The translations under genes and the position numbers were made by a program. From positions 1 through 64,000 of IMG/VR virus record IMGVR_UViG_3300023178_000023: a stretch of 64,000 nt of DNA; one strand, written 5' to 3'. Positions within the stretch are counted from its first letter, which is position 1. Every line of letters starts with the position of its first letter. The notes under the pieces were generated by a model. It made no database searches. It saw nothing but the letters and a program-made list of their open reading frames with translations, and was not told where the DNA came from. Positions 1-64,000 of this stretch are shown here, one piece after another. Source of the DNA: a virus.

Positions 1-146
1 ACAACTCTGTGAAGATGCCTTTGTGCGAGTCTGCATTCGAACCATGCTTCCGCTTCTGCCAAAGTCTCAACAACAAGAGCAGGCATTGCCAAAGTTCCCA
101 TCACAGGACACAAAGTGGTGATCGTAGTTCTTACTTCATATGTCAT
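1..146 (-). CDS. Partial hypothetical protein (runs off left edge)
   Basis: The reading frame is open on the minus strand from an ATG at 146 to the window edge, giving 48 codons without a stop. It begins MTYEVRTTITTLCPVMG. It has a strong ribosome binding site (AGAGGTG) and a sigma-70 promoter just upstream, so the start is well supported. The visible part has no motif I recognise; the His/Arg-rich stretch at the edge may be mid-protein. It is probably an early gene in the leftward accessory set. Confidence 0.7.
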   Translation of the reverse strand, partial: MTYEVRTTITTLCPVMGTLAMPALVVETLAEAEAWFECRLAQRHLHRV

Positions 147-175
147 TTCGAATCACCTCTCTCTTATTATGTCTA

Positions 176-204
176 ACTATACCACACAAAAAGGAATCTG
201 TCAA
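176..204 (-). promoter_or_regulatory. Sigma-70 promoter, leftward
   Basis: On the minus strand TTGACA (204-199) and TATAGT (181-176) are separated by exactly 17 bases. It lies between the 75-residue gene and the partial gene at 1-146. The leader shares the AGAGGTGATTCGAAATG start context with the sigma-4 gene at 693. Confidence 0.85.
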
Positions 205-207
205 CCC

Positions 208-435
208 CTAAAATGACTCATAATACCAAGATGGTATCGGTTTATGGGTTATTTCAGTAACTCCCCAACTCTCAAACCTTCCATTTTTGATTGCCTCTAT
301 GGCATTTTTCTTTGTTTTGAAAGGACAATTAGGCATCATGATTGGTTCGATGTTTTCATCCACAACAACCCAACCATACCAACCTTTTTTGGGAGTCGGC
401 CATGTCCAAGTGTTTTTTACAACTCTTACTTTCAT
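208..435 (-). CDS. Hypothetical protein, 75 aa
   Basis: Small Trp-rich protein (MKVRVVKNTWTWPTPKKGWYG) that starts 12 bases after the stop of the sigma-4 gene. The composition looks coding: basic N-terminal half, aromatic C-terminus. I recognise no domain. The ATG has only a weak ribosome binding site and directly follows a promoter -10 element, so it may be translated from the sigma-4 transcript or from a nearly leaderless message. It is probably an early accessory protein. Confidence 0.6.
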   Translation of the reverse strand: MKVRVVKNTWTWPTPKKGWYGWVVVDENIEPIMMPNCPFKTKKNAIEAIKNGRFESWGVTEITHKPIPSWYYESF

Positions 436-464
436 AATGTATCAGACTTACGCAGCAATGTCAA
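436..464 (-). promoter_or_regulatory. Possible sigma-70 promoter abutting a start codon
   Basis: On the minus strand TTGACA (464-459), 17-base spacer, TACATT (441-436); the ATG of the 75-aa gene follows immediately at 435. The spacing is perfect, but a start this close would give a leaderless or truncated product. The site lies inside the end of the sigma-4 gene. Confidence 0.4.
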
Positions 465-693
465 CTAAAATCGAGCGAAGATCCGCAGAACGCGAAGGAT
501 GTTTCAGTTTCCGTTCGGCTTTGGCTTGGATTTGACGAATGCGCTCAACAGACAAGTTCATAATGCATCCGATTTCGCCGAGAGTGTGCTGCCCGACACC
601 GTTCAGTCCGTAGCGCATTCGAATGACACGCTCTTCTCTGGGGGAGAGAGTAAGAAGAGTTGTACGAAGAATGTCTGAGTCGTTCTTAATCAT
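448..693 (-). CDS. Stand-alone sigma-70 region 4-like protein
   Basis: An 81-residue protein that is almost entirely a sigma-70 region 4. LSPREERVIRMRYGL (16-30) matches the start of region 4.1. The helix-turn-helix spans about 38-62, with VERIRQIQAKAERKL as recognition helix, and KHPSRSADLRSIL (64-76) matches the conserved sigma-70 C-terminus. No region 2 or 3 is present. In the sigma-70 family this domain binds the RNA polymerase beta-flap and the -35 element, so the likely role is altering host RNA polymerase promoter choice early in infection. The start is supported by AAAGGTG just upstream and by its own promoter. Function as activator, decoy or anti-sigma is inference. Confidence 0.85.
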   Translation of the reverse strand: MIKNDSDILRTTLLTLSPREERVIRMRYGLNGVGQHTLGEIGCIMNLSVERIRQIQAKAERKLKHPSRSADLRSILVDIAA

Positions 694-723
694 TTCGAAT
701 CACCTTTCTCTTATTACTCTTAT

Positions 724-751
724 AATCTAACAGATTCATAGAGAAAGTCAA
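724..751 (-). promoter_or_regulatory. Sigma-70 promoter for the sigma-4 gene
   Basis: On the minus strand CCCTTGACT (TTGACT 751-746), 16-base spacer, TAGATT (729-724), followed by TAATAAGAGAAAGGTG and the sigma-4 start. The -35 context CCCTTGAC is shared with the promoters at 1513, 1739, 3484 and 4296. Confidence 0.65.
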
Positions 752-760
752 GGGCTTTTT

Positions 761-919
761 TTAGCCTGCTTGAATGTAGATGTATTCGGAATTTTCTAGA
801 GTAGGAAAGTTGGAAACATTTTGCAGATCGACTTTGCGAACAAAGTGGCCGTGGTGAATGACATACCACCACCTTTGTTGATCTGGAATGCTGTCTCCTT
901 GAAGATATATCTTTCCCAT
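761..919 (-). CDS. Small hypothetical protein, 52 aa
   Basis: ATG at 919, TAA at 763-761, product MGKIYLQGDSIPDQQRW..., ending EYIYIQAG. I prefer this frame to the overlapping minus-strand frames because its composition is that of a small soluble beta-rich protein (WWYVIHHGHFVRKVDLQ). The ribosome binding site is weak. The function is unknown. Its stop lies 10 bases before the -35 of the sigma-4 promoter, so it heads the leftward gene set. Confidence 0.5.
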   Translation of the reverse strand: MGKIYLQGDSIPDQQRWWYVIHHGHFVRKVDLQNVSNFPTLENSEYIYIQAG

Positions 920-1016
920 ACTGAAACATATTTATTTTTAGCGGTCAAAAGCAGCGGGTCAAATCCAAGGAATTCTAACATAAATTATATTGTGAGGTAT
1001 TAGAAGGAAATACTCT

Positions 1017-1502
1017 ATGGAAAATCAGAATCAAAATAAGAAACTTTGGAAAAAGGTAAAGAAAATGGATTTAGGAAACCCTGCCGTCACGGCACTAGTA
1101 GGTCTGGTAATATTCTATATCGGATTAAAAACATTCTCTGGGGGCATGAAGGCCATGGGAAACATGGAGCATCTTTCGTTTTTCTTGGGAAATCCACTGT
1201 ATATGTTCTTTGGTGGAATCATCATGACTTTGTTGTGGCAATCGTCAAGCTTGAGTACAACCGCCATCATTGCGTTGGTTGCGTCTGGTGCCTTGCCGCT
1301 TCCGGCAGCGATTGGAGCAGTTCTAGGAGCGAACATCGGAACAACAGGAACCATCTGGCTTGCGGGAATTTTTGTTTCTGATGGCATGCCGAAGGGAGAC
1401 ACACTACGAATTGCGATGGCACATACAGGAGCGAACCTTCTAATGGCTATCATGTTGTTGCCGTTTGTTGGCCAGATTGCTAAATATTTGAGCAAATTTT
1501 AG
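1017..1502 (+). CDS. Half-size Na+/phosphate cotransporter (PF02690-like)
   Basis: A 161-residue membrane protein with one repeat of the Na/Pi-cotransporter family. It has the signature QSSS at 75-78, GANIGTT at 104-110 and a helix-rich end (AMAHTGANLLMAIMLLPF). There are about four hydrophobic segments at roughly 22-42, 60-75, 80-122 and 135-155. Known bacterial members (NptA, YjbB) contain two inverted repeats, and YjbB also has a PhoU-like tail; here only the first repeat is present, with a normal stop. It may dimerise into a full transporter or modify the host one; this is inference. Start supported by GAAGGAA. Together with PhoH it suggests phosphate-limited hosts. Confidence 0.8.
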   Translation: MENQNQNKKLWKKVKKMDLGNPAVTALVGLVIFYIGLKTFSGGMKAMGNMEHLSFFLGNPLYMFFGGIIMTLLWQSSSLSTTAIIALVASGALPLPAAIGAVLGANIGTTGTIWLAGIFVSDGMPKGDTLRIAMAHTGANLLMAIMLLPFVGQIAKYLSKF

Positions 1503-1512
1503 CCACAGGCCC

Positions 1513-1541
1513 TTGACTTCTTTGCTCAAATGACTTATATT
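1513..1541 (+). promoter_or_regulatory. Early sigma-70 promoter (repeat copy 1)
   Basis: TTGACT (1513-1518), 17-base spacer, TATATT (1536-1541). The promoter and its leader are nearly the same as at 1739, and from GCCCTTGAC to GTGTAAG the same as at 4296. Confidence 0.85.
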
Positions 1542-1571
1542 AGTAGTGTAAGTAATGAAAGGTGATTCGTA

Positions 1572-1703
1572 ATGACAAGAGAGGAATTTTTTGAGTGGTT
1601 GGAGACTTGCCCCACGCATAAACACAACATTACATTTGATGAGTTTGATTTTGTGACTGTGTGCTTTCCAATTGAAGAAGAGGAAGAAGAGAGCGCGGCA
1701 TAA
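1572..1703 (+). CDS. Small acidic hypothetical protein, 43 aa
   Basis: ATG at 1572 preceded by GAAAGGTGATTCGTA, stop TAA at 1701-1703. Product MTREEFFEWLETCPTHKHN... ends with a run of six Glu then SAA. It lies between two copies of the same promoter-leader cassette, so it is its own transcription unit. Small, acidic early phage proteins often bind host enzymes, but nothing here identifies a target. Confidence 0.65.
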   Translation: MTREEFFEWLETCPTHKHNITFDEFDFVTVCFPIEEEEEESAA

Positions 1704-1738
1704 ACCGAACACATCCCCCAAATTTTAGCCACAGGCCC

Positions 1739-1767
1739 TTGACTTTTGAGTTCGAATCGCATATATT
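1739..1767 (+). promoter_or_regulatory. Early sigma-70 promoter (repeat copy 2)
   Basis: TTGACT (1739-1744), 17-base spacer, TATATT (1762-1767). The stretch from TTTTAGCCACAGG through the ATG repeats the cassette at about 1497-1574, with differences mostly in the spacer. Confidence 0.85.
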
Positions 1768-1797
1768 AGTAGTATAAGTAATGAAAGGTGATTCGTA

Positions 1798-2139
1798 ATG
1801 ACACAGACTGCTAAAGAATTCATAGATGAAATGAACTACTTCGATACATATGGAAGTGGTTGTGGATTTGAGACACGTTGGTCTATCTATGGTGAAAATA
1901 TCAAAATGGGAGAGAACCATCCCTTTCAAACTCCCATGACGATTCAGAACAAATGTGATGTTTGGGGATATGATTCCTCTGCTGTTTGTAATGGTAAAAC
2001 GTGGGGAGATCTCTGGCAGACATGTGAAACTGTCATACGCAATTCAGTGGATAGTGATGGTAATAGAGATCATCACATCTTTATTGAAGATTTAGAAGCG
2101 CAAGGTAATGGCGTTTGGAACTTGGTAACAGGGAGCTAA
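1798..2139 (+). CDS. Hypothetical protein, 113 aa
   Basis: Start ATG with the duplicated strong leader (GAAAGGTGATTCGTA). The protein is soluble, with several Trp and Cys residues (CGFETRW, KCDVWGYDSS, WGDLWQTCET) and no recognisable domain. It is the first gene of a tightly packed run of small genes to about 3474. Probably an early host-takeover protein; function unknown. Confidence 0.65.
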   Translation: MTQTAKEFIDEMNYFDTYGSGCGFETRWSIYGENIKMGENHPFQTPMTIQNKCDVWGYDSSAVCNGKTWGDLWQTCETVIRNSVDSDGNRDHHIFIEDLEAQGNGVWNLVTGS

Positions 2140-2142
2140 ATT

Positions 2143-2334
2143 ATGAACTCTAACTTAAAAACTTTTATGGATTCTGTGTGGACTGCTACACAAATCTCCG
2201 GCAACACTGTTGTTGATCGTCGTGTTTGTTTTGGTGGAAATCCAGACATTCAATTCACTGTCGAACTTCCCAATGGGGAATTTGATTTTGTATCTGCTGT
2301 TGACATGTTTGAAGTGGGGGTAGAATTCTCATGA
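2143..2334 (+). CDS. Hypothetical protein, 63 aa
   Basis: Begins 3 bases after the previous stop with GGGAGC as ribosome binding site. The product MNSNLKTFMDSVWTATQ... has no known motif. Its stop overlaps the next start (ATGA), which implies translational coupling. Confidence 0.6.
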   Translation: MNSNLKTFMDSVWTATQISGNTVVDRRVCFGGNPDIQFTVELPNGEFDFVSAVDMFEVGVEFS

Positions 2335-2561
2335 CCATATATCCTGATTTTGATATCATTGTAACTGATGGCATTCCTTTACATGGCAGCCCTCAAGACA
2401 GAGGTTCTGCCGATCGTTATTATCACCGTTCTTTTGACCCCCACTACTGGCCACTAGGCACATACAAAGGTGAGCGTGTTGAAAAAGATAACATGACTGT
2501 TGGTGAGATTGAGGCTTATCGTTATGGCTGGGATAACGAAAAAGATCGTAAGGAGTGGTAA
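2331..2561 (+). CDS. Hypothetical protein, 76 aa
   Basis: ATGA overlap with the upstream gene. Aromatic and charged small protein (HGSPQDRGSADRYYHRSFDPHYWP, in two parts, then YRYGWDNEKDRKEW). The C-terminus encodes the AAGGAG site used by the next gene, so the two are coupled. No domain recognised. Confidence 0.6.
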   Translation: MTIYPDFDIIVTDGIPLHGSPQDRGSADRYYHRSFDPHYWPLGTYKGERVEKDNMTVGEIEAYRYGWDNEKDRKEW

Positions 2562-2761
2562 TGTTTCGAATAATATTTTACTCGGCTGCGTTTGGCCTGG
2601 GCGGAGCAATGATTGTGAATTCGTTTTTGAACATGTTGGAAATGCCTGACGTGCATTTTTCATATTCAAGTGGCGAATGTGTTCGAGTTCTGAATTACAC
2701 TGATGAAGTTTTCACTTGTGAAAACCTTCCAGAGAGATTTCATCATGTGTGGGTCGAATAA
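2561..2761 (+). CDS. Small membrane protein, 66 aa
   Basis: I chose the ATG at 2561 (TAATG overlap, TAAGGAG 5 bases upstream) over the GTG at 2555. The N-terminus MFRIIFYSAAFGLGGAMIVN is one membrane segment or an uncleaved signal anchor; a soluble tail with two Cys follows (GECVRVLNYTDEVFTCENL). The tail would probably lie in the periplasm. Function unknown. Confidence 0.6.
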   Translation: MFRIIFYSAAFGLGGAMIVNSFLNMLEMPDVHFSYSSGECVRVLNYTDEVFTCENLPERFHHVWVE

Positions 2762-2906
2762 TTTTTTTCAAGAAGGCGTAGATGCACATGCTTCTGGCCT
2801 TCTTTGGAAAGATAATCCATATAAAGAAGATTCTTTTGAATATTCTGAGTGGAAAAAAGGTTGGGATGCTCGTATGACGTGGTGTTTAGAAAATGCATAC
2901 ACATAA
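2745..2906 (+). CDS. RMF/CrpP-like small protein
   Basis: ATG at 2745 overlaps the end of the previous gene; 53 residues. The pattern FFQEGVDAHASGL (7-19), NPY (24-26), then SEWKKGWDAR (34-43) resembles the ribosome modulation factor / CrpP family (G..A...G...NPY....W..GW..A). RMF dimerises ribosomes in starved bacteria; short phage relatives exist, but their roles vary. The match is by pattern only. An upstream start at 2703 is possible but would overlap far more. Confidence 0.55.
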   Translation: MCGSNNFFQEGVDAHASGLLWKDNPYKEDSFEYSEWKKGWDARMTWCLENAYT

Positions 2907-2935
2907 ATATTTTAATGAAACTGAAGGTGACAGTA

Positions 2936-3256
2936 ATGACGCAAATGAATTTTGATTTTTTTGATGAAAAATCTACACAAATGTCAGAAAATCTTGTAAA
3001 TTTAAATGAGGCACTTGATGGAACGGCAACTTTAACTGACTTCGAAACATATTTGAAAGAAAGAATGTATGATGCTGAGTATAAATTGCATCTTTCAGAA
3101 CAAGCTCTTACAAACATTGGACTTGAACTCAAAAATTTTCTAGAAATTTATGAACATTCTTGGAATGGATCGCATGAAGTCAAAGAAATGATTGAGACAA
3201 TAGACAATTATTTTGATATTAGTTCTAAAATTACAATCAAAGAGGAAAAAAAATGA
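2936..3256 (+). CDS. Hypothetical helical protein, 106 aa
   Basis: Start ATG at 2936 with GAAGGTG upstream; a longer frame starting at 2849 would overlap the RMF-like gene and lacks a good ribosome site. Mostly helical and acidic (LKERMYDAEYKLHLSEQAL), probably coiled coil, with a lysine-rich tail. Ends with ATGA-type overlap into the next gene. No family recognised. Confidence 0.6.
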   Translation: MTQMNFDFFDEKSTQMSENLVNLNEALDGTATLTDFETYLKERMYDAEYKLHLSEQALTNIGLELKNFLEIYEHSWNGSHEVKEMIETIDNYFDISSKITIKEEKK

Positions 3257-3474
3257 TTTCTATGTCAGTTGTAATCGGGTTCGGCATTTATCTTTGTGTC
3301 GCACTATACTTTAGTATGAAATCTGCCCATAAAACTGGATATGTACAAGGACTACAGGATATATTAACTTCAGTTGAAGAGGCTCTCGACCATGATAGGT
3401 CAAAAATTGATAGTCTTTATGAAAAAATGGCAAAAAATAAAGGAATGAGAGTAGAAATTTCAGAAGAAATTTAA
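3253..3474 (+). CDS. Small membrane-anchored protein, 73 aa
   Basis: N-terminal hydrophobic helix (VVIGFGIYLCVALYF, about residues 6-20) followed by a charged helical cytoplasmic tail. Overlaps the previous gene by 4 bases and is preceded by GAGGAAAAAAA. Last gene before the promoter at 3484. Function unknown. Confidence 0.6.
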   Translation: MISMSVVIGFGIYLCVALYFSMKSAHKTGYVQGLQDILTSVEEALDHDRSKIDSLYEKMAKNKGMRVEISEEI

Positions 3475-3483
3475 TAAAAGCCC

Positions 3484-3512
3484 TTGACAAATCCCCTCAA
3501 ATGTGACAGAAT
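3484..3512 (+). promoter_or_regulatory. Sigma-70 promoter
   Basis: TTGACA (3484-3489), 17-base spacer, CAGAAT (3507-3512), with the recurring GCCC just upstream of the -35. Drives the metalloprotease gene. Confidence 0.7.
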
Positions 3513-3542
3513 CATATTGTATTTGATGATAGAGGTAAAAAA

Positions 3543-3977
3543 ATGGTTCACTTCGACAATTTATATGTCTCTGGTTCCGGCTCTCGCAAAAGAAAACTCG
3601 CATATCAAGTTGCTGAGTTCGTAAAATCTCAAATTTTCCCTAGAACACAAGGTGTGATGCTGGAAATTCAGCTCATTTCGAAGCTTTCTGAGAAAGAAGG
3701 CGTCCTTGGCGATTGTATGGATGAAGATGATCGCGAATATACAGTCAGAATTGATAGTTCTTTGGATAGAGAAACTTTTATCAAGACTCTTTGTCATGAA
3801 TTAGTTCATGTAAAACAATATGCAAAGAATGAACTACGTCAAATTACTTTCAAAACACACAAATGGCATCGTAAAACTTTGATGGGCGATCTAGAATATC
3901 ATGAGCGTCCTTGGGAAATCGAAGCATTTTCAATGGAAGATGAATTAGCTGAAAAATTTGGAGAAAATAATGAGTAA
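3543..3977 (+). CDS. HExxH zinc metalloprotease-like protein
   Basis: A 144-residue protein with HELVH at 85-89 (two zinc ligands plus the catalytic Glu) after a helix, and PWEIEAFSMEDEL near 122-134 that probably supplies the third ligand. The layout resembles small SprT-like or gluzincin peptidases seen in many phages. The likely action is cleavage of a host or phage protein in the cytoplasm; no signal peptide is seen. Its own promoter lies at 3484. It overlaps the next gene (ATGAGTAA). Substrate unknown. Confidence 0.75.
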   Translation: MVHFDNLYVSGSGSRKRKLAYQVAEFVKSQIFPRTQGVMLEIQLISKLSEKEGVLGDCMDEDDREYTVRIDSSLDRETFIKTLCHELVHVKQYAKNELRQITFKTHKWHRKTLMGDLEYHERPWEIEAFSMEDELAEKFGENNE

Positions 3978-4299
3978 AATGGGAAATTATGTTGTAGAAT
4001 TAATGGAAACTGGACTTTGGGAAGAGGACGAAAATCCTTCTGAACCAAATTTTGATGAATATTATAGCGAACAGCTGTCTAGATTCAAGCATGAATTGAG
4101 AGATTGTATGCAATCTAGAAATATTACTTGGAAAGAGGCACTAACTTTTTTATATCAAACCGAAGAAGATGATTATGAACTCTTTGATATAGAGGAAGAT
4201 GCATATTGTTACCAAAAACTTGAACATTTTCTTTATAAATGGGATTTACAGGAAAGAAAAATTGATGAAATATGTAAAAAATTCTTCATTAGCCCTTGA
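3970..4299 (+). CDS. Hypothetical acidic protein, 109 aa
   Basis: I chose the ATG at 3970, which overlaps the protease stop and has GGAG 8 bases upstream. The product is strongly acidic (TEEDDYELFDIEEDA) and helical, with aromatic residues near the C-terminus. Its last codons overlap the promoter at 4296. No domain recognised. Coupling to the protease suggests co-expression. Confidence 0.6.
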   Translation: MSKMGNYVVELMETGLWEEDENPSEPNFDEYYSEQLSRFKHELRDCMQSRNITWKEALTFLYQTEEDDYELFDIEEDAYCYQKLEHFLYKWDLQERKIDEICKKFFISP

Positions 4300-4324
4300 C
4301 TTCTTTGCTCAAATGACTTATATT
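4296..4324 (+). promoter_or_regulatory. Early sigma-70 promoter (repeat copy 3)
   Basis: TTGACT (4296-4301), 17-base spacer, TATATT (4319-4324). From GCCCTTGAC to GTGTAAG it is identical to the copy at 1513, including the spacer; the leader afterwards differs. Confidence 0.85.
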
Positions 4325-4363
4325 AGTAGTGTAAGGTAAAAAAACATAGGAGATTCTTACGTT

Positions 4364-4789
4364 ATGGCATATGTTTCACAAGACATGAAAAAAGCTCTTG
4401 CCCCTGCAATTAAAAATGTACTAAAACAGTACGGTATGAAAGGCACGATTGGTGTTAACAACCATTCTTCTTTGGTTGTGAATATTAAAGAAGGTGTTCT
4501 TGACTTGATTGGAATTGCAAATGCAAAAAATCAAGAGATTGCTGAACGGCGGAATATGCCTTACTATGAATGTAACGGATACTTTCAGGCAAATCCCTAC
4601 CATTCCGATCAATATGGAGAAGCTTCTTCTTTCTTTGAAGATTTGGTTGCGGCAATGAAAGGTGCGTTTACAAACGGTGGTCCCAAATGGTATGATAACA
4701 GTGATGCAATGATTGATTACTTTGATACTGCATACTATTTGGACATCAATGTTGGAAAATGGAACAAGCCTTACGTTTGTACGGCTTAA
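4364..4789 (+). CDS. Conserved phage protein, LPD29-like (tentative)
   Basis: 141 residues. It resembles a family I recall in marine T4-like phages: an N-terminal helix (KALAPAIKNVLKQYG), a short strand pair (GTIGVNNHSSLVVNI) and a C-terminal WYDNSDAMIDYFDTAYYLDI then GKWNKPY. This is similar to the large-polyvalent-protein-associated LPD29 pattern, but I cannot confirm it. Strong promoter and AGGAG ribosome site upstream, so likely well expressed early. Biochemical role unknown. Confidence 0.65.
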   Translation: MAYVSQDMKKALAPAIKNVLKQYGMKGTIGVNNHSSLVVNIKEGVLDLIGIANAKNQEIAERRNMPYYECNGYFQANPYHSDQYGEASSFFEDLVAAMKGAFTNGGPKWYDNSDAMIDYFDTAYYLDINVGKWNKPYVCTA

Positions 4790-4806
4790 ACAATAAGGAG
4801 TGATAT

Positions 4807-4965
4807 ATGTGGTATGTTCAGTATGAACTTGCTGATGGTTCAAATGAAACTTTTCGATATGAGGGCTTGACACAAGAGCAGGCGCGTGAAATCCATCGTC
4901 AATGGTCTGGTTGGAACACCAAATATGTCCAATCAGGAAGGATGGATTTAGGATATGGTAAATAA
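4807..4965 (+). CDS. Small hypothetical protein, 52 aa
   Basis: ATG at 4807 preceded by AAGGAGTGATAT, stop TAA 4963-4965. Product MWYVQYELADGSNETFRYEG continues TQEQAREIHRQW. The stop overlaps the next gene's start region. A single beta hairpin plus helix is plausible. No family recognised. Confidence 0.65.
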   Translation: MWYVQYELADGSNETFRYEGLTQEQAREIHRQWSGWNTKYVQSGRMDLGYGK

Positions 4966-5170
4966 AATACAGCGCATGGTCGTCCCGCTAATGGACGAAT
5001 TGCAATGGTGCATGGAGAACAACGCACACTTGGAAGACCCCGATAGGGTCTCTGCTATAATTGATAGGGTCAGTATCTATATTGCACATTTAACAGATGA
5101 AGATAGTGACTATCTACATGCTGCTCAAGATGCGATAGAGGAAGGTCGCGAATGGAACGTGAAGAAATAA
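4955..5170 (+). CDS. Hypothetical helical protein, 71 aa
   Basis: Overlaps the previous gene by 11 bases; GGAAGGATGG inside the upstream gene supplies the ribosome site. Mostly helical, no Cys cluster or membrane segment apart from one Cys-Met pair (QWCMENN). No family recognised. Confidence 0.6.
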   Translation: MVNKIQRMVVPLMDELQWCMENNAHLEDPDRVSAIIDRVSIYIAHLTDEDSDYLHAAQDAIEEGREWNVKK

Positions 5171-5310
5171 CACAGTTAAAAGAAATTCGTGATGTTTTTT
5201 TAAAAATGTATCATGAAACTAAAAAACCTGATATAAGTATTGATATGTCTTTTTTAAGGCTTCATAATATTATATCAAGATTAGAAGAGGATACATTAAA
5301 TGGCAGATAA
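5152..5310 (+). CDS. Small helical protein, 52 aa
   Basis: ATG at 5152 inside the end of the preceding gene (GAAGGTCGCGA upstream), stop TAA 5308-5310. Product MEREEITQLKEIRDVFLKMY..., ending RLEEDTLNGR. It sits in a chain of four overlapping small genes, which supports it being real. Function unknown. Confidence 0.6.
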   Translation: MEREEITQLKEIRDVFLKMYHETKKPDISIDMSFLRLHNIISRLEEDTLNGR

Positions 5311-5494
5311 AGAAATTTCTATTAGAGTTGGAAAACTTTATTCTAAAGGACTTGATTATGATGATGCTCAGAAAGAATTTTTGAGCCATGCTTCTGATAA
5401 AGAAAAATCATTATTAGAAAATCAATTTGATGAAGTTTGGAATGAATATGAGCACATGTATCTTTCAACTCTTTCTTTTATGAGTAACAAATGA
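5300..5494 (+). CDS. Hypothetical protein, 64 aa
   Basis: Starts inside the previous gene (AGAAGAGGA upstream) and ends with an ATGA overlap into the next. Helical and charged (LDYDDAQKEFLSHASDKEK). The overlaps indicate translational coupling. No domain recognised. Confidence 0.6.
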   Translation: MADKEISIRVGKLYSKGLDYDDAQKEFLSHASDKEKSLLENQFDEVWNEYEHMYLSTLSFMSNK

Positions 5495-5685
5495 GCATAG
5501 ATTATTACGCAGACAAATTATATGATGTGCAGATAGATACCGTAAAAGGAGATGTTATTTTAGGTGGTGTTTTCTTTATAGAAGATAGTCCAAAAGAGGC
5601 ATATATTTTTGAGCGAGCTTACATTATGGGAAGAGAACATAAAAAAGCTCAAGTGATTAATATTCTTTCAAAGAAAACTTCTTGA
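5491..5685 (+). CDS. Hypothetical protein, 64 aa
   Basis: ATGA overlap with the upstream gene. Beta-rich start (MSIDYYADKLYDVQIDTVKG) then a helix. Its last codons overlap the -35 element of the tRNA-cluster promoter. No domain recognised. Confidence 0.6.
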   Translation: MSIDYYADKLYDVQIDTVKGDVILGGVFFIEDSPKEAYIFERAYIMGREHKKAQVINILSKKTS

Positions 5686-5710
5686 CAGAATCGGAGTTAT
5701 TTGATATAAA
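5682..5710 (+). promoter_or_regulatory. Sigma-70 promoter of the tRNA cluster
   Basis: TTGACA (5682-5687), 17-base spacer, TATAAA (5705-5710), placed just upstream of tRNA-Arg. It could drive the mixed tRNA/protein operon to about 10.2 kb. Confidence 0.85.
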
Positions 5711-5718
5711 GAAAATAT

Positions 5719-5795
5719 CCGCTCGTAGATCAACTGGATAGATCAACTGACTTCTAATCAGTAGGTTGAGGGTTCGAGTCCTTCCGAGCGGGCCA
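5719..5795 (+). tRNA. tRNA-Arg (anticodon UCU)
   Basis: Acceptor stem CCGCTCG (5719-5725) pairs with CGAGCGG (5785-5791), then G and an encoded CCA. The anticodon loop CTTCTAA sits in stem ACTGA/TCAGT, and the T-arm is GGTTCGAGTCC. Reads AGA/AGG, frequent codons in this AT-rich phage. Confidence 0.95.
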
Positions 5796-5802
5796 GATAA
5801 AT

Positions 5803-5914
5803 AGGGGAGACTACTAGGAAGAGGTAGAAACCAGTAAGGCAGAAATGGTTCTGATTTTATTGAAGCGACCTGAATCCCCTCAAACCGCGCACCAGAAAGG
5901 AACACCTAGTAGTC
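5803..5914 (+). ncRNA. Candidate pseudoknotted non-coding RNA
   Basis: No convincing gene lies between tRNA-Arg and the next CDS. Two long-range pairings interleave: AGGGGA (5803-5808) with TCCCCT (5875-5880), and GACTACTAGG (5809-5818) with CCTAGTAGTC (5905-5914). The first arms are adjacent and the order A-B-A'-B' is that of an H-type pseudoknot. It does not match tRNA, tmRNA or a ribozyme core I know. It could be a processing signal, a regulatory leader for the gene at 5938, or a separate RNA. Confidence 0.5.
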
Positions 5915-5937
5915 GTTAATTTAGAAAGGATAATGAA

Positions 5938-6237
5938 ATGGGTGTAACACCATCGACAGGAATGCCATTTGATGTTTATCAAGTGATGCAGGCGACAATG
6001 TATGGAACTCCACAAGCTCCACATTATCCTAATAGTGAAAATGTTAGACCCCCAGCGGGTAAAGATTCAAAACGTGTAGTAGAACCATCTACAAGGACTG
6101 ATGTAAATATAGATGTTTTACGAAGATGGGTTGAACAAAAAGATAGAATTGATGATAGTTTAGAAGATCTAAGACTTAGGACTTATTTCAATAAAGAACA
6201 AATTGAACAAGGAGCAATCTTAGATATAGAAGTTTAA
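5938..6237 (+). CDS. Hypothetical protein, 99 aa
   Basis: ATG preceded by AGAAAGGATAATGAA; the stop is immediately followed by the first base of tRNA-Gly. The N-terminus is Pro/Gly-rich (MGVTPSTGMPFDVYQVMQAT) and probably extended; the C-terminal half is helical and charged. No domain recognised. Its message must be cut to release the tRNA. Confidence 0.65.
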   Translation: MGVTPSTGMPFDVYQVMQATMYGTPQAPHYPNSENVRPPAGKDSKRVVEPSTRTDVNIDVLRRWVEQKDRIDDSLEDLRLRTYFNKEQIEQGAILDIEV

Positions 6238-6311
6238 GCGGGTATAGCATAGTGGTAATGTTACAGCCTTCCAAGCTGAAGATAGGAGTTCGATTCTCCT
6301 TACCCGCTCCA
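6238..6311 (+). tRNA. tRNA-Gly (anticodon UCC)
   Basis: GCGGGTA acceptor stem pairs with TACCCGC, then T and an encoded CCA. Anticodon loop CTTCCAA; T-arm GGAGTTCGATTCTCC. Starts on the base after the upstream stop codon. Confidence 0.95.
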
Positions 6312-6318
6312 AATAAAA

Positions 6319-6490
6319 ATCCATGGCGACGGCCTATGGATTGTGGTGACTGAATAAGTGGTAAGCGTGCCACTAAGGTATACACAAAGAGGGTAGCACC
6401 CTGTCTTAGCGGATGCAGTGTAGTTTGAAAGCGAGTTAGCCCGAGCGCTCAGTGCGAGTAGATGTAGGTAATCGGTAATCCTACCCACAA
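6319..6490 (+). ncRNA. Candidate structured RNA between tRNA genes
   Basis: The 187 bases between tRNA-Gly and tRNA-Pro hold no plausible gene and look richer in GC than the neighbours. Visible helices: ATCCAT/ATGGAT (6319-6324 with 6336-6341); a closing stem TTGTGG (6341-6346) with CCACAA (6485-6490); AGTGGTA/TGCCACT (6357-6363 with 6368-6374); CTAAG (6373-6377) with CTTAG (6405-6409) enclosing AGGGT/ACCCT (6390-6402); and GTAGG/CCTAC (6464-6468 with 6480-6484). Some are alternatives because they share bases. The last hairpin resembles a tRNA T-arm with an enlarged loop, so a decayed tRNA is possible. Confidence 0.45.
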
Positions 6491-6498
6491 CTTATAAA

Positions 6499-6575
<77 letters not shown>

Positions 6576-6587
6576 AACAGAAATTAT

Positions 6588-6662
6588 TCCGGCGTAGCTC
6601 AGCGGTAGAGCAGTTGACTGTTAATCAATTGGTCGTAGGTTCGATCCCTACCGCCGGAGCCA
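6588..6662 (+). tRNA. tRNA-Asn (anticodon GUU)
   Basis: TCCGGCG acceptor stem pairs with CGCCGGA, then G and an encoded CCA. Anticodon loop CTGTTAA; D-arm GCTCAGCGGTAGAGC. Confidence 0.95.
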
Positions 6663-6675
6663 GAAAGAGGCAAAA

Positions 6676-6963
6676 ATGTATAAACCTTTACCTGATAGCG
6701 TTACTATTAAAAAATCTGAAATCAATGGATTAGGACTCTTTGCAGTTGAACCTATTAAGGAAGGAACCGAAATAGGATTGTCTCATTTTTATTGGGGCGA
6801 TCAGTTACAGAGAACACCTTTAGGTGCTTTCTATAATCATTCCGAAGAACCTAATATCTTAAAGGTTCAAAGGGATAGTAGATTCTTTATTGTGGCTACA
6901 AGAGATATTTTGCCAGATGAAGAAATAACATGTAGATATACTTTTTATAATGTGGAGAAGTGA
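6676..6963 (+). CDS. SET-domain protein, 95 aa
   Basis: A compact SET domain covers the whole protein: INGLGLFAVEPIKEG (16-30) is the N-terminal SET strand pair, YNHSEEPN (53-60) the NHS..PN motif, and ATRDILPDEEITCRY (74-88) the A.R.I..GEE.T..Y motif with the catalytic Tyr. The fold binds S-adenosylmethionine and methylates protein lysines. The protein is short and lacks pre- and post-SET cysteines. Short SET proteins occur in several large phages with unknown substrates. AGAGG ribosome site upstream; lies between tRNA-Asn and tRNA-Thr. Confidence 0.8.
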   Translation: MYKPLPDSVTIKKSEINGLGLFAVEPIKEGTEIGLSHFYWGDQLQRTPLGAFYNHSEEPNILKVQRDSRFFIVATRDILPDEEITCRYTFYNVEK

Positions 6964-6965
6964 AA

Positions 6966-7148
6966 ATGACTCGTTATGGTTCAAGCACAAATGTAAAAGA
7001 TACTTGGAGTACTGATGATGATGGAAACATTCGTTTATCGTCATCTAAAGATTTCAAATCTTTAGGTATTCAAGATGCTGATACATTTGCAGCAGTAAAC
7101 ATCAACGGAAGTGTAGTGTTGGTTAAAATAGATATGGTATTGAAATAA
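6966..7148 (+). CDS. Hypothetical protein, 60 aa
   Basis: ATG at 6966 with GGAGAAG upstream, chosen over the in-frame GTG at 6960. Beta-rich small protein (MTRYGSSTNVKDTWSTDDDG, later NINGSVVLVKIDMVLK). The stop is directly followed by tRNA-Thr. No family recognised. Confidence 0.6.
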   Translation: MTRYGSSTNVKDTWSTDDDGNIRLSSSKDFKSLGIQDADTFAAVNINGSVVLVKIDMVLK

Positions 7149-7224
7149 GCCGCTCTAGCTCAGCTGGTAGAGCAACTGATTTGTAATCAGTGGGTCGGGG
7201 GTTCGAGTCCCTCGAGCGGCACCA
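7149..7224 (+). tRNA. tRNA-Thr (anticodon UGU)
   Basis: GCCGCTC acceptor stem pairs with GAGCGGC, then A and an encoded CCA. Anticodon loop TTTGTAA in CTGA/TCAG. Begins on the base after the upstream stop codon. Confidence 0.95.
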
Positions 7225-7226
7225 CC

Positions 7227-7312
7227 GCCTCTGTGGTGAAATAGGTAGACACAAGAGACTTAAAATCTCTCGACCTTAGGTCGTCCCAGTTCGAGTCTGG
7301 GTGGAGGCACCA
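7227..7312 (+). tRNA. tRNA-Leu (anticodon UAA)
   Basis: Class II tRNA: GCCTCTG acceptor stem pairs with TGGAGGC (two G-U pairs), encoded CCA. Anticodon loop CTTAAAA in GAGA/TCTC, long variable arm CGACCTTAGGTCG, T-arm CCCAGTTCGAGTCTGGG. Confidence 0.95.
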
Positions 7313-7331
7313 ATCAATCTTGGAGATTATT

Positions 7332-7925
7332 ATGCCAAAGTTTAGAGACATTTTTGATGTCTTAGAAGAAAAACCAAAAAAGAAACGCAAACGCCGAACC
7401 AAGGCGGAAATGGCAGCTGCCCGTGAAAAAGAAGCGCAGTTGGAAGCAGAAAAGAATTTTGTGGTTCCACAAAATACAACTGTATATTCTAATAGGCCCA
7501 TACCAACTAAATCATCCAGGCCTATAAAAAAATATCCACCACCCCCACCAAAACCAAAATTTGATCTTTCTAAAATAGAAGAAGAAATAGTCTTGCCAGG
7601 CGGGGCAAAATATGGTATAACTAAAGAAACAAAACATGGTAAACATATGATCTACTACTGTAGTGCTGCAAAAGATTGGAGCATATTATATGATGCAAGA
7701 TATAATGATGTATCGAAACATTGGAATTTTTATAACAAATTAAAAGTTAGATTAGAGAGTGAAAAAAATGGAAGCACAAAAAAATCCGTGGCATCTAGAA
7801 ATAGAACCAGCAAAACTAAAACTTCTGCTAAGCGAAAAAGTACAAAAGGTGGTGTTCGAAAAAGCAGACGGAACGATTCGGGAGATGATGTGTACAACAA
7901 ATCCAAATATAGTGCCGTGGCCTGA
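7332..7925 (+). CDS. Basic low-complexity protein with odd 3' overlap
   Basis: 197 residues from ATG 7332 (TTGGAG upstream). Lys/Arg-rich helix near 14-40 (KPKKKRKRRTKAEMAAA), a Pro-rich linker, then a small folded part with KHGKHMIYYCSAAKDWSILY. The last 50 or so residues (Ser/Thr/Lys/Arg-rich) come from an out-of-frame overlap of about 160 bases with the next gene. Such a long overlap is unusual; the ancestral gene may have ended near 7757-7762 and been extended by a frameshift. The basic character suggests nucleic-acid binding, but no known domain is seen. Confidence 0.6.
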   Translation: MPKFRDIFDVLEEKPKKKRKRRTKAEMAAAREKEAQLEAEKNFVVPQNTTVYSNRPIPTKSSRPIKKYPPPPPKPKFDLSKIEEEIVLPGGAKYGITKETKHGKHMIYYCSAAKDWSILYDARYNDVSKHWNFYNKLKVRLESEKNGSTKKSVASRNRTSKTKTSAKRKSTKGGVRKSRRNDSGDDVYNKSKYSAVA

Positions 7926-8064
7926 TAACCCTACTGAAGCAGAAGGGCGCATTTCCGAAAAAAGAAATAAAGATGAAAATCTTTTTTCAGTATGGGACGT
8001 GGAAAAGGAAGGATGGAGATCCTTTCGATTTGAAAGACTTATTAAATACGGAGATCCAGAATAA
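7768..8064 (+). CDS. SH3-barrel-like conserved phage protein, 98 aa
   Basis: I chose the ATG at 7768 over the GTG at 7759. The pattern VVFEKADGTIREMMCT (about 27-42) then NLFSVWDVEKEGWRSFRFER (about 71-90) matches the small Sm-like/SH3 beta-barrel phage proteins sometimes listed as WYL_2 or DUF2693. They are common in large phages; the function is unproven. The real coding frame in 7768-7925 is most likely this one. TAATG overlap with the next gene. Confidence 0.7.
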   Translation: MEAQKNPWHLEIEPAKLKLLLSEKVQKVVFEKADGTIREMMCTTNPNIVPWPDNPTEAEGRISEKRNKDENLFSVWDVEKEGWRSFRFERLIKYGDPE

Positions 8065-8327
8065 TGGGAAAGAAAAAACTAAGAGATAAATATACTTCTA
8101 AGGGCGAACGTAGAAGTGTTGCTAAGCACAACCGCACACCAATGCCAAAGAATACAATCGGTCGTTTGATTCGTCAGAGGGATGCCTGGAAAGAGGGCAA
8201 GAATGTTGTTATCACTATGGCAAATCCAAATCCAAATGAAACAAACAAAAAATTTATTAGAGTAAATGCTAGAGAACTTTGGGGAGATCCAAAGAAACAA
8301 AGAGCTTACTCCATGAAAGATGCTTGA
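8064..8327 (+). CDS. Hypothetical basic protein, 87 aa
   Basis: TAATG overlap with the upstream gene and TGATG overlap with the Mom-like gene, so it is translationally coupled to both. Lys/Arg-rich N-terminal half (MGKKKLRDKYTSKGERRSV), then a short beta segment (NVVITMANPNPNETNKKFI). No recognised domain. The context suggests it works with the Mom-like modification protein. Confidence 0.65.
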   Translation: MGKKKLRDKYTSKGERRSVAKHNRTPMPKNTIGRLIRQRDAWKEGKNVVITMANPNPNETNKKFIRVNARELWGDPKKQRAYSMKDA

Positions 8328-9133
8328 TGGTTGAATTTGACATAAAACCTTTGCATAAGAATAAAGCCTCTTTGTTTGTCGCAGAGAGGCACTATTCTGC
8401 TGTTATGCCTAGATTGACTAAACATTATCTTGGTTTTTTTGTCAAAGAAGAATTGATGGGTGTACTAACATTAGGGTGGGGCACAAATCCAATGGGAACA
8501 ATAAAGAAAATGTTTCCAGACTTGACAACAAAAGATTACTTTGAAATTGGCAAGATGTGTATGGACGAGACAATGCCAAGAAATTCTGAAAGTCAGATGT
8601 TATCGCAAACAGTTAAATGGATGAAACAGAATACTCCAGATATCAAATTTTTATACACTTGGGCAGATGGAATTGTGGGCAAGCCTGGCTATGTTTATCA
8701 ATCTGCTAACTTCTTGCATGGCGGTTTTATTTGGTCTGATGTTTATGTTTCAGAAACAGGAGAGAAAGTACACTTTAGAACCATCCAAAGACAAATGAAA
8801 AAAGAGATGGGTAGATTTGATACAAAATATGGCCCACGACCAAATGATGAAAAAATGGGTCAGCTAGGGTTTTCTAGAGTTTGGGGAAAGCAGTTTAGAT
8901 ATATCTATCCATTGACTAAAAAAGATAGAAAGTATATGAATAGATACTCGACTTGTAGTTGGGATAATAATTATCCTAAAGATAGTGATCTACAATGGAA
9001 GATAAAAAAACCAGGCGAAACAGAATATACTATCACTGATACAATGCCTTTTATACATAGTAAAGATGTTAAACACAATACTGCAAATATAAGAAGGTAT
9101 AAATCAGAAATAAGTATTGACGATTTTTTATAA
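8327..9133 (+). CDS. Mom-like GNAT protein, candidate DNA-modification enzyme
   Basis: 268 residues from the ATG at 8327 (TGATG overlap); a start at 8279 would be out of context. The N-terminal 175 residues have a GNAT-type pattern: KHYLGFFVKEELMGVLTLGW (38-57), FEIGKMCMDETMPRNSESQM (79-98), then KFLYTWADGIVGKPGYVYQ followed by a Phe/Gly-rich strand. This is close to the phage Mom family as I recall it; Mu Mom adds a carbamoylmethyl group to adenine N6 in phage DNA to resist restriction. Substrate and DNA target here are inferred. Identity rests on motif recall only. Confidence 0.65.
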   Translation: MVEFDIKPLHKNKASLFVAERHYSAVMPRLTKHYLGFFVKEELMGVLTLGWGTNPMGTIKKMFPDLTTKDYFEIGKMCMDETMPRNSESQMLSQTVKWMKQNTPDIKFLYTWADGIVGKPGYVYQSANFLHGGFIWSDVYVSETGEKVHFRTIQRQMKKEMGRFDTKYGPRPNDEKMGQLGFSRVWGKQFRYIYPLTKKDRKYMNRYSTCSWDNNYPKDSDLQWKIKKPGETEYTITDTMPFIHSKDVKHNTANIRRYKSEISIDDFL

Positions 9134-9143
9134 GGAGAATGAT

Positions 9144-9698
9144 ATGGTTGAATTGCCAGAATGGAAATCTTTCTATAAATTTAGTTATATAGAAACAGAA
9201 AATGGAAGTGAGAGTCAAAAGATTGATTATAAGTTTGATTCTTCTGAATTTGCATTACCAGAAGTACTAGCTAAGATCGAAGATTTTCTTATTGCGTCTG
9301 GATATGATTGGATTCAGAGAGGTACTTTATCTGTAAAAAATAAAAGAAATGATTTGTTTACAAGCACCGAATTAGGATCATTACCAGACGATTTGGAATT
9401 AGAATTAGCAGATTCATTGAAGAGTGCTCTAGAAGAACTCAAAAGACAGAATAATATTGAGATTGGTGAGAGAATGATGGGAATAGACAGAACTGCAAAG
9501 GTTGTAAGTATAAATGATGGAAAAGAAATTCCAGAGTTTAATATGGATACATCATTTCAGCATATAACACCAGAAACCCTTAATGTTAGATGGGATGAAT
9601 ATGATCAAACTATCACATATGGTGGAATTCCAATTGAAGAAATAGATTTTTCAAAACATGAATATGAAGTAGACGAAGAAGATAATATTTTACATTAG
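9144..9698 (+). CDS. Hypothetical acidic protein, 184 aa
   Basis: ATG at 9144 with AAGGAG 6 bases upstream. Strongly acidic, soluble, predicted mixed fold (DDLELELADSLKSALEELKR helix at about 83-102, acidic C-terminal tail EYEVDEEDN). No known motif. Could be DNA-mimic-like by charge, but that is speculation. It follows the Mom-like gene in the same operon. Confidence 0.65.
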   Translation: MVELPEWKSFYKFSYIETENGSESQKIDYKFDSSEFALPEVLAKIEDFLIASGYDWIQRGTLSVKNKRNDLFTSTELGSLPDDLELELADSLKSALEELKRQNNIEIGERMMGIDRTAKVVSINDGKEIPEFNMDTSFQHITPETLNVRWDEYDQTITYGGIPIEEIDFSKHEYEVDEEDNILH

Positions 9699-9710
9699 AA
9701 AGGATTATAA

Positions 9711-10178
9711 ATGGGATTTAATTTATCAAATAGATCGAAGGCAAAACTAGAAGGAGTGCATCCAGATATGGTTGCAGTCGTTGAGCGAGCCATAGAGCTC
9801 ACTAAAGTTGATTTTGGTGTCACTTATGGAGTTAGAACGCTTGAAGAACAGGAGAGACTTGTAGCAAGTGGTCGCTCACAGACTATGAAGTCTAAACATC
9901 TTATTCAAGACTCTGGTTATTCACATGCGGTGGATGTGGTAGCTTATGATGGGTCAGATGTTGTGTGGGAAATTAATGTATATGACGATATTTGTGATGC
10001 TTTCAAACAGGCCGCTGAAGAGCTTGGAGTAGCGATCAAGTGGGGTGCTGCTTGGTCAGAAGGCGATATCAGATCTTATTCTGGTACTGCTGAAGATGCT
10101 ATGAATGCATACATAGATCTTCGTCGCAGTCAAGGTCGGAGGCCTTTTATCGATGGGCCACACTTTGAACTTATGTGA
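9711..10178 (+). CDS. Endolysin, M15 L-Ala-D-Glu / D-Ala peptidase family
   Basis: 155 residues, a single M15 peptidase domain as in T5-type endolysins. Motifs: VTYGVRTLEEQERLVASG (37-54), SKH (61-63), SHAVDVV (71-77), and GPHFEL near the C-terminus (149-154). Likely zinc ligands are H63, D75 and H151. It cuts peptide crosslinks of peptidoglycan at lysis. There is no signal peptide, so it needs a holin or other export route; small membrane genes at 14300 and 14568 are candidates. Start supported by AGAAAGGA. Confidence 0.88.
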   Translation: MGFNLSNRSKAKLEGVHPDMVAVVERAIELTKVDFGVTYGVRTLEEQERLVASGRSQTMKSKHLIQDSGYSHAVDVVAYDGSDVVWEINVYDDICDAFKQAAEELGVAIKWGAAWSEGDIRSYSGTAEDAMNAYIDLRRSQGRRPFIDGPHFELM

Positions 10179-10204
10179 TATATTTGCAATACTTTAAAAA
10201 AGTG

Positions 10205-10235
10205 TTGACATGTCGTAATAATTGTGGTATAAATA
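10205..10235 (+). promoter_or_regulatory. tmRNA promoter with combined early and late elements
   Basis: TTGACA (10205-10210), 17-base spacer and TATAAA (10228-10233) make a near-consensus sigma-70 promoter. The -10 region is also a perfect T4 late motif, TATAAATA (10228-10235). Expression through both phases of infection is possible. Confidence 0.85.
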
Positions 10236-10239
10236 AATT

Positions 10240-10545
10240 CGTAATTGTTGATGCAATTCAAAACACATACTGGACTTGGGGGCAGTACCCAACGCCTCCA
10301 CCATAAATGCACTATGTCCTGCTGCATCAGGAAGTTATGCAGAACATAGGTTGCCCACGATGGGACGCCGAAGTTAGTGCATTTTTGATGGGGGCGAACT
10401 AGGATCGACAGGTGAGTAGAGATGAGTGGAGATTACCGTGGTGGCTTACGATATTCGGCCAACTAAACTAAATGCAAACGATAATTTTGCACCTTCTGAG
10501 TTCGCTCTAGCAGCGTAACCACAGGGGGTTGGCCACTCACCTAGC
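10240..10545 (+). ncRNA. ssrA: Circularly permuted two-piece tmRNA
   Basis: The acceptor piece comes first: T-arm TTGGG/CCCAA (10276-10280 with 10288-10292), then CGCCTCC (10293-10299), A and an encoded CCA ending at 10303. The coding piece starts at 10390 with GGGGGCG, which pairs with CGCCTCC to form the acceptor stem, followed by GAACTAGGATCGACAGG. The tag frame at 10474-10518 encodes ANDNFAPSEFALAA and stop. Helices GGCCAAC/GTTGGCC (10457-10463 with 10528-10534) and AGGTGAGT/ACTCACCT (10410-10417 with 10535-10542) enclose it. This layout is that of alphaproteobacterial tmRNA. The ends at 10240 and 10545 are estimates. Confidence 0.93.
10304..10389 (+). other. tmRNA intervening segment with processing stem
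   Basis: The spacer between acceptor and coding pieces is closed by a perfect 10-bp stem: AAATGCACTA (10305-10314) with TAGTGCATTT (10375-10384). Inside are the hairpin CTGCAT/ATGCAG and the pair CTATGT/ACATAG. It would hold the two tmRNA ends together until cleavage removes it. Confidence 0.8.
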
Positions 10546-10586
10546 AACAGAAGAAGTGGCGCTCATAATAAAAAGGAATAACAAAA

Positions 10587-10940
10587 ATGAGAAGTATTAT
10601 TTTGTCAGGTGCATTTGCACTTGTATTGGCAAGTTCGGCCGCAGCGATGGAACTTGGAAACGGTCTTTCATGGAACAATGAAGTGACAGCAGAAAGAAAT
10701 TTGGAAACAGAAACAAATAGCTTTACATTTGAAACTGATGTTGCATGGGATTTTGGATTGGGTACTTTAGAAGTCGGCCCAAATGTATTTGATCTTGAAA
10801 ATATTGAATGGACTTCAACAGAATACCAAGTAACTATGCCAGTCAAATTTCTTGATGGCGCAGAAGTTTTTACAAAAACATCTACCAATAGTGATTGGGA
10901 AATTGGTGACGTAACAATCGGCGCATCTTTCACATTCTAA
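10587..10940 (+). CDS. Secreted / outer-membrane-type small protein
   Basis: 117 residues. The signal peptide MRSIILSGAFALVLASSAAA ends with an Ala-x-Ala site, probably cleaved after residue 20. The mature part is beta-rich with alternating strands and ends in ...GASFTF; a C-terminal Phe is typical of outer-membrane beta barrels, though about 97 residues is short for a barrel. Preceded by AAAAGGAATAAC. Phage-encoded exported proteins of this kind may change the infected cell surface, for example superinfection exclusion; this is inference. A terminator follows. Confidence 0.75.
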   Translation: MRSIILSGAFALVLASSAAAMELGNGLSWNNEVTAERNLETETNSFTFETDVAWDFGLGTLEVGPNVFDLENIEWTSTEYQVTMPVKFLDGAEVFTKTSTNSDWEIGDVTIGASFTF

Positions 10941-10972
10941 ATATTTACAGGGTTGCTACTTAATAAGCACGC

Positions 10973-10999
10973 CTCCCCCCACGGTTAGGGGGAGATTTT
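10973..10999 (+). terminator. Rho-independent terminator
   Basis: CTCCCCC (10973-10979) pairs with GGGGGAG (10988-10994), 8-base loop, followed by ATTTT. It ends the tmRNA/exported-protein unit. The T tract is short, so efficiency may be moderate. Confidence 0.65.
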
Positions 11000-11022
11000 A
11001 CACACAGACACAGGAGAAAAAA

Positions 11023-11244
11023 ATGTCTAATAAAAATCCTTTTGAAATTCGTTCCGAAATGCTTCAACTTGCCAAAGATTATATGGATCAGCAATATCAC
11101 ATGAATCGTGAGTTCGCGGAGAAAATGTATGAAGCAGGTAAAAGCTCTATGGAAGAGTGGCAAAAAGCCAATCAAATGTATTCAATGGATGAACTAATGG
11201 AAAAAGCAAAAGAAATGTATTCTTTTGTTTCTAAAAAAGACTAG
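11023..11244 (+). CDS. Conserved T4-like phage helical protein, 73 aa
   Basis: ATG preceded by CAGGAGAAAAAA. Almost wholly helical (NPFEIRSEMLQLAKDYMDQQ, then a second helix ending KEMYSFVSKKD). It resembles a small conserved protein of T4-like marine phages as I recall, with no assigned function. No membrane segment or Cys. Confidence 0.65.
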   Translation: MSNKNPFEIRSEMLQLAKDYMDQQYHMNREFAEKMYEAGKSSMEEWQKANQMYSMDELMEKAKEMYSFVSKKD

Positions 11245-11254
11245 CTGAAATGCG

Positions 11255-11360
11255 GATGTCGGATACAAGTAAATCATATATATTTTAGTGGTTATGAATT
11301 TCTAAGATTGAAATATCAATAAACGGAAAATATAATTGAATAAAGCTTGTATCCAACATC
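11255..11360 (+). repeat. Long-range inverted repeat in intergenic region
   Basis: GATGTCGGATACAAG (11255-11269) pairs with CTTGTATCCAACATC (11346-11360), 14 of 15 bases, around a 76-base AT-rich loop. No gene lies between. It could be a structured leader, an antitermination or processing signal for the zinc-ribbon/PhoH unit, or a separate small RNA. Confidence 0.7.
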
Positions 11361-11381
11361 TAAAAGTGAATAGAGGTAATA

Positions 11382-11669
11382 ATGCCATTATATACATTTA
11401 GATGTAAAAGTTGTAATCACGAATTTGAACATTCGTGTAAAATATCAGAGAGGGACGAAGCCCTACGTGGTTCTTGTCCGTCTTGCGTTCACCCCGAAAA
11501 ATGTACATTAGAACAGATCATTACCAAAGTAAACATTGGTGATCCAACTGGTCGTGCAAAAGTTCCCCTTGAATTTAAAGAAAAAGTATTAGATAAGGTT
11601 GATGCTGTGCCAGGCGCTGCAAAACGTGAATCTAAATTTAATGTAGAGAGATCTGCCTCGGGGTATTAG
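11382..11669 (+). CDS. FmdB-like zinc-ribbon protein, 95 aa
   Basis: MPLYTFRCKSCNHEFEHSC is the hallmark start of FmdB-family zinc ribbons: C-x2-C at 8 and 11, with a second pair at about 32-35 (SCPSC). The rest is a charged tail. FmdB-type proteins are proposed regulators with little direct evidence. Start supported by AGAGGTAATA. It lies before PhoH and could be transcribed with it. Confidence 0.75.
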   Translation: MPLYTFRCKSCNHEFEHSCKISERDEALRGSCPSCVHPEKCTLEQIITKVNIGDPTGRAKVPLEFKEKVLDKVDAVPGAAKRESKFNVERSASGY

Positions 11670-11718
11670 ATATTTACAAGCTTACAATTAGTTTTCCCCC
11701 AACAATAGGAGTCTGATC

Positions 11719-12438
11719 GTGAGCAGAAGGTCTAAGAAAAATAGAAGTAGTAACAATAGATTAATTGGTTTAGATAGCAGGAGTACAGATTTAAAAAAAA
11801 TTTTTCCAATGACACCAGCACAAGATAAAGTATTTTCTTCATTTGAACAAGGAAATCATTTATTCTTACATGGAGTTGCAGGCACAGGTAAAACTTTCGT
11901 TTCATTATATCTTGCATTGAATGAATTGCTTTCTAAAAGATCGATGTATAGAGAAATACAGATAATCAGAAGTGTAGTTCCAACAAGAGATATGGGATTC
12001 TTGCCCGGCACAGAAAAACAGAAAACAGAATCATATGAAGCACCATATAAAACAATTGTAAACGAATTGTTTCAGTGTGGCACAGCATATGAAAGTTTAA
12101 GAAAAACCAATTTAATTAATTTTAGTTCTACATCATTTATTCGTGGCCAAACATTTTACGATAGCATAATAATTGTTGATGAATGTCAAAATATGAACTT
12201 TCATGAACTAGATTCAGTAATTACTAGAATAGGAGATAATTGTTTAATAATATTCTGTGGAGACTTTAGACAGTCTGACTTCAGATGGGAAGATGAGAAA
12301 AATGGCATCAAAGAATTTATGAAAATTATCAGAAAGATGTCACAGTTTTCATTCATAGAATTTGGCCAAGAGGACATTGTAAGGAGCGCACTAGTTAAAG
12401 ATTACATTATAAATAAACTAGAACTAGGAATTGCGTAA
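11719..12438 (+). CDS. phoH: PhoH-like P-loop ATPase
   Basis: 239 residues, start GTG with AGGAGTCTGATC upstream. Walker A GVAGTGKT (52-59), Walker B IIIVDECQN (about 150-158), and FCGDFRQ (about 175-181), the usual PhoH order. PhoH is a pho-regulon protein with ATPase and proposed RNA-related activity; it is common in marine phages and used as a marker gene, but its role in infection is uncertain. Immediately followed by the next gene. Confidence 0.9.
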   Translation: MSRRSKKNRSSNNRLIGLDSRSTDLKKIFPMTPAQDKVFSSFEQGNHLFLHGVAGTGKTFVSLYLALNELLSKRSMYREIQIIRSVVPTRDMGFLPGTEKQKTESYEAPYKTIVNELFQCGTAYESLRKTNLINFSSTSFIRGQTFYDSIIIVDECQNMNFHELDSVITRIGDNCLIIFCGDFRQSDFRWEDEKNGIKEFMKIIRKMSQFSFIEFGQEDIVRSALVKDYIINKLELGIA

Positions 12439-12762
12439 ATGTCAAATGTAATAGATGCAGCAGAGTATTTCAGTATTAAGAAAGAACAGGGCCTCCCAAC
12501 ACTGGAGTCGATCAAAGATTATATTGACTATGGAGATGAATCAGATCAAATTTGTCAGCATGTTATGTTGGATTTAATCGAAACATTATCTGTAGAATAT
12601 GAATTTGAAACACAGGATTTGAGGTTCTTAGATGAATTAGCTTTTCTGCATCTAATACTACAAGCAATTGTTGACAGACAATTAGATATTGATAATCCAT
12701 TTATTGAAGAGATGAATGTAGCAATTAGTAATTTGAAAAGGGAACATAAGAAAGAAGTATAA
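12439..12762 (+). CDS. Hypothetical protein, 107 aa
   Basis: Starts directly after the PhoH stop and ends with a TAATG overlap into the nuclease gene, so it is translationally coupled on both sides. Acidic and helical (DYGDESDQICQHVMLDLIET; later FLDELAFLHLILQAIVDRQL). I recognise no catalytic motif. It may belong functionally with PhoH or the nuclease. Confidence 0.65.
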   Translation: MSNVIDAAEYFSIKKEQGLPTLESIKDYIDYGDESDQICQHVMLDLIETLSVEYEFETQDLRFLDELAFLHLILQAIVDRQLDIDNPFIEEMNVAISNLKREHKKEV

Positions 12763-13436
12763 TGTTTAATCATGTTGATGTTGACTTACCGATTAATAAG
12801 CTTAGTCGAGTAAATGAAAATGGTAAAAGATGGTATCTAACACCAGACGGAAATAAGTATCCATCTATAACAACAGTCCTTTCGTGGTTTTCTGCGAAAG
12901 GACTTATGGAATGGAGAAAAAGAGTTGGTGAAGAGGTTGCCAATAAAATCACTACTCAAGCTGCCCGAAGTGGAACTAGTGTTCATCAAATGGCAGAAGA
13001 TCATCTAAACAATTTAGAATGGAAATCAAAAAAGACTATGCCTAATGACATAGAAACTTTTTTGAAAATAAAACCTGTCTTAGATGAAAGAATTGATAAT
13101 GTGTATGCACAGGAACATCCATTATATTCAGATCATTTAGGACTGGCTGGGACGGTTGACTGTGTTGCCGAATTTGATGGTAAACTATCCATAATTGACT
13201 TCAAGACTTCTAGGCAAAGCATGATTGGAGATAAATATGGTAAGTTAGAAAAATATTTTTGTCAGGCTTCTGGTTACGCAGTGATGTTTGAGGAGAGATA
13301 TAAAATGCCCATAAATAATTTAGTCATTATTGCGGCGGTGGCAGACAAAGACGAACCAGAGGTTTTTGTGTCTAAACGAGATGTTCATATAAAAGAACTA
13401 ATAAATATGACAGAAGAATATAAAAATAGGTTTTAG
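12762..13436 (+). CDS. PD-(D/E)XK exonuclease, RecB/Cas4/MGME1-like
   Basis: 224 residues. N-terminal YPSITTVLSWFSAKGLMEWR (about 28-47) and ARSGTSVHQMAEDHL (about 68-82) match the RecB-like nuclease entry helices. The catalytic core is LGLAGTVDCVAEF then KLSIIDFKTS (about 127-150), with Asp and the DxK lysine in place; QASGYAVMFEERY follows (motif IV-like). No Cys cluster, so not a Cas4 iron-sulphur type. Likely role is DNA end processing in replication or recombination. TAATG overlap upstream. Confidence 0.82.
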   Translation: MFNHVDVDLPINKLSRVNENGKRWYLTPDGNKYPSITTVLSWFSAKGLMEWRKRVGEEVANKITTQAARSGTSVHQMAEDHLNNLEWKSKKTMPNDIETFLKIKPVLDERIDNVYAQEHPLYSDHLGLAGTVDCVAEFDGKLSIIDFKTSRQSMIGDKYGKLEKYFCQASGYAVMFEERYKMPINNLVIIAAVADKDEPEVFVSKRDVHIKELINMTEEYKNRF

Positions 13437-13446
13437 GAAAAAATAA

Positions 13447-14238
13447 ATGTCCAGAGTAGTTAGATTGGTTAGCGACAGAATTCCATTGGGAATTGAGCAT
13501 CATCTTGGAGTTCTCTATGAGCCCCAATATGAGGATGGGGCCCCTTTTGTTTGGGGGAATTTTTATTTATTTGGTGTTACCAGATTGGATAAAAACACTG
13601 ATGATCTTGAGATTGTTCCAGAAAAAACAGTTACTCTTAATTCACAAATTAGAGAAAAGAGAGTGACACTCGCGCCTGGCCAGACTGTAAAGTTAAAAGT
13701 TAATAATTCTTCTGTAGGAATTGCTAGAGTTGCTTTACTCATAAGTGCTAGCACTAGTGATGGGAGTGTGGATATAATTTTTGATGATAAAAATAAAACA
13801 GTTGTTCATACAAACGAAACTTCATGGATGCAATATATTGATTTAACTCTGACGCCCGTAAAAGATTTTCCTACAGTTACATATTCCCTTTCGATAGATA
13901 GACAAATCGGAGAATGGGGATACAATTTAATTAATTCTACAAGTCCATATCCAAAATTTCCATCATCTCCACAATTAGTTGCTCAATGGGATACTAAAAA
14001 ATTTGAAAATGTGAGTTGTACTATAGTTTTTGGACAAAGATTCGGAGAACGTCTGGGACAAACAAAAATTCATATCAATTCTATAGAAAGTAAATTTTTG
14101 ATTTTGCCATATAGATGGAAAAATAGTGGATGTAGCAAAGCAGATATTGTATGTCATTTTGATGTATTGTCTGAAAATGGAGATGTTGCTAAATTTAAAT
14201 GTAAAGAATTAGCAGGTATAGACGGCATAAGTTATTAA
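13447..14238 (+). CDS. Hypothetical beta-rich protein, 263 aa
   Basis: Soluble, with long beta strands throughout (VTLAPGQTVKLKVNNSSVGI; later TSWMQYIDLTLTPVKDF), which suggests one or more beta sandwiches. No signal peptide. The pattern fits a virion or decoration-type protein, but there is no specific family match. AT-rich tail before the small membrane genes. Preceded by TTAGGAAAAAATAA. Confidence 0.6.
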   Translation: MSRVVRLVSDRIPLGIEHHLGVLYEPQYEDGAPFVWGNFYLFGVTRLDKNTDDLEIVPEKTVTLNSQIREKRVTLAPGQTVKLKVNNSSVGIARVALLISASTSDGSVDIIFDDKNKTVVHTNETSWMQYIDLTLTPVKDFPTVTYSLSIDRQIGEWGYNLINSTSPYPKFPSSPQLVAQWDTKKFENVSCTIVFGQRFGERLGQTKIHINSIESKFLILPYRWKNSGCSKADIVCHFDVLSENGDVAKFKCKELAGIDGISY

Positions 14239-14299
14239 AGCCGTATATTAATTACTATGTGAATTTGAAAAACAACTTAAAAACGAAAGGAGGTAATAC

Positions 14300-14530
14300 A
14301 TGGATATTATCAACAAAGTAAAAGGTTGGGCTGGCGCACTAGCTGAATTAGGTATTAGTGTCGCCGCGCTTATGATTGTAGTAGAAGTACTAGGTTTAGG
14401 TGCAATCCCATTCTTTCCAGAAGTGAGTGTAGTAAGCAATGTGAGTAATATGCTTGCTGTACTAGGCGCAGAAGGTCTTATGGGCTTGATTGCGATTTGG
14501 GTATTATGGGGAATTTGGAATCGCAAGTGA
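14300..14530 (+). CDS. Small membrane protein (candidate holin), 76 aa
   Basis: Two hydrophobic segments, about 15-38 (ELGISVAALMIVVEVLGLGA) and about 50-72 (GLMGLIAIWVLWGIW), with a short Pro-containing loop and a basic end. Very strong ribosome site GAAAGGAGGT, so high expression is expected. Size and topology suit a holin or small virion membrane protein; neither is proven. Paired with the next small membrane gene, which has the same leader. Confidence 0.65.
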   Translation: MDIINKVKGWAGALAELGISVAALMIVVEVLGLGAIPFFPEVSVVSNVSNMLAVLGAEGLMGLIAIWVLWGIWNRK

Positions 14531-14567
14531 TTCCAGACAATTAACTGATTAACAGAAAGGAGGTCAT

Positions 14568-14741
14568 ATGGTCGATAAGTTAAAAGACTGGACTATGGCT
14601 AGAAAAAATGAAAGAACTACTTGGGATGGTATTCTTTTAGTAGTATTTGGAGTTTTATTGTTAATGGGAAGTCCATTAGTAAAACTCGCCGCATGGATAG
14701 CAATTCTTTGGGGCGTATGGACAATCTGGAAGTCAGAATAA
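14568..14741 (+). CDS. Small membrane protein (candidate holin partner), 57 aa
   Basis: ATG at 14568 preceded by AGAAAGGAGGTCAT, stop TAA 14739-14741. A charged N-terminus (MVDKLKDWTMARKNERTTWDG) is followed by two hydrophobic stretches (ILLVVFGVLLLM and LAAWIAILWGVWTIW). The end WGVWTIWKSE resembles the end of the upstream protein (VLWGIWNRK), so the two may be distant paralogues. Ends just before the gp33 promoter. Confidence 0.7.
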   Translation: MVDKLKDWTMARKNERTTWDGILLVVFGVLLLMGSPLVKLAAWIAILWGVWTIWKSE

Positions 14742-14745
14742 AGTC

Positions 14746-14774
14746 TTGACATAACTTGTATTATAGCGTATACT
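14746..14774 (+). promoter_or_regulatory. Sigma-70 promoter of the gp33-gp59 unit
   Basis: TTGACA (14746-14751), 17-base spacer, TATACT (14769-14774). The -10 lies inside one arm of a 15-bp palindrome. Confidence 0.85.
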
Positions 14775-14796
14775 GTAAAAATATACGCTATAATAC
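14758..14796 (+). repeat. 15-bp perfect inverted repeat over the gp33 promoter
   Basis: GTATTATAGCGTATA (14758-14772) and TATACGCTATAATAC (14782-14796) are perfect inverses with a 9-base spacer. The first arm covers the -10, the second ends directly before the ribosome site GAAAGGAG. It could be a repressor operator or a hairpin at the very 5' end of the message that controls translation. Confidence 0.85.
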
Positions 14797-14809
14797 GAAA
14801 GGAGATAGA

Positions 14810-15034
14810 ATGTTAAAATTAAAAAGTTCAAAAGAATTTTGTGATGAAATTGAAAAGAATGTAAGTGAAATGAAAATGTCTTACATCGAAACAATCACGC
14901 ATTACTGCGAAACTAATAATTTAGAAGTTGAAAATGTGACTCCACTTTTGAGTTCATTTATAAAAGAGAAAATCAAATACGAAGCAGAGGGTTTAAACTT
15001 AGTCAGAAAATCGACTCAGCGGCTACCTTTATGA
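14810..15034 (+). CDS. 33: Late transcription co-activator gp33
   Basis: 74 residues from the ATG at 14810 (AAAGGAGATAGA); an ATG at 14756 lies upstream of the promoter start and is rejected. The motif order (SYIETITHYCETNNLEVENV, then IKEKIKYEAEGLNLVRKS) and the C-terminal QRLPL match T4 gp33, where the last residues bind the sliding clamp gp45. T4 gp33 also binds the RNA polymerase beta-flap; T4 gp33 is 112 residues, so this one is short. It precedes gp59 and gp32 in T4 order and overlaps gp59 by 4 bases. Confidence 0.85.
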   Translation: MLKLKSSKEFCDEIEKNVSEMKMSYIETITHYCETNNLEVENVTPLLSSFIKEKIKYEAEGLNLVRKSTQRLPL

Positions 15035-15714
15035 GATACATGTCTAGTAGAAAAATAGATGATTTTGAAGCCTTTAAGATATATTTGGCAATGAAGAATC
15101 ATTTCGCTGGTAAGTTTGATTTTAAGAAGTATAATGGTAAAGTAAATACAAAAAAAGAAACATATCTGAATAGAAAAGATAAAAAAACTTTTGAAGAACT
15201 TTCTAAAAGATATGACAAAAAAACCTTAGAAGAATTTTTACTTTCAGTTTTTGTTAATGTTACTGATAGTGGAAATTTAGCAATACATAGAAATGAATAT
15301 ATGTATTCTAAAAATCTACTTGATAAAGAATCGATTGAGATCTATAAAAACTGGAAAAAAAGAATACATAGTATCAGATACACTTTTAAATCGGATTGTG
15401 AAATTCTATTTTCTAGTGCATCAAATAAAGACTTAGAATTTCAAGATATTTTTAGGTCTTTAAAAGGACACTATCCTTTTATAGTACAACTGGAACAAAA
15501 AGGTGAAATTTGTTTAGAAACCTTAGTAATCTTTGAAAAGATTTTTGGTTTCTTGAAAAAAGTAAAGATTGATGATACAACTTACTGGCCGGTTTATTGT
15601 AAGAAGATAGACAAGTACATGTCTTTTTTAGATGTGGAACTTGATTATTATGTTGGAGTTATAAAGACTCTTTTGATTGAAGATTATTATGAAAATTATG
15701 GTAAATATATTTAA
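15031..15714 (+). CDS. 59: Helicase loader gp59
   Basis: 227 residues, close to T4 gp59 (217). The N-terminus IDDFEAFKIYLAMKNHFAGK, followed by YNGKVN and YLNRKDKKTFEELSKRYDKK, matches the gp59 family. In T4 it loads gp41 helicase on forks covered with gp32. Lys-rich, as expected for a DNA-binding loader. It lies between gp33 and gp32 exactly as in T4. Confidence 0.9.
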   Translation: MRYMSSRKIDDFEAFKIYLAMKNHFAGKFDFKKYNGKVNTKKETYLNRKDKKTFEELSKRYDKKTLEEFLLSVFVNVTDSGNLAIHRNEYMYSKNLLDKESIEIYKNWKKRIHSIRYTFKSDCEILFSSASNKDLEFQDIFRSLKGHYPFIVQLEQKGEICLETLVIFEKIFGFLKKVKIDDTTYWPVYCKKIDKYMSFLDVELDYYVGVIKTLLIEDYYENYGKYI

Positions 15715-15722
15715 TTTACATC

Positions 15723-15751
15723 TTGACATACAACGAATATTGAGTTATATT
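15723..15751 (+). promoter_or_regulatory. Sigma-70 promoter of gp32
   Basis: TTGACA (15723-15728), 17-base spacer, TATATT (15746-15751). The leader of about 40 bases before the AAGGAG site may carry gp32 autoregulation. Confidence 0.85.
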
Positions 15752-15783
15752 AGAAAAATAAACAAACGCATACAACGCATATT
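15727..15783 (+). repeat. Direct repeat in the gp32 promoter and leader
   Basis: CATACAACGAATATT (15727-15741) and CATACAACGCATATT (15769-15783) differ at one base. The first lies in the promoter spacer, the second directly before TAAGGAG. This suggests a binding site used at DNA and/or RNA level, possibly gp32 itself on the leader. Confidence 0.75.
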
Positions 15784-15797
15784 AAGGAGAAAAATAT

Positions 15798-16703
15798 ATG
15801 TCTTTTGCAGCATTAAAAAAGAATCGTACCAACTTTAGTAAACTTACAGAAGAGTTGGAAAAAACATCTCAACCACAATCAAATACATCATCTGTAGATG
15901 ATCGTTTTTGGAAACCAACTATTGATAAGTCTGGTAACAGTTATGCTGTTATTCGATTTCTTCCACCAACTGATGGTGAAGACCTTCCTTGGGTTCGAGT
16001 TTTCAATCATGGGTTCAAAGGCCCTGGCGGTTGGTTAATTGATAATTGTCTTACTACTATTGGAAAGCCATGTCCTGTTTGTGAAAGCAATACAGAACTT
16101 TGGGGAACTGGTTCTCAAGACAATCAAAATCTGGCTAGGGATCGTAAACGTAAACTGAAATATATGTCTAATATTTACGTTGTTAAGGATCCAGCAAATC
16201 CAGAAAACGAAGGTAAAGTTTTCCTTTATTCTTTCGGTAAAAAAATCTTTGATAAACTGAACGATATCATGCGTCCACAATTCGAAGATGAAGATCCAGT
16301 AAATCCATTTGATTTTTGGGAAGGTGCTAATTTTAAATTGAAGTATCGTACTGTTGATGGATATGGTAATTATGATAAATCTGAATTTGATCGCCAGTCT
16401 GCACTGTCAGAAGATGATGCAGAATTGGAATCAATTTATAATCAACAACACTCTTTAGAAGAGTTTGTAAGTCCTAGTAACTTTAAGTCTTATGAACAAC
16501 TTAAAGAGCGTCTTGATAGAGTTCTTGGTAATACTGCTTCTATGACAAATGCAGATTATGATATGGATGAGTCAATCTCTGATACTCCAAGTTTTGCGAA
16601 ACCTTCATTCAAGGAAGTACCAACACCAGAACTCGCTTCAGCATCTAGTGATGATGAAGATGATTCAATTTCATACTTCACACGTCTTGCTGAAGAAACT
16701 TAA
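15798..16703 (+). CDS. 32: Single-stranded DNA-binding protein gp32
   Basis: 301 residues, the same length as T4 gp32. The N-terminal basic segment (KKNRTNFSKLTEEL) corresponds to the LAST/cooperativity region. The OB-fold core has a zinc site with H71, C84, C92 and C95 (NHGF..., DNC, PCPVC), like H64/C77/C87/C90 in T4. The Asp/Glu/Ser-rich C-terminal tail ends YFTRLAEET and would bind partner proteins such as gp59. Coats ssDNA at replication forks and probably represses its own translation through the repeated leader. A strong terminator follows. Confidence 0.95.
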   Translation: MSFAALKKNRTNFSKLTEELEKTSQPQSNTSSVDDRFWKPTIDKSGNSYAVIRFLPPTDGEDLPWVRVFNHGFKGPGGWLIDNCLTTIGKPCPVCESNTELWGTGSQDNQNLARDRKRKLKYMSNIYVVKDPANPENEGKVFLYSFGKKIFDKLNDIMRPQFEDEDPVNPFDFWEGANFKLKYRTVDGYGNYDKSEFDRQSALSEDDAELESIYNQQHSLEEFVSPSNFKSYEQLKERLDRVLGNTASMTNADYDMDESISDTPSFAKPSFKEVPTPELASASSDDEDDSISYFTRLAEET

Positions 16704-16776
16704 AGGGTATACTAGATAGAATATCCCTGATGGCAGAGTAAGCCTCGCATCGAAAAGACTAGGTACACCAGAGCGG

Positions 16777-16808
16777 AAGGTAGAGATTATATCTCTACCT
16801 TCTTTTTT
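16777..16808 (+). terminator. Rho-independent terminator after gp32
   Basis: AAGGTAGAGAT (16777-16787) and ATCTCTACCTT (16791-16801) form an 11-bp stem with a 3-base loop, followed by a T tract. In the rest of the 16704-16919 gap only a weak possible promoter is seen (TTGCAA at 16860-16865, CAGATA at 16883-16888). Confidence 0.9.
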
Positions 16809-16919
16809 ACATAACGGGCATTCTCAAATTTCATAGCTTAAACCCTTTTTTTTCTGCAATTGCAAACTACATAATAATGTATCAGATACACACATTTATC
16901 ACATTAGGAGAATAAAAAA

Positions 16920-17165
16920 ATGTTTGAGACATTTGTAAGATTATATTCAAATTGGCAAAATAGATACGAGGCTGCTCGTAGTAAAAAAATTACTATTGAT
17001 GAGTTGAGTAAACTTAACGATAAAGATTTAGAAGATATTGGAATAAACAGAGGTGATATTCGTTTCATTGCAGATAAACATTATAACGACATTAGAGAAG
17101 AATATTTCAGAGATATTAGAGCTAGAGCAGATATGATAAATTCTAATTTAAGAGGATGGGTATAA
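16920..17165 (+). CDS. DUF1127-domain protein, 81 aa
   Basis: LSKLNDKDLEDIGINRGDIR (29-48) is the DUF1127 signature, preceded by a basic helical N-terminus (NWQNRYEAARSKK). DUF1127 proteins are small, abundant in alphaproteobacteria, and some affect RNA turnover, phosphate and carbon metabolism. The phage copy was probably taken from such a host. Preceded by TTAGGAG. TAATG overlap with the next gene. Confidence 0.85.
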   Translation: MFETFVRLYSNWQNRYEAARSKKITIDELSKLNDKDLEDIGINRGDIRFIADKHYNDIREEYFRDIRARADMINSNLRGWV

Positions 17166-17350
17166 TGACAGATACTTTATTTCATTTAAGAAATGAGATG
17201 TCCTCTATGGCGTCTAGTGTTTGGTCTGGGTTTTATAAATTCTGTGAAATTTCTGGTTATGCAAGAGCAGCATCAGCACTAGCCAGACAGGGATTGCACG
17301 AAGAAGCAAAAGCTTGCATGATGCAAGCGAAAAAACTGCGTACTAATTAA
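17165..17350 (+). CDS. Hypothetical helical protein, 61 aa
   Basis: I chose the ATG at 17165 (TAATG overlap, AGAGG upstream); an in-frame ATG at 17156 is possible. Fully helical with an Ala/Arg/Gln-rich second half (ARAASALARQGLHEEAKACM). This second half resembles short alphaproteobacterial proteins found beside DUF1127 genes. Its stop meets the stop of the minus-strand tape-measure candidate: the two strands converge here with no space. Confidence 0.6.
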   Translation: MTDTLFHLRNEMSSMASSVWSGFYKFCEISGYARAASALARQGLHEEAKACMMQAKKLRTN

Positions 17351-20059
17351 TTAGAATGCTCCATGTAAACCTCTGGTCGCATCTCTGATTGCTTGGTCAG
17401 TGTGTCTGACTTCTGGCTTCTGTACTGCTGTAGTTGTATTGTTATTGACTACATTATTTGTAGTTGATTGCGGAGCAACAACTACATTTGCAGCACCGCC
17501 TGCAGGGCCCGCTGAATCTAGTGCATTTGTATTCATAAATTCACTTGCTGCAAGTTTTTGTTGAGCAGAGTTTAATTCATTGGCAGATGTATTGGAAACG
17601 TCTGTAGTTAAGCCCGATGCGTTTAGAGTGTTTGTTGGTGTTATGTCTTGAATAGCTGAAAGCTTTTCTCTTTCTGCATTCAAAAGTTCTGTTGTTTTAT
17701 TCACTCGAATTTGACGTGCTTCTTTCACTGGATCGGGTCCTCTTTTGGGACTTTTTGTGTTGTCCAATGCTGCTTGTTCTTTTGCTAGTGTACTTTCCAA
17801 TCTCTTTATGTTTTCTTCAATTTTCGCTTTTTCTTTTGCTTGTAGTATTTGGTTTTGTTTTTCGATATTATTTTCTGCTCCAGAAATCATTTCTTTTGCT
17901 AATTGAGTCAGTTCGTCTGTTCTTTGTTTAAAGAGTTCTGGATTTGTTGTAGAATCTGTATCAAATGGGCGCGGATTTTCTGGGGTGCGATACATATCAT
18001 TATAAGTATCTCTTACCATCAATCCAATATCCAATGGAGCTCCCGCTAAGCTTGGTAAAAATATTCCAGCACCTTCGGCTGCAGCCCCGGCGAAATCTCC
18101 CTCAAACAATCTTCCTAATGCAAAAATTCCTCCAGCAGCAATTCCAAGAGCAGGTATTGCTTTTACTGCAACGCCTGCTGCATTTTTTGCCAGAATTTTC
18201 ATTGCTAGTTTTTTATCGATTGATGATGCTACTTTTGCTACACTACCTGTTTGGTTTCCGGCCGCACTGGCAGCACTATCGATTGCACTAACGACACCTC
18301 TATTGTTGCTCGCAATTATTTTTCTTGCCTCTTCTAATCCACCATCTCCCGCTCTTGGTGCTGCAGATGGTTTTGATATGGCCGGATCGACTTTTGTATT
18401 GACGCCATCCGACACTGCGACTTTTATATCGTTATTCTGGCGCAATCTCACTCGTTCATCGTTTATTAGGTCAGTCTGAGTTTTTCTTTGGTCAAATTTC
18501 TTAATTTCGGCATCTTGTGCTTTTTTTGCCAACGCCTCTCTTTCTAATCTTCGAAACTCTAAATCGGCCCGCTGTCTTTGTTTCATTTTTTCAATTTCTG
18601 CCTGTTGTTTCGCTTTTGCTCTTTTCTCTGCTTCTGCATCGGCGTCAGTTTTTTTCGTATTATCGGCGTCAGTTTTTTTCGTATTATCGGCGTCAGTTTT
18701 TTTCGTATTATCGACGTTGTCAACATTAGGTTCTGGTAAATCGGGTGCTCTAAACATTGATGTAAGTAGAGATCCGCCACCAATCGCAGCAGTCAATGCT
18801 AAAAGACCTTTTCCTAATTTTCCTCTAGTCAGTGCTTTTGTTAAATTTTTCAATCCGCCTAAAAGGCCTTTTCCCTTTCCTTTTCCTTTTCCTCCGAAAA
18901 GATTTCCTAAAAAAGAGCCCCCTGCAACTGCGCCAAAGAGATCAACTCCACTTCCATCTCCATCGCCGCCGGGCCCAGGCCCACCGCTTTCAGCAATCTC
19001 TTTGTTGGTTTTTGCAAGTGCTTGTAATGCTTTCAGTTGTGCAAGTTCTATTTGTTGATCTTTTTTTCTTTCTCTTCTGAGTTCTCTCTGTTCTTCTATT
19101 TCTAATGATGTTGGATTACCATCATTATCTTTCATCCATTGTAGGAGATCTCTTATTTCTGCTAGATATGGTTCATTAGGCCCAAGTTTTGTATCTATTT
19201 CATCAAGTGCATCTTTATTTCCTGTGAGTTTATCTTCTATTCCAGAATTATCTACAGGTTCTGGTTTATTCTCTGGTTGTGATACTGAAGGTTCACCATC
19301 TAATCCAAATTTTGACTTGAGTGCTTCAATCTCATCCAGTTCTGCTTTTTTAATTTCTCTATCTTGTTTGTCTGCTTGTGCTTTTCTAATGATGTTGTCT
19401 TTGATTTCATTTATGACTTCATCTTCAGATACGCCTCTACGTCTTGCCTCTTCTTGGATTTTTTCTTGATCCATATTAGAACGAGCAATCGCATCTTCGT
19501 TTGATATTTGGGTTCGTAGTACTTCGAATTCTTTTTTCTCTAGAGCTCTTTGTGCTGCAATTCTTTCTTCTCTTTGTGCATTTTCTTCTTTAGCAGCTTT
19601 GCGTCTTTCTCTGAATTGTTTTACTCTTTGTCCAATAAAACTTGCTCCCATTGCGAGAAGTGGACTTTGTGATAATGCTCCCGTTACAAGGCCTCCTATT
19701 CCATCAAGACTTCCTTTGACAGTATCAGATACTAAATCTTTGACGCCTGCTTTAAATCCAGCATTTTCTTTGATGCTTGCTTGAGAATTTTGAAGAACTT
19801 GTTCTAAGATTTGTCTTTCTCTATTAGAAACACCTTCCATATTTTCAAGTGTTGCACTTAATGCATCAATTCTTTTTCTAGTTTCCGTGAATTGTTTTAC
19901 AGAAACATCTGATTGTTGTTCAAAAATAGAACCTATTTCATTCAATGCCTGTCTTGCACCGGCAGACTGAAGAGAAGCGCTCGCGTCTTTTACAGACTTC
20001 GCGAGCTCTTCTTGATTTTGTTTTACTAATTTTTCAGTTACTGATGCAAGATCTGCCAT
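17351..20059 (-). CDS. Probable tail tape-measure / coiled-coil virion protein, 902 aa
   Basis: Long coiled coil over the first 100 residues and again about 150-320 (Lys/Glu/Arg/Gln-rich). A Gly/Lys-rich hinge is seen around 380-420, hydrophobic membrane-type segments at about 420-450 and 630-680 (VKAIPALGIAAGGIFALGRL), and a Thr/Asn-rich end. Coiled coil plus membrane segments and location downstream of the gp26 frameshift gene fit a tape-measure protein, longer than T4 gp29 (590). No sequence-level match to gp29 is seen, so another internal tail protein is possible. Contains a 24-base triple repeat. Confidence 0.55.
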   Translation of the reverse strand: MADLASVTEKLVKQNQEELAKSVKDASASLQSAGARQALNEIGSIFEQQSDVSVKQFTETRKRIDALSATLENMEGVSNRERQILEQVLQNSQASIKENAGFKAGVKDLVSDTVKGSLDGIGGLVTGALSQSPLLAMGASFIGQRVKQFRERRKAAKEENAQREERIAAQRALEKKEFEVLRTQISNEDAIARSNMDQEKIQEEARRRGVSEDEVINEIKDNIIRKAQADKQDREIKKAELDEIEALKSKFGLDGEPSVSQPENKPEPVDNSGIEDKLTGNKDALDEIDTKLGPNEPYLAEIRDLLQWMKDNDGNPTSLEIEEQRELRRERKKDQQIELAQLKALQALAKTNKEIAESGGPGPGGDGDGSGVDLFGAVAGGSFLGNLFGGKGKGKGKGLLGGLKNLTKALTRGKLGKGLLALTAAIGGGSLLTSMFRAPDLPEPNVDNVDNTKKTDADNTKKTDADNTKKTDADAEAEKRAKAKQQAEIEKMKQRQRADLEFRRLEREALAKKAQDAEIKKFDQRKTQTDLINDERVRLRQNNDIKVAVSDGVNTKVDPAISKPSAAPRAGDGGLEEARKIIASNNRGVVSAIDSAASAAGNQTGSVAKVASSIDKKLAMKILAKNAAGVAVKAIPALGIAAGGIFALGRLFEGDFAGAAAEGAGIFLPSLAGAPLDIGLMVRDTYNDMYRTPENPRPFDTDSTTNPELFKQRTDELTQLAKEMISGAENNIEKQNQILQAKEKAKIEENIKRLESTLAKEQAALDNTKSPKRGPDPVKEARQIRVNKTTELLNAEREKLSAIQDITPTNTLNASGLTTDVSNTSANELNSAQQKLAASEFMNTNALDSAGPAGGAANVVVAPQSTTNNVVNNNTTTAVQKPEVRHTDQAIRDATRGLHGAF
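18639..18710 (-). repeat. 24-base tandem repeat, three copies, in the tape-measure candidate
   Basis: Three identical 24-base units (18639-18662, 18663-18686, 18687-18710) encode an 8-residue repeat with KKTDADNT, with partial copies around it. It is a linker between the Gly-rich hinge and a charged coiled coil. Copy number could vary by slippage and change the length of the protein. Confidence 0.9.
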
Positions 20060-20361
20060 TATTTTCTACTCATGTAAGCTTGAGCACCAAAATAAAAACC
20101 AACAATAGATGCCTGTGCAATATAAAATAATCCGAATAAATCAGATAAAGCATTTACTCTAGAGTCTGATAAAACTGGTGTGAATAATACAATAGTAAAA
20201 ATTAACATAGAAGCCAAAGATATCCAACTCATTTTCTTTTGAGTCTCTGCCTTTTCTTCGGCTCTTTCTATTTCAAGCATTTCTTTTTTCAATGCGATTT
20301 CTTCTTGACTCACTTTTCCATCTCCATGTAGGTCAAAATTAATTTCCTCTGCTGGTGCCAT
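20059..20361 (-). CDS. Membrane protein with EF-hand-like loop, 100 aa
   Basis: Residues 10-21 read DLHGDGKVSQEE, an EF-hand calcium loop pattern (D1, D5, G6, E12, with His at position 3). A charged helix follows, then two membrane segments (WISLASMLIFTIVLFTPVL and LFGLFYIAQASIVGFYFGAQ). AAGGAA ribosome site; the last base overlaps the tape-measure start. A related small protein sits near the hub genes in some marine T4-like phages as I recall. Could be a holin or tail membrane component; role unknown. Confidence 0.7.
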   Translation of the reverse strand: MAPAEEINFDLHGDGKVSQEEIALKKEMLEIERAEEKAETQKKMSWISLASMLIFTIVLFTPVLSDSRVNALSDLFGLFYIAQASIVGFYFGAQAYMSRK

Positions 20362-20370
20362 TTGATTTCC

Positions 20371-20553
20371 TTATTGATTTTGTTCTCTTCGTTTCTTTTC
20401 TTCGTTTAAATAATTAATCAATAAATTAAGATAGATTTCTCTTTCCCACGGAATCATATTTTCCAATTCACTCAAACTATATTTATGATGATGCATTAAC
20501 GCAAAGTTATTCCTATACAAAGACGCGAGGGATTCATGATTTAAGGTTAGGAA
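20371..20553 (-). CDS. -1 frame extension of gp26 (gp51-like / tail chaperone type)
   Basis: This reading frame has no usable start of its own: its only in-frame ATGs are deep inside gp26 (20601) or after the conserved part begins. It continues gp26 in the -1 frame from a T8 run. It encodes about 60 residues, NHESLASLYRNNFALMHHHK and ENMIPWEREIYLNLLINYLN, ending in KKRREQNQ. The helical IPWERE...EEKKR pattern resembles the small protein after gp26 in marine T4-like phages, often called gp51 or hub-assembly protein. A gp26-extension fusion is the likely product. Confidence 0.7.
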   Translation of the reverse strand, partial: FLTLNHESLASLYRNNFALMHHHKYSLSELENMIPWEREIYLNLLINYLNEEKKRREQNQ

Positions 20554-21272
20554 AAAAAATCGGAAATGCCTCTTACTTTCATTTCTTTTTGAAATCCACA
20601 CTTAGGACATCTAATATTCACTTCACATACTGTTTCTGGCATATTTTCAAAGAAGTCATTTATTAAATCTAATTGTTTTTGTGTCAGATTTTCAATAAAC
20701 TCCGATACTTCTTCAATAGTATAATCTGAAACATTGTGCATATCATCTGCATCCCAGATAAATTCTACGCAACTTGCAATTAATTTCACCAAATCATCAT
20801 AATCTTCTGCTGATAAAAGCCTATTTAATGTTTCAAAATCAGGATATTTCATTATAAGACCAATTTCATCTGTTAGTTCTATTTTATTTGAATATCCTTC
20901 TTGTTCTGTGTTGACTCTAACTTGGTCTAAGTCAAGCAAAAAAGGTAATTGACAATCCCCTGGCCCGTTTTCCTTTTCTGAACAATTTTCTTTTTTATAA
21001 TTCAAATTAATAATATTTCCAACAGATTTTGATCTGAGTTGAATGAATAGATATTCTATATCAAATGTAGATAATTTTTCTACATCAATATCATTTAATA
21101 CGCAATTTCTTATTATTTGTTTAACTGCATCAATTTTTTCTTCTACTGTCTCTCCTTCTTGAGCCATCAAAAGAATTTTCTCTTCTTTGACCAGAAATGG
21201 CCTATATCTTATTTTTTTATTTGTCGATGGCAACTTCAATTCATAAGTTGGTGTATCAATTTTTGGTAACAT
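20547..21272 (-). CDS. 26: Baseplate hub assembly protein gp26
   Basis: 241 residues (T4 gp26: 208). The start MLPKIDTPTYELKLPSTNKK with IRYRPFLVKEEKILLMAQEG is the gp26 family hallmark. A helical middle and a C-terminal zinc-finger-like end follow (CEVNIRCPKCGFQKEMKVRG). In T4 it acts with gp51, gp28 and gp29 in hub assembly. It precedes the tape-measure candidate, where other tailed phages carry a frameshifted tail-assembly chaperone. The gp26 frame ends ...ISDFFS at 20547. Confidence 0.88.
   Translation of the reverse strand: MLPKIDTPTYELKLPSTNKKIRYRPFLVKEEKILLMAQEGETVEEKIDAVKQIIRNCVLNDIDVEKLSTFDIEYLFIQLRSKSVGNIINLNYKKENCSEKENGPGDCQLPFLLDLDQVRVNTEQEGYSNKIELTDEIGLIMKYPDFETLNRLLSAEDYDDLVKLIASCVEFIWDADDMHNVSDYTIEEVSEFIENLTQKQLDLINDFFENMPETVCEVNIRCPKCGFQKEMKVRGISDFFS
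20553..20559 (-). promoter_or_regulatory. Predicted -1 ribosomal frameshift site
   Basis: On the minus strand the gp26 codons GAT TTT TTT TCC TAA contain T TTT TTT, a perfect X-XXX-XXX slippery heptamer, two codons before the stop. Slipping back one base gives TTC CTA ACC and enters the downstream frame. Confidence 0.75.
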
Positions 21273-21294
21273 AATTTCCTCACAAAATTAATTA

Positions 21295-22089
21295 TTAAAA
21301 TGGTATTCTAAAAGATGAACGTAAATTTGAAATTCTATTATTTATTTGGTTTTGTGTAGCTTGAAATCTCTGACTTACTTGGGACTGTAAGTTGGTAACT
21401 TGTCCTTGAATATTGTTACCTACAGTATTACGAAATTCTCCGACATAATCTCTCCCGGCCCTTTCAGCCAATTGGTCGAGTGTCGCAAATGGTAGTGAGC
21501 TCACTGGAGAATTTGCTGGGTATCCAGATGAAAATTGCCCCGTTTCTGTTGTTCTATTCTCCAAAACCGTTTCTGAACTATATTTTAGATATGACATGGT
21601 AATTTGGCATTGTGCAACATCATCATTTCCATATGCAAATGAAACCTCTCCTATTGATAATGGAAATGCGTCTTGAAACTCATGCACACTCATAAGAACA
21701 TCTTTTTCATTGAAAACTAGCAATCTAAGTTTTCCATTATATTCTGTTGAATATCTTATTTTATGGTCTTGATAATCGATAACATAATGCATCCAGTTTT
21801 CAAACCATTCTCTCTCTTTTAGTCCTTCGCTCAAATAAATACTAAAAGTCAATTGGTCATATGTGGTGGAATATGGTGCTTGTCTTACAGGCCCATATAC
21901 TTTTGTCTCTGTTGTTGCTAATGATTTTTGCGGAAGAGTTATGGATGGAACTCTAAATCTCAGATCTTGAGATCCCATTTCTCTAATGTTATTTACTGCA
22001 ATAGGAGGATGAACAAACAATTCATATCTATTTGCTTTTGTAAATCCAAGTTTTCCTACATTACTTATGAATTCAGATATTGAGGCCAT
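21295..22089 (-). CDS. 54: Baseplate tail-tube initiator, gp54-like
   Basis: 264 residues (T4 gp54: 320). ANRYELFVHPP near residue 20, then a tail-tube-type fold (YDQLTFSIYLSEGLKEREWF, DAFPLSIGEVSFAYGNDDVA, CQITMSYLKY) and a helical C-terminal tail (GQVTNLQSQVSQRFQATQN). This family starts tail-tube polymerisation on the hub. I prefer gp54 to gp48 because a better gp48 candidate is at 23168. Between gp2 and gp26. Confidence 0.7.
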   Translation of the reverse strand: MASISEFISNVGKLGFTKANRYELFVHPPIAVNNIREMGSQDLRFRVPSITLPQKSLATTETKVYGPVRQAPYSTTYDQLTFSIYLSEGLKEREWFENWMHYVIDYQDHKIRYSTEYNGKLRLLVFNEKDVLMSVHEFQDAFPLSIGEVSFAYGNDDVAQCQITMSYLKYSSETVLENRTTETGQFSSGYPANSPVSSLPFATLDQLAERAGRDYVGEFRNTVGNNIQGQVTNLQSQVSQRFQATQNQINNRISNLRSSFRIPF

Positions 22090-22097
22090 TTATCTTC

Positions 22098-22673
22098 CTA
22101 TCTTGCCTTAGCAGAATCTGACCAAACTTTTGATGCAGCTGCTTTTTTAAATTTTTGTACTGGTAAAAACAGAGCAATGTCCCATTCATTTGCGTCTATT
22201 TTTACAAAGTTACCTTTTACATGTGTATATAGATATTTCTTCACACACGGTTTTATCATGTTATATTTAGACAAACCTTTTAGGACATTATAAGAAATTG
22301 CCAATTTTGTTTTGGCATCATAATTCTTTCCTTGAACTGTTCTGGTTAAAGCATCCATGATTACAATTCTGTTTCTTGGAGAAACATAATGAAGATTGAT
22401 TCCCACAAATCCGCCAGGAATTTTATCTATCATGAATATGAGAGGAAATTCGTCATAGTAAGGTAATTTTTTTGCATATTTTGGGTCATAGTAATAGCAA
22501 TACATTGAACCAATCTGTGGTCCGCTGACTTTTCTGTCAGATGCATTTGCTAGTGTGTTTCTACTAATCCTAGTTTCTCTAACCTTTTTTCGAAACCATT
22601 CTCTTGCTTTGTTTGTATTTGGTGTAATACCCTGAGCGGCAAGTCTATTTAATAGTGGTGCAAAATTTGCCAT
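22098..22673 (-). CDS. 2: DNA end protector gp2
   Basis: 191 residues. Hallmarks are AREWFRKKVRE (about 23-33), GSMYCYYYDPKYAKKLPYYD then EFPLIFMID (about 55-85), GGFVGINLHYVSP (about 88-100) and WDIALFLPVQKF (about 164-175), as in the marine T4-like end-protector proteins. It protects packaged DNA ends and is added before tail joining. Starts 1 base after the gp4 stop, so coupled with gp4. Confidence 0.82.
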   Translation of the reverse strand: MANFAPLLNRLAAQGITPNTNKAREWFRKKVRETRISRNTLANASDRKVSGPQIGSMYCYYYDPKYAKKLPYYDEFPLIFMIDKIPGGFVGINLHYVSPRNRIVIMDALTRTVQGKNYDAKTKLAISYNVLKGLSKYNMIKPCVKKYLYTHVKGNFVKIDANEWDIALFLPVQKFKKAAASKVWSDSAKAR

Positions 22674-22674
22674 G

Positions 22675-23115
22675 TTATCTTCCTAACTGATCTTCTGTCA
22701 TAATTTTAAATTCCCAACTTCTGTCTTTACAGAATTCTTCTGCGGCTTTCCATTTTGCTTCATTTACAGACCAAGTTTTCATTTCGCTCAAATATCTAGG
22801 TGTAATTTTTTGTCTTTTTCTGGGTGCCTTGGTTTCTTTTTTGGGTTTTACTTCTACTATAATTGTTTTTGGCTTTCCTTCTCTATTCACCTTAACTAGA
22901 AAGTCAGGATAATATCTATGTACTTTTTTATCTAAAGGAGATAAATAAGGAATAACTAGTTCTTCACTAGACCAAATTAAAACATCAGGATTTTCATCAC
23001 AATACTTCATGAATCGTCTTTCCCACATAGAACGATACACAATATTTTTTACATTCCCAACGTATTTTTGTGGGTTATTTGGGTTGTATTTTCCTTTATA
23101 TGTAAATCTTCTCAT
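22675..23115 (-). CDS. 4: Head completion nuclease-like protein gp4
   Basis: 146 residues (T4 gp4: 150). FTYKGKYNPNNPQKYVGN, YRSMWERRFMKYCDENPDV, then IWSSEELVIPYLSPLDKKVH and RYYPDFLVKV show the TnsA-type nuclease fold. D-P-D/E-x-K style residues are present (WERR..., PDF, EVK). It completes the head after DNA packaging. First gene of the leftward late unit; upstream lies the divergent region with the rightward late promoter. Confidence 0.9.
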   Translation of the reverse strand: MRRFTYKGKYNPNNPQKYVGNVKNIVYRSMWERRFMKYCDENPDVLIWSSEELVIPYLSPLDKKVHRYYPDFLVKVNREGKPKTIIVEVKPKKETKAPRKRQKITPRYLSEMKTWSVNEAKWKAAEEFCKDRSWEFKIMTEDQLGR

Positions 23116-23133
23116 TTAGATGAAAAAAACCTT

Positions 23134-23141
23134 TATAAATA
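23134..23141 (+). promoter_or_regulatory. T4-type late promoter for gp48 unit
   Basis: TATAAATA, the T4 late -10 motif, with no -35. Lies 26 bases before gp48 in the 52-base divergent region. No equally good late motif is seen on the minus strand for gp4. Confidence 0.8.
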
Positions 23142-23167
23142 TATTTAACTATTTAGGAGAAAAATAG

Positions 23168-23992
23168 ATGTATCAAGAAGCAGGAAGAACAAACGCTTAT
23201 GATATTGGCCTGTATAGTCAATTTGAAGGATCATATCCAATAGACGGACCTAATGCTATTGAAAATGATTATATTCTTTTTACTGGATATGAAGGAAAAG
23301 TTCCTGGCTATACAAAAATAAAAAGTCGAGGTGCTGCTTCTGCCAGGGCAACTGGAACTGTGAAACTTTATATTCCAGAAAATGTTAAAAATTCTACAAA
23401 ATCAAATTATGAAGGAACAAACGGCGGAACTCTCTTATCGGCCGGTGTAAACGCTGGTGGAAATGTTGATGACCCTGCTTCTCTCAGTGGGGTTACGAAG
23501 TATTTGAAACAATTAGGCATTGATGCCATCACCGCGGTCGGTAATGCTGCCATTGGCGACAACGCAGCTGTAACTTCTCAGGCAGTAGGAGTTTCTGGTG
23601 CAGCAGCAAATAGACATGTTCTTTTTCAGGGTGTAGATTATAGACAATTTACATATCAATATAACATGATGCCAAAAACAGCAGGCGAATCTCAACAACT
23701 AACAAATATAATTAAATATTTTAGAGCACAAATGTCACCCGAATTGACGGCGGGCGGAAACTTTTTTACTCCACCAAACTTTTTTGGAATTAAATATTAT
23801 ATTGATGGAAGAGAATCTTCGCATTTAAATAAAATCAAACCCTGCGTATTAACTGACTGCGAAGTTGAATATGGTGGAAATGGTTCGTTTGGAATGTTTA
23901 GAGAAACTGGAGCTCCAGCGGTTGTTAACTTAACTCTTACTTTCCAAGAAGTTCAACTTATAACAAAATCAGACGTACAGGTGGGTTTCTAA
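23168..23992 (+). CDS. 48: Baseplate tail-tube cap gp48
   Basis: 274 residues (T4 gp48: 364). TGTVKLYIPENVKNSTKSNY (about 62-81), YRQFTYQYNMMPKTAGESQQ with IIKYFRAQMSPEL (about 158-193), and FFTPPNFFGIKYYIDG follow the gp48 pattern. It links the hub to the tail tube together with gp54. Ribosome site TTAGGAG. One base separates it from gp53. Confidence 0.85.
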   Translation: MYQEAGRTNAYDIGLYSQFEGSYPIDGPNAIENDYILFTGYEGKVPGYTKIKSRGAASARATGTVKLYIPENVKNSTKSNYEGTNGGTLLSAGVNAGGNVDDPASLSGVTKYLKQLGIDAITAVGNAAIGDNAAVTSQAVGVSGAAANRHVLFQGVDYRQFTYQYNMMPKTAGESQQLTNIIKYFRAQMSPELTAGGNFFTPPNFFGIKYYIDGRESSHLNKIKPCVLTDCEVEYGGNGSFGMFRETGAPAVVNLTLTFQEVQLITKSDVQVGF

Positions 23993-23993
23993 A

Positions 23994-25229
23994 ATGTTTA
24001 AAAATATTCAAAATATAGTATATGATATGAACCTTGATGGTAGGGTTCGCCCAGTAAAGAATATTTTTAAATATTCTTACATAATTCAATCATATGTAAA
24101 TAATCCATTGTCAACTTTTGACTATACTGTTTCTGACAGCGATTCAGCAGAATTGATTGCAGCTCGTTATTATGGAGATCCAGAATTATCTTGGATAATA
24201 TTACTTCTAAATGATATTAAAGATATTTACAGCGAATGGCCAAAATCAGAATATTCTTTGATGAATTATTTAAAGAGAAATTATAATCCCGAAAGATTAT
24301 CATATTTTGACCTAAAAAGAGTAAAGGCGCTGACAAAGAAAAATAATATTCCTGATCCAAAAGACGGCGATGTAATATATTTGGAAGATTTGGATCAGAC
24401 TCATAAGTTTGATGGCCCAAGTCAAAATTGGAATTTTATTTCTAATGGAAAACCACAATCAAGAATTTACAATAAAGAATATTTTATAACTTTAAACCAA
24501 TATGATACTCCACAGTCATTTGTAGTTTCTTCAAAAACCTCAAAAATACCTGTCACAAATATGACTCTTAGAATTTATAGAGGTTCTACTGTAAATATAA
24601 ACTTTACAGGACAAGATGTTTCTAGATTATACATTACTAGAGATGATGGTGGTAGTTTCACTTCTGAGAATTATTTTAGAGAATATAGAGAAGGGATTGA
24701 AAATAATAGATTGTCAAATGGATTATTGACATTTAATGTTCCTATGGATGCGCCTAATAGATTATATTATCAATCTTCTAAGTATAGAGATGTGAGAGGT
24801 TCTATTGATATTTTAAATAGGGAAGATGAGTATTATGTTGAACATTCTGATAAAAATTCCTTACAGCAAAGAAGCGGCAATAGAGTAGGACAACTTGCTA
24901 GAGTTGGAAGTGATTTTTATATTTGGAACGGAAATATTAAAACTATAAACAATTTTATTAGTACTTGGGAAAAATTGACAACTGATAGTAAAGTTCTTCA
25001 TTTAGACATTGCAAAAAAAATTCCTAAACATTATATACACACAGAATATGACCATATTATTTCTTCCGAAACATATACACATTTATCCGATCAAGAAAAA
25101 AAATTATATAAAAAATATTCATCATATGAATATGAATTTGATCTAAATGAAAATAATAGAATAATAAAAATTATGAGAAGAGAAGTTCTTTCAGAATTTT
25201 TGAAAGAATGGGAAAGGATTTCTAAGTAA
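23994..25229 (+). CDS. 53: Baseplate wedge gp53
   Basis: 411 residues, twice T4 gp53 (196). The N-terminal 120 residues match gp53: DYTVSDSDSAELIAARYYGD, PELSWIILLLNDI, EWPKSEYSLMNYLKRNY (LysM-like wedge fold). The extra C-terminal half is beta-rich and then charged, with no recognised domain. It joins wedges to the hub. TAATG overlap with the gp27 gene. Confidence 0.88.
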   Translation: MFKNIQNIVYDMNLDGRVRPVKNIFKYSYIIQSYVNNPLSTFDYTVSDSDSAELIAARYYGDPELSWIILLLNDIKDIYSEWPKSEYSLMNYLKRNYNPERLSYFDLKRVKALTKKNNIPDPKDGDVIYLEDLDQTHKFDGPSQNWNFISNGKPQSRIYNKEYFITLNQYDTPQSFVVSSKTSKIPVTNMTLRIYRGSTVNINFTGQDVSRLYITRDDGGSFTSENYFREYREGIENNRLSNGLLTFNVPMDAPNRLYYQSSKYRDVRGSIDILNREDEYYVEHSDKNSLQQRSGNRVGQLARVGSDFYIWNGNIKTINNFISTWEKLTTDSKVLHLDIAKKIPKHYIHTEYDHIISSETYTHLSDQEKKLYKKYSSYEYEFDLNENNRIIKIMRREVLSEFLKEWERISK

Positions 25230-26506
25230 TGTCTGATTTTGCAAAGTTAGGTGATTATCAAATAAATGATTTGACAATAACATCACACAATGGATTTCAA
25301 AGAAGTCTAATACCAATGGCAATGTCTATTCAAGTTTTTGAAGATATATTCTCTCCAAACATGACATGTAGAATTAGTATTAGTGATGATGGTGGAATGT
25401 TAAATTATTTGCCGATTATTGGACAGGAAAAGGTATCTTTTTCTTTTGTGACTATGGGTGGTACAACATCTATTAATATGAATATGATTGTTCATAAAAT
25501 ATCTGGCCTCACTGCCGATGGATTGTCTCAGTTATATAATTTAGAACTAGTTACCGAAGATATGATAAAAAATTTCGAAATGAGAATATCAGAAAGATTT
25601 GAGGGTAGTGTTACAGAAATAGCACAACAAGTCTTTAGTAAAATGGGAACAACAAAACAGTTGGAAGTTGAGCCCAGCGATGATAGATATGATGCAGAAA
25701 CTGGAATCGTAATTCCAAATATGACTCCGATAAAGGCTTTAGATTTTTTAAGTGGAAAGGCATTTTCTGATACTTATAAAAGTTCTTCTTATACATTTTT
25801 TGAAAATTCTAAAGGATATCATTTAAAACCTATTGAAGCTTTGGCACAAGGAGCCTCAAAAAATAAATTTTATCTTGGAGATTTGAAAAATGTTGATGGG
25901 CCAGGAGGACAGAATTCGGAAAACAAGAAAGTAATTGATTATTCTTTTGATTCTAATTTTTCTGTTATCGATAACATAATGAGAGGAATGTATGTCGGAA
26001 ATTTAATTACCGTTGACCTTCTTACAAGAAATTTCAAAACTTTAGAACATTCATATTGGGATAATTATATGGATTATCAATATATGAATGATGGCCCTAT
26101 ACATGATGTTAGCGGAACAGGTGTTCAATATAATCCAAGCACATTATATATTGCTCCCGAAACAGAACTAGAAACTGGAAAGCCTTTGCAGAATCAAGAA
26201 AAGATATTTCTTCAAAGAAAGTTTCACAGACAATTGATGCAGAACATAAAATGCACAATAAGTGTATATGGAGATAGTGATTTGACAGTTGGGGATTGTA
26301 TTGATTTGAATGTTCCATTATTTAGTTCGACAGACCCAGATGAAATAGATAAATATTACAGTGGTAAATATTTAATCATGGCAATTCGGCACAGATTGCA
26401 ATTTGGTAGATATATTACAGATATAGAAGTTGTTAAAGATTCTTTCAACGATTCGTTGCCATCTCCAATACCAATTCCAGTAGAAAATCGAGGAAACGCC
26501 AGATGA
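25229..26506 (+). CDS. 27: Central baseplate hub gp27
   Basis: 425 residues (T4 gp27: 391). The pattern AMSIQVFEDIFSPNMTCRIS (about 30-49), TADGLSQLYNLELVTEDMIK, then MTPIKALDFLSGKAFSD and DLTVGDCIDLNVPLF matches the gp27/gpD-type hub fold with two tube-like domains. It forms the trimeric hub that holds the gp5 spike. ATGA-type overlap with gp5. Confidence 0.85.
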   Translation: MSDFAKLGDYQINDLTITSHNGFQRSLIPMAMSIQVFEDIFSPNMTCRISISDDGGMLNYLPIIGQEKVSFSFVTMGGTTSINMNMIVHKISGLTADGLSQLYNLELVTEDMIKNFEMRISERFEGSVTEIAQQVFSKMGTTKQLEVEPSDDRYDAETGIVIPNMTPIKALDFLSGKAFSDTYKSSSYTFFENSKGYHLKPIEALAQGASKNKFYLGDLKNVDGPGGQNSENKKVIDYSFDSNFSVIDNIMRGMYVGNLITVDLLTRNFKTLEHSYWDNYMDYQYMNDGPIHDVSGTGVQYNPSTLYIAPETELETGKPLQNQEKIFLQRKFHRQLMQNIKCTISVYGDSDLTVGDCIDLNVPLFSSTDPDEIDKYYSGKYLIMAIRHRLQFGRYITDIEVVKDSFNDSLPSPIPIPVENRGNAR

Positions 26507-28821
26507 TGAATTTTATGGGTAGAGAAGGTATGGTCTGGTGGCAGGGTATCATCGAAGATATCAAAGACCCTGAGGCTTTAGGTAGAGTTCGAGTCCGTAT
26601 TATCGGATACCATACCGAAGATAGACAACAATTACCTACAGATGCGTTACCTTGGGCATCTCCAATTATGCCAATTACCTCTGCTGCGATAGCCGGTATA
26701 GGACAATCTCCTACTGGTGCATTGCCTGGCGCATGGGTTATGGGTTTCTTTAGAGATGGTGAGGCAGCTCAAGATCCTATTATATTTGGAACAGTTTATG
26801 GGCGTCCAAACGATACATCACAGACAACAGAAGATGGTTCATATCCATCTTCAGATGAGAGGGTGCCTGGCGCGTCCACAAACAACGAGACAGATGTTAA
26901 CAGACTTGCAAGGGGAACTGGCGTCAGTGAAGAATCTGGTGGCTCTGGTGATGCTAATGGTGTCAGTGATGGTGCTGCAAATACTGGAGATCAAACTGCA
27001 CATGGAAAAGTGGATCAAGACGGAACGCCATCAGATTCTGAAAACAAAAAAAGACTTTCAAAGATTACTACTAAAAATGGAAAATCAACATATGTAGCTA
27101 CAATATTTGCAGAAAATTTTCAAAATTTTATCAATGAACTAGAAAAAACACCAGCACCAAATCATCCAAATGGATATACGATTTATAGTATAGGTGGGTA
27201 TAATCATAGAAAATCCGCAGCGGGAAGTGGTGCATGGAGTTATCATGCGTCTGGTGCATCTATCGATATCAATCCTAGAGAAAATCCATATAGTTCGCAA
27301 TTTATAACTGATATGCCATCAAACACTTCAGCTATTGCAGCAAAATATGGATTGGGTTGGGGCGGTGATTGGACAAGCAAAAAAGATACAATGCATTTTA
27401 GTATGGCTTCGGCAGAGCGCGGTTCTGTAAAATTAAAAAGAAATGGTGTTGTCCCAGATCCAAACACTGGTAGTCAAGAAGGTAGTCCAAGTTCTTCAGG
27501 TTCGTCCAGTGTTTATGGTAAAGGGAGTCCATTCCTTGGCGAAGGAAACACAAGGTATACTGCTCCGCAAAATCAACCGAAAATACAGACACAAGCACGT
27601 CCGGCCGTGAACGCGCAAGATTGGCAGTCTGGAAAAACTTATCAGGTTGGAGATGTTGTAAAAAGTCCAGTTCTTTCAAAGGGGCAAAATTCCACAGGAG
27701 GCCCGCCACATACAATGAAAAGCGGAATTATCTCTTCTGCTTCAGCATTGGGAATTTCTGCCGTTGATTTGGCTACAGTAATATCATACGAAACTGCTGG
27801 AACATTCAATCCAAGAAAACCTGGCCCTACAACCAAATGGGGTCAACACAAAGGGTTAATTCAATTTGGAGAACCTCAGGCTACACAGTATGGAGTAGAC
27901 TTTACTACAGAACAATCTGCAATAGATACTCAATTAGGATCAAATGGCGCAGTAGTGAAATATCTACGAGATGCTGGTGTGAAGCCAGGAATGGGACGAT
28001 TGGAAGTTTATTCTGCAATCAATGCCGGTGGAATTGGAGAGAAATACTATGGAAGAAGCGATAGTTCTTCTGGTGGAGCTGCTGGTACAGTCAGAGATAA
28101 AGTAAACAACCAAATGGCCGGACATGAAGTCAAAGCAAATAGACTCCTGCAAGGTACTGACGAGGCCAAATTTGTTGAACAAACTGTATTTATCGCAAGG
28201 AAGGCTGGTATTTCTGGAAGTGATGGTGGGCCTAGAAAATCTAATCTAACTGATGGTGATGTTCTTTGGGAAGTTGCAAATAACGAAATTCAACAACAAT
28301 CTGTGAGTGAACAATTTGCAGAAGCCGAAGCAGCAGCTGCAACAACCTCAGATGGATATACCACAAACAATAAAGGAATTTCCAATACTCCTGCTGAAAA
28401 CAAACCAGCGGCTGTACAACAAAAAGAAAATAGTATTGATGAAACGGATTTGTTTAAAGAACCAGATAATCCTTATGCAGCAGAATATCCATACAATAAA
28501 GTTTTGTTTACTGAGTCGGGACATATTCAAGAATTTGACGATACGCCTGGTGCAGAAAGAATACATACTATGCACAAGTCAGGAACATTTCAAGAGATAC
28601 ATCCAGACGGCACGACAGTAACAAAGGTTGTGAAGGATAATTATCAGATTGTCTTTGGAGAAAATAACATATATGTGAAAGGGAATCTGAACATAGTCGT
28701 AGATAAAGATGTAAATATAAAAGTGAGTGGCGCTGTTGATGCCCAGATTGGTAAAACTCTGAATTCGCAGAGTGGTGGAAATACAACAATCAAAGCACCA
28801 AGAATAGATCTAAACCCATAG
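26503..28821 (+). CDS. 5: Baseplate spike gp5 with two cell-wall hydrolase domains
   Basis: 772 residues (T4 gp5: 575). N-terminal OB fold: GRVRVRIIGYHTEDRQQLPT (27-46), then a Gly/Ser/Asn-rich linker. Next an M15-like peptidase (WSYHASGASIDINP about 245-258, DTMHFS about 294-299), a linker with a WQSGKTYQVGDVV module, and an SLT-like lytic transglycosylase (ISYETAGTFNP about 427-437 with catalytic-type Glu, KGLIQFGE). The C-terminal beta-helix (NIYVKGNLNIVVDKDVNIKV) ends in the needle tip. T4 gp5 has one lysozyme domain instead. Confidence 0.87.
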   Translation: MMNFMGREGMVWWQGIIEDIKDPEALGRVRVRIIGYHTEDRQQLPTDALPWASPIMPITSAAIAGIGQSPTGALPGAWVMGFFRDGEAAQDPIIFGTVYGRPNDTSQTTEDGSYPSSDERVPGASTNNETDVNRLARGTGVSEESGGSGDANGVSDGAANTGDQTAHGKVDQDGTPSDSENKKRLSKITTKNGKSTYVATIFAENFQNFINELEKTPAPNHPNGYTIYSIGGYNHRKSAAGSGAWSYHASGASIDINPRENPYSSQFITDMPSNTSAIAAKYGLGWGGDWTSKKDTMHFSMASAERGSVKLKRNGVVPDPNTGSQEGSPSSSGSSSVYGKGSPFLGEGNTRYTAPQNQPKIQTQARPAVNAQDWQSGKTYQVGDVVKSPVLSKGQNSTGGPPHTMKSGIISSASALGISAVDLATVISYETAGTFNPRKPGPTTKWGQHKGLIQFGEPQATQYGVDFTTEQSAIDTQLGSNGAVVKYLRDAGVKPGMGRLEVYSAINAGGIGEKYYGRSDSSSGGAAGTVRDKVNNQMAGHEVKANRLLQGTDEAKFVEQTVFIARKAGISGSDGGPRKSNLTDGDVLWEVANNEIQQQSVSEQFAEAEAAAATTSDGYTTNNKGISNTPAENKPAAVQQKENSIDETDLFKEPDNPYAAEYPYNKVLFTESGHIQEFDDTPGAERIHTMHKSGTFQEIHPDGTTVTKVVKDNYQIVFGENNIYVKGNLNIVVDKDVNIKVSGAVDAQIGKTLNSQSGGNTTIKAPRIDLNP

Positions 28822-28830
28822 GAAACTAAA

Positions 28831-29292
28831 ATGGCAACACTTCAGACGAATAAAGATTTTGATTTGAAATTCACCAGAATGCCTAGTGGTGATGTGAAAA
28901 TTAAAACAGATAAACCACAACTAAATCAATTTCCGGCAATAGAACAGAGTTTAATTAATATTTTGTTAACAAATAAAGGAGAAAAACCTTTTAATCCGGC
29001 TTTCGGTGGTGATTTATATGCAAGTTTGTTTGAACTCATTCCAGATATTGAGTTTTTATCTATTCCAGGCCAGATAAATATAAAAGAAAATATAAAATTA
29101 GTTCTAGAAGAATATGAACCAAGAATCAATGTAATGGAAGTTAATTTTGTTGGAGATGGAGAAAATAGATATGGCAAAGGTTCAGTTCATAAATCTACTG
29201 ATAATAATCAGATCAACATTGAAATTAAATATATTGTTCCACCAGCAACACAAATGTATGAATATACACTACAAGTAAAAAGAGTAAGATAA
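28831..29292 (+). CDS. 25: Baseplate wedge gp25
   Basis: 153 residues (T4 gp25: 132). Matches the GPW/gp25 fold: AIEQSLINILLTNKGEKPFN then FGGDLYASLFELI, with the EPR motif (YEPRINVMEV). Sits between spike and gp6 as in other contractile tails, where gp25 starts sheath assembly. Confidence 0.92.
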   Translation: MATLQTNKDFDLKFTRMPSGDVKIKTDKPQLNQFPAIEQSLINILLTNKGEKPFNPAFGGDLYASLFELIPDIEFLSIPGQINIKENIKLVLEEYEPRINVMEVNFVGDGENRYGKGSVHKSTDNNQINIEIKYIVPPATQMYEYTLQVKRVR

Positions 29293-31335
29293 ATGGCCAA
29301 GAACATTAACATATCCGAATTAGATTTCAATTCAATTAAACAATCTATCAAGGCATATATGCAGTCAGACGAGACTTTCAAAGATTATAATTTTGAAGGA
29401 TCTGCCCTTAATACTCTTACTGATATATTAGGATACAATACATATTATAATTCATTTTATTTGAATATGATGGCAAATGAAATGTTTCTTGAGACTGCAA
29501 GGTTGAGAGATAATGTTGTTTCTAAGGCGAAATTGCTGGGTTATACACCGACATCAAACAAATCTTCTGAAGCAACTATTGTTGCTACATTCGTGATAGA
29601 AAATTCTGTGAGCGATAGATTAAATTCAAAATATACAAATATTAAAATTGATAGAAATTTTGTTTTCAAATTGAATGCAGATGGCGCAGAGTATAGATTT
29701 GTCCCTAAAATTAATAGAGTTGTAAATCGTTCTCAAAATCCTATAGATATGGGTAACGGAAAATATCGCCACATATATGAAATATTTGATTTGGAATTGA
29801 TTCAAGGAAACGAAGTTCAAGAAATGTATACAGTAGATACTTCTGATCCAAATCAGAAATTTTATATTTCAAATCAAAATGTAGACATATCCTCTCTTAA
29901 AGTTTATGTAAAAGAAAATCAATTTAGCGATACAATTGAAGAATATAGCATCAATACAGATACAATGTCGTTAACAGATATTTCTACAAGATATTTTTTA
30001 CAAGAATCTACTGATGGAAAATATGAAATATTATTTGGAGATGGTGTTCTAGGAAAAGAATTAGTGTCTGGTAATGTGATAACTATAAAATATATTACTA
30101 CTGCTGGTGCAGCAGCAAATGGTTTTGGTGGAAAAATGACTTTGTTGGGTAAAAGTATTCCAGACGGAATCAAACCAGCATCATCTACTTTGGTTCCAAA
30201 CAACCTTGAAATTGTCGGAAGAACTTACAATGGCGCAGATAAAGAAAGCATAGAATCTATCAAGTTTTATGCTCCAAGAACTTTTGAAGGACAAAATAGG
30301 GCAGTAACTGCTAGAGATTATATGACAATTGTTCCAAAAATATATCCACAGACTGCATCAATGAATATTTGGGGAGGAGAAGATAATAACCCACCCCAAT
30401 ACGGTAGGGTTTTTATTTCAATTAAACCTAATACTGGATTATATCTTTCACAACTTGAAAAACAATCGCTTCAAAATAATTTGATAAAGAATTATTCAGT
30501 ATTGGGGCTGACTCCTGTCATTGAAGATCCAGATTTTATTAAACTAAAATTAAACATTCAAGTTAAATATGATAATGAAGCAACACTTTTAGATGAAGCA
30601 GATTTACTAGGCGCAGTAAAAAATTCTATTGTAGATTTTAATGAAAAGTTTTTAAATGATTTCAATAGTTATTTTAGATATTCTCAATTTTTGGCTAAAA
30701 TTGACCAAACAGATGAGTCCATCACAAACAACTTGACTACCATGATTTTAATTAATGAACAAATAGCAACACTCAATACTGCTTCTGCATATAACTTTAA
30801 CTTCAGTAATGCAGTTTCTCCAAACTCAATTTATTCTAATGCTGTTTATGTGTCTGGTGGAGATGTTCCATATTATATTGATGATAATGGACTTGGTTCT
30901 ATTAGAATGTATTATATCAATAATTTTAATACAAGAGTATATAATACTCTTCCAATCGGAACTATAAATTACACTACAGGAACGATCAATATTCCAGATT
31001 TAAATATATCTGGAGTTTTAGGTGGAGATGTGTTTGGGGTTGCATGTACTCCAGCATCAAATGATATCTTTCCCGTAAGAAATCAAATTATATTTATTGA
31101 TATGGAAGAACTGGATGTAACTATGTTGCCAGACACAGACGAATTCAACGAGAACTATGATATTTCAACTCAGAGAGTTGTTGTAAGTAGAAATGTTTCT
31201 ACAACATATAACACAGGAAATTCATCTATTTCATCATCTGGAGCAAATTCTTCAATAACGAGAGTTTATAGTGACAGCGGGCAAACAAGTTCTGGTTCGT
31301 CTGGAACCAATACTGGTACTGGTAGTGGATACTAA
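29293..31335 (+). CDS. 6: Baseplate wedge gp6
   Basis: 680 residues (T4 gp6: 660). The N-terminus YNFEGSALNTLTDILGYNTY then YLNMMANEMFLETARLRDNV and KLLGYTP is the gp6/gpJ hallmark. FEGQNRAVTARDYMTIVPKI follows in the middle. The Ser/Gly/Thr-rich tail is flexible. Forms the inner wedge ring with gp25, gp53 and gp7. Confidence 0.92.
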   Translation: MAKNINISELDFNSIKQSIKAYMQSDETFKDYNFEGSALNTLTDILGYNTYYNSFYLNMMANEMFLETARLRDNVVSKAKLLGYTPTSNKSSEATIVATFVIENSVSDRLNSKYTNIKIDRNFVFKLNADGAEYRFVPKINRVVNRSQNPIDMGNGKYRHIYEIFDLELIQGNEVQEMYTVDTSDPNQKFYISNQNVDISSLKVYVKENQFSDTIEEYSINTDTMSLTDISTRYFLQESTDGKYEILFGDGVLGKELVSGNVITIKYITTAGAAANGFGGKMTLLGKSIPDGIKPASSTLVPNNLEIVGRTYNGADKESIESIKFYAPRTFEGQNRAVTARDYMTIVPKIYPQTASMNIWGGEDNNPPQYGRVFISIKPNTGLYLSQLEKQSLQNNLIKNYSVLGLTPVIEDPDFIKLKLNIQVKYDNEATLLDEADLLGAVKNSIVDFNEKFLNDFNSYFRYSQFLAKIDQTDESITNNLTTMILINEQIATLNTASAYNFNFSNAVSPNSIYSNAVYVSGGDVPYYIDDNGLGSIRMYYINNFNTRVYNTLPIGTINYTTGTINIPDLNISGVLGGDVFGVACTPASNDIFPVRNQIIFIDMEELDVTMLPDTDEFNENYDISTQRVVVSRNVSTTYNTGNSSISSSGANSSITRVYSDSGQTSSGSSGTNTGTGSGY

Positions 31336-31337
31336 GA

Positions 31338-34300
31338 ATGTCAAGCAACATCAAAGATATATCAAATTATATAAGACAACAACTTCCTTACTATATTTCT
31401 TCTGATGAAGATTATGGTAAGTTTGTAAGATTTCTAGAATTATATTATGAGTGGTTATCTCAACCATCAAATGTATCTGATGTAACAGGAAAAATTATTG
31501 ATTATACCGATTTAGACCAAACTCTTGACCTTTTTGTTTCTATGTTCAAAAGCGAACTGGCTGATAGTTTTCCAAACATTACCAGAATAAAAGGTATTGA
31601 GTTTTCAAATGAAAATACAGAAAATAATACACAATCTGCAACTATTACAACTTCAGATCAAAATTTCTTTGCAGATGGGTCGAATCATACTTTTAAATTA
31701 AATTATTTCAATCCTCTTTATTATCTTGGAAACCCAGATGATAATAGTAAAGTTGTAGAGATTAAGGTTTTCACAAATTTAGCAGGATCGGCGAGAGGGA
31801 CAGATAGTTCTTTGGATGGGGTTCTTGATTTCTTAACATCTCCTGATGTCGATCCAAATGGTTCTGCTGGTTCATATAATTTACTCGTAGAAAATACTGA
31901 TTATGTTTTGATTGACAATACAATTAAATTTATTGATATTAATGGTGACCCTGAAGCTCCAACCAATAATGATTTAATTAAAGTTAGATTTTATATTGAG
32001 TCTATATTACAGACAACAGGAACTGCTGATAGTGAAGATGATGTTAAGAAAATTGTCTCTGATGCATCTATCAAAAAAACTAGTTACACAAATCAAAAAA
32101 ACTTTTTGAAATTTATGAAAGATTTCTATCAATCAAAAGGAACAGAACCATCATATAAATTTTTGTTTCGTTCTATTTTCAATGAAGATATAGATATCTA
32201 TTATCCAAAAAATAATTTATTCAAGCTGAGCAACAATGTTTGGGACAGCACTAGAAGTTTAAGAGCAATTCCATATTCTCCTTCAAAGGTTACTGATCCT
32301 AAAGTAGAAACTCCATATAGAATAAAAGGTAAAACATCTAATGCAACCGCTACAGTAGAATATTATAATGATGTTACTATTGGTTCATATTCGGTTAGAG
32401 AATATTTTATAACAAATATCTCTGGTGATTTTACAAATAAAGAAAAAATTGAAATTCTTCAAACAAATAACACAACATATGAAGAGGAATTATATGTATG
32501 TGTGGTTGGATTTGATATTATTGAGCCCGGCCAAAACTATCCAAGAAATAGACCTCTCACAAGTTATGTTTCTGATGCTGGTTCTGGGACTGGATTTTCT
32601 GCAATGATTCAACACACAACGATGGGTTCTCTTGATGAAATTGAAATCATTGGATCTGGTTCTAACTATATTACTGGCGAACAAATAGATTTTGCAGAAA
32701 CTGGTTCGTTAGGATCTGGTGCTCTTGGTGAAGTGAGCGAAATTGACTCAGTTACTACAGACTATGAGGTTGTTTTCAATCAAAATCCAGAGTCTTTAGA
32801 ATATCCTGTTCTGTCATTTGATATTTCTCTTTCTGGTGATATATATCCTTCAAATTCCACAAATACAATAGTTTCAATTGAAAATATTGATTCTAAAACA
32901 AACGATGTTTTAATTTTATATGATTATGAAAATTTAATTCGTGATAGAAGAGTATATCAAAATGGAATGTCATTTCATGGGTTTTTGTTGGATAAAAAGT
33001 CAAATACAATTGCATATAGACACAAAGCATCTCTAATGCCTGTGGAAAATCCACTCGATACTGTAGTAAATACAAATTTTGGAGAAGTTACTGATACTAG
33101 AATTAGACAAGATTTGGATATTAGAGTCGATTCTGTAGATGCAAATGGTGGTATTACTTCAGCATCTGTTATTACTCCTGCGGCTAATCCAACTTCGATT
33201 TTTCCTAATATAATTCAATTAACTAACCAAACAGCAGTCTTAAACAATGGCCTTGGATTTGGAGCCAGTTTTGATGTTGTTGTTGAGAATAATACTATTA
33301 CTAGTCTCACTTTAAATGCCGATGATAATTCTCAATTATATTCAATTAATGATATTGTAAAAATTGATGGTTCTACTTTTAGACCAGATGGCGAGAGCAT
33401 TAATGATGATGTATTCATTAAGATCACAGCTGTTGCGGGTGGAGTTGTTGTGACTGATATTGAAAGCGATGCATATACAACAACTAGTGTAAACGGTACT
33501 GGCGCAGTTTGGGATATTGATACTACACAAGCAACATATCCAAAACTAATATCAGTTTTATTGAGTGATGCAGATTCTAATGGAAATCCATCTCCTACTA
33601 GTGGATATGAAGTGGGAGATTCATTTACGATACCTGGCTCAGTTATCAACGGCACTGATGGTGAACACGATCTGACGATTGAAGTTACTGAAGTGGATAA
33701 TAATGGAAGAATTCACAGTTTCCAAACGCTAGGTCGTCCACAGGGCGGACAGATATCATCATTTACACAAGAAAATTTTCCAACACTACCAGATGCAAAA
33801 CATGAATTCTATAATCCAACATTTGTTGCAAACAATCCAAACGGCGGGCCCGTTGGTGTTGGATTAAAATTTTCTGTGAATGTAGATGGAAGTTCATATT
33901 CTGTTATAAATCCTTTTGGTGTGTCTCGTGGCTCAGGATATGAGGTGGGAACTACTCTTACTATCAATGGTGAATTATTGGGAGGAACTACTGGTGTAAA
34001 TGACCTTGTAATTCGAATTGATGATGTAGTGGACAATATTAGAGATGGAGAGTTTATTTCTGGACAAGTAAAAGAGTTGTCTGTTGTTAGTGGAACAGCT
34101 GTAAATAAAACAACATATAGAAATGTAAGTGTACAAAATGGAAAAGGAAGGGGTGCTAGATTTGATGTTGCTGTTAATTCTGGAACCTATTCTATTACAA
34201 TTCCAGCGGGAAAAGAGGGAACTGGATATTCTATAGACCAAACTCTTACTATTCCTGGCCAAGTTCTTGGTGCCCAATGGATTAAAGATGGATTTGTGGC

Positions 34301-37202
34301 TGGTTTGGATCAAGTTGGAGAGTATGCTCTTCACACAGATTTTGGATATGCCAGAACAGATGATGTCGATGAAATTCTATCAAATAGCTTAACAAATAAT
34401 GAATTGACTTTAGATTTTTGGTATTTTAGAAAATCAACATCCATAACTGATTTAAATTCTCCTGGCTCATCAATATTTTCTTTCAATGTTGAAGATGGTG
34501 GAGATCAAAAAACAATTCTTTGGCAAAAAACAGACGGAACACTTTTATTAGAAGATAGTCTTGGAAATCAATTAACAACTGCACAATTAGAATTTGGAAA
34601 ATGGCATCATATCGCTGTTTATTTTAGCGACAATGCAACTACAATATATGTTGATGGAAAAAAAGAAGATACTATTGCGTCCACAAACATGCTTGAATAT
34701 ACTACAGGTACTAATTTTTATGTCGGCGCTAGACAAGACGCTGGACCAGACTATGTAATACTTGATTATACTTTAGGTTTCTTTGGTAGTATGAGATTTA
34801 CCAAAGGACAGAGATATGAGGAACAACCAATTAATGGGGATGGTAATATTTTAGTTGAAGATTTGGGAACAGAAAACGCATTATCTGGAAATGGACTAAA
34901 TCCAATATATGTAAATCCAGTTCCAAGTTATAGAAATATTAGAAATTCAGTAAAATTGACAAACTCCTTTGTTGCAACAGAAGGACAAACTGTATATGCA
35001 TTAGATTATGACTCAACACAACAGATTGTAATTACTATCAATGATTCTCCAACAACCGCATTTTCTGCGACAGATGGATATGAAATTACTTTTGATAGTG
35101 GTTTGACTGCTGGTGATGTTGTAGTTATTTCTTCATATTCTGTTATAAATGATGATCTTGAATATATCATTTACGATTCAAATAATGCAGTTGCTGCGAA
35201 TACGATCCTTCTAAGAAGAATGGATTCTGATGGAATCTATTCGTCATATCAACTTCCAGATGGACATTCATTGAGAATAAAATATTCTGCGCGGCCACCG
35301 GCGGGAGTAAGCAAAACAAGACTTATTACTGGTGGTAGTAATTATATTCGTTATTTGTATGGTTATGTAAAAGACAAAACTATGGATTATAATTCAATTG
35401 GTGATGGCGCATTTTTCTTAGGCAAAGGAAAAACTGTTGGCGGGATTAGTAAAATCAATATTTATGAAAGCAATATTCAAGATCAGTATGATGGGTTTGG
35501 AGTTGGTTACGATACACCACCGACTCTAGACCTATCTCAACTTGGAGATGGTACTGCACAAGTAAATGTTTTGACAGGGCCGGTTTGTGTTAGAGAAGGA
35601 CAATATATTAATGATGAAGGTTTCTTATCGGCAGATAATAGAATAACTGACAGTTATTTGTGGCAAGATTATTCATATGTTATCAAAGTTGGTAGATATA
35701 TTGATGAGTGGAGAAAAATCGTTAAGAAAGTAGTTCATCCGGCCGGACTAATGATGTTTGGTGAATACTCAATTACTACCACGGCGGAATTGAGAAAGAC
35801 TGCAAATGCAGCATGGAGTCAATTGATATATGAGATTATCAAAAATATCAACTTAAAAGTCAGAAATATGGATGGTTTGGGAAGATGGACATATGGATCT
35901 TCATTTCCAATGAACACCAATGACTTAAATTCTTATGGGTATAAAATTGTCTATGATAATAGACAACCAACAATAAACAGCACGATTGATGGATTGTATC
36001 AGGGCGTGGGTACTGGAGAGGTATCTGATGATACAATTGGAGCAGCCACAGTTGACACGGGTTCTGGTAGATATGCACTTTTAGATGAAAATCAAGATGA
36101 TGCATACCAATGGAATGTTGTAAAATATATTGCATTGAACTACAAAGATGCGTTTGGAAAAGATTATGAAAATTATTACGAATCAGAACTTATTGGAAAT
36201 ACAGTAACTGTATATGATTTGTCTGATACTGAAATTACAAATGATGAATACATAAACACACGTCCTTGGGCGAAATATCAAATCACTTCAATTGAATTTG
36301 ATGATGATGCTGAAGATAGAATAGTCACATTTACTGTGAAATATTTGAAACATTATAAAAATATTCCAACACTTTCCCCAGAAAACAAAGTAGAATTCAG
36401 ATGGGATAATATCTTTAGAGGAAATGTGGACAGAATGAACAACTATTGGGTCGGTTCTACTCTAGATGGTGCCAATCCAAGAGATGAAAAAATGATCATA
36501 AATATTTCTGGAAGATATAATAATAACAAAGAAGGAGATGTGCCTACTTTACATACAACCTATCGTTCTCTAGAAAGATTTAAATTCTACTTTACAGCAT
36601 ATTATCCTTGGCAAAATCTAGCAGCACTGTTGTTTAGTCCACAGAGAGAAATGGAAGCTTCCCCATACTGGAATAGAAGAAAATTAATTCAAGGCAATCA
36701 ACTCACTCATGTTCCAAGACGGCCTACAGAATTTAATATGTGGTATTTCTTGCCAGTTGAGGTTGCTGGAGATTATGATTGGATTGCAAATACGGATGGA
36801 ACTGACCATCAATGGACTAATACTAGAATTTCTGAAATTACAGAAAAATCGGATAGAAAATATAGAGCAGTTCTAGATTCACATTTAGATTTGAATCCTG
36901 TATATTTGGTAATGAGTGAAGAAAATCCTAATTCTAGTACTAGAAAAAGAATGGGCCCTACTAATTTATCAGTAGAAAGAGCTAAATTCAATGAAAAAAC
37001 TCAGATGATAGATTATAATGTAGACAGAATTGATTATAACGAAAATGAGTTGTATATGAACACATTTGGAAAATATATCGTTCCCGGCGGGTTACATAAT
37101 AAAACTAATTTTGCTTCTGAATCGAGCATAATAAAATTCCGTTCAGAACCAACCACATTGGAAGAATTGAATAATATGATAAGTTCAACTATGATTGACT
37201 AA
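31338..37202 (+). CDS. Large baseplate wedge protein, gp7-like, with LamG domain
   Basis: 1954 residues, nearly twice T4 gp7 (1032). The N-terminus ISNYIRQQLPYYISSDEDYG with FVRFLELYYEWLSQ is typical of the marine T4-like protein that follows gp6. Repeated beta modules fill 380-1000 (GSGYEVG/GSGTGF-type repeats). A LamG/ConA-like lectin domain lies at about 1015-1165 (LTLDFWYFRK, GKWHHIAVYFSDNATTIYVD). The C-terminal third resembles wedge protein (VKKVVHPAGLMMFGEYSITT). The LamG part could bind host surface sugar or neighbouring fibres; inferred. Confidence 0.65.
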   Translation: MSSNIKDISNYIRQQLPYYISSDEDYGKFVRFLELYYEWLSQPSNVSDVTGKIIDYTDLDQTLDLFVSMFKSELADSFPNITRIKGIEFSNENTENNTQSATITTSDQNFFADGSNHTFKLNYFNPLYYLGNPDDNSKVVEIKVFTNLAGSARGTDSSLDGVLDFLTSPDVDPNGSAGSYNLLVENTDYVLIDNTIKFIDINGDPEAPTNNDLIKVRFYIESILQTTGTADSEDDVKKIVSDASIKKTSYTNQKNFLKFMKDFYQSKGTEPSYKFLFRSIFNEDIDIYYPKNNLFKLSNNVWDSTRSLRAIPYSPSKVTDPKVETPYRIKGKTSNATATVEYYNDVTIGSYSVREYFITNISGDFTNKEKIEILQTNNTTYEEELYVCVVGFDIIEPGQNYPRNRPLTSYVSDAGSGTGFSAMIQHTTMGSLDEIEIIGSGSNYITGEQIDFAETGSLGSGALGEVSEIDSVTTDYEVVFNQNPESLEYPVLSFDISLSGDIYPSNSTNTIVSIENIDSKTNDVLILYDYENLIRDRRVYQNGMSFHGFLLDKKSNTIAYRHKASLMPVENPLDTVVNTNFGEVTDTRIRQDLDIRVDSVDANGGITSASVITPAANPTSIFPNIIQLTNQTAVLNNGLGFGASFDVVVENNTITSLTLNADDNSQLYSINDIVKIDGSTFRPDGESINDDVFIKITAVAGGVVVTDIESDAYTTTSVNGTGAVWDIDTTQATYPKLISVLLSDADSNGNPSPTSGYEVGDSFTIPGSVINGTDGEHDLTIEVTEVDNNGRIHSFQTLGRPQGGQISSFTQENFPTLPDAKHEFYNPTFVANNPNGGPVGVGLKFSVNVDGSSYSVINPFGVSRGSGYEVGTTLTINGELLGGTTGVNDLVIRIDDVVDNIRDGEFISGQVKELSVVSGTAVNKTTYRNVSVQNGKGRGARFDVAVNSGTYSITIPAGKEGTGYSIDQTLTIPGQVLGAQWIKDGFVAGLDQVGEYALHTDFGYARTDDVDEILSNSLTNNELTLDFWYFRKSTSITDLNSPGSSIFSFNVEDGGDQKTILWQKTDGTLLLEDSLGNQLTTAQLEFGKWHHIAVYFSDNATTIYVDGKKEDTIASTNMLEYTTGTNFYVGARQDAGPDYVILDYTLGFFGSMRFTKGQRYEEQPINGDGNILVEDLGTENALSGNGLNPIYVNPVPSYRNIRNSVKLTNSFVATEGQTVYALDYDSTQQIVITINDSPTTAFSATDGYEITFDSGLTAGDVVVISSYSVINDDLEYIIYDSNNAVAANTILLRRMDSDGIYSSYQLPDGHSLRIKYSARPPAGVSKTRLITGGSNYIRYLYGYVKDKTMDYNSIGDGAFFLGKGKTVGGISKINIYESNIQDQYDGFGVGYDTPPTLDLSQLGDGTAQVNVLTGPVCVREGQYINDEGFLSADNRITDSYLWQDYSYVIKVGRYIDEWRKIVKKVVHPAGLMMFGEYSITTTAELRKTANAAWSQLIYEIIKNINLKVRNMDGLGRWTYGSSFPMNTNDLNSYGYKIVYDNRQPTINSTIDGLYQGVGTGEVSDDTIGAATVDTGSGRYALLDENQDDAYQWNVVKYIALNYKDAFGKDYENYYESELIGNTVTVYDLSDTEITNDEYINTRPWAKYQITSIEFDDDAEDRIVTFTVKYLKHYKNIPTLSPENKVEFRWDNIFRGNVDRMNNYWVGSTLDGANPRDEKMIINISGRYNNNKEGDVPTLHTTYRSLERFKFYFTAYYPWQNLAALLFSPQREMEASPYWNRRKLIQGNQLTHVPRRPTEFNMWYFLPVEVAGDYDWIANTDGTDHQWTNTRISEITEKSDRKYRAVLDSHLDLNPVYLVMSEENPNSSTRKRMGPTNLSVERAKFNEKTQMIDYNVDRIDYNENELYMNTFGKYIVPGGLHNKTNFASESSIIKFRSEPTTLEELNNMISSTMID

Positions 37203-37209
37203 AAAAGAT

Positions 37210-37217
37210 TATAAATA
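37210..37217 (+). promoter_or_regulatory. T4-type late promoter for gp8
   Basis: TATAAATA in the 48-base gap before gp8, 33 bases from its start. Confidence 0.75.
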
Positions 37218-37250
37218 GTAAAAACTTACAAAGACTTAAAAGGTAAAAAA

Positions 37251-38921
37251 ATGGCAGCAATTATCACAAACAAATTGAGGATTTTCAACGCACAAGAATT
37301 CCTACAATCAATAAACCGTTCTTCTCCTGTCTGGACAACTAATAGAGCATATTCTGCTGGGGATTCTGTAGTAAATAACAGAAACCTTTTCATTGCAGTC
37401 TCTAATGGAACTTCTGCAGCAACAGGAACAGGGCCTACGCCATCTTCTCTTACAGATGGTACTGTAACATGGGTACATCAAGGTCTTGCAGTATATAACA
37501 ATCTGTATATGTCAGTTGCAAGACACACTCCTTGGGTGAATGATGCAAATCCTCCAACTCCACAAGATTCTATTGGATATGGTTATTCAGTAAATGCAGA
37601 TGCGATTGCAATGAAAAAGATCAATTATGCTGATATGACTCTCGCTATTCCAAGAATTAATTGGACTTCTGGAAGAGTTTATACAATGTTTGAACACGAT
37701 TCCCCAGAAGAAATCATTCCAAACAATTATGTAATTACTGATTCTGGAAATCAATACAATGTCTACAAATGTATTAGTAACCAAAGATATATTGACGATT
37801 CAGTTGGTGTTCAAGCTGTCGCATCTACTGTCAAACCTACTTCTACTTCTACTACTTCATTTGAGACAACTTCAGACGGATATGTGTGGAAGTATATGTA
37901 TTCTATTGAACTTTCAAAGGCCTTAAAGTTTTTGACTAAAGACTATATTCCAGTCGATTCTGTTTTATATGAACCCGTTGATACTACTAGTGCAGAGTAT
38001 GTACAGTGGCAAATTCAACAAAATGCGGCATCAGTTGATGGAGAAATTGAATTTATTAAAATTGAACCAAACGAACCAGGCGGCGCTGTCTCTGGTGGTG
38101 CTGGTTATCATCCAAATATTAATAAAACTGGTGTAACTTTAAGTGGAAATACTCTAAGTATTACAAATTTACCAAACAATTCTCTTGATTATACAGGATA
38201 TTTTGTAGTTGATTTAGGTAATAACGAACAGTTTGAAATCACAGAATGGAATGTAACTGGAACAACTGCTAATGTTACGGTCAATGGAACATTTACTGGT
38301 GGTGCAGACAGAAATATTATTGTTGCCCCAGGCGTATCTATTGCTGGTAATGGTTCTGGTTTCTCTGCATATGGTCTTGTAACTATTGACAAAATTTCAG
38401 AAATGAGAATTACCGCTCAAGGTGCAAATTGGAGCGCAGTTGATAGTGCAACTATTGATACTGTAAATGTTCCAGCATTTGGCGGTGATGGAAATCCAAA
38501 TGTAAATGCGTGTAAAATCAAACCTATTATTTCTCCAGATTTTGGTCATGGTTATAATGCCATTGAAGAGCTTGCTGGATATTATGTCATGATTTCAATG
38601 AGATTAGAATATGATGAACAATCCACAAGAAATAACAGTTTGGGTAATAGTGAAACCAAAGTAATGTTCCCTGTTTCTGGAGATGAAGCACAATTCAGAC
38701 AAATTGCTGTTGTTGCAGACCCACTAGAAGCAACCACAGACAATCCACCAGCTACGGAAGAATCTTATAGGGGCCCACAACACCCAGATTTTGGTACAGC
38801 AGACGAAGAACCTTTTGACATATTGACAGGTTCTGGTAAAGTACTTTATACAGAAAACAGACAGCCGGTTGCCAGAGCAATCGACCAAATTGAAGATATT
38901 AAAATAGTATTCGAATTCTAA
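37251..38921 (+). CDS. 8: Baseplate wedge gp8 with N-terminal carbohydrate-binding-like insert
   Basis: 556 residues (T4 gp8: 334). The gp8 core is visible as NLYMSVARHTPWVNDANPPT, KKINYADMTLAIPRINWTSG with VYTMFEHD, and DGYVWKYMYSIELSKALKFL. Residues about 25-80 hold an extra module (PVWTTNRAYSAGDSVVNNRN..., DGTVTWVHQG) resembling small carbohydrate-binding repeats. The C-terminal half adds beta modules not in T4. Dimeric wedge component in T4. Preceded by AAAAGGTAAAAAA. Confidence 0.82.
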   Translation: MAAIITNKLRIFNAQEFLQSINRSSPVWTTNRAYSAGDSVVNNRNLFIAVSNGTSAATGTGPTPSSLTDGTVTWVHQGLAVYNNLYMSVARHTPWVNDANPPTPQDSIGYGYSVNADAIAMKKINYADMTLAIPRINWTSGRVYTMFEHDSPEEIIPNNYVITDSGNQYNVYKCISNQRYIDDSVGVQAVASTVKPTSTSTTSFETTSDGYVWKYMYSIELSKALKFLTKDYIPVDSVLYEPVDTTSAEYVQWQIQQNAASVDGEIEFIKIEPNEPGGAVSGGAGYHPNINKTGVTLSGNTLSITNLPNNSLDYTGYFVVDLGNNEQFEITEWNVTGTTANVTVNGTFTGGADRNIIVAPGVSIAGNGSGFSAYGLVTIDKISEMRITAQGANWSAVDSATIDTVNVPAFGGDGNPNVNACKIKPIISPDFGHGYNAIEELAGYYVMISMRLEYDEQSTRNNSLGNSETKVMFPVSGDEAQFRQIAVVADPLEATTDNPPATEESYRGPQHPDFGTADEEPFDILTGSGKVLYTENRQPVARAIDQIEDIKIVFEF

Positions 38922-38942
38922 TTAATTTGAGAGAAGAAAAAC

Positions 38943-41900
38943 ATGGCCTTAAATCTTAATGTAGCTCCTTATTTTGATGATTATGATGTAAATAAGGGGT
39001 ACTTAAAAATACTCTTCAAACCTGGCAATTCTGTTCAAGCCAGAGAAATGACGCAACTTCAGACAATACTGCAAAATCAAATTGCCAATCTATCTGATCA
39101 TTTCTTTAAAGAAGGTTCTTTGGTAATTCCTGGCCAAGCAGCTCTTGATTTGAAAGCAAATTATGTAAAAGTAGAACTTGGTGGAACTCTCTCTACTGCA
39201 AATGGATTTGTAGGAAAAATTGTTCAGGGTAAAAGCACAGGAATTAGGGCATTAGTTGTAAATTATGCAGATGCTGTTGATTTAAATAATGATGATGTTA
39301 TCGATGGTTCTAATGATGAGTTAACTACCCTATATGTTAAATATTTAGATAGCACAACTTCAGGAAACACAACATTCTCTGATGGCACAACAGTAAATAT
39401 TTTAGAAAATGGAACAGCAAATTTTACAATAAATGGCCAAACTGTATCTTTAGCAGAAGGACAAACTTCCACCTTTGTGGAAGGAGAAGAACTTGTTACA
39501 ACAACCGACGATGGTGTAAACTTAACTTGTACCGTTCAAAATAATTCTCAAGTTTTAAATCCTATTGGAATTGGTTCTCTCGCATTTATCGAAGAGGGAG
39601 TTTACTATATTGGTGGTAAATTAGTAAGAGTCGCATCACAAAGTATTATTCTAGACAAATATAATAACAAACCATCATATAGAATTGGATTGGAAATTTC
39701 TGAAAGTATTGTATCTCATAATGACGATACTAGTTTATTGGATAATTCTTTAGGAACTACAAACTTTAATTCTCCTGGCGCCGACAGATATAAAATTCAA
39801 CTCACTCTTACCAAACGAGATTATGATGTTATTGACACAAATAATTTTGTAGAATTGATAGCAGTTAAAGATGGGTATATTAATAGTTATGTTCAAAATA
39901 CAGACTATTCTGTTTTAATGAAAACATTAGCAAGAAGAACATATGACGCGGATGGAGATTTTACAATTCGTCCATTCAAATTAGATATCAGAGAATATTA
40001 TAAAGAAAATAATAATGGTGGTGTGTTTTCAATGTCAGATTTTGAATTTGACACAGAAGTTGCTGCAAGACAGTTTGCATTTGATTGGGGATTTAGTGAT
40101 GACATTGGATGGGTGATCAACGGCCAAGGTCAGGCGCATACTATTTCTTCTATTGACAGATTAAATTATCCAGAACAAAATTTAGATGAAACTGGTTTAA
40201 AATATTATCCGGCAAATAACCATGAAAATCTTATGGTTGCAATTAGAGACAAATTAGCCATTGGGGTAGAATCTGGGAAGGCTTATATTAAAGGATATGA
40301 AATTGAACGCAAACCTTCTTCAAGACAAGGAAAATATATTGTATTTGATAAATCTAGAAGCAATTATCAAATAAACAACAAATATATGCCTGTGAATTTA
40401 GGAGCATTTGTTTATACCAGCGACTCCAAAGGTTTATTTAAAATAGACGAAGAAGTAAAATTGGTAAATGTTCATATTTCTAACTCAGGCCTTACAAAAT
40501 TTATAAGTGTAAATGAGAATGTTGATGAATCGGAATCGAACTATTTAACAACTATTACATATGATGAAGATGATACATTTTATCAAGGTGGCGGAACTGC
40601 ATTAGGAACGAATATATATGGAACTGATGTTATTGCAACTGCAAAAGTAAAGGCAGTTGAATATTTTGCAGATTCATCTTCTGATGCAAAGAAAAATAAT
40701 TATTTACAATCTAGCTATCGTCCAACAACAGATGTTGAAAAAAGTAAAGAATCTGCAATCTATAAAGTATATTTATATGATATAGAGTATGAAACAAATC
40801 CTAGAACATCACAACCCTATAATATGTCTAATGCTCGGTCTATTGTTTCTTCTGCTGAGCAGACTCCAGCGGGAATTGGTACTCCAATTTATGAAAATGG
40901 TGCCAATATTCTTACGCAATTGCAGTTGACAGATGTTCAAGGCGGATTCACCTACAAAAGTATGATATATGATAAATTTAATGTGAACTTTAGAGGAATT
41001 AACTATTATTACAATTCGATTTATTCAATTATGTTGGTTAAACCTTTAAACTCTGGAAATATTGCCAGTGGGGCCGAGGGTACAGGTGTTTTACCTTCTG
41101 CAACTTTTAATATAAATGAAGTTATTCAAGAAGCAATACCATCCACTGATGTTGCAAGTGTTAATGTAAATTCTTGGAATGGGTCTCAAACCGCTGATGT
41201 TGGAAATGTTTCTGCAAGAATTTTTAGTAAAGCAGTTCTTCATAATACAAATGGTTCTAGTATTATTCCAATCGGACATGATTGGGTACAAACTGCTAGA
41301 AGTATTGACCCTATAAGTGGTATTGCTTCTATTGATACACAATATTCAGTTATAAAAAGATTTGATAATGTAAGCACATCTCCCACGACAGGAAATGTAA
41401 CACTTACAATAACTGAATCTGATGCTTTTTTTGAAAATATTCCAAGTAAATATTTCATTTTTTCTTCCGCAACAACTACACAAAATAATGGAAACATTGG
41501 ATTTACTTCTAATTTTTCATTTTCTACGGATTTAAGAACAGTAACATTCAATGTTTCTGGTGATACCATTGCAAATGGTTCTGCCGGGCTTGTTGTATAT
41601 GCACCAGTTAAGAAAACTTCTGCTAAAGAAAAAACAAAAACACTTGTAAAAAATTATGTTGAATTGCCGCTTACTTTGTTAAATGCTTCTGGAGCAACCA
41701 TAACTCCAGTAGACTATAACAATAGTCTTAGTTTTGAAGATAATGATTCATCAGGAACATATGGTGTAGATATTTTAAAGACAAATAGCAGTAATGCTAC
41801 TGGAACTGTAAATCCGACTTTTGCTGTTGGTGCGAATTTAGATATGAGTTTGAGTTTATCAACTTTGCAACTGCAAAAATCAGACATTAGAGAATTGGTA

Positions 41901-44900
41901 AAACTTTATGATACATGTAATGTTAACAATGTTGCATATAGAGTTGATGTTGTGTCTGATACTAAAAAATATATTCATGAAATGACAGCAGATGATTTTG
42001 CTTTTGCAAGGAGTGCATATGAATTTTATGAACAAACAGGACAATCTCCATTCAATGTAAATTTGGACAATAATATTGTTACTAGTTTAGTTGACCTTGC
42101 AAATGCATTAACTATTAGTGAAATTGAAAATCCGTTTAAAATTCAGATGGAAACCGCCTGGGCCGCCGGTCAGTTGATCACAAATCCAACTGATGTTCCT
42201 GTTAAAATTAATGATATAACAGATAGATATGATTTATTTGACGGCCAAAAACCATCAATTATTCAGTTAGGAGAATTAAATTTAAAATCTGGAAGTTTAC
42301 CCTGCGGAGGCCGTCCAATTGTTGTGTATAATTACTACAATCACGGCATAGGTGATTATGCGTCCGTAGATTCATATGTAGATGGATATTCGACTATAGG
42401 TTATTATCAAAATTCTCGTTTATCAGATGTTATCGATTTCCGTCCAGCAGTTTCGTATCAACAGCTAACAGGATATCCTATAGGAGAGGGAGTTGTTTCT
42501 GATTCGACTGACTATCCAATTCATAATACCGCAATTAGTGCTGATATTAGAATATATCTTGCTAGAAAGGATAAACTATATATTGACAAATTAGGAAGAG
42601 TGAGAGTTAAATATGGTTCTCCTAGCGAAGACCCTTCAATGCCAGAAGATGCAGCCGATGGCATGGTAATTTACGAAATAAACACCGATCCATATACAAT
42701 AAGTCCAAAAGCTCTTACTGTTAAAATGAGAGATAATAAAAAATATAGCATGAAAGACATTGGTAAACTAGAAAAAAGAATTGAAAATCTTGAATATTAT
42801 ACATCTCTCAATCTTTTAGAAAAAGACACTATGGATCTCGCAGTGAGAGATGAAAACGGAAATGATCGATTCAAAAATGGATTTATTGTTGATAGATTTG
42901 TAGATCATACAGTTGGTGATGTTTTTGATCCAGATTATAAAGTTTCAATTAGTAAATCTGAAGGCGTTTTGCGGCCGTTCTTTACTGAAAAAAATGTTAA
43001 CATGTCAATTAATGCAGCTGCATCTGATGGATATGCAATAAAAGAACAAAAACTGTATTTGCCATATACAAGCGAATATCTAATCACACAAGAAAAATCT
43101 TCAAAAACTGTGAATGTTAATCCTTTTGCTATTTTCACATTTAGAGGAAGTGTTGCTCTATTTCCGTCTACTGATGAATGGAAAGTAACAAATCAGGCTC
43201 CAGATATTGTAACTGATAGAAGAGAAGAGTATGAAAATATTTTTGGAGCGCTTCTTCCTGAAGATGGAGTTCTAGGCACAATTTGGAACGAATGGGAACA
43301 AAACTGGACAGGAGAGAGTTCAGATTCTACATCCAGCACACGAAGAGTGAATAGAAGTAATGCAACTTCTTCAGTTATTTCTGGTGGAAGAACATCTGGT
43401 GGCATTAGAAACGAAACAACTACAATTACGACTACTACACTCACTGGACAACAAACAAGAACTGGTACTACAAATATAGTTCAGTTGCGCGATAATACAG
43501 AAACCGTAGGACAAAGAATACTTAGTACTGAAATTATTCCGTTTATGAGAGCAAGAGATGTTTATTTTAGTGCTGATAGATTGAAACCAAATACAAGACT
43601 ATATCAATATTTTGATGGAGTAGACGTTTCTCAGTATTGTAAATCTTCTACTTTAGTAACAATTAATGACATTCCTTCAGCAACTGCTACATGGAGAAAA
43701 ACCAACCCAAGTATTGTGAGAGATAATATGGGGTTTGTTTTTATTAGAGGTGGATCTAGTGGAACAAATGCAAGAGTTTTTGATATTAATTATTTGACTT
43801 CTAGCAGTTTGCGGTTTCATTTACACCCAGACGCAACAACTGGATTTATAAGTGGAGAAAATATATTCATTGTCTATCCTGATCCAGAAGCATCTGGGGG
43901 GGAGAGAATTAGAAATGCTGGAAGCTGGCCTACCCTCAGTTCAAATATTATTGCTGGTGGAGATCTTGTCAAATCAGATGGTGCTGGATTTGTTTCTGGT
44001 ACTTTTTCTATTCCAAATAATGATGATCTCAGATTCAAGACTGGAGAAAGAGTTTTCAAGCTTTCTGACCAACCTAACAATGCACAGGATGTAGATACGG
44101 AAGCGCAGACAACCTATGTTGCCTCAGGTGTCATTGAAACTGTTGCTGATCAAATTGTTCTAACAAGAATGCCAGACTTTCAAACACAAAGCGCAGAAGA
44201 ATCCGAAGCAATTACTTCAGTAGAGGTAAATACAGTTGTTACTGCTGGAAACTGGTATGACCCTCTTGCACAGACTATTATGATTAATCAAGACGGTGGC
44301 TGTTTTATTACAGCAGTAGAACTATTTTTCTCTACAAAGGATGATAGTAAACCAGTTACTGTTCAGGTTAGACAAACTGTAAATGGATATCCAGGCCCTA
44401 AAATTTTAGGACAATCTGTAGTATATCCAGAAAATGTGTCCATATCAGATAATGGTGTTCTTCCGACTGAATTTGTATTTCCATCTCCTATCTATGTGCA
44501 AGACGAAACAGAATATTGTATTGTAATTCTTGCAGATACACAAGGATATCGTTGCCACGTTGCTAGAATGGGAGAACAATCTTTAGATGGAAGTGGAACT
44601 ATTTCTCAGCAACCTTATGCGGGAGTATTCTTTAAATCACAAAATGCTTCAACTTGGACAGCAGATCAAATGGAAGATTTGAAGTTTAGAGTATCAAGAG
44701 CTAAGTTTGACACTTTAGCAAATTCTGAAATTTATCTTCAAAACACAGAATTAGATGATATGGGTAATGACCTTTGGTCAGAAAACTTTAAATCAAATTC
44801 AATGAAAGTTGCTGCTGGAGATACTAAAGTAACATTCTTTGTTTCGGATACAAGTGGTATGGTCCCGACAAGTGTTTGGAGATCTAATGGATACAATTAT

Positions 44901-45908
44901 GTTACCCTGCAAAATTTCTTTGGAACATATGGAGTATTCCCATCTACATCATTGAATGGTACTCATTTGGTTACAGACACAACAACAAATAGTTTCACTA
45001 TTGATTTGAGAAATCCATTCTTCCCTGCTGGTTTGACTACTGCCCAGACAGCATATTCTGGAAGTACCTTACCAACAGTTGATGATTTATTTACACCAAA
45101 ATCAAACACAAACAAATTACCTTCTGTTAAATCTAATTTCAAGTATGACTTGATAAAACCCGTAATTGCAAATTTAGAGTTCCCAAGAACATCTATGACT
45201 TTTGCAATGAGAGGATTGAGTGGAACTTCTCAAGATTCAGCAGAAGTTCCAGGCATTAAAGATTCTGGATATGTTGGATTTATTCCAAATACAAATTATG
45301 AACTAACTTCTCCTAGAATGGTTGCAATAGATTTCAATGAAAATGAATATAACCAAGAGGCAGCTGCAATTGATAAAAAATCTCTTGTATTTAGAGTAAA
45401 CATGAGAAGTGAAGTTGATAATCTGTCTCCTGTTATTGATACTCAAAGAATGAGTTCAATTCTTGTATCAAATAAAACTAACAGTCCAGAAAATGTTTCA
45501 AGGGGTGTATTGGGACATGTAAATACTGGATTTGTAGATGAAACCGAATCCACAGGTGGTTCCGCAGCAACTAAATATATGACAAGAGAAGTGACTTTGG
45601 ACCAACCAGCAACTTCATTAAGAGTTATTGCGGGAGTCAATAGAAGAGAGGGTTGTGATGTTGATTTTTATTATAGAATTAAAACATCTGAAGATCAGCT
45701 CTTCTCTAAATTGGCATATACACTAATCCCACGCAATAGTAACTATGATGTAGCGTCTATTAATGGAGAAGATTATAAAGAATTTGATTTTGACCTGAGA
45801 GGGTTGCCGGAATTTACTTCAGTATCTATAAAAGTTGTTATGAAAACTAAAAATTCTTCAATTGTTCCTAAGATTAAGGATTTAAGAGTTATAGCATTAG
45901 CGAGTTAA
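38943..45908 (+). CDS. Giant DUF4815 virion structural protein, 2321 aa
   Basis: The N-terminus NLNVAPYFDDYDVNKGYLKI then FKPGNSVQAREMTQLQTILQ and DHFFKEGSLVIPGQ is the DUF4815 signature, typical of the first large fibre/baseplate protein after gp8 in marine T4-like phages. The middle has wedge-like and coiled parts (DIGKLEKRIENLEYYTSL at about 1275-1295). The C-terminal third is beta-rich (WYDPLAQTIMINQDGGCFIT). In position it replaces T4 gp9-gp12. Probably connects baseplate and fibres; this is inferred. Confidence 0.75.
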   Translation: MALNLNVAPYFDDYDVNKGYLKILFKPGNSVQAREMTQLQTILQNQIANLSDHFFKEGSLVIPGQAALDLKANYVKVELGGTLSTANGFVGKIVQGKSTGIRALVVNYADAVDLNNDDVIDGSNDELTTLYVKYLDSTTSGNTTFSDGTTVNILENGTANFTINGQTVSLAEGQTSTFVEGEELVTTTDDGVNLTCTVQNNSQVLNPIGIGSLAFIEEGVYYIGGKLVRVASQSIILDKYNNKPSYRIGLEISESIVSHNDDTSLLDNSLGTTNFNSPGADRYKIQLTLTKRDYDVIDTNNFVELIAVKDGYINSYVQNTDYSVLMKTLARRTYDADGDFTIRPFKLDIREYYKENNNGGVFSMSDFEFDTEVAARQFAFDWGFSDDIGWVINGQGQAHTISSIDRLNYPEQNLDETGLKYYPANNHENLMVAIRDKLAIGVESGKAYIKGYEIERKPSSRQGKYIVFDKSRSNYQINNKYMPVNLGAFVYTSDSKGLFKIDEEVKLVNVHISNSGLTKFISVNENVDESESNYLTTITYDEDDTFYQGGGTALGTNIYGTDVIATAKVKAVEYFADSSSDAKKNNYLQSSYRPTTDVEKSKESAIYKVYLYDIEYETNPRTSQPYNMSNARSIVSSAEQTPAGIGTPIYENGANILTQLQLTDVQGGFTYKSMIYDKFNVNFRGINYYYNSIYSIMLVKPLNSGNIASGAEGTGVLPSATFNINEVIQEAIPSTDVASVNVNSWNGSQTADVGNVSARIFSKAVLHNTNGSSIIPIGHDWVQTARSIDPISGIASIDTQYSVIKRFDNVSTSPTTGNVTLTITESDAFFENIPSKYFIFSSATTTQNNGNIGFTSNFSFSTDLRTVTFNVSGDTIANGSAGLVVYAPVKKTSAKEKTKTLVKNYVELPLTLLNASGATITPVDYNNSLSFEDNDSSGTYGVDILKTNSSNATGTVNPTFAVGANLDMSLSLSTLQLQKSDIRELVKLYDTCNVNNVAYRVDVVSDTKKYIHEMTADDFAFARSAYEFYEQTGQSPFNVNLDNNIVTSLVDLANALTISEIENPFKIQMETAWAAGQLITNPTDVPVKINDITDRYDLFDGQKPSIIQLGELNLKSGSLPCGGRPIVVYNYYNHGIGDYASVDSYVDGYSTIGYYQNSRLSDVIDFRPAVSYQQLTGYPIGEGVVSDSTDYPIHNTAISADIRIYLARKDKLYIDKLGRVRVKYGSPSEDPSMPEDAADGMVIYEINTDPYTISPKALTVKMRDNKKYSMKDIGKLEKRIENLEYYTSLNLLEKDTMDLAVRDENGNDRFKNGFIVDRFVDHTVGDVFDPDYKVSISKSEGVLRPFFTEKNVNMSINAAASDGYAIKEQKLYLPYTSEYLITQEKSSKTVNVNPFAIFTFRGSVALFPSTDEWKVTNQAPDIVTDRREEYENIFGALLPEDGVLGTIWNEWEQNWTGESSDSTSSTRRVNRSNATSSVISGGRTSGGIRNETTTITTTTLTGQQTRTGTTNIVQLRDNTETVGQRILSTEIIPFMRARDVYFSADRLKPNTRLYQYFDGVDVSQYCKSSTLVTINDIPSATATWRKTNPSIVRDNMGFVFIRGGSSGTNARVFDINYLTSSSLRFHLHPDATTGFISGENIFIVYPDPEASGGERIRNAGSWPTLSSNIIAGGDLVKSDGAGFVSGTFSIPNNDDLRFKTGERVFKLSDQPNNAQDVDTEAQTTYVASGVIETVADQIVLTRMPDFQTQSAEESEAITSVEVNTVVTAGNWYDPLAQTIMINQDGGCFITAVELFFSTKDDSKPVTVQVRQTVNGYPGPKILGQSVVYPENVSISDNGVLPTEFVFPSPIYVQDETEYCIVILADTQGYRCHVARMGEQSLDGSGTISQQPYAGVFFKSQNASTWTADQMEDLKFRVSRAKFDTLANSEIYLQNTELDDMGNDLWSENFKSNSMKVAAGDTKVTFFVSDTSGMVPTSVWRSNGYNYVTLQNFFGTYGVFPSTSLNGTHLVTDTTTNSFTIDLRNPFFPAGLTTAQTAYSGSTLPTVDDLFTPKSNTNKLPSVKSNFKYDLIKPVIANLEFPRTSMTFAMRGLSGTSQDSAEVPGIKDSGYVGFIPNTNYELTSPRMVAIDFNENEYNQEAAAIDKKSLVFRVNMRSEVDNLSPVIDTQRMSSILVSNKTNSPENVSRGVLGHVNTGFVDETESTGGSAATKYMTREVTLDQPATSLRVIAGVNRREGCDVDFYYRIKTSEDQLFSKLAYTLIPRNSNYDVASINGEDYKEFDFDLRGLPEFTSVSIKVVMKTKNSSIVPKIKDLRVIALAS

Positions 45909-45910
45909 TA

Positions 45911-46117
45911 ATGAAAGAAAGACATATTGTAGAAGAAAACAAAAACTTACAGAGAGACCTGCACTCAAAAGCTATAATAAATACTGATAGTAGAGCATAT
46001 CGTGATTATATGAACAAACAACATGCTATCAAAAGAAGAGATGAAGAGATTAGAGATTTGAAATCTGAAGTTGACGAAATTAAAAAAATATTAAACCTAA
46101 TATTGGAGAAAATTTAA
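45911..46117 (+). CDS. Short coiled-coil virion-associated protein, 68 aa
   Basis: Begins 2 bases after the DUF4815 stop. Highly charged; the C-terminal half is a heptad coiled coil (RRDEEIRDLKSEVDEIKKIL). Small proteins like this sit between fibre genes in related phages and may trimerise fibres. Function not shown. Confidence 0.7.
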   Translation: MKERHIVEENKNLQRDLHSKAIINTDSRAYRDYMNKQHAIKRRDEEIRDLKSEVDEIKKILNLILEKI

Positions 46118-47530
46118 ATGGCCGTAGAATATCCAACACTAGTCAGTGTAATTCTGACAGATACATTTGAAGAATGGCGTATAAAAACAAATGCTATAAT
46201 CGCGCACACTGAAGCGGCGGCTCAGAATGTCGGAAATTTAAATTTTCTAAACACTGATGGAAAAACTACAATTGTAGATGCCTTGAATGAAGTAGATACT
46301 CACACCGATACTAATACTACAAATATTGGTAATATGAGTGATATTGATAATAAAATCAAAAAGGCAACACTTGTAGACACCCTAAATCAAGCAGTCCAAT
46401 ATCACGAAAAATATACAACTGATGCAGTGGCAGCAGAGGCAGCTATTCGTCTTGCAAAGGATAATTCTCTTCAATCTGAATTAGATGCAACTCAAACAGC
46501 AGCTGGTTTGACAAATAGTGGAACCTATGTTGCTCCTACTTCTACATATTTGGGAAATTCAACATCTATTATGGGCGGTATGTTAAATTTAGATACTAAT
46601 TTGAAAAGTACAGCAGATTTATTGGAAGTTTTGATTGATACGGTTGGAGCAAATGAAAAGGGAGTATATAATTACACTGGAGATACAGTTTATTACTTAC
46701 AGACTCCCACGACTGGAAATGCTAAAGTAAAAAGTGCATTGATTCAATTAGATAACCAGATACATTTAAATGCTGATAATATTTCAAATAACGTAACGGC
46801 ACATAATGATTTGGCCGGAATTGTTGACAATATCAAAACTTCTATTGGTTTATTAACTGCTGATGGCTCTTATGAGGCCGACGAAAGAAATGATTACGCG
46901 GGGGGCGTTGGGGCCACATCGGTCAGGGACGATATTTCATTCTTAGACAATCAAGTTGCATCAATTTCCAATAAACTAACAGAAGATGTAGATGATATCA
47001 ATGAAGCAATAAAATTAAACATTGATAATATTTCAGCAAACGCAGTAGCACACAATACTTTGGCCGAACAAGTTGAAAGTTTGAGACAGGCACTTGGTAT
47101 GATAAATACCAGTTTTAACTATACCACAATTTCTGGAACAAACTATGCCAAAGGGACTACAGTTGCAGCAGATATTAAAGCACTAGACGATACCTTACAT
47201 GGGGCCATTTTGCAACTTACCGGCGAAACAGAGACTTCTATCGCTAACATTTCAGGAGATTTATCTACAAAGGCAGATAAAGTAGTTGTTGGCAATAGAG
47301 AGGACTTAAAGGGTGAGATTGGTAATACTTCTAACATTGTTGCAGCAATCAATTCTTTATATGACTTGGTGGCACCTCTCATCAATGGAGCGAGTACAAC
47401 CCCATTTGTTTTAAAAACTGGAGATACAATGTCTGGTACTTTAACTATAGATGGTGGCAATTTAATTGTAACTGGAAATCAAGGCCTATATATTAAATCA
47501 AGTGGTGATGTGATTGCATATGCTGACTAA
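46118..47530 (+). CDS. Tail-fibre-like structural protein, 470 aa
   Basis: The N-terminus LVSVILTDTFEEWRIKTNAI is a fibre attachment signature common in marine T4-like phages. The body has repeats of helices with TNIGNMSDIDNKIK and DNISNNVTAHNDLAGIVDNI type motifs that form a long trimeric shaft. The end TGDTMSGTLTIDGGN is a fibre knob strand motif. Follows the coiled-coil gene by no gap. Confidence 0.7.
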   Translation: MAVEYPTLVSVILTDTFEEWRIKTNAIIAHTEAAAQNVGNLNFLNTDGKTTIVDALNEVDTHTDTNTTNIGNMSDIDNKIKKATLVDTLNQAVQYHEKYTTDAVAAEAAIRLAKDNSLQSELDATQTAAGLTNSGTYVAPTSTYLGNSTSIMGGMLNLDTNLKSTADLLEVLIDTVGANEKGVYNYTGDTVYYLQTPTTGNAKVKSALIQLDNQIHLNADNISNNVTAHNDLAGIVDNIKTSIGLLTADGSYEADERNDYAGGVGATSVRDDISFLDNQVASISNKLTEDVDDINEAIKLNIDNISANAVAHNTLAEQVESLRQALGMINTSFNYTTISGTNYAKGTTVAADIKALDDTLHGAILQLTGETETSIANISGDLSTKADKVVVGNREDLKGEIGNTSNIVAAINSLYDLVAPLINGASTTPFVLKTGDTMSGTLTIDGGNLIVTGNQGLYIKSSGDVIAYAD

Positions 47531-47553
47531 ATCCTAATTAAAGAGTATTATAC

Positions 47554-50500
47554 ATGTCTATTACAGCTTTACCTGCCTCTGGAAGAATAACATTAGCACA
47601 AATTCAAGGCGAATTCAATCCCTCTGATAATTCAGCACCACATGCGTTATCTGAATATTATAGAGGACATGGCAATGTTGAAGATATTATTGAGAACGAA
47701 AATATTCCAGCTGTTCAAAAGACTCAAATAAAATTTAGTGATTTCTTTGGCACCAGTGATGAGGTGGGACCATCTTCCGTCGATCTCCCTGCAATTAATG
47801 TTGAAGATTTTTGGCAAGAATGTCAGGGTGTTAATAATTGGAACGATATTCAGGATAATTGGAAACAATATGTAACTAGAATTAATGATAGACATGCGGT
47901 TGCAGTAGATGTTCGTTCTGAAAAAGCGAAAGTTGAAGTAGAATTTAATAATACAGGTTTTGGTCCTCCCATAATGATGGAGACTGGTGTTGGGGAAGAT
48001 ACTGGATTTGAAAAACTCCTTAGAAATACGCAAGAAAATAAAGATTACTTTGAATTTGGTGAATGGGCTCTTACTGTACCAAATAAATTTTATAGATTTA
48101 GAATAGTTGCAACTGCTGGTGGTGGAAGTGGAAGTGTTCAAAAAACAGAATTGACAGGAGATGCTCTTCTCAATAAAGATTTGCCTGGATTAGAGGAATC
48201 TGGTTATAAGGGAGGAGATGCAGTAATAATATCAAATGGTGCCACCGTTAAAATGTTTGGTGCTCCTGGCGGAACTGACCCTGATGGAATTCCTGATGTT
48301 TCAATTATTCCAGAACAGGGACAATATACAGTTAAGAATAATGGAACAGTTACAGGAGATTATTTAAAAATATCTTCAACCACTGTTGAACATCCTTTGG
48401 TTGTAACTAAAGGAAATTATATATTGGAAGCCGGCCAAAAACACACCATCAAAATTGTTGGCGGTGGTGGAGGCGGTGGTGCTGGCTCTGATGATTGGAA
48501 AGATTTTGGTGCGGTTGGTACGGCGGGTACAGCAACAACCATAGAAATTCTCAAAGAAGATGGAAGTGTTCACGAAACATATTCTGCAGCTGGCGGCCGC
48601 CGAGGTAAAGGTGGAGACAGGCCGAAATGGGGTGGTGGAGAAACCAGCACCCATACGCGATTGATTGGTCTTAAATATGGAGAAAGAGGCCAAAGTAGTA
48701 CATTCGGGGCTGGTGGCGGTGGCGGCGCCCAAGGCAGTACTGGTAGGCACGGTACTGCTGGTGGCGCTGGGGGAAGAGGAGCCGGCGGCGGCGGCGGTGG
48801 CGCAGGAGTCAAATGGAGAACTGGATTTGGCGGTCAAGGAGGCGGGGCCGGAGAAGAAAAAACTGTTGAAATTGATTTGACAGGAAAGACTCAAAATTGG
48901 ACTATGAAAGTGACAGCCATAGGTCAAGGCGGCGCTGGAGGTCCAAGAGATGGTGGTAGCACAAAAGGTGGTGCAGGCGGCACGGGCGGAAATGGTGCTA
49001 TAGAATATAATTCAGTTATGTCGAGTGATAAACCAAGATTTGTTCAATTCTATTGGAGCAATAATGTAATTGAAAGTTATTATGCTGGAAATAATTCTCG
49101 CACCACAGCACAGGAATATTCAGGCACTTCTTATAATTATATTTCAGAAGTAAATGAAATTTCAAGAGTAGGAGAAACTAGATACTATTCTCTCACAAGA
49201 ATTCCAATTCCAGAAAGCGCCGATAATGATGGAGTTGCTGATGTCAATTGGAGTACATCTAGAAGCAATCTAATGGAAGTTTCTGGTGGAATTGAAACGA
49301 GTAAACCACTTGGAAAATATATGCACAGATTTCCAGATTCAGCAAAAAGATATACTCAAGACAATATTGTAAACTATACTGTAGGGGAAGATGGAAACTT
49401 TATGTTGCCTATTGGGCCTCCTACGGGAAATGCGAGATTTTCTGTTTTTGGAGACCCATCAAAATATCCAATAAACATGTATTACAGAGAATTCGATCAA
49501 AGAGCTCAACATCAAGATAAAAAAGGTGGATCTGGTAAAGGCGGAAAATCGTTTTATGGGGATGGAACTGTAGGCGCAGCAGAATATCCAAATATTTCGG
49601 GCCCCGAAGGAACACCAGCTTTTGGAGCCGGTGGCGGGGCCGGTCAGCACGGCGGTAGAGGGAGTGATGCGTATGGCTATACTGAAACGTATGGTGGATA
49701 TGGAGCTCCAACTGCATATCTAGGAGACTTCTCATGCGAACCAGGCGATATTATTAATATCCAAGTTCCACAGGGCGGTAGAGAATCTAGAAACGAATAT
49801 ACAGAATATGATGAAGATACAGGTGATGGACAGAGATACGTTTCTAGAGCGGATCGCGGGGGAGATGGTTTAGTTCAGATATATGGACTACATGGTCCTT
49901 CATTTACTGAAATGTCTCATGGCGGAATTGTTCTTATGGACGACACAGGAAGAGTTTTGAAAAATTTATATTCTAGTGGCACATCGAAACGTGGTGTAAA
50001 TGAAGGCCTTCCTTCAATTCCAAACAAAATAAGTGTTGTTTTAAATGGAACAACCGATCCATCAAGTCCAAAAAGATATTATATTGGATATACAGCAAGA
50101 ATTAGAAAGTCTGGTAAATTTAGAACTCCAACTAAATTTAATGCCCCAGGCGCAAAGGTCACTATCACTCCAACATTTACGGAAAATGTTACACCAACTG
50201 AGTTCCAACCAATATACTTGCTCCCAGACTATCAAGGACAAGAAGAGGTTTCAGTTGGAACTTTTGGCACTAGAGATGCTATTGATAATGAATTGGTTCC
50301 AAACTGGTTCATAAAGAAATGTGATGTAACTTTTACAGCCACAAGGGATGCTGGAGACAGTAATACCGCTACTTTTACTAAAGTGGAATCAACAAATGCG
50401 GATGTTGGACCAGATACCATTACTTTTGGCCCGAATGGCGGAACCCAAACATTTACAGTGGCAGAAGATGAAGTATATGCTTTGAGGCCCAGCAATATAA

Positions 50501-50952
50501 CTAACAATAGAGGCGCTGCTGGAGGAACTTACACCATAAAAACTTATGCTTATGAAGATGGAAGATTTCAGTTAGAAGACCGTTCCTCTGTTGATAGTTG
50601 GGCCAATGCCGATCTTGGTGTTACTCCCTCTATGGGAAAATTCTATGTTGAGACTGGAGTGACATATTTTAGTTGTGGTAGAGAAACAAATTCTTCAGGA
50701 AGAACTGCCGGAACAGTAAGGAATTATGTTGCAGCCGTGGTCATGTCCCATGATGATCCGGGCGCTTGGAAAAATGATAACAATAATGATGATCGAATCA
50801 CATACACCTACACAGACACACAAGTCATAGTCGATTTCGGCAGCGGTATGGTTCATACACACGACAGAGTTTCCACCGACCCAGATGGAGTCCAAAGCGA
50901 GAATGGCGGTTTGGATCTGTTCTCCGGCAGCAGTTGGTTGGGTGGATGGTAA
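47554..50952 (+). CDS. Glycine-rich tail fibre / adhesin, 1132 aa
   Basis: Two copies of the ALPASGRITLAQIQGEF / TQIKFSDFFG attachment motif are seen at the N-terminus (4-20 and about 60-69). Two glycine-rich regions at about 308-484 and 655-775 (IVGGGGGGGAG; GAGGRGAGGGGGGAG; FGAGGGAGQHGGRG) suggest polyglycine-II-type sheets like the receptor-binding adhesins of T-even phages. The C-terminal third is beta-rich. It is probably the receptor-binding fibre. GC content rises locally in the Gly-rich parts. Confidence 0.72.
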   Translation: MSITALPASGRITLAQIQGEFNPSDNSAPHALSEYYRGHGNVEDIIENENIPAVQKTQIKFSDFFGTSDEVGPSSVDLPAINVEDFWQECQGVNNWNDIQDNWKQYVTRINDRHAVAVDVRSEKAKVEVEFNNTGFGPPIMMETGVGEDTGFEKLLRNTQENKDYFEFGEWALTVPNKFYRFRIVATAGGGSGSVQKTELTGDALLNKDLPGLEESGYKGGDAVIISNGATVKMFGAPGGTDPDGIPDVSIIPEQGQYTVKNNGTVTGDYLKISSTTVEHPLVVTKGNYILEAGQKHTIKIVGGGGGGGAGSDDWKDFGAVGTAGTATTIEILKEDGSVHETYSAAGGRRGKGGDRPKWGGGETSTHTRLIGLKYGERGQSSTFGAGGGGGAQGSTGRHGTAGGAGGRGAGGGGGGAGVKWRTGFGGQGGGAGEEKTVEIDLTGKTQNWTMKVTAIGQGGAGGPRDGGSTKGGAGGTGGNGAIEYNSVMSSDKPRFVQFYWSNNVIESYYAGNNSRTTAQEYSGTSYNYISEVNEISRVGETRYYSLTRIPIPESADNDGVADVNWSTSRSNLMEVSGGIETSKPLGKYMHRFPDSAKRYTQDNIVNYTVGEDGNFMLPIGPPTGNARFSVFGDPSKYPINMYYREFDQRAQHQDKKGGSGKGGKSFYGDGTVGAAEYPNISGPEGTPAFGAGGGAGQHGGRGSDAYGYTETYGGYGAPTAYLGDFSCEPGDIINIQVPQGGRESRNEYTEYDEDTGDGQRYVSRADRGGDGLVQIYGLHGPSFTEMSHGGIVLMDDTGRVLKNLYSSGTSKRGVNEGLPSIPNKISVVLNGTTDPSSPKRYYIGYTARIRKSGKFRTPTKFNAPGAKVTITPTFTENVTPTEFQPIYLLPDYQGQEEVSVGTFGTRDAIDNELVPNWFIKKCDVTFTATRDAGDSNTATFTKVESTNADVGPDTITFGPNGGTQTFTVAEDEVYALRPSNITNNRGAAGGTYTIKTYAYEDGRFQLEDRSSVDSWANADLGVTPSMGKFYVETGVTYFSCGRETNSSGRTAGTVRNYVAAVVMSHDDPGAWKNDNNNDDRITYTYTDTQVIVDFGSGMVHTHDRVSTDPDGVQSENGGLDLFSGSSWLGGW

Positions 50953-50980
50953 AGGTTGAAACTAGTAAGGATAAAATATA

Positions 50981-51019
50981 ATGACATTCGCAATACAAAT
51001 ATTTGAAGGTAGATATTAA
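50981..51019 (+). CDS. Possible 12-residue leader mini-ORF
   Basis: ATG at 50981 with AAGGAT upstream, product MTFAIQIFEGRY, and a stop that overlaps the next gene's ATG (TAATG at 51017-51021). It could couple translation to the fibre-type gene. Very short; may be chance. Confidence 0.3.
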   Translation: MTFAIQIFEGRY

Positions 51020-53067
51020 TGGCACAAAGATATGTAGATCCTAGCACTTTTACAAACTACGGAGTATCTAGACAAAGAAGTTCTTTCACCACACTTCAGG
51101 GTGTTGGTGAAATTTCTAGTGCTGGAGCGATTTCTGGCGGCGCGATGATGGTTCTTGCGACAGATTTGACTACAAGTTGGACTATGTATAATGGAGATCC
51201 TATTGCGGGAAATGAAATTATTGATCAGGATATTGCCAGTCCAGTGACTCCAATCACAAAACAATTTTTCACACAGGTTTCTTTGAATCGTCCAACCACT
51301 TCTAATGGCGCGGGCTCTGGACCTTATGCTGGAGTTGCAAACTTTAGTCAACTCAATGCTGGAATTAATCCAGAACAACATGTTATGGTTTTTGAAACTA
51401 ATGACGATATTTTACCAAAAAGTGGTGCCGTTTCGAGAGGGATTGACCAAAATTATAGAATTAGATTTGAGTTGGATTTGCGTCCAAGACTTTATTTTGA
51501 TGTGGCAGGAAATTCTGGTGATGTTGAATTTAACCAAGAATTATATCAATTAAATATTCGTATGAGTTCTAGGGGCGATCCGCAATATGCAGTTGGTAGT
51601 ACAATTGATGAAGCAACATTTGTTCCAGATTCTTATCATCCTGGCTATTCATTTACAGGAACATTAGCTTCTGGATGGGAGTTATCCACAGGAATACCAA
51701 ATCCAAAATATGGTTGGTTCAAAGTAAATGTAGGAACCGCAAATCAAATATTAAATGATGGTAGTGTAGTATCTCCACAATTGAGTGGTGATGGACTTAT
51801 TACATTAGAAAACGGTTCGTCCACAAACACATCAGTTATTAGAAATCCTGGCGAGATGGTAGACTTATCTTTTGATGATGTTGTTATTGCTGCTGATGTT
51901 TCTAATAGTGGCCCATATCATGTTTACGGAACTGAAACGGACACTTCTACATATGGCCTTAGTAAAGGATATTATTATCCATTGTATCTAGACCAAGCAG
52001 CTTCGAATGCAGCGGATATTGCAGCAGGAGGCACAGGAATATCTCATACTCATACTTTTACTGAATATCCTCTTGCCACCTTCTATATGCCAGATTCTGA
52101 CCAAAATCATACAATGGCAACCGCTCCGAGCTCTTCTAGTTACACAAGATATATAAACAATAGATCGATAAGATTTAGAAATAAAAGAAAAGGTGGTGGA
52201 TGGTTTAAGAGATATCCTAAAACCGACCCTACTCTTGAAGGAACATATCCTTTTTCATATAGATTAACAATGACTGAAAGAGGATTAATTTTATATATGT
52301 ATGATGATGCGGCAAGTGATCAGGCAGATGATTATGCGTGGTTTTGCGTTCAAAGAACAGTAAGCAATGAAAGTGGATTACCAAGAACAGATGAGGGTTC
52401 AAAATTTCCAGTTCACGCAATGTACTCATGTTCAAGAGAATCTTCATATTCTAGTGATGCAGGAGTTTATTTTTCCAGTCAGGCTGCAAATTTACAAACA
52501 GCAGAAACTATGGTTAATCAAGTTTACGACGATCAAGGAAATGAATATACGCTTGAAAATATTGATAATACTAAAACATTTTATATTTTGAGTCCATTTG
52601 ATAGAGAAGATTATCTTGGAGATGAAGCAGCCGCAAAAAATATTTGGAGATTTGTTGTAAGAGAATTTGATATTCAAAAACCATCTGATGTTCATAAATT
52701 TGCAACAAGACATCAAATTGATAGCAATGCAGTAATCAATCCACTGGAACAATTAGCAATCACAGACGAAAACAGATTTGTCATTACATTTCCAACGGGA
52801 CTTACGACACAAAGATTTATGTATCCAAAAGAAGAGATAGATCTTATTTGTTTTTCCTCTGCTGAAGTTGTTGCTGAAGGAAGTAATATTCCAATGGCAA
52901 CATATCTATACGATGGAGCTAGTGAAGATAAAAGACGCTATCAGGGAATGCGTTCAACTGCTGCATTTGGAAACGGTATGAGAATTATGGTTTTGGTTAA
53001 TTCACAATACATATTTAATTCGGATGTTAACTTAGATGCCAACGACCCTGTTGGAACAGGAACTTAA
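51019..53067 (+). CDS. Paralogous structural protein A, 682 aa
   Basis: First and shortest of three tandem paralogues. The shared core is PFSYRLTMTERGLILYMYDD with DDYAWFCVQR (about 411-445), and the shared end has RFVVREFDIQKPSDVHKFAT, INPLEQLAI, then TTQRFMYPKEEIDLICFSSA and GNGMRIMVLVNSQ. The N-terminal part is different. Beta-rich, no known enzyme motif. Likely exterior virion or fibre protein. GAAGGTAG ribosome site. Confidence 0.7.
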   Translation: MAQRYVDPSTFTNYGVSRQRSSFTTLQGVGEISSAGAISGGAMMVLATDLTTSWTMYNGDPIAGNEIIDQDIASPVTPITKQFFTQVSLNRPTTSNGAGSGPYAGVANFSQLNAGINPEQHVMVFETNDDILPKSGAVSRGIDQNYRIRFELDLRPRLYFDVAGNSGDVEFNQELYQLNIRMSSRGDPQYAVGSTIDEATFVPDSYHPGYSFTGTLASGWELSTGIPNPKYGWFKVNVGTANQILNDGSVVSPQLSGDGLITLENGSSTNTSVIRNPGEMVDLSFDDVVIAADVSNSGPYHVYGTETDTSTYGLSKGYYYPLYLDQAASNAADIAAGGTGISHTHTFTEYPLATFYMPDSDQNHTMATAPSSSSYTRYINNRSIRFRNKRKGGGWFKRYPKTDPTLEGTYPFSYRLTMTERGLILYMYDDAASDQADDYAWFCVQRTVSNESGLPRTDEGSKFPVHAMYSCSRESSYSSDAGVYFSSQAANLQTAETMVNQVYDDQGNEYTLENIDNTKTFYILSPFDREDYLGDEAAAKNIWRFVVREFDIQKPSDVHKFATRHQIDSNAVINPLEQLAITDENRFVITFPTGLTTQRFMYPKEEIDLICFSSAEVVAEGSNIPMATYLYDGASEDKRRYQGMRSTAAFGNGMRIMVLVNSQYIFNSDVNLDANDPVGTGT

Positions 53068-53093
53068 TAAAGATATAAGGACTATTTTTTTTT

Positions 53094-53101
53094 TATAAAT
53101 A
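53094..53101 (+). promoter_or_regulatory. T4-type late promoter for paralogue B
   Basis: TATAAATA in the stretch TTTTTTTATAAATATAAAGAAAA, nearly the same as at 57414. The ribosome site AAGGAGAA follows about 20 bases later. Confidence 0.8.
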
Positions 53102-53129
53102 TAAAGAAAAATACACAAAGGAGAATTTA

Positions 53130-56100
53130 ATGCCTATCGCCAGCGGATTCAGTATTCAAAGAAATGACATTATTGATGTCGCACATCGGACGCAGAAAGA
53201 AATGCACACAGCAAATTCTGCGACCGATACCTATATTTTAAGATCAAAACCAGATTTCACTGATAAAGAGTGGGAATGGGATATCAGAATGGGTGAAGTC
53301 AGATTGTATCTGGATAGAAGAAAAGGAAATAATGTTCTTGCTATTCCAACAATGGCATCAGAAATAACAGAATGGCGCGGAAAAAATTATACGGAAGGTT
53401 CTTTAGTTGCTGGAGAAGGTGGTGTAATTTACGATAGTAGTGTTGGTGAATTTGGAGCATTAATATTTAGCGATCTTTCTAAACCAACTTCTGGCGAAAT
53501 TGTTGAAATTCAATATAGTGAGGCACTAGAAAAATTTACTGGCAATGACGGCGGCCTTCTTTTCCAACTGGCACATGACCTTTGTGTTCATCCATATAAT
53601 ACTCCAGAAACTTTTAGGGCAAAATTTAGTAATGCAGAGACATTAAAAATTAATCCGGCCGGAGATGCGCTTGATCCAACCACTAATGGCATCAACCCAA
53701 GCCAAACAATTACTGGAACTCTTCTTAGCCAAAACGGCGACAACCTATCGGTGTTCAGAAACGATTTATCTGTAAGATATAATCATGATTATTTAGAAGA
53801 TGGAACGAAGGCTGAACAAAGAGAAGGGTATCAGTTGTGGAAGGTTGTTACAGAACATAGAGAATCGGCCACTGTAGACCTTAGTGCTGGCGCTAACGCA
53901 ACAACTCCTATAACTTTGATGGACGATTTTCCTTTAATTGAAGGAGATCTTGGTTCTGGTGAATTTAGAGTTGCAATTAATGGAAGAGTTATTCCAAGAG
54001 ATCACTATACAATTAGTAGTGAGGTTGCTGATAGAAAATCTACATTCAAACTGATAAGAGATACAACTTTATATCCACTAACTTGGGTCGCAGATTTAGT
54101 TTCATCGAATATTGTAATCACCTATCATTGGGCAAAATCGCTAGATGTTCCATATGGGGCATTAGTTGGTTATAAAGGAATGGGCCCAGATCAGGCAAAT
54201 TTAACACAAACTAATGCAACTGTAAATCCAGCAGATGGTTCTTTTCCTAGACAGGGCGCAGATAAAGAGTATTGGGTATATAGTACTCCAATTTTAGCAT
54301 CCCCTGCTACAACAGGAATTAACGGATTTGTTGGTTGGGTTTATGATACTGGTACAAACGCAGCAAATGTTGTAACAGATCAAAGTACGGTAGGTACACC
54401 TATTACTACAGATGGAATGAGCGAAAGAAGAAAAAATCTTGCTACCGTTTCTGATGGAGATGTATTCTACTTATCTTTCGTTCAAAATGACGATTTTGCA
54501 AACCCATTTGAATTGGTTTATCCAAAACCAGTAAGTTCTGAATCAGCTGATGTTAAAGCAGCGCTGAGAAGAATTACTAATAAATTTCTTGTTGAGTCAG
54601 ATAAGGGTGTTGATTTATTGTCAGCATCAGATATGTCTTTCCTTAATAGTTATTCTCCTGTTACTGCAAGAAAATCACAGAGATGGAGAATTAGATTTGA
54701 ATGGAATGAATCTGACTTTGCATTAAAAGTAAATGTTGCAACACACCATCAATTAAAAGATGATATGACCATTACTCAGCCTCAAGGTAGAGATGGAATT
54801 AAGTCTCCAGTCTATAGAGAGCCTGGAGAACTTTGTGATGTTTATAAAGAACCTGTTATTGGAAAGGGTGCAAGCGTTCAAATTACAACAGCAAAACAAC
54901 AGTGGTTCAAAAGAAATAAAATTGTTGATGAATTGTCCTTAACATATCCAATGTCATATCGTTTGACATGTACAAATCATGGGTTAGGATTATTTTTGTT
55001 CGATCAAGCCTCAGTAGATCAAGATGATGATTACGCATGGTTTGTTGTACAAAGACATGTGGATCAAACAACAGGACAGCCAGAATATACTGACAAGTCT
55101 CCCGTACATTGTGTATATTCTCCATTCAAACCAACTGCTGATATATCTACCATTAATAGATATTATGCTGTAGATGATTTGGATGATTTATCTCAACCAC
55201 CGCCAATTGCGAATGCATTGGGAGATATTTTTAAATCCGAATCTCCAACGATTTTCATAGACAAAGATAATTCTATTTTTAATGGATATGTAAATGCTGT
55301 AGATTTTAATAGTTTTGGATACACCACTGGCGTATCTGCTGGTATTTCCACTGGTGGAAATATAGTTACCACAGATTTCAAGGCCGATTTGTTTAGAGGA
55401 ATTACAGGCACTTCTGGAATTCCTTCGACATCTCTCTGGTCAGCAACAACATATTCGTTTCAAATAGATGCTAATACAGCTGATCTTTCAACATTGGAAG
55501 ATTCCGGCGCATTAATGGCTGGACGATATATTCAATTTGATGCTAATGATGCCTCATTTGCCTCAGCACCAAATCCAGCTGATGCCGTTGGCGGGCGTAT
55601 TATATCATATAACAAAAGCACTAAGGAATTGGTAATTTCTATGTCAGCAGACAAGAAAGCAGTTGCAGATGCTCTTGCGGGACAGGTGCCGGTTACTGCA
55701 CACTTAGGAACAAGTGCGACTGGTGATGTGATAGGAATTAACGATTTTGCACAATCATCTCTTGCACAAGATTATGGGATTTTACATACTTTACCATATA
55801 CAGGTGCGGACCAAGTTCTATTGACAACTCATAGTAGTGATTCAAATGCATTGTGTGTGAAGAATGAACTTGGAAATGTAAATGATTTGAATGTTGTTGG
55901 ATTTAACTCCCTTCCAAGAAGAAGAGAAACGGCAGTTACAATGGGTGCGTCAAAATCTCCAGTTCCACTTATAAGAGATTCTTTAGCAAATCCAGTTTCT
56001 ATGATTACTGCTACTTCTAATGGTAATAATTTTACAGCAAATCATCCAGCAGCTGCTCTGTGGGTAAATACATTAGATATGGCTCCTTCTGCTTCTGGTA

Positions 56101-57395
56101 ATGTAGTTTTCCCAGCACAACTATTAGATAGAATGTCTACTTTTAGGACAGCATCATCAAGCGGAACAGGAGTTCCACCTGTTCCAGAAAATATTAGTCT
56201 TTCAGATTATAAAGAAGGGGATTCTGCTGTTTTAGACATATTATATAACGCTCAACCAACAAACGCATCAAAAGTTTTTGAATCTATTGTTGTAGCAATT
56301 GATGATGTTGAAGTTGTAAGAGACCCAGATGCATATGTTCTTACATATGATGAATGGGTAGCACACGGCGATCCATCTACCGCTGGAAAATTTTTAGAAA
56401 TGCTTGAAGCGGCCGGTGCGGATAATATTGGACCAAACTTCAAACTTCCAGCAGTTAACACAACTGTTTCTAATCTATTGGGAGAGACAGTAGATGGAAC
56501 AATAGATGGTTCTGTTGTTAATAGAGTAACAAATCGTAGAATGTTTTTAGACAAAACTGGAGATTCTTTTGTAATCGCTTCTGGAAATTTAGTTGTCTCT
56601 ACAAACGATACAAAATTGAGTAGTTTATTGCCAGGTGATATTGTTTGGAAAGAAAACTCAACCACAGATGCTTCTAGAAATACATATATGTATGATTTCT
56701 GGAACAAAACTTTAGTATTCAAATATGCTCCTAGAGCAAGTGCAAACTTTAGTATTTCTATGGTAAATTATACATCTTCTAATCCATCTCAAAATAGATA
56801 TATTATTGATGTTCCAGAAGATAGAAATTTCCCAGAAACAAATATGAATAAAATTAAAACAATTAATAGATTTGTTGTTAGAGAACAGGACGTATTAAAA
56901 CCTTGGGATTATCATGTTTCTGCTACAATGCACGAAATTGACTCTCATGCGATCATCAATCCTCAAGAACAATTGTCCATAACACAGGATAGAAATTTTG
57001 TGTTCTCGTTCCCAACACAAATTACATCACAGAGGTTTTATTACCCACAAAGTGAACTTGATATTATTTGTGTATCTTCTGCTGATTTCTCTACTCAAGC
57101 TGGTCATGTAGAAATAAATAAGTATGGAGATTCAGATGGGTTGAATGGAGTATTTTCTGGAAATGATTTTGTTCCAGCGGGCCTCGATGGTGACGAAGGC
57201 ACAAGATATGCTGGGCATGTTGGACCAGATGGAGAAAAATATATCTGGAGAAAGTCTGCAAGAAAATATGAAGGAATGGTTTCTACACTTCCAAATGGAA
57301 ATGGTATGCGAATTTTCATGCAAGTAACGGGATCTAGTATTAGATACAGTGATGTGTCGCCAGGAAAAGATCCGGGCTCCGTCTTAGGAACATAA
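53130..57395 (+). CDS. Paralogous structural protein B, 1421 aa
   Basis: N-terminus SGFSIQRNDIIDVAHRTQKE. It shares LAHDLCVHPYN (about 146-156), SYRLTCTNHGLGLFLFDQAS with DQDDDYAWFVVQRHV (about 608-645), and the C-terminal KPWDYHVSATMHEIDSHAII then SQRFYYPQSELDIICVSSAD with proteins A and C. A long insert (about 660-1215) separates the core from the shared end. Its own late promoter. Beta-rich virion or fibre protein of unknown structure. Confidence 0.7.
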   Translation: MPIASGFSIQRNDIIDVAHRTQKEMHTANSATDTYILRSKPDFTDKEWEWDIRMGEVRLYLDRRKGNNVLAIPTMASEITEWRGKNYTEGSLVAGEGGVIYDSSVGEFGALIFSDLSKPTSGEIVEIQYSEALEKFTGNDGGLLFQLAHDLCVHPYNTPETFRAKFSNAETLKINPAGDALDPTTNGINPSQTITGTLLSQNGDNLSVFRNDLSVRYNHDYLEDGTKAEQREGYQLWKVVTEHRESATVDLSAGANATTPITLMDDFPLIEGDLGSGEFRVAINGRVIPRDHYTISSEVADRKSTFKLIRDTTLYPLTWVADLVSSNIVITYHWAKSLDVPYGALVGYKGMGPDQANLTQTNATVNPADGSFPRQGADKEYWVYSTPILASPATTGINGFVGWVYDTGTNAANVVTDQSTVGTPITTDGMSERRKNLATVSDGDVFYLSFVQNDDFANPFELVYPKPVSSESADVKAALRRITNKFLVESDKGVDLLSASDMSFLNSYSPVTARKSQRWRIRFEWNESDFALKVNVATHHQLKDDMTITQPQGRDGIKSPVYREPGELCDVYKEPVIGKGASVQITTAKQQWFKRNKIVDELSLTYPMSYRLTCTNHGLGLFLFDQASVDQDDDYAWFVVQRHVDQTTGQPEYTDKSPVHCVYSPFKPTADISTINRYYAVDDLDDLSQPPPIANALGDIFKSESPTIFIDKDNSIFNGYVNAVDFNSFGYTTGVSAGISTGGNIVTTDFKADLFRGITGTSGIPSTSLWSATTYSFQIDANTADLSTLEDSGALMAGRYIQFDANDASFASAPNPADAVGGRIISYNKSTKELVISMSADKKAVADALAGQVPVTAHLGTSATGDVIGINDFAQSSLAQDYGILHTLPYTGADQVLLTTHSSDSNALCVKNELGNVNDLNVVGFNSLPRRRETAVTMGASKSPVPLIRDSLANPVSMITATSNGNNFTANHPAAALWVNTLDMAPSASGNVVFPAQLLDRMSTFRTASSSGTGVPPVPENISLSDYKEGDSAVLDILYNAQPTNASKVFESIVVAIDDVEVVRDPDAYVLTYDEWVAHGDPSTAGKFLEMLEAAGADNIGPNFKLPAVNTTVSNLLGETVDGTIDGSVVNRVTNRRMFLDKTGDSFVIASGNLVVSTNDTKLSSLLPGDIVWKENSTTDASRNTYMYDFWNKTLVFKYAPRASANFSISMVNYTSSNPSQNRYIIDVPEDRNFPETNMNKIKTINRFVVREQDVLKPWDYHVSATMHEIDSHAIINPQEQLSITQDRNFVFSFPTQITSQRFYYPQSELDIICVSSADFSTQAGHVEINKYGDSDGLNGVFSGNDFVPAGLDGDEGTRYAGHVGPDGEKYIWRKSARKYEGMVSTLPNGNGMRIFMQVTGSSIRYSDVSPGKDPGSVLGT

Positions 57396-57413
57396 ACATA
57401 GGAAAAGTTTTTT

Positions 57414-57421
57414 TATAAATA
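57414..57421 (+). promoter_or_regulatory. T4-type late promoter for paralogue C
   Basis: TATAAATA with the same flanks (TTTTTTTATAAATATAAAGAAAA) as at 53094, so promoter and gene were probably duplicated together. Confidence 0.8.
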
Positions 57422-57452
57422 TAAAGAAAAGCAACTTTAAAGGAGAACATAA

Positions 57453-60400
57453 ATGGCTACCTCACTAGCAACCGAATTTTTGTCAGGTGGTTTTTCTATC
57501 CAAAGAAACGAAATGGTGTCTATGCAGCAACAGAAACACCGCCAAAAGTTTCAGTTTTTGAATAGTTTTAACCAAACATATACAAGACTCGATAGACCAG
57601 CACAAGGAGAATTTGATAGAATTCGTCCTTATTCACTATCATCTGAAAAAAGACAATTTATTGGTGGGACTGTTACTACAGTAACTACTCCATTAACACA
57701 AACATATAGAAATGGAAATCAAAAAGCACAACTAGGAGGTATCACTTTAAACTCACAGGGTGGTATTGTAACTCTCAATGTTCTTTCTGGTGGATATGGT
57801 TATGCTCCTAGTACAACATTTAATGTGATCTTTAGAGGTGGCCAACCAGATGTTGGAACTTTCGAGCAATGTTACGCTACAGCACAATCAGACGGTGAGG
57901 GTAGAATTGTTTCTGTAGATATTCAAGTCACTGGATTGAACTATGATGAAACAACTGGTGCCGAAATTACAGCAGAAATAGATGAGTCTCCTACTATTGG
58001 ACAGTTCTATGTTTCTTTCTTTGATGGGGTTGGTGCTATTACTGGAGTTGATATTGAAAGTGGAAACACAGGACATCGCCCTGGCGTTTATTTTGTAGAA
58101 GCTGGCACGGTTGCTGTTGGTGTCGGTGAGGATGGTGTAACTCCAAACGCTTCAGCAGGTTCTGGTGGTACTTTCCAAGTGCATGTTGATAATAGCGGCG
58201 CTGTTATTAAAGTAGTTCCTCTTACTTTTGGACAAGATTATCTTGTCGGAAATGAAATTACTATTCCAGCAACACGACTTGGTAATAATGGAACTCAGTT
58301 AACACCAGTTACCGATCTTGTTATTAGTGTCAGTTCTGTTGTTGACGCCGATCAGTTTGCCCTTGATTATGGAACAGTCACTTGGAGAAGTGAAACCTTT
58401 CAAGTTGGCGATACTGTTGTTTTAGAATATTTTATCGATACTTCTAGAGATACAAGAGCTGTTGATGGTGTTCTTAGAACACTTGCTACTGATTTGTGTC
58501 TACATCCATATGGAAACTATTATAGTTCTGCATTTTCAACTGTCCAACAAAGAAATGCTGTTTTGACTTGGGATGCTGCTCCGACTTATGGTGTTACTAC
58601 ATTTACTGCCACTTTAACAGATGCTGTTTCTGGATTTGCTTTAACAGCAGATACAGGATTTCAACCAGGCGATGTTGGTAAAAGAATTATTGAACCAAAT
58701 AAAACTGGCGCTGCAAAAATTATATCTGTAGATGCCGCTGGTGTTGCTACAGTAACTATGGATAATGTTTTGGAACCAGATACAAGAGAAGTAAATGCAT
58801 TTGAAAGTTCCACAAAAACCACATATTCGGTAGGAGAATGGAGACTTGCGATTGCAACATCTGAATTTGAATCGCAACCATATAATATCATTTATCCATA
58901 TCTCAATTCAGATGCAACTTCTCCAATTCCAATCGCAGTTGATGGTCAACAAAACCATAGAGATGTTAAAACATGTATCAATAGAATTGGTGATATGTTT
59001 ATTGTAGAATCTGAAAAGGCAACAGACCTTCTTTCTTCGAAAGCAGATATTAACTCTGCTACTTCAGCTATACCATCTTCGGTTTCTTTGACACAACCAG
59101 TAAAAGATGCTAGAAAACCACAAAAATGGAGAATGAGATTCTTCTATGACCAAAGAGATGAATATCTTTATGTAAATATAGCAACTTCTCTTCAAATTAA
59201 GGACAATGGAGATTTGACAAAAGGTCAAGGACGTGATGGTATTAAACAGGCAGTATTTAGACAGCCAGGAGAATTAAGTGAAATTTATTACAATTTCTCC
59301 AATGATACTAACAAAGCAAAATCTGGTTGGTTCCGTAGACAAGGTAAAACAACAGACGATATTGAAAGCGGATATCCACTTGCATATCGTTTAACTTGTA
59401 CTGACCATGGCACAGGACTGTTCTTGTTTGACCAAGCATCAGTAGATCAAGATGATGACTACGCATGGTTTGTTGTACAAAGACATGTTAACAATGTTTC
59501 TGGAAGAATCGAATTTGAAGATGGAAAATCTCCAGTACATTGTTTATATTCACCATCTACAAGGCCAGAAGAAACATCAAACTATAATGTAGGTTTCTTT
59601 GCAGAAGTTGATGAAGATTTGGATGTTATCAGTGGACAAACTACAATAACATCAAAATCTCTTGAAGAACTTCAAATCTATGATGTGAATGGTAGATTGC
59701 TTAAACCAGGCCTACCAGTAGATGTATCTATTGTTACAGATTCTAGTCCTGTGGAATTTAGAACTACTCCATATTCGGGCGGACCTAAATATCTCGCTCC
59801 AACTCTTGCTGCTGGCGGTGTTGCCGGTGTTGGTCCGTATGATGGAATTTCATTTGTCGATACCGCGACACTAGGAACAGATTCCACAACTGGATATACA
59901 ATTATTAATGACCAAGTGCTTATGCCAGCAATTACTGGTGGTGCGACTGGAACATATGAAGATCTAGCTATTTCAAAAAGTGCTGGATTTACAGGAGCAA
60001 CTATTACTGATAGAACTCAATTTTCTCTGAATTTTGCTAAGGGATATGGAACAACTTTTGTTCCTGTGGGACAATTTATCACTGCACTAGAACAAACGAA
60101 TAGATTTACAGCTAATGTGGATGAAGATATTGCAAAAACCGCAGCAGACATAGGAGACTCCAGAACCGTTGTTGCAAAGGCTGGATTTACTATTGGTGGT
60201 TTGGATAACTTTAACGCAGCAAGAAATCAGATGACGGGCCCTGCTAGACTCGGATTGACGCCATCTAGAATTAGACATAGAAGTAGATCTGGTGTTGATA
60301 CATACTTAGAGGTTTCCGATTTCCAATTCCTTGATAAAACTGAAATTGCACCAAGGGTAAATCCAAACGGCAAGGCAAGAGAACTTCCAGTCGTTTCATC

Positions 60401-61955
60401 TGTAGCAATATTTAAACCTCTTTCTGGATTTGCAAAAAATCTAGTAAACCAACAAAGAGTGAGAATAATTCACGTTACTCCTGTAACAGCTACATATTCT
60501 GCTGGTTCAAATATTCCAGTAATAGCACTACAGGCCGCTGGATCAATTACTGGACCGGTAACTGGATTGACAGATGATGTAAATGCAGAAATTGTTCCAA
60601 TCCCTTACGCACAATTGGGCGGAAGCACAGCAGGATTTATTACAGACTATTCTGGTTTATCAGAAGCAACTCCAACCAATAATGGATTTATTACTGGTGG
60701 CAGCGGTTTTACTGACATGTTTATTACTGCTCCAGGCTCTGGAACTTTAGATATGGCTGTGGGTGATATGATTACAACTAAACAAGAAGCTGTCAAAGTT
60801 GATGCTACATATCTTGGAGCGCCAGGAGCGCCAATTGAGGGTTATAGAGTTGATGCTATTGTTGATACTTTCTCAGAAGGTGATGGTTTCATTTATGAAT
60901 ATGCATGGGAAGGTGCTGGATTTGGTAACACATATACAAACTTCTATGGAAGATCTGGTACTTCATCCAACCCACTATTTGAAGTAAATAGATTGAAAAT
61001 ATTTGTTGATGGTGCAGAAGCAGATGCTGCTGTTTTCGGACAAAACTATACTATCAACTCAGCGGGAGAAGTAGAGTTTGGTACAACTAATAAGAGTTTG
61101 GAATACTTTGGTGTTGAGAAACCAATGTATGCGTATAACTTGACAAACGACACATGGACTTTCAATGAAGTAATTGAAAATGGAACAGTTGTAAAACTTT
61201 CTTATGAAAACTATAATGATATCGAAGAAAGAGATACAGGTAAATCAACATACTTGATTAAAGTTCCAGAGGATAGAGATATTCCAAGCATTTGGAATGA
61301 TATTCACAGAGTTGCCAAAGGTATCTACAGATTCTGTGTCAGAGAAGCCGATGTGTTCAAACCTTGGGATTATCATGTATCTGCTGTAATTCCACAAGTA
61401 GATAGCCCTGCATGTATTAACCCTGTAGAACAGTTGTCAATTACACAAGACAAGACAGTTATCTTTAACTTCCCAACACCTCTTGCATCACAAAGATTTA
61501 TCTATAGTGATGCTGAAATGGACTTGATTTGTGTCGCAGGCGCAGACAGTTCAACTCAAGGTGGTATTATCAAAACTGCTTCTACAAAGTATGACTTGGA
61601 TGCTGCACAAATCTCTGCGGTTACTGATGGACATACTCCAGGCACTGAAAATATATCAAGCAATGGAGATAAAATGAATTTCCGTCAACCATATGATTGG
61701 CACAACACTCACCAAGGAGTTCACTCAGCTACATTGGCTACAAATGGTGGAGTTGCATCTTTTAGAGATGGAGCTGTGGCTGTTGATACCATTTCGAACT
61801 CAACACACAGAACATATGTTGGTATGATGAGTACAAAACCTTTTGGTAACGGCATGAGAATCTTTATCTTAACAAGAGGTGGGCCAGTTAGACCACAATA
61901 TAGTGACTATACTCCAAGAGATATTAGAGCAGAAAACGAAAATACATTTACATAA
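57453..61955 (+). CDS. Paralogous structural protein C, 1500 aa
   Basis: Same N-terminal signature (GGFSIQRNEMVSMQQQKHRQ) and shared core (LATDLCLHPYGNYYSSAFST; SYRLTC motif as AYRLTCTDHGTGLFLFDQAS; DDYAWFVVQRHV) as protein B, with the C-terminal KPWDYHVSAVIPQVDSPACI then SQRFIYSDAEMDLICVAGAD and GNGMRIFILTRGG. It has extra beta modules at about 60-320 (GGYGYAPSTTFNV-type) and a variable insert at about 690-1270. Presumed exterior virion component. A terminator follows. Confidence 0.7.
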   Translation: MATSLATEFLSGGFSIQRNEMVSMQQQKHRQKFQFLNSFNQTYTRLDRPAQGEFDRIRPYSLSSEKRQFIGGTVTTVTTPLTQTYRNGNQKAQLGGITLNSQGGIVTLNVLSGGYGYAPSTTFNVIFRGGQPDVGTFEQCYATAQSDGEGRIVSVDIQVTGLNYDETTGAEITAEIDESPTIGQFYVSFFDGVGAITGVDIESGNTGHRPGVYFVEAGTVAVGVGEDGVTPNASAGSGGTFQVHVDNSGAVIKVVPLTFGQDYLVGNEITIPATRLGNNGTQLTPVTDLVISVSSVVDADQFALDYGTVTWRSETFQVGDTVVLEYFIDTSRDTRAVDGVLRTLATDLCLHPYGNYYSSAFSTVQQRNAVLTWDAAPTYGVTTFTATLTDAVSGFALTADTGFQPGDVGKRIIEPNKTGAAKIISVDAAGVATVTMDNVLEPDTREVNAFESSTKTTYSVGEWRLAIATSEFESQPYNIIYPYLNSDATSPIPIAVDGQQNHRDVKTCINRIGDMFIVESEKATDLLSSKADINSATSAIPSSVSLTQPVKDARKPQKWRMRFFYDQRDEYLYVNIATSLQIKDNGDLTKGQGRDGIKQAVFRQPGELSEIYYNFSNDTNKAKSGWFRRQGKTTDDIESGYPLAYRLTCTDHGTGLFLFDQASVDQDDDYAWFVVQRHVNNVSGRIEFEDGKSPVHCLYSPSTRPEETSNYNVGFFAEVDEDLDVISGQTTITSKSLEELQIYDVNGRLLKPGLPVDVSIVTDSSPVEFRTTPYSGGPKYLAPTLAAGGVAGVGPYDGISFVDTATLGTDSTTGYTIINDQVLMPAITGGATGTYEDLAISKSAGFTGATITDRTQFSLNFAKGYGTTFVPVGQFITALEQTNRFTANVDEDIAKTAADIGDSRTVVAKAGFTIGGLDNFNAARNQMTGPARLGLTPSRIRHRSRSGVDTYLEVSDFQFLDKTEIAPRVNPNGKARELPVVSSVAIFKPLSGFAKNLVNQQRVRIIHVTPVTATYSAGSNIPVIALQAAGSITGPVTGLTDDVNAEIVPIPYAQLGGSTAGFITDYSGLSEATPTNNGFITGGSGFTDMFITAPGSGTLDMAVGDMITTKQEAVKVDATYLGAPGAPIEGYRVDAIVDTFSEGDGFIYEYAWEGAGFGNTYTNFYGRSGTSSNPLFEVNRLKIFVDGAEADAAVFGQNYTINSAGEVEFGTTNKSLEYFGVEKPMYAYNLTNDTWTFNEVIENGTVVKLSYENYNDIEERDTGKSTYLIKVPEDRDIPSIWNDIHRVAKGIYRFCVREADVFKPWDYHVSAVIPQVDSPACINPVEQLSITQDKTVIFNFPTPLASQRFIYSDAEMDLICVAGADSSTQGGIIKTASTKYDLDAAQISAVTDGHTPGTENISSNGDKMNFRQPYDWHNTHQGVHSATLATNGGVASFRDGAVAVDTISNSTHRTYVGMMSTKPFGNGMRIFILTRGGPVRPQYSDYTPRDIRAENENTFT

Positions 61956-61976
61956 TATAAAAGTATCATAGTTTTA

Positions 61977-61984
61977 GATAAATA
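61977..61984 (+). promoter_or_regulatory. Weak late-promoter-like motif
   Basis: GATAAATA differs from the late motif at the first base. The terminator stem follows directly, so promoter function is doubtful unless transcription starts inside the stem. Confidence 0.3.
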
Positions 61985-61985
61985 A

Positions 61986-62012
61986 GGGGAGGCACTTAGC
62001 TTCCCCTTTTTT
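61986..62012 (+). terminator. Rho-independent terminator after the paralogue array
   Basis: GGGGAGGC (61986-61993) pairs with GCTTCCCC (61999-62006) with one G-U, a 5-base loop and six T afterwards. Confidence 0.85.
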
Positions 62013-62025
62013 GTTGCAGAGAAAA

Positions 62026-64000
62026 ATGTCAGTCGTAAATATATTTTTATTTAGAGATATAGTAAAAGTTAAGATTGGAATAGGTTCGCCTTCCAATCCT
62101 GGCACTCCTACGGATGGTCAAGAGATCTCCGAGGGAAACATAACATATGTTTACAATGCGTCTACAACAAATTGGGATATTACAACAAAAACAAATCAAG
62201 TTTTTGTGTCAGGATTATCTTCTGCTATAACTATAAATTTTTCAGCCGGTGATATTATAAAAAATGGTAATAGTGTCGGAACATCTACCACAGTAGATAA
62301 TGGAGATACCGTTAGGCTTTCAGTTACAAGTCCTGTATTAAATACGGTGAACAATTATACGTTCACTGCTGATTCTACAACATTAGAATTTAATGTGGAA
62401 TTAAATGATCCAGTAACCGCAAATTATGATGTAGAAAAAGCCGAAACAATTTCTAATAACGACGACTTAGAAAAAGAAGATGAAAATGTAAATTTAATTT
62501 CTGGTGCAACAGAAAATTTATTTCAGAATATTGCAAAACAGACTCAAACAACAGAGCGTGATGCTCTAATAGTAAAAGATACTATTGAAAAATATGTACA
62601 AGAAAGAGTTGGTAGTAATTTACTTGAGCCAGATTTTGCAGATATTGATATTATTACTGAAATTGCAAAGTTAGAAGGAATCAATCTTGAATTTATTGCT
62701 GACATAGAAACTATTACTCTAAGAGATTTTATTTTAGCATATCTTCAAGATACAGAACTGAAAACTTTAGAATATACTCCTACAGAAGAAACAGTAGAAG
62801 AAAAATCTCAAGAATCTATTGAAGAGGAAGAAACTTTACAAACTTCTGAAACCGAAAAATCAGAAGTTTTAGAAACAATTTCTACTACAGATGCTTCTTT
62901 GTTGGAAACATCTGATAGCGATTCTTTATTAGAAACTAATCTAATTGAAGATTCAGAAACCATTACTTCTTTAGAAACTGCAAGTGCGGAGATTACAGAG
63001 ATTATATCTGCAAAAGATGCGGAGATTAATAATGTTACAGACACTATTGAGACAACACAGACATCTACATTTGAAGATATTGAAGAGATCTCTTCTCAGG
63101 AGACTTCTACATTAGAAGAAACGGAAACAATAACAACTTCTGAAACAGACAAGGCAGAAGAGACAGAGTTTGTTTCATTCACAGAAACTTCTACTCTAGA
63201 AGAAACCGAATCTACTTCAATCACAGAAACTTCTACTCTAGAAGAAACCGAATCTACTTCAATCACAGAAACTTCTACTTTAGAAGAAGTAGAGGATGTT
63301 TCATTTACTAATATTGAAGCTGATGAAGTTCTTGAGCAGGCCAATTTACTAGAACAAATTAAAAACGAGCTTCAAGAACTCACAGAAACGAAACAATCTG
63401 AAATACTAAGTGAACTAGAAAATATTTTTCTGAATAATTTAGAAAATTTTTCTGAACAGATTACGGTAGATTTTATATCTCAAAATTTAGCAGATATTTT
63501 AGAGAAAGAAAATTTATCAGTACCAGAATTCAATAGTTTTGAAGAATTACAACAGTTTCTTCAAAATGAATTAGATTCTACTACCGAGATCACTTCTCTG
63601 CGTCAACTGAATTTAGGAGAAATTGATGAAATAATTTCCGTTTCTCTTCAGGAAACATTTACGGATAGCGTAGTCGATTCTTTATTGGACACGCCTATCA
63701 ATGAAATAATAGATTCTGTTGAATTTGCAGATCCAAACATACTGAATGAAATTGAGACTTTTATAGAAACTAATTTCCCTCAAGCTTCTATAGAAGAAAC
63801 CACAACATTTATAGAACCAAGAGAAAGTTCAAACGAAGCTGAAACAGTAGAAGCACAAGAAAAAATTACTGGTGCGACAGAACTTGTTTCTGGGGTTGAT
63901 GACACTGATGATTCTTCAGTAAGTTCTGCTGTAAGCACAGATACTTCAGTAGAAGATTCTTCTTTAGAAAATGCAGCAAATCCTGATCAAACCGAGGATT
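62026..64000 (+). CDS. Partial acidic Thr/Glu/Ser-rich repeat protein (runs off right edge)
   Basis: Open from ATG 62026 (GAGAAAA upstream) to the window end, 658 codons without a stop. Residues 1-130 are beta-rich, like an Ig-type domain (GLSSAITINFSAGDIIKNGN; NNYTFTADSTTLEFNVELND). From about 140 on it is very acidic and low in complexity, with many LEETE, TSETE, TETSTLE units that become tandem repeats at 63181. Few aromatic or basic residues. It looks disordered or rod-like, perhaps a giant virion or surface protein. The full length is outside the window. Confidence 0.75.
   Translation, partial: MSVVNIFLFRDIVKVKIGIGSPSNPGTPTDGQEISEGNITYVYNASTTNWDITTKTNQVFVSGLSSAITINFSAGDIIKNGNSVGTSTTVDNGDTVRLSVTSPVLNTVNNYTFTADSTTLEFNVELNDPVTANYDVEKAETISNNDDLEKEDENVNLISGATENLFQNIAKQTQTTERDALIVKDTIEKYVQERVGSNLLEPDFADIDIITEIAKLEGINLEFIADIETITLRDFILAYLQDTELKTLEYTPTEETVEEKSQESIEEEETLQTSETEKSEVLETISTTDASLLETSDSDSLLETNLIEDSETITSLETASAEITEIISAKDAEINNVTDTIETTQTSTFEDIEEISSQETSTLEETETITTSETDKAEETEFVSFTETSTLEETESTSITETSTLEETESTSITETSTLEEVEDVSFTNIEADEVLEQANLLEQIKNELQELTETKQSEILSELENIFLNNLENFSEQITVDFISQNLADILEKENLSVPEFNSFEELQQFLQNELDSTTEITSLRQLNLGEIDEIISVSLQETFTDSVVDSLLDTPINEIIDSVEFADPNILNEIETFIETNFPQASIEETTTFIEPRESSNEAETVEAQEKITGATELVSGVDDTDDSSVSSAVSTDTSVEDSSLENAANPDQTED
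63181..63306 (+). repeat. 42-base tandem repeat in the acidic protein
   Basis: Unit of 42 bases encoding TETSTLEETESTSI: copies at 63181-63222 and 63223-63264 are identical, and a third from 63265 diverges halfway. A weaker related copy lies at about 63102-63150. Recent slippage or unequal recombination is likely. Confidence 0.88.

Follow-up and report, generated by a model that had tools for sequence, protein, structure and literature searches.

The 64,000-nucleotide stretch of viral DNA analysed here (the window) encodes a complete circularly permuted tmRNA at 10241-10563 on the plus strand, and this is probably a functional two-piece tmRNA of the phage's own, with an intervening sequence (IVS) that is cut out and serves as an exchangeable cargo cassette. 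The processing, charging and tagging of this RNA, and a function of its cargo, we infer from the sequence and its relatives.

The permuted tmRNA and the phage that carries it

Two covariance models and ARAGORN agree on the identification. In an Rfam scan of the 64-kb window, RF04321 matches positions 10241-10518 with 123.8 bits against a cut-off of 47 (E 9.8e-24) and RF01849 matches positions 10190-10563 with 123.2 bits against a cut-off of 50 (E 4e-33), while ARAGORN independently calls a permuted tmRNA with the tag ANDNFAPSEFALAA; the RF01849 match is the only one in the whole record (G000, 88,389 bases). The preliminary description of this DNA had proposed a phage-borne permuted tmRNA of the alphaproteobacterial type, with an RF01849 search as a check, and on both counts it is borne out. 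It had placed the locus at 10205-10545, an interval in which the features that it named are indeed found but whose end is slightly short, as the RF01849 match runs to 10563.

The acceptor piece precedes the coding piece. The former (10241-10303) comprises, according to the RF04321 and RF01849 alignments and the sequence, the D-arm-side strand, the T arm (10276-10292), the acceptor 3' strand CGCCTCC (10293-10299) and an encoded ACCA (10300-10303); the latter (10390-10563), delimited by the RF01849 match, contains the acceptor 5' strand GGGGGCG (10390-10396), the tag frame and a 3' part with the AGCAACAGAA motif. Between them lies the IVS cassette of 86 nt (10304-10389), for which the fold, the cassette clusters and the exchange among relatives lead us to expect excision. 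Across the IVS, the two acceptor strands rebuild a stem in which all seven pairs form, at the very positions where it had been drawn beforehand; the third pair is G:U (G3:U70), and the CCA end is encoded. G3:U70 is an identity element for alanyl-tRNA synthetase and, together with the CCA end, fits charging with alanine. The same pair was present in 54 of 54 distinct tmRNAs fetched independently of the pattern that fixes that base.

The RF01849 alignment reaches the end of the model but skips about 43 positions beyond the tag, and these missing positions of the 3' part partly explain the low score of the window, 123 bits where 7 of 13 cellular ssrA records reach 293.7-310.4 bits (the 13 together span 87-310). 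A group I intron in the tmRNA was ruled out: the insertion lies between the two pieces and outside the T loop, and the Rfam intron models have no match in the window, nor in 20 related loci at E values up to 0.1.

Directly upstream of the tmRNA stands the near-perfect promoter that had been credited to it, a sigma-70-like site at 10205-10233 (plus strand) with TTGACA at 10205-10210, TATAAA at 10228-10233, a spacing of 17 and 11 of 12 consensus matches; a consensus scan demanding T as the final base of the second hexamer leaves this site unlisted. Upstream sites with at least 10 of 12 matches occur in 105 of 152 tmRNA rows (one row being spurious), against 5 of 152 after one round of base shuffling. 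The record looks like a T4-like phage, again as first proposed: the PHROGs names among 10 scanned proteins include a single-strand DNA-binding protein, tail tube, baseplate hub and wedge, PhoH-like protein and exonuclease, and it is from this set taken together that the assignment comes. The upstream neighbour of the tmRNA (9711-10178, plus strand) is an endolysin-like gene, with a weak Pfam match to Peptidase_M15_4 below the cut-off and its closest annotated relative by tblastn in Roseobacter phage CRP-1 (82.6%). As this gene is nearest to those of Roseobacter phages, marine Rhodobacterales are a fair guess at the host, and no more. An identical tmRNA is also found on a contig of 203,815 bases (L003, in G014).

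The surroundings hold further genes. Positions 8279-9133 of the window match the Pfam Mom family with 164.1 bits and likely encode a DNA-modification protein; six tRNA genes, for Arg, Gly, Pro, Asn, Thr and Leu, lie at 5719-7312; and just 3' of the tmRNA (10587-10940) is an ORF of 117 aa that matches nothing in PHROGs and, judged by eye, may encode a small secreted protein.

The intervening sequence as cargo or filler

Our comparison draws on a convenience sample of tmRNAs, collected through endolysin neighbours, a tag pattern, an acceptor pattern (among the matches listed) and two cassette patterns. Its 326 sequences reduce to 157 distinct tmRNA rows, 2 of them rhizobial, 1 spurious and at least 154 from viral contigs, where some of the IMG/VR contigs may be of cellular or plasmid origin. 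The spurious row, a duplicate for L206 with a 414-nt spacer, enters the promoter count alone. Among close relatives of the endolysin-like gene, a permuted tmRNA was present in 25 of 80 contig records (18 of 40 and 7 of 40), many of these records being fragments. The 154 viral tmRNAs hold 138 distinct IVSs, and the 127 of at least 20 nt fall into 89 sequence clusters, 13 of which have no member of 45 nt or more. The median length of the viral IVSs is 85 nt, with quartiles of 53.25 and 110 nt; in 11 cellular ssrA records from a plasmid collection (3 more fetched records being unmeasurable), the IVS is 22-34 nt long in seven and 57-121 nt in four. The plasmid ssrA copies L329, L334, L335 and L336, from Bosea, Acetobacter and Methylobacterium, have IVSs of 57-121 nt, and that of the Bosea RAC05 plasmid has, by eye, phage-like arms.

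The ends of the IVSs pair with each other. Terminal arms with at least seven consecutive pairs occur in 107 of the 113 viral IVSs of 45 nt or more, against 2-8 of 113 in five shuffling rounds, and the IVS thus prolongs the acceptor stem into a single long hairpin. In the window, the arms are 10305-10314 and 10375-10384, and the region 10290-10396 has a predicted folding energy of -43.1 kcal/mol (z -3.91), with none of 200 shuffles equally stable.

Inside this hairpin, the window's IVS contains a predicted H-type pseudoknot at 10317-10345 (plus strand), supported by compensating changes among nine distinct sequences. Its stem pairs 10317-10321 with 10328-10332, the loop CTGCAT (10322-10327) pairs with ATGCAG (10337-10342), and a third helix joins 10334-10336 to 10343-10345; in the siblings, the loop pairing is CTGCAA with TTGCAG, and in L084 and L085, it is ATGCAC with GTGCAT. 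Across the nine sequences, whose rows were partly chosen by a pattern that requires the loop pairing, 93.6% of 140 cells are paired, and 11 of the 16 pairs have changed on both sides; none of 500 shuffles reaches the observed level, and slid controls give 36-51%. On these alignments, the window's IVS is a member of a pseudoknot family with covariation. The pattern of its cassette is present in 23 viral contigs, and its cluster comprises 10 tmRNAs across 6 backgrounds; of 47 matches to the cassette pattern, our script left 4 unplaced, 3 of them being tmRNAs by eye that the pattern missed and 1 being cut at the end of the locus. The pseudoknot was rejected as a general feature of the cassettes: a loose scan over the cassette clusters found it in 6 of 76, no excess over the average of 4.3 in shuffles, and a strict scan found 5 against 1.19, a small excess matched by 2 of 200 shuffles. 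Beyond the tmRNA models, no Rfam family overlaps an IVS in the 20 loci scanned at E values up to 0.1.

A hairpin with such variable contents could also arise if the tmRNA works but its IVS is a throw-away loop, of which only the hairpin ends matter and which ordinary recombination supplies with functionless filler. We regard this as unlikely. In its favour, 72 of the 89 viral IVS clusters consist of a single spacer, the lengths range from 4 to 298 nt, with 12 nt in L147, 18 nt in L159 and less than 10 nt in nine tmRNA rows, and pseudoknots are not in excess in the loose scan. Filler would not, however, be expected to show the covariation of the window's pseudoknot family, to recur as the same cassettes in tRNA arrays or to contain ORFs in which replacement changes are the rarer kind (pN < pS), and on these three observations, we prefer to see the IVS as cargo.

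The recurrence in tRNA arrays is clearest for a cassette of 92-94 nt that is common to 15 tmRNAs and is also found inside another inverted repeat within the tRNA arrays of L309, L315, L319 and L321; the contexts in these four are nearly the same, and they may thus represent one phage group. A relative of a second cassette (74.7% over 83 columns) follows a tRNA CCA end in the same four loci, the preceding tRNA sequence being a different one in L309, and a relative of part of a third cassette, identical over 44 nt, is found some 40 nt ahead of tRNA-Pro in L308 and L317. Two side observations concern such neighbourhoods. The tRNA-rich phage contig L309 ends in a partial GOLLD match below the cut-off, and near the tmRNA in L119 (2545-2716) and L127 (2616-2787), a manA RNA-like match of 40.6 bits, less than its cut-off of 55.2, stands beside a tRNA match.

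As for protein-coding cargo, 22 of the 104 IVSs of 60 nt or more contain an ORF that starts with ATG, has 25 codons or more and comes with a ribosome-binding-like site, a count made without a shuffled control and including two near-identical cases. In four ORF pairs, pN is smaller than pS (0.127/0.52 in L083/L202, 0.139/0.85 in L157/L206, 0.188/0.99 in L252/L263 and 0.092/0.204 in L082/L226), from few changes and without a significance test; the pair L164/L165 has a single difference, a replacement, and is uninformative. Five of the ORFs (L083, L202, L175, L203 and L268) extend beyond the IVS and end within the coding piece, at the UAG of its AAAUAGG. Relatives of the cargo ORFs are ordinary genes beside the tmRNA in other phages, two examples being a gene upstream of ssrA in Melnitz (L082) and one that lies downstream of the tmRNA in L303, and Pfam has no match for seven IVS-encoded proteins. 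From these patterns, it looks as if some cassettes encode micro-proteins whose sequence is under selection.

For a two-piece tmRNA with exchangeable cargo, the course of events could be as follows. Host RNA polymerase would transcribe the gene from the phage's own promoter, and the long IVS hairpin would present both processing sites, with RNase P cutting before G10390, 3' processing ending at A10303 and the IVS being released. The acceptor and coding pieces would remain paired, and host alanyl-tRNA synthetase and SmpB would load the paired RNA onto stalled ribosomes, which would be rescued, and their products would receive the ANDNFAPSEFALAA tag and be passed to host proteases. Once released, the IVS may act as a small hairpin RNA, while the ORF types would be translated from the precursor before it is cut.

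Tags, decoys and the exchange of cassettes

The tag ANDNFAPSEFALAA and its stop codon occupy 10474-10518 (plus strand); the frame is intact in the sequence and in the ARAGORN call, as had been noted at the outset, and it ends in ALAA, a tag of the hydrophobic-AA type. The exact tag is present in 36 viral contigs, all 36 of which score as permuted tmRNA, and a search with all synonymous codons, run without a positive control, returned no match in 84,980 cellular genomes. A shortened core of the tag gave two cellular matches, in a Ruminococcus and a Spirochaetales MAG, which are perhaps due to chance, and assignment of the host by its tag was dropped. The preliminary description had suggested a comparison with the host's ssrA tag: ANDNFAPSEFALAA does differ from the tags of all 13 alphaproteobacterial ssrA genes of cellular type that were taken from the plasmid collection (for example, ANDNRAPVALAA in Paracoccus and ANDNRAPMAMAA in Pseudorhodobacter). 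A tag was recognised in 145 of the 154 distinct viral tmRNAs, in 88 different versions, by a search that demands an AA ending, and several of the other nine are cut by contig ends. The impression of many tag-less phage tmRNAs was rejected, as most of the 29 rows that initially lacked a tag were misses of the pattern and only these nine remained with a wider one.

These numbers bear on the idea that the phage tmRNA interferes, competing with host tmRNA for SmpB or redirecting tagged products, and does not serve in rescue. We found no SmpB in the 88-kb record, which may be a fragment, and the host's SmpB would thus be required. In a related phage (G009), the contig with the full tmRNA has, some 3 kb away from it, a second locus with a tag-less permuted tRNA-like domain (L158, G009:C1:50282-50431, minus strand), the one clear case without a tag and possibly a decoy or a remnant. 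In the accessible text of PMC4131195, moreover, a TLD-only molecule resembling the one in phage DS6A is reported to inhibit tmRNA. Pure decoys would be expected to lose their tag, however, and the preservation of the tag in the window and in nearly all of its relatives makes interference rather improbable; a TLD-only decoy of the DS6A kind is ruled out for the window's tmRNA, its tag frame being present.

Evidence for exchange comes from comparing each IVS with its body, that is, the tmRNA flanks minus the IVS. Where two distinct viral tmRNAs have bodies of 95% identity or more (22 pairs), their IVSs belong to different clusters in 13 cases, a share that is raised by the collapsing of identical copies of tmRNA plus IVS; with bodies 85-95% identical, 7 of 23 pairs differ in IVS cluster and 16 share it. 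Bodies can be 100% identical with IVSs of different clusters, as in L232 against L247 and in L105 against L014, L015 and L019. The latter set concerns the window directly, because L014 has both its IVS type and its tag in common with the window, and L105, whose body is identical, has another IVS. The similarity can be followed beyond the gene: between L181 and L283, a stretch of 1,361 bp that extends as far as the IVS arm is 99.5% identical, and 109 bp on the other side are 97.2% identical. The reverse case is also found, with IVSs 99-100% identical in bodies 45-50% identical (the median over all pairs is 52%), and 12 of the 18 clusters with more than one tmRNA include bodies less than 70% identical to each other. 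The clearest case is the cassette common to 15 tmRNAs, which sits among different T arms, tags and acceptor stems, with acceptor strands of five kinds (CGCCTCC, CGACTCC, CAGCTCC, CTGCTCC and CAGGTCC) and borders at CCACCA and GGGG. On these comparisons, IVS cassettes move between bodies as units, and their borders at CCACCA and GGGG are the expected RNA-processing sites.

Could the exchange be an artefact of metagenome assembly, contigs having been joined across conserved tmRNA sequence? All contigs except Melnitz are metagenomic, some may re-assemble one sample, and the fifteenth tmRNA of the shared cassette (L310) has an acceptor stem of 6 of 7 pairs, as a chimera joined inside the cassette would show; L310 may be such a chimera or a crossover inside the cassette. 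In the other 14 of the 15, however, the five kinds of acceptor strand are fully compensated, which makes chimeras an improbable cause, and the shared cassette recurs in 26 contigs. Also, 4.4 kb of L105 and L014 can be aligned at 96.2%, with a match that flanks the differing IVSs by more than 1 kb on one side and by roughly 3 kb on the other, and the flanks of L236 and L304 match over 4.6 kb (90.7%) and 0.4 kb (89.1%). We consider the artefact mostly refuted and give it very little credit. Least credible of all is a recently captured host ssrA gene that is passively carried, for although the tmRNA is of the alphaproteobacterial type, its exact tag is unmatched in the cellular genomes scanned, the bodies differ widely with their acceptor pairing kept and homologues occur in many viral contigs.

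How the cassettes move is a question that their short borders pose clearly. Ordinary recombination through nearby conserved tmRNA sequence would be the simplest answer, but only about 8-10 common bases flank the shared cassette before the acceptor stems diverge. In locus L141 (1501-1984), three IVS cassettes follow one another within a single tmRNA; each has acceptor-stem halves and a CCA of its own, one is degenerate, and the 5' strand of the first is imperfect.

Taking the exchangeable cargo one step further, phage permuted tmRNA genes in general might be carriers of interchangeable cargo, structured RNAs and micro-proteins lying between processing sites, freed by tRNA-maturation enzymes, common to tRNA arrays and swapped as units with processing-site borders. 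We put this forward tentatively, with somewhat more doubt than conviction. If true, genes would be exchanged by a new route, recombination via short borders, which might even take place between RNAs with the help of phage RNA-repair enzymes. If the IVS is a cargo slot, one gene would have two jobs, ribosome rescue and the early delivery of small RNAs or micro-proteins, and the 89 viral IVS clusters would be candidates for unstudied phage RNAs and proteins of counter-defence or host take-over, and an easy place to look for more. Phage tmRNAs can pass for additional copies of a host housekeeping RNA. There is a warning for annotation too: in phage Melnitz, whose spacer holds an ORF, no gene is annotated within the tmRNA.

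Relation to known systems

The phage-encoded two-piece tmRNA is itself a known kind, and the preliminary description overstated its novelty, marine-phage examples having been published in 2022. The accessible text of that report (Buchholz et al. 2022, PMC9004378) describes one in phage Melnitz and finds, among 18,146 phage genomes, 402 phages with a tmRNA and 133 unique structures, 53 of them two-piece, with 50 of these 53 from marine or aquatic phages; the role proposed there is the upkeep of the hijacked machinery or the tagging of host proteins. A DNA search with the window's tmRNA found four Melnitz records as the only named phages, and blastn found no named phage with the window's cassette or the 15-tmRNA cassette. 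As far as the accessible text of PMC9004378 goes, Melnitz resembles the window in being a marine myophage with a permuted tmRNA of the alphaproteobacterial type and a promoter directly upstream, and the two tmRNAs are 75.3% identical over 47% of the query. Their tags differ (ANDNYVPVDYALAA in Melnitz); the Melnitz IVS holds an ORF, whereas that of the window holds a putative pseudoknot RNA, and a glutamine riboswitch match follows the Melnitz tmRNA (L118), whereas no such match in the window reaches the gathering score. The main text of PMC9004378 contains none of the words spacer, cassette and intervening.

With the alphaproteobacterial tmRNAs described by RF01849, the phage molecules share the order of the pieces, the T arm, the acceptor stem, a tag that mostly starts with ANDN and the 3' GCAACAGAA motif. 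They differ in a shorter 3' part, and the window's 86-nt IVS exceeds the 22-34 nt of most of the cellular records. The TLD-only tmRNA of mycobacteriophage DS6A, as presented in the accessible part of PMC4131195, is likewise a phage-borne tRNA-like domain, but the window has in addition a full coding piece and a tag.

The closest parallels to the cargo come from a 2025 tmRNA database (PMC11915505), whose accessible text mentions one permuted tmRNA with a tRNA-Ala gene in its IVS and one with a repetitive element. Like our cassettes, these cases indicate that an IVS is able to hold extra elements; unlike them, they are two single cases in records of cellular taxa, and the same text describes no exchange, no IVS ORFs and no link to phages. 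They are, as far as that text goes, precedents for cargo and not for exchange. In the literature that we searched, with subscription papers mostly outside it, we found no account of exchangeable tmRNA spacers. What is new here, and the most unusual part of the locus, is the exchangeable IVS, which the preliminary description had missed.
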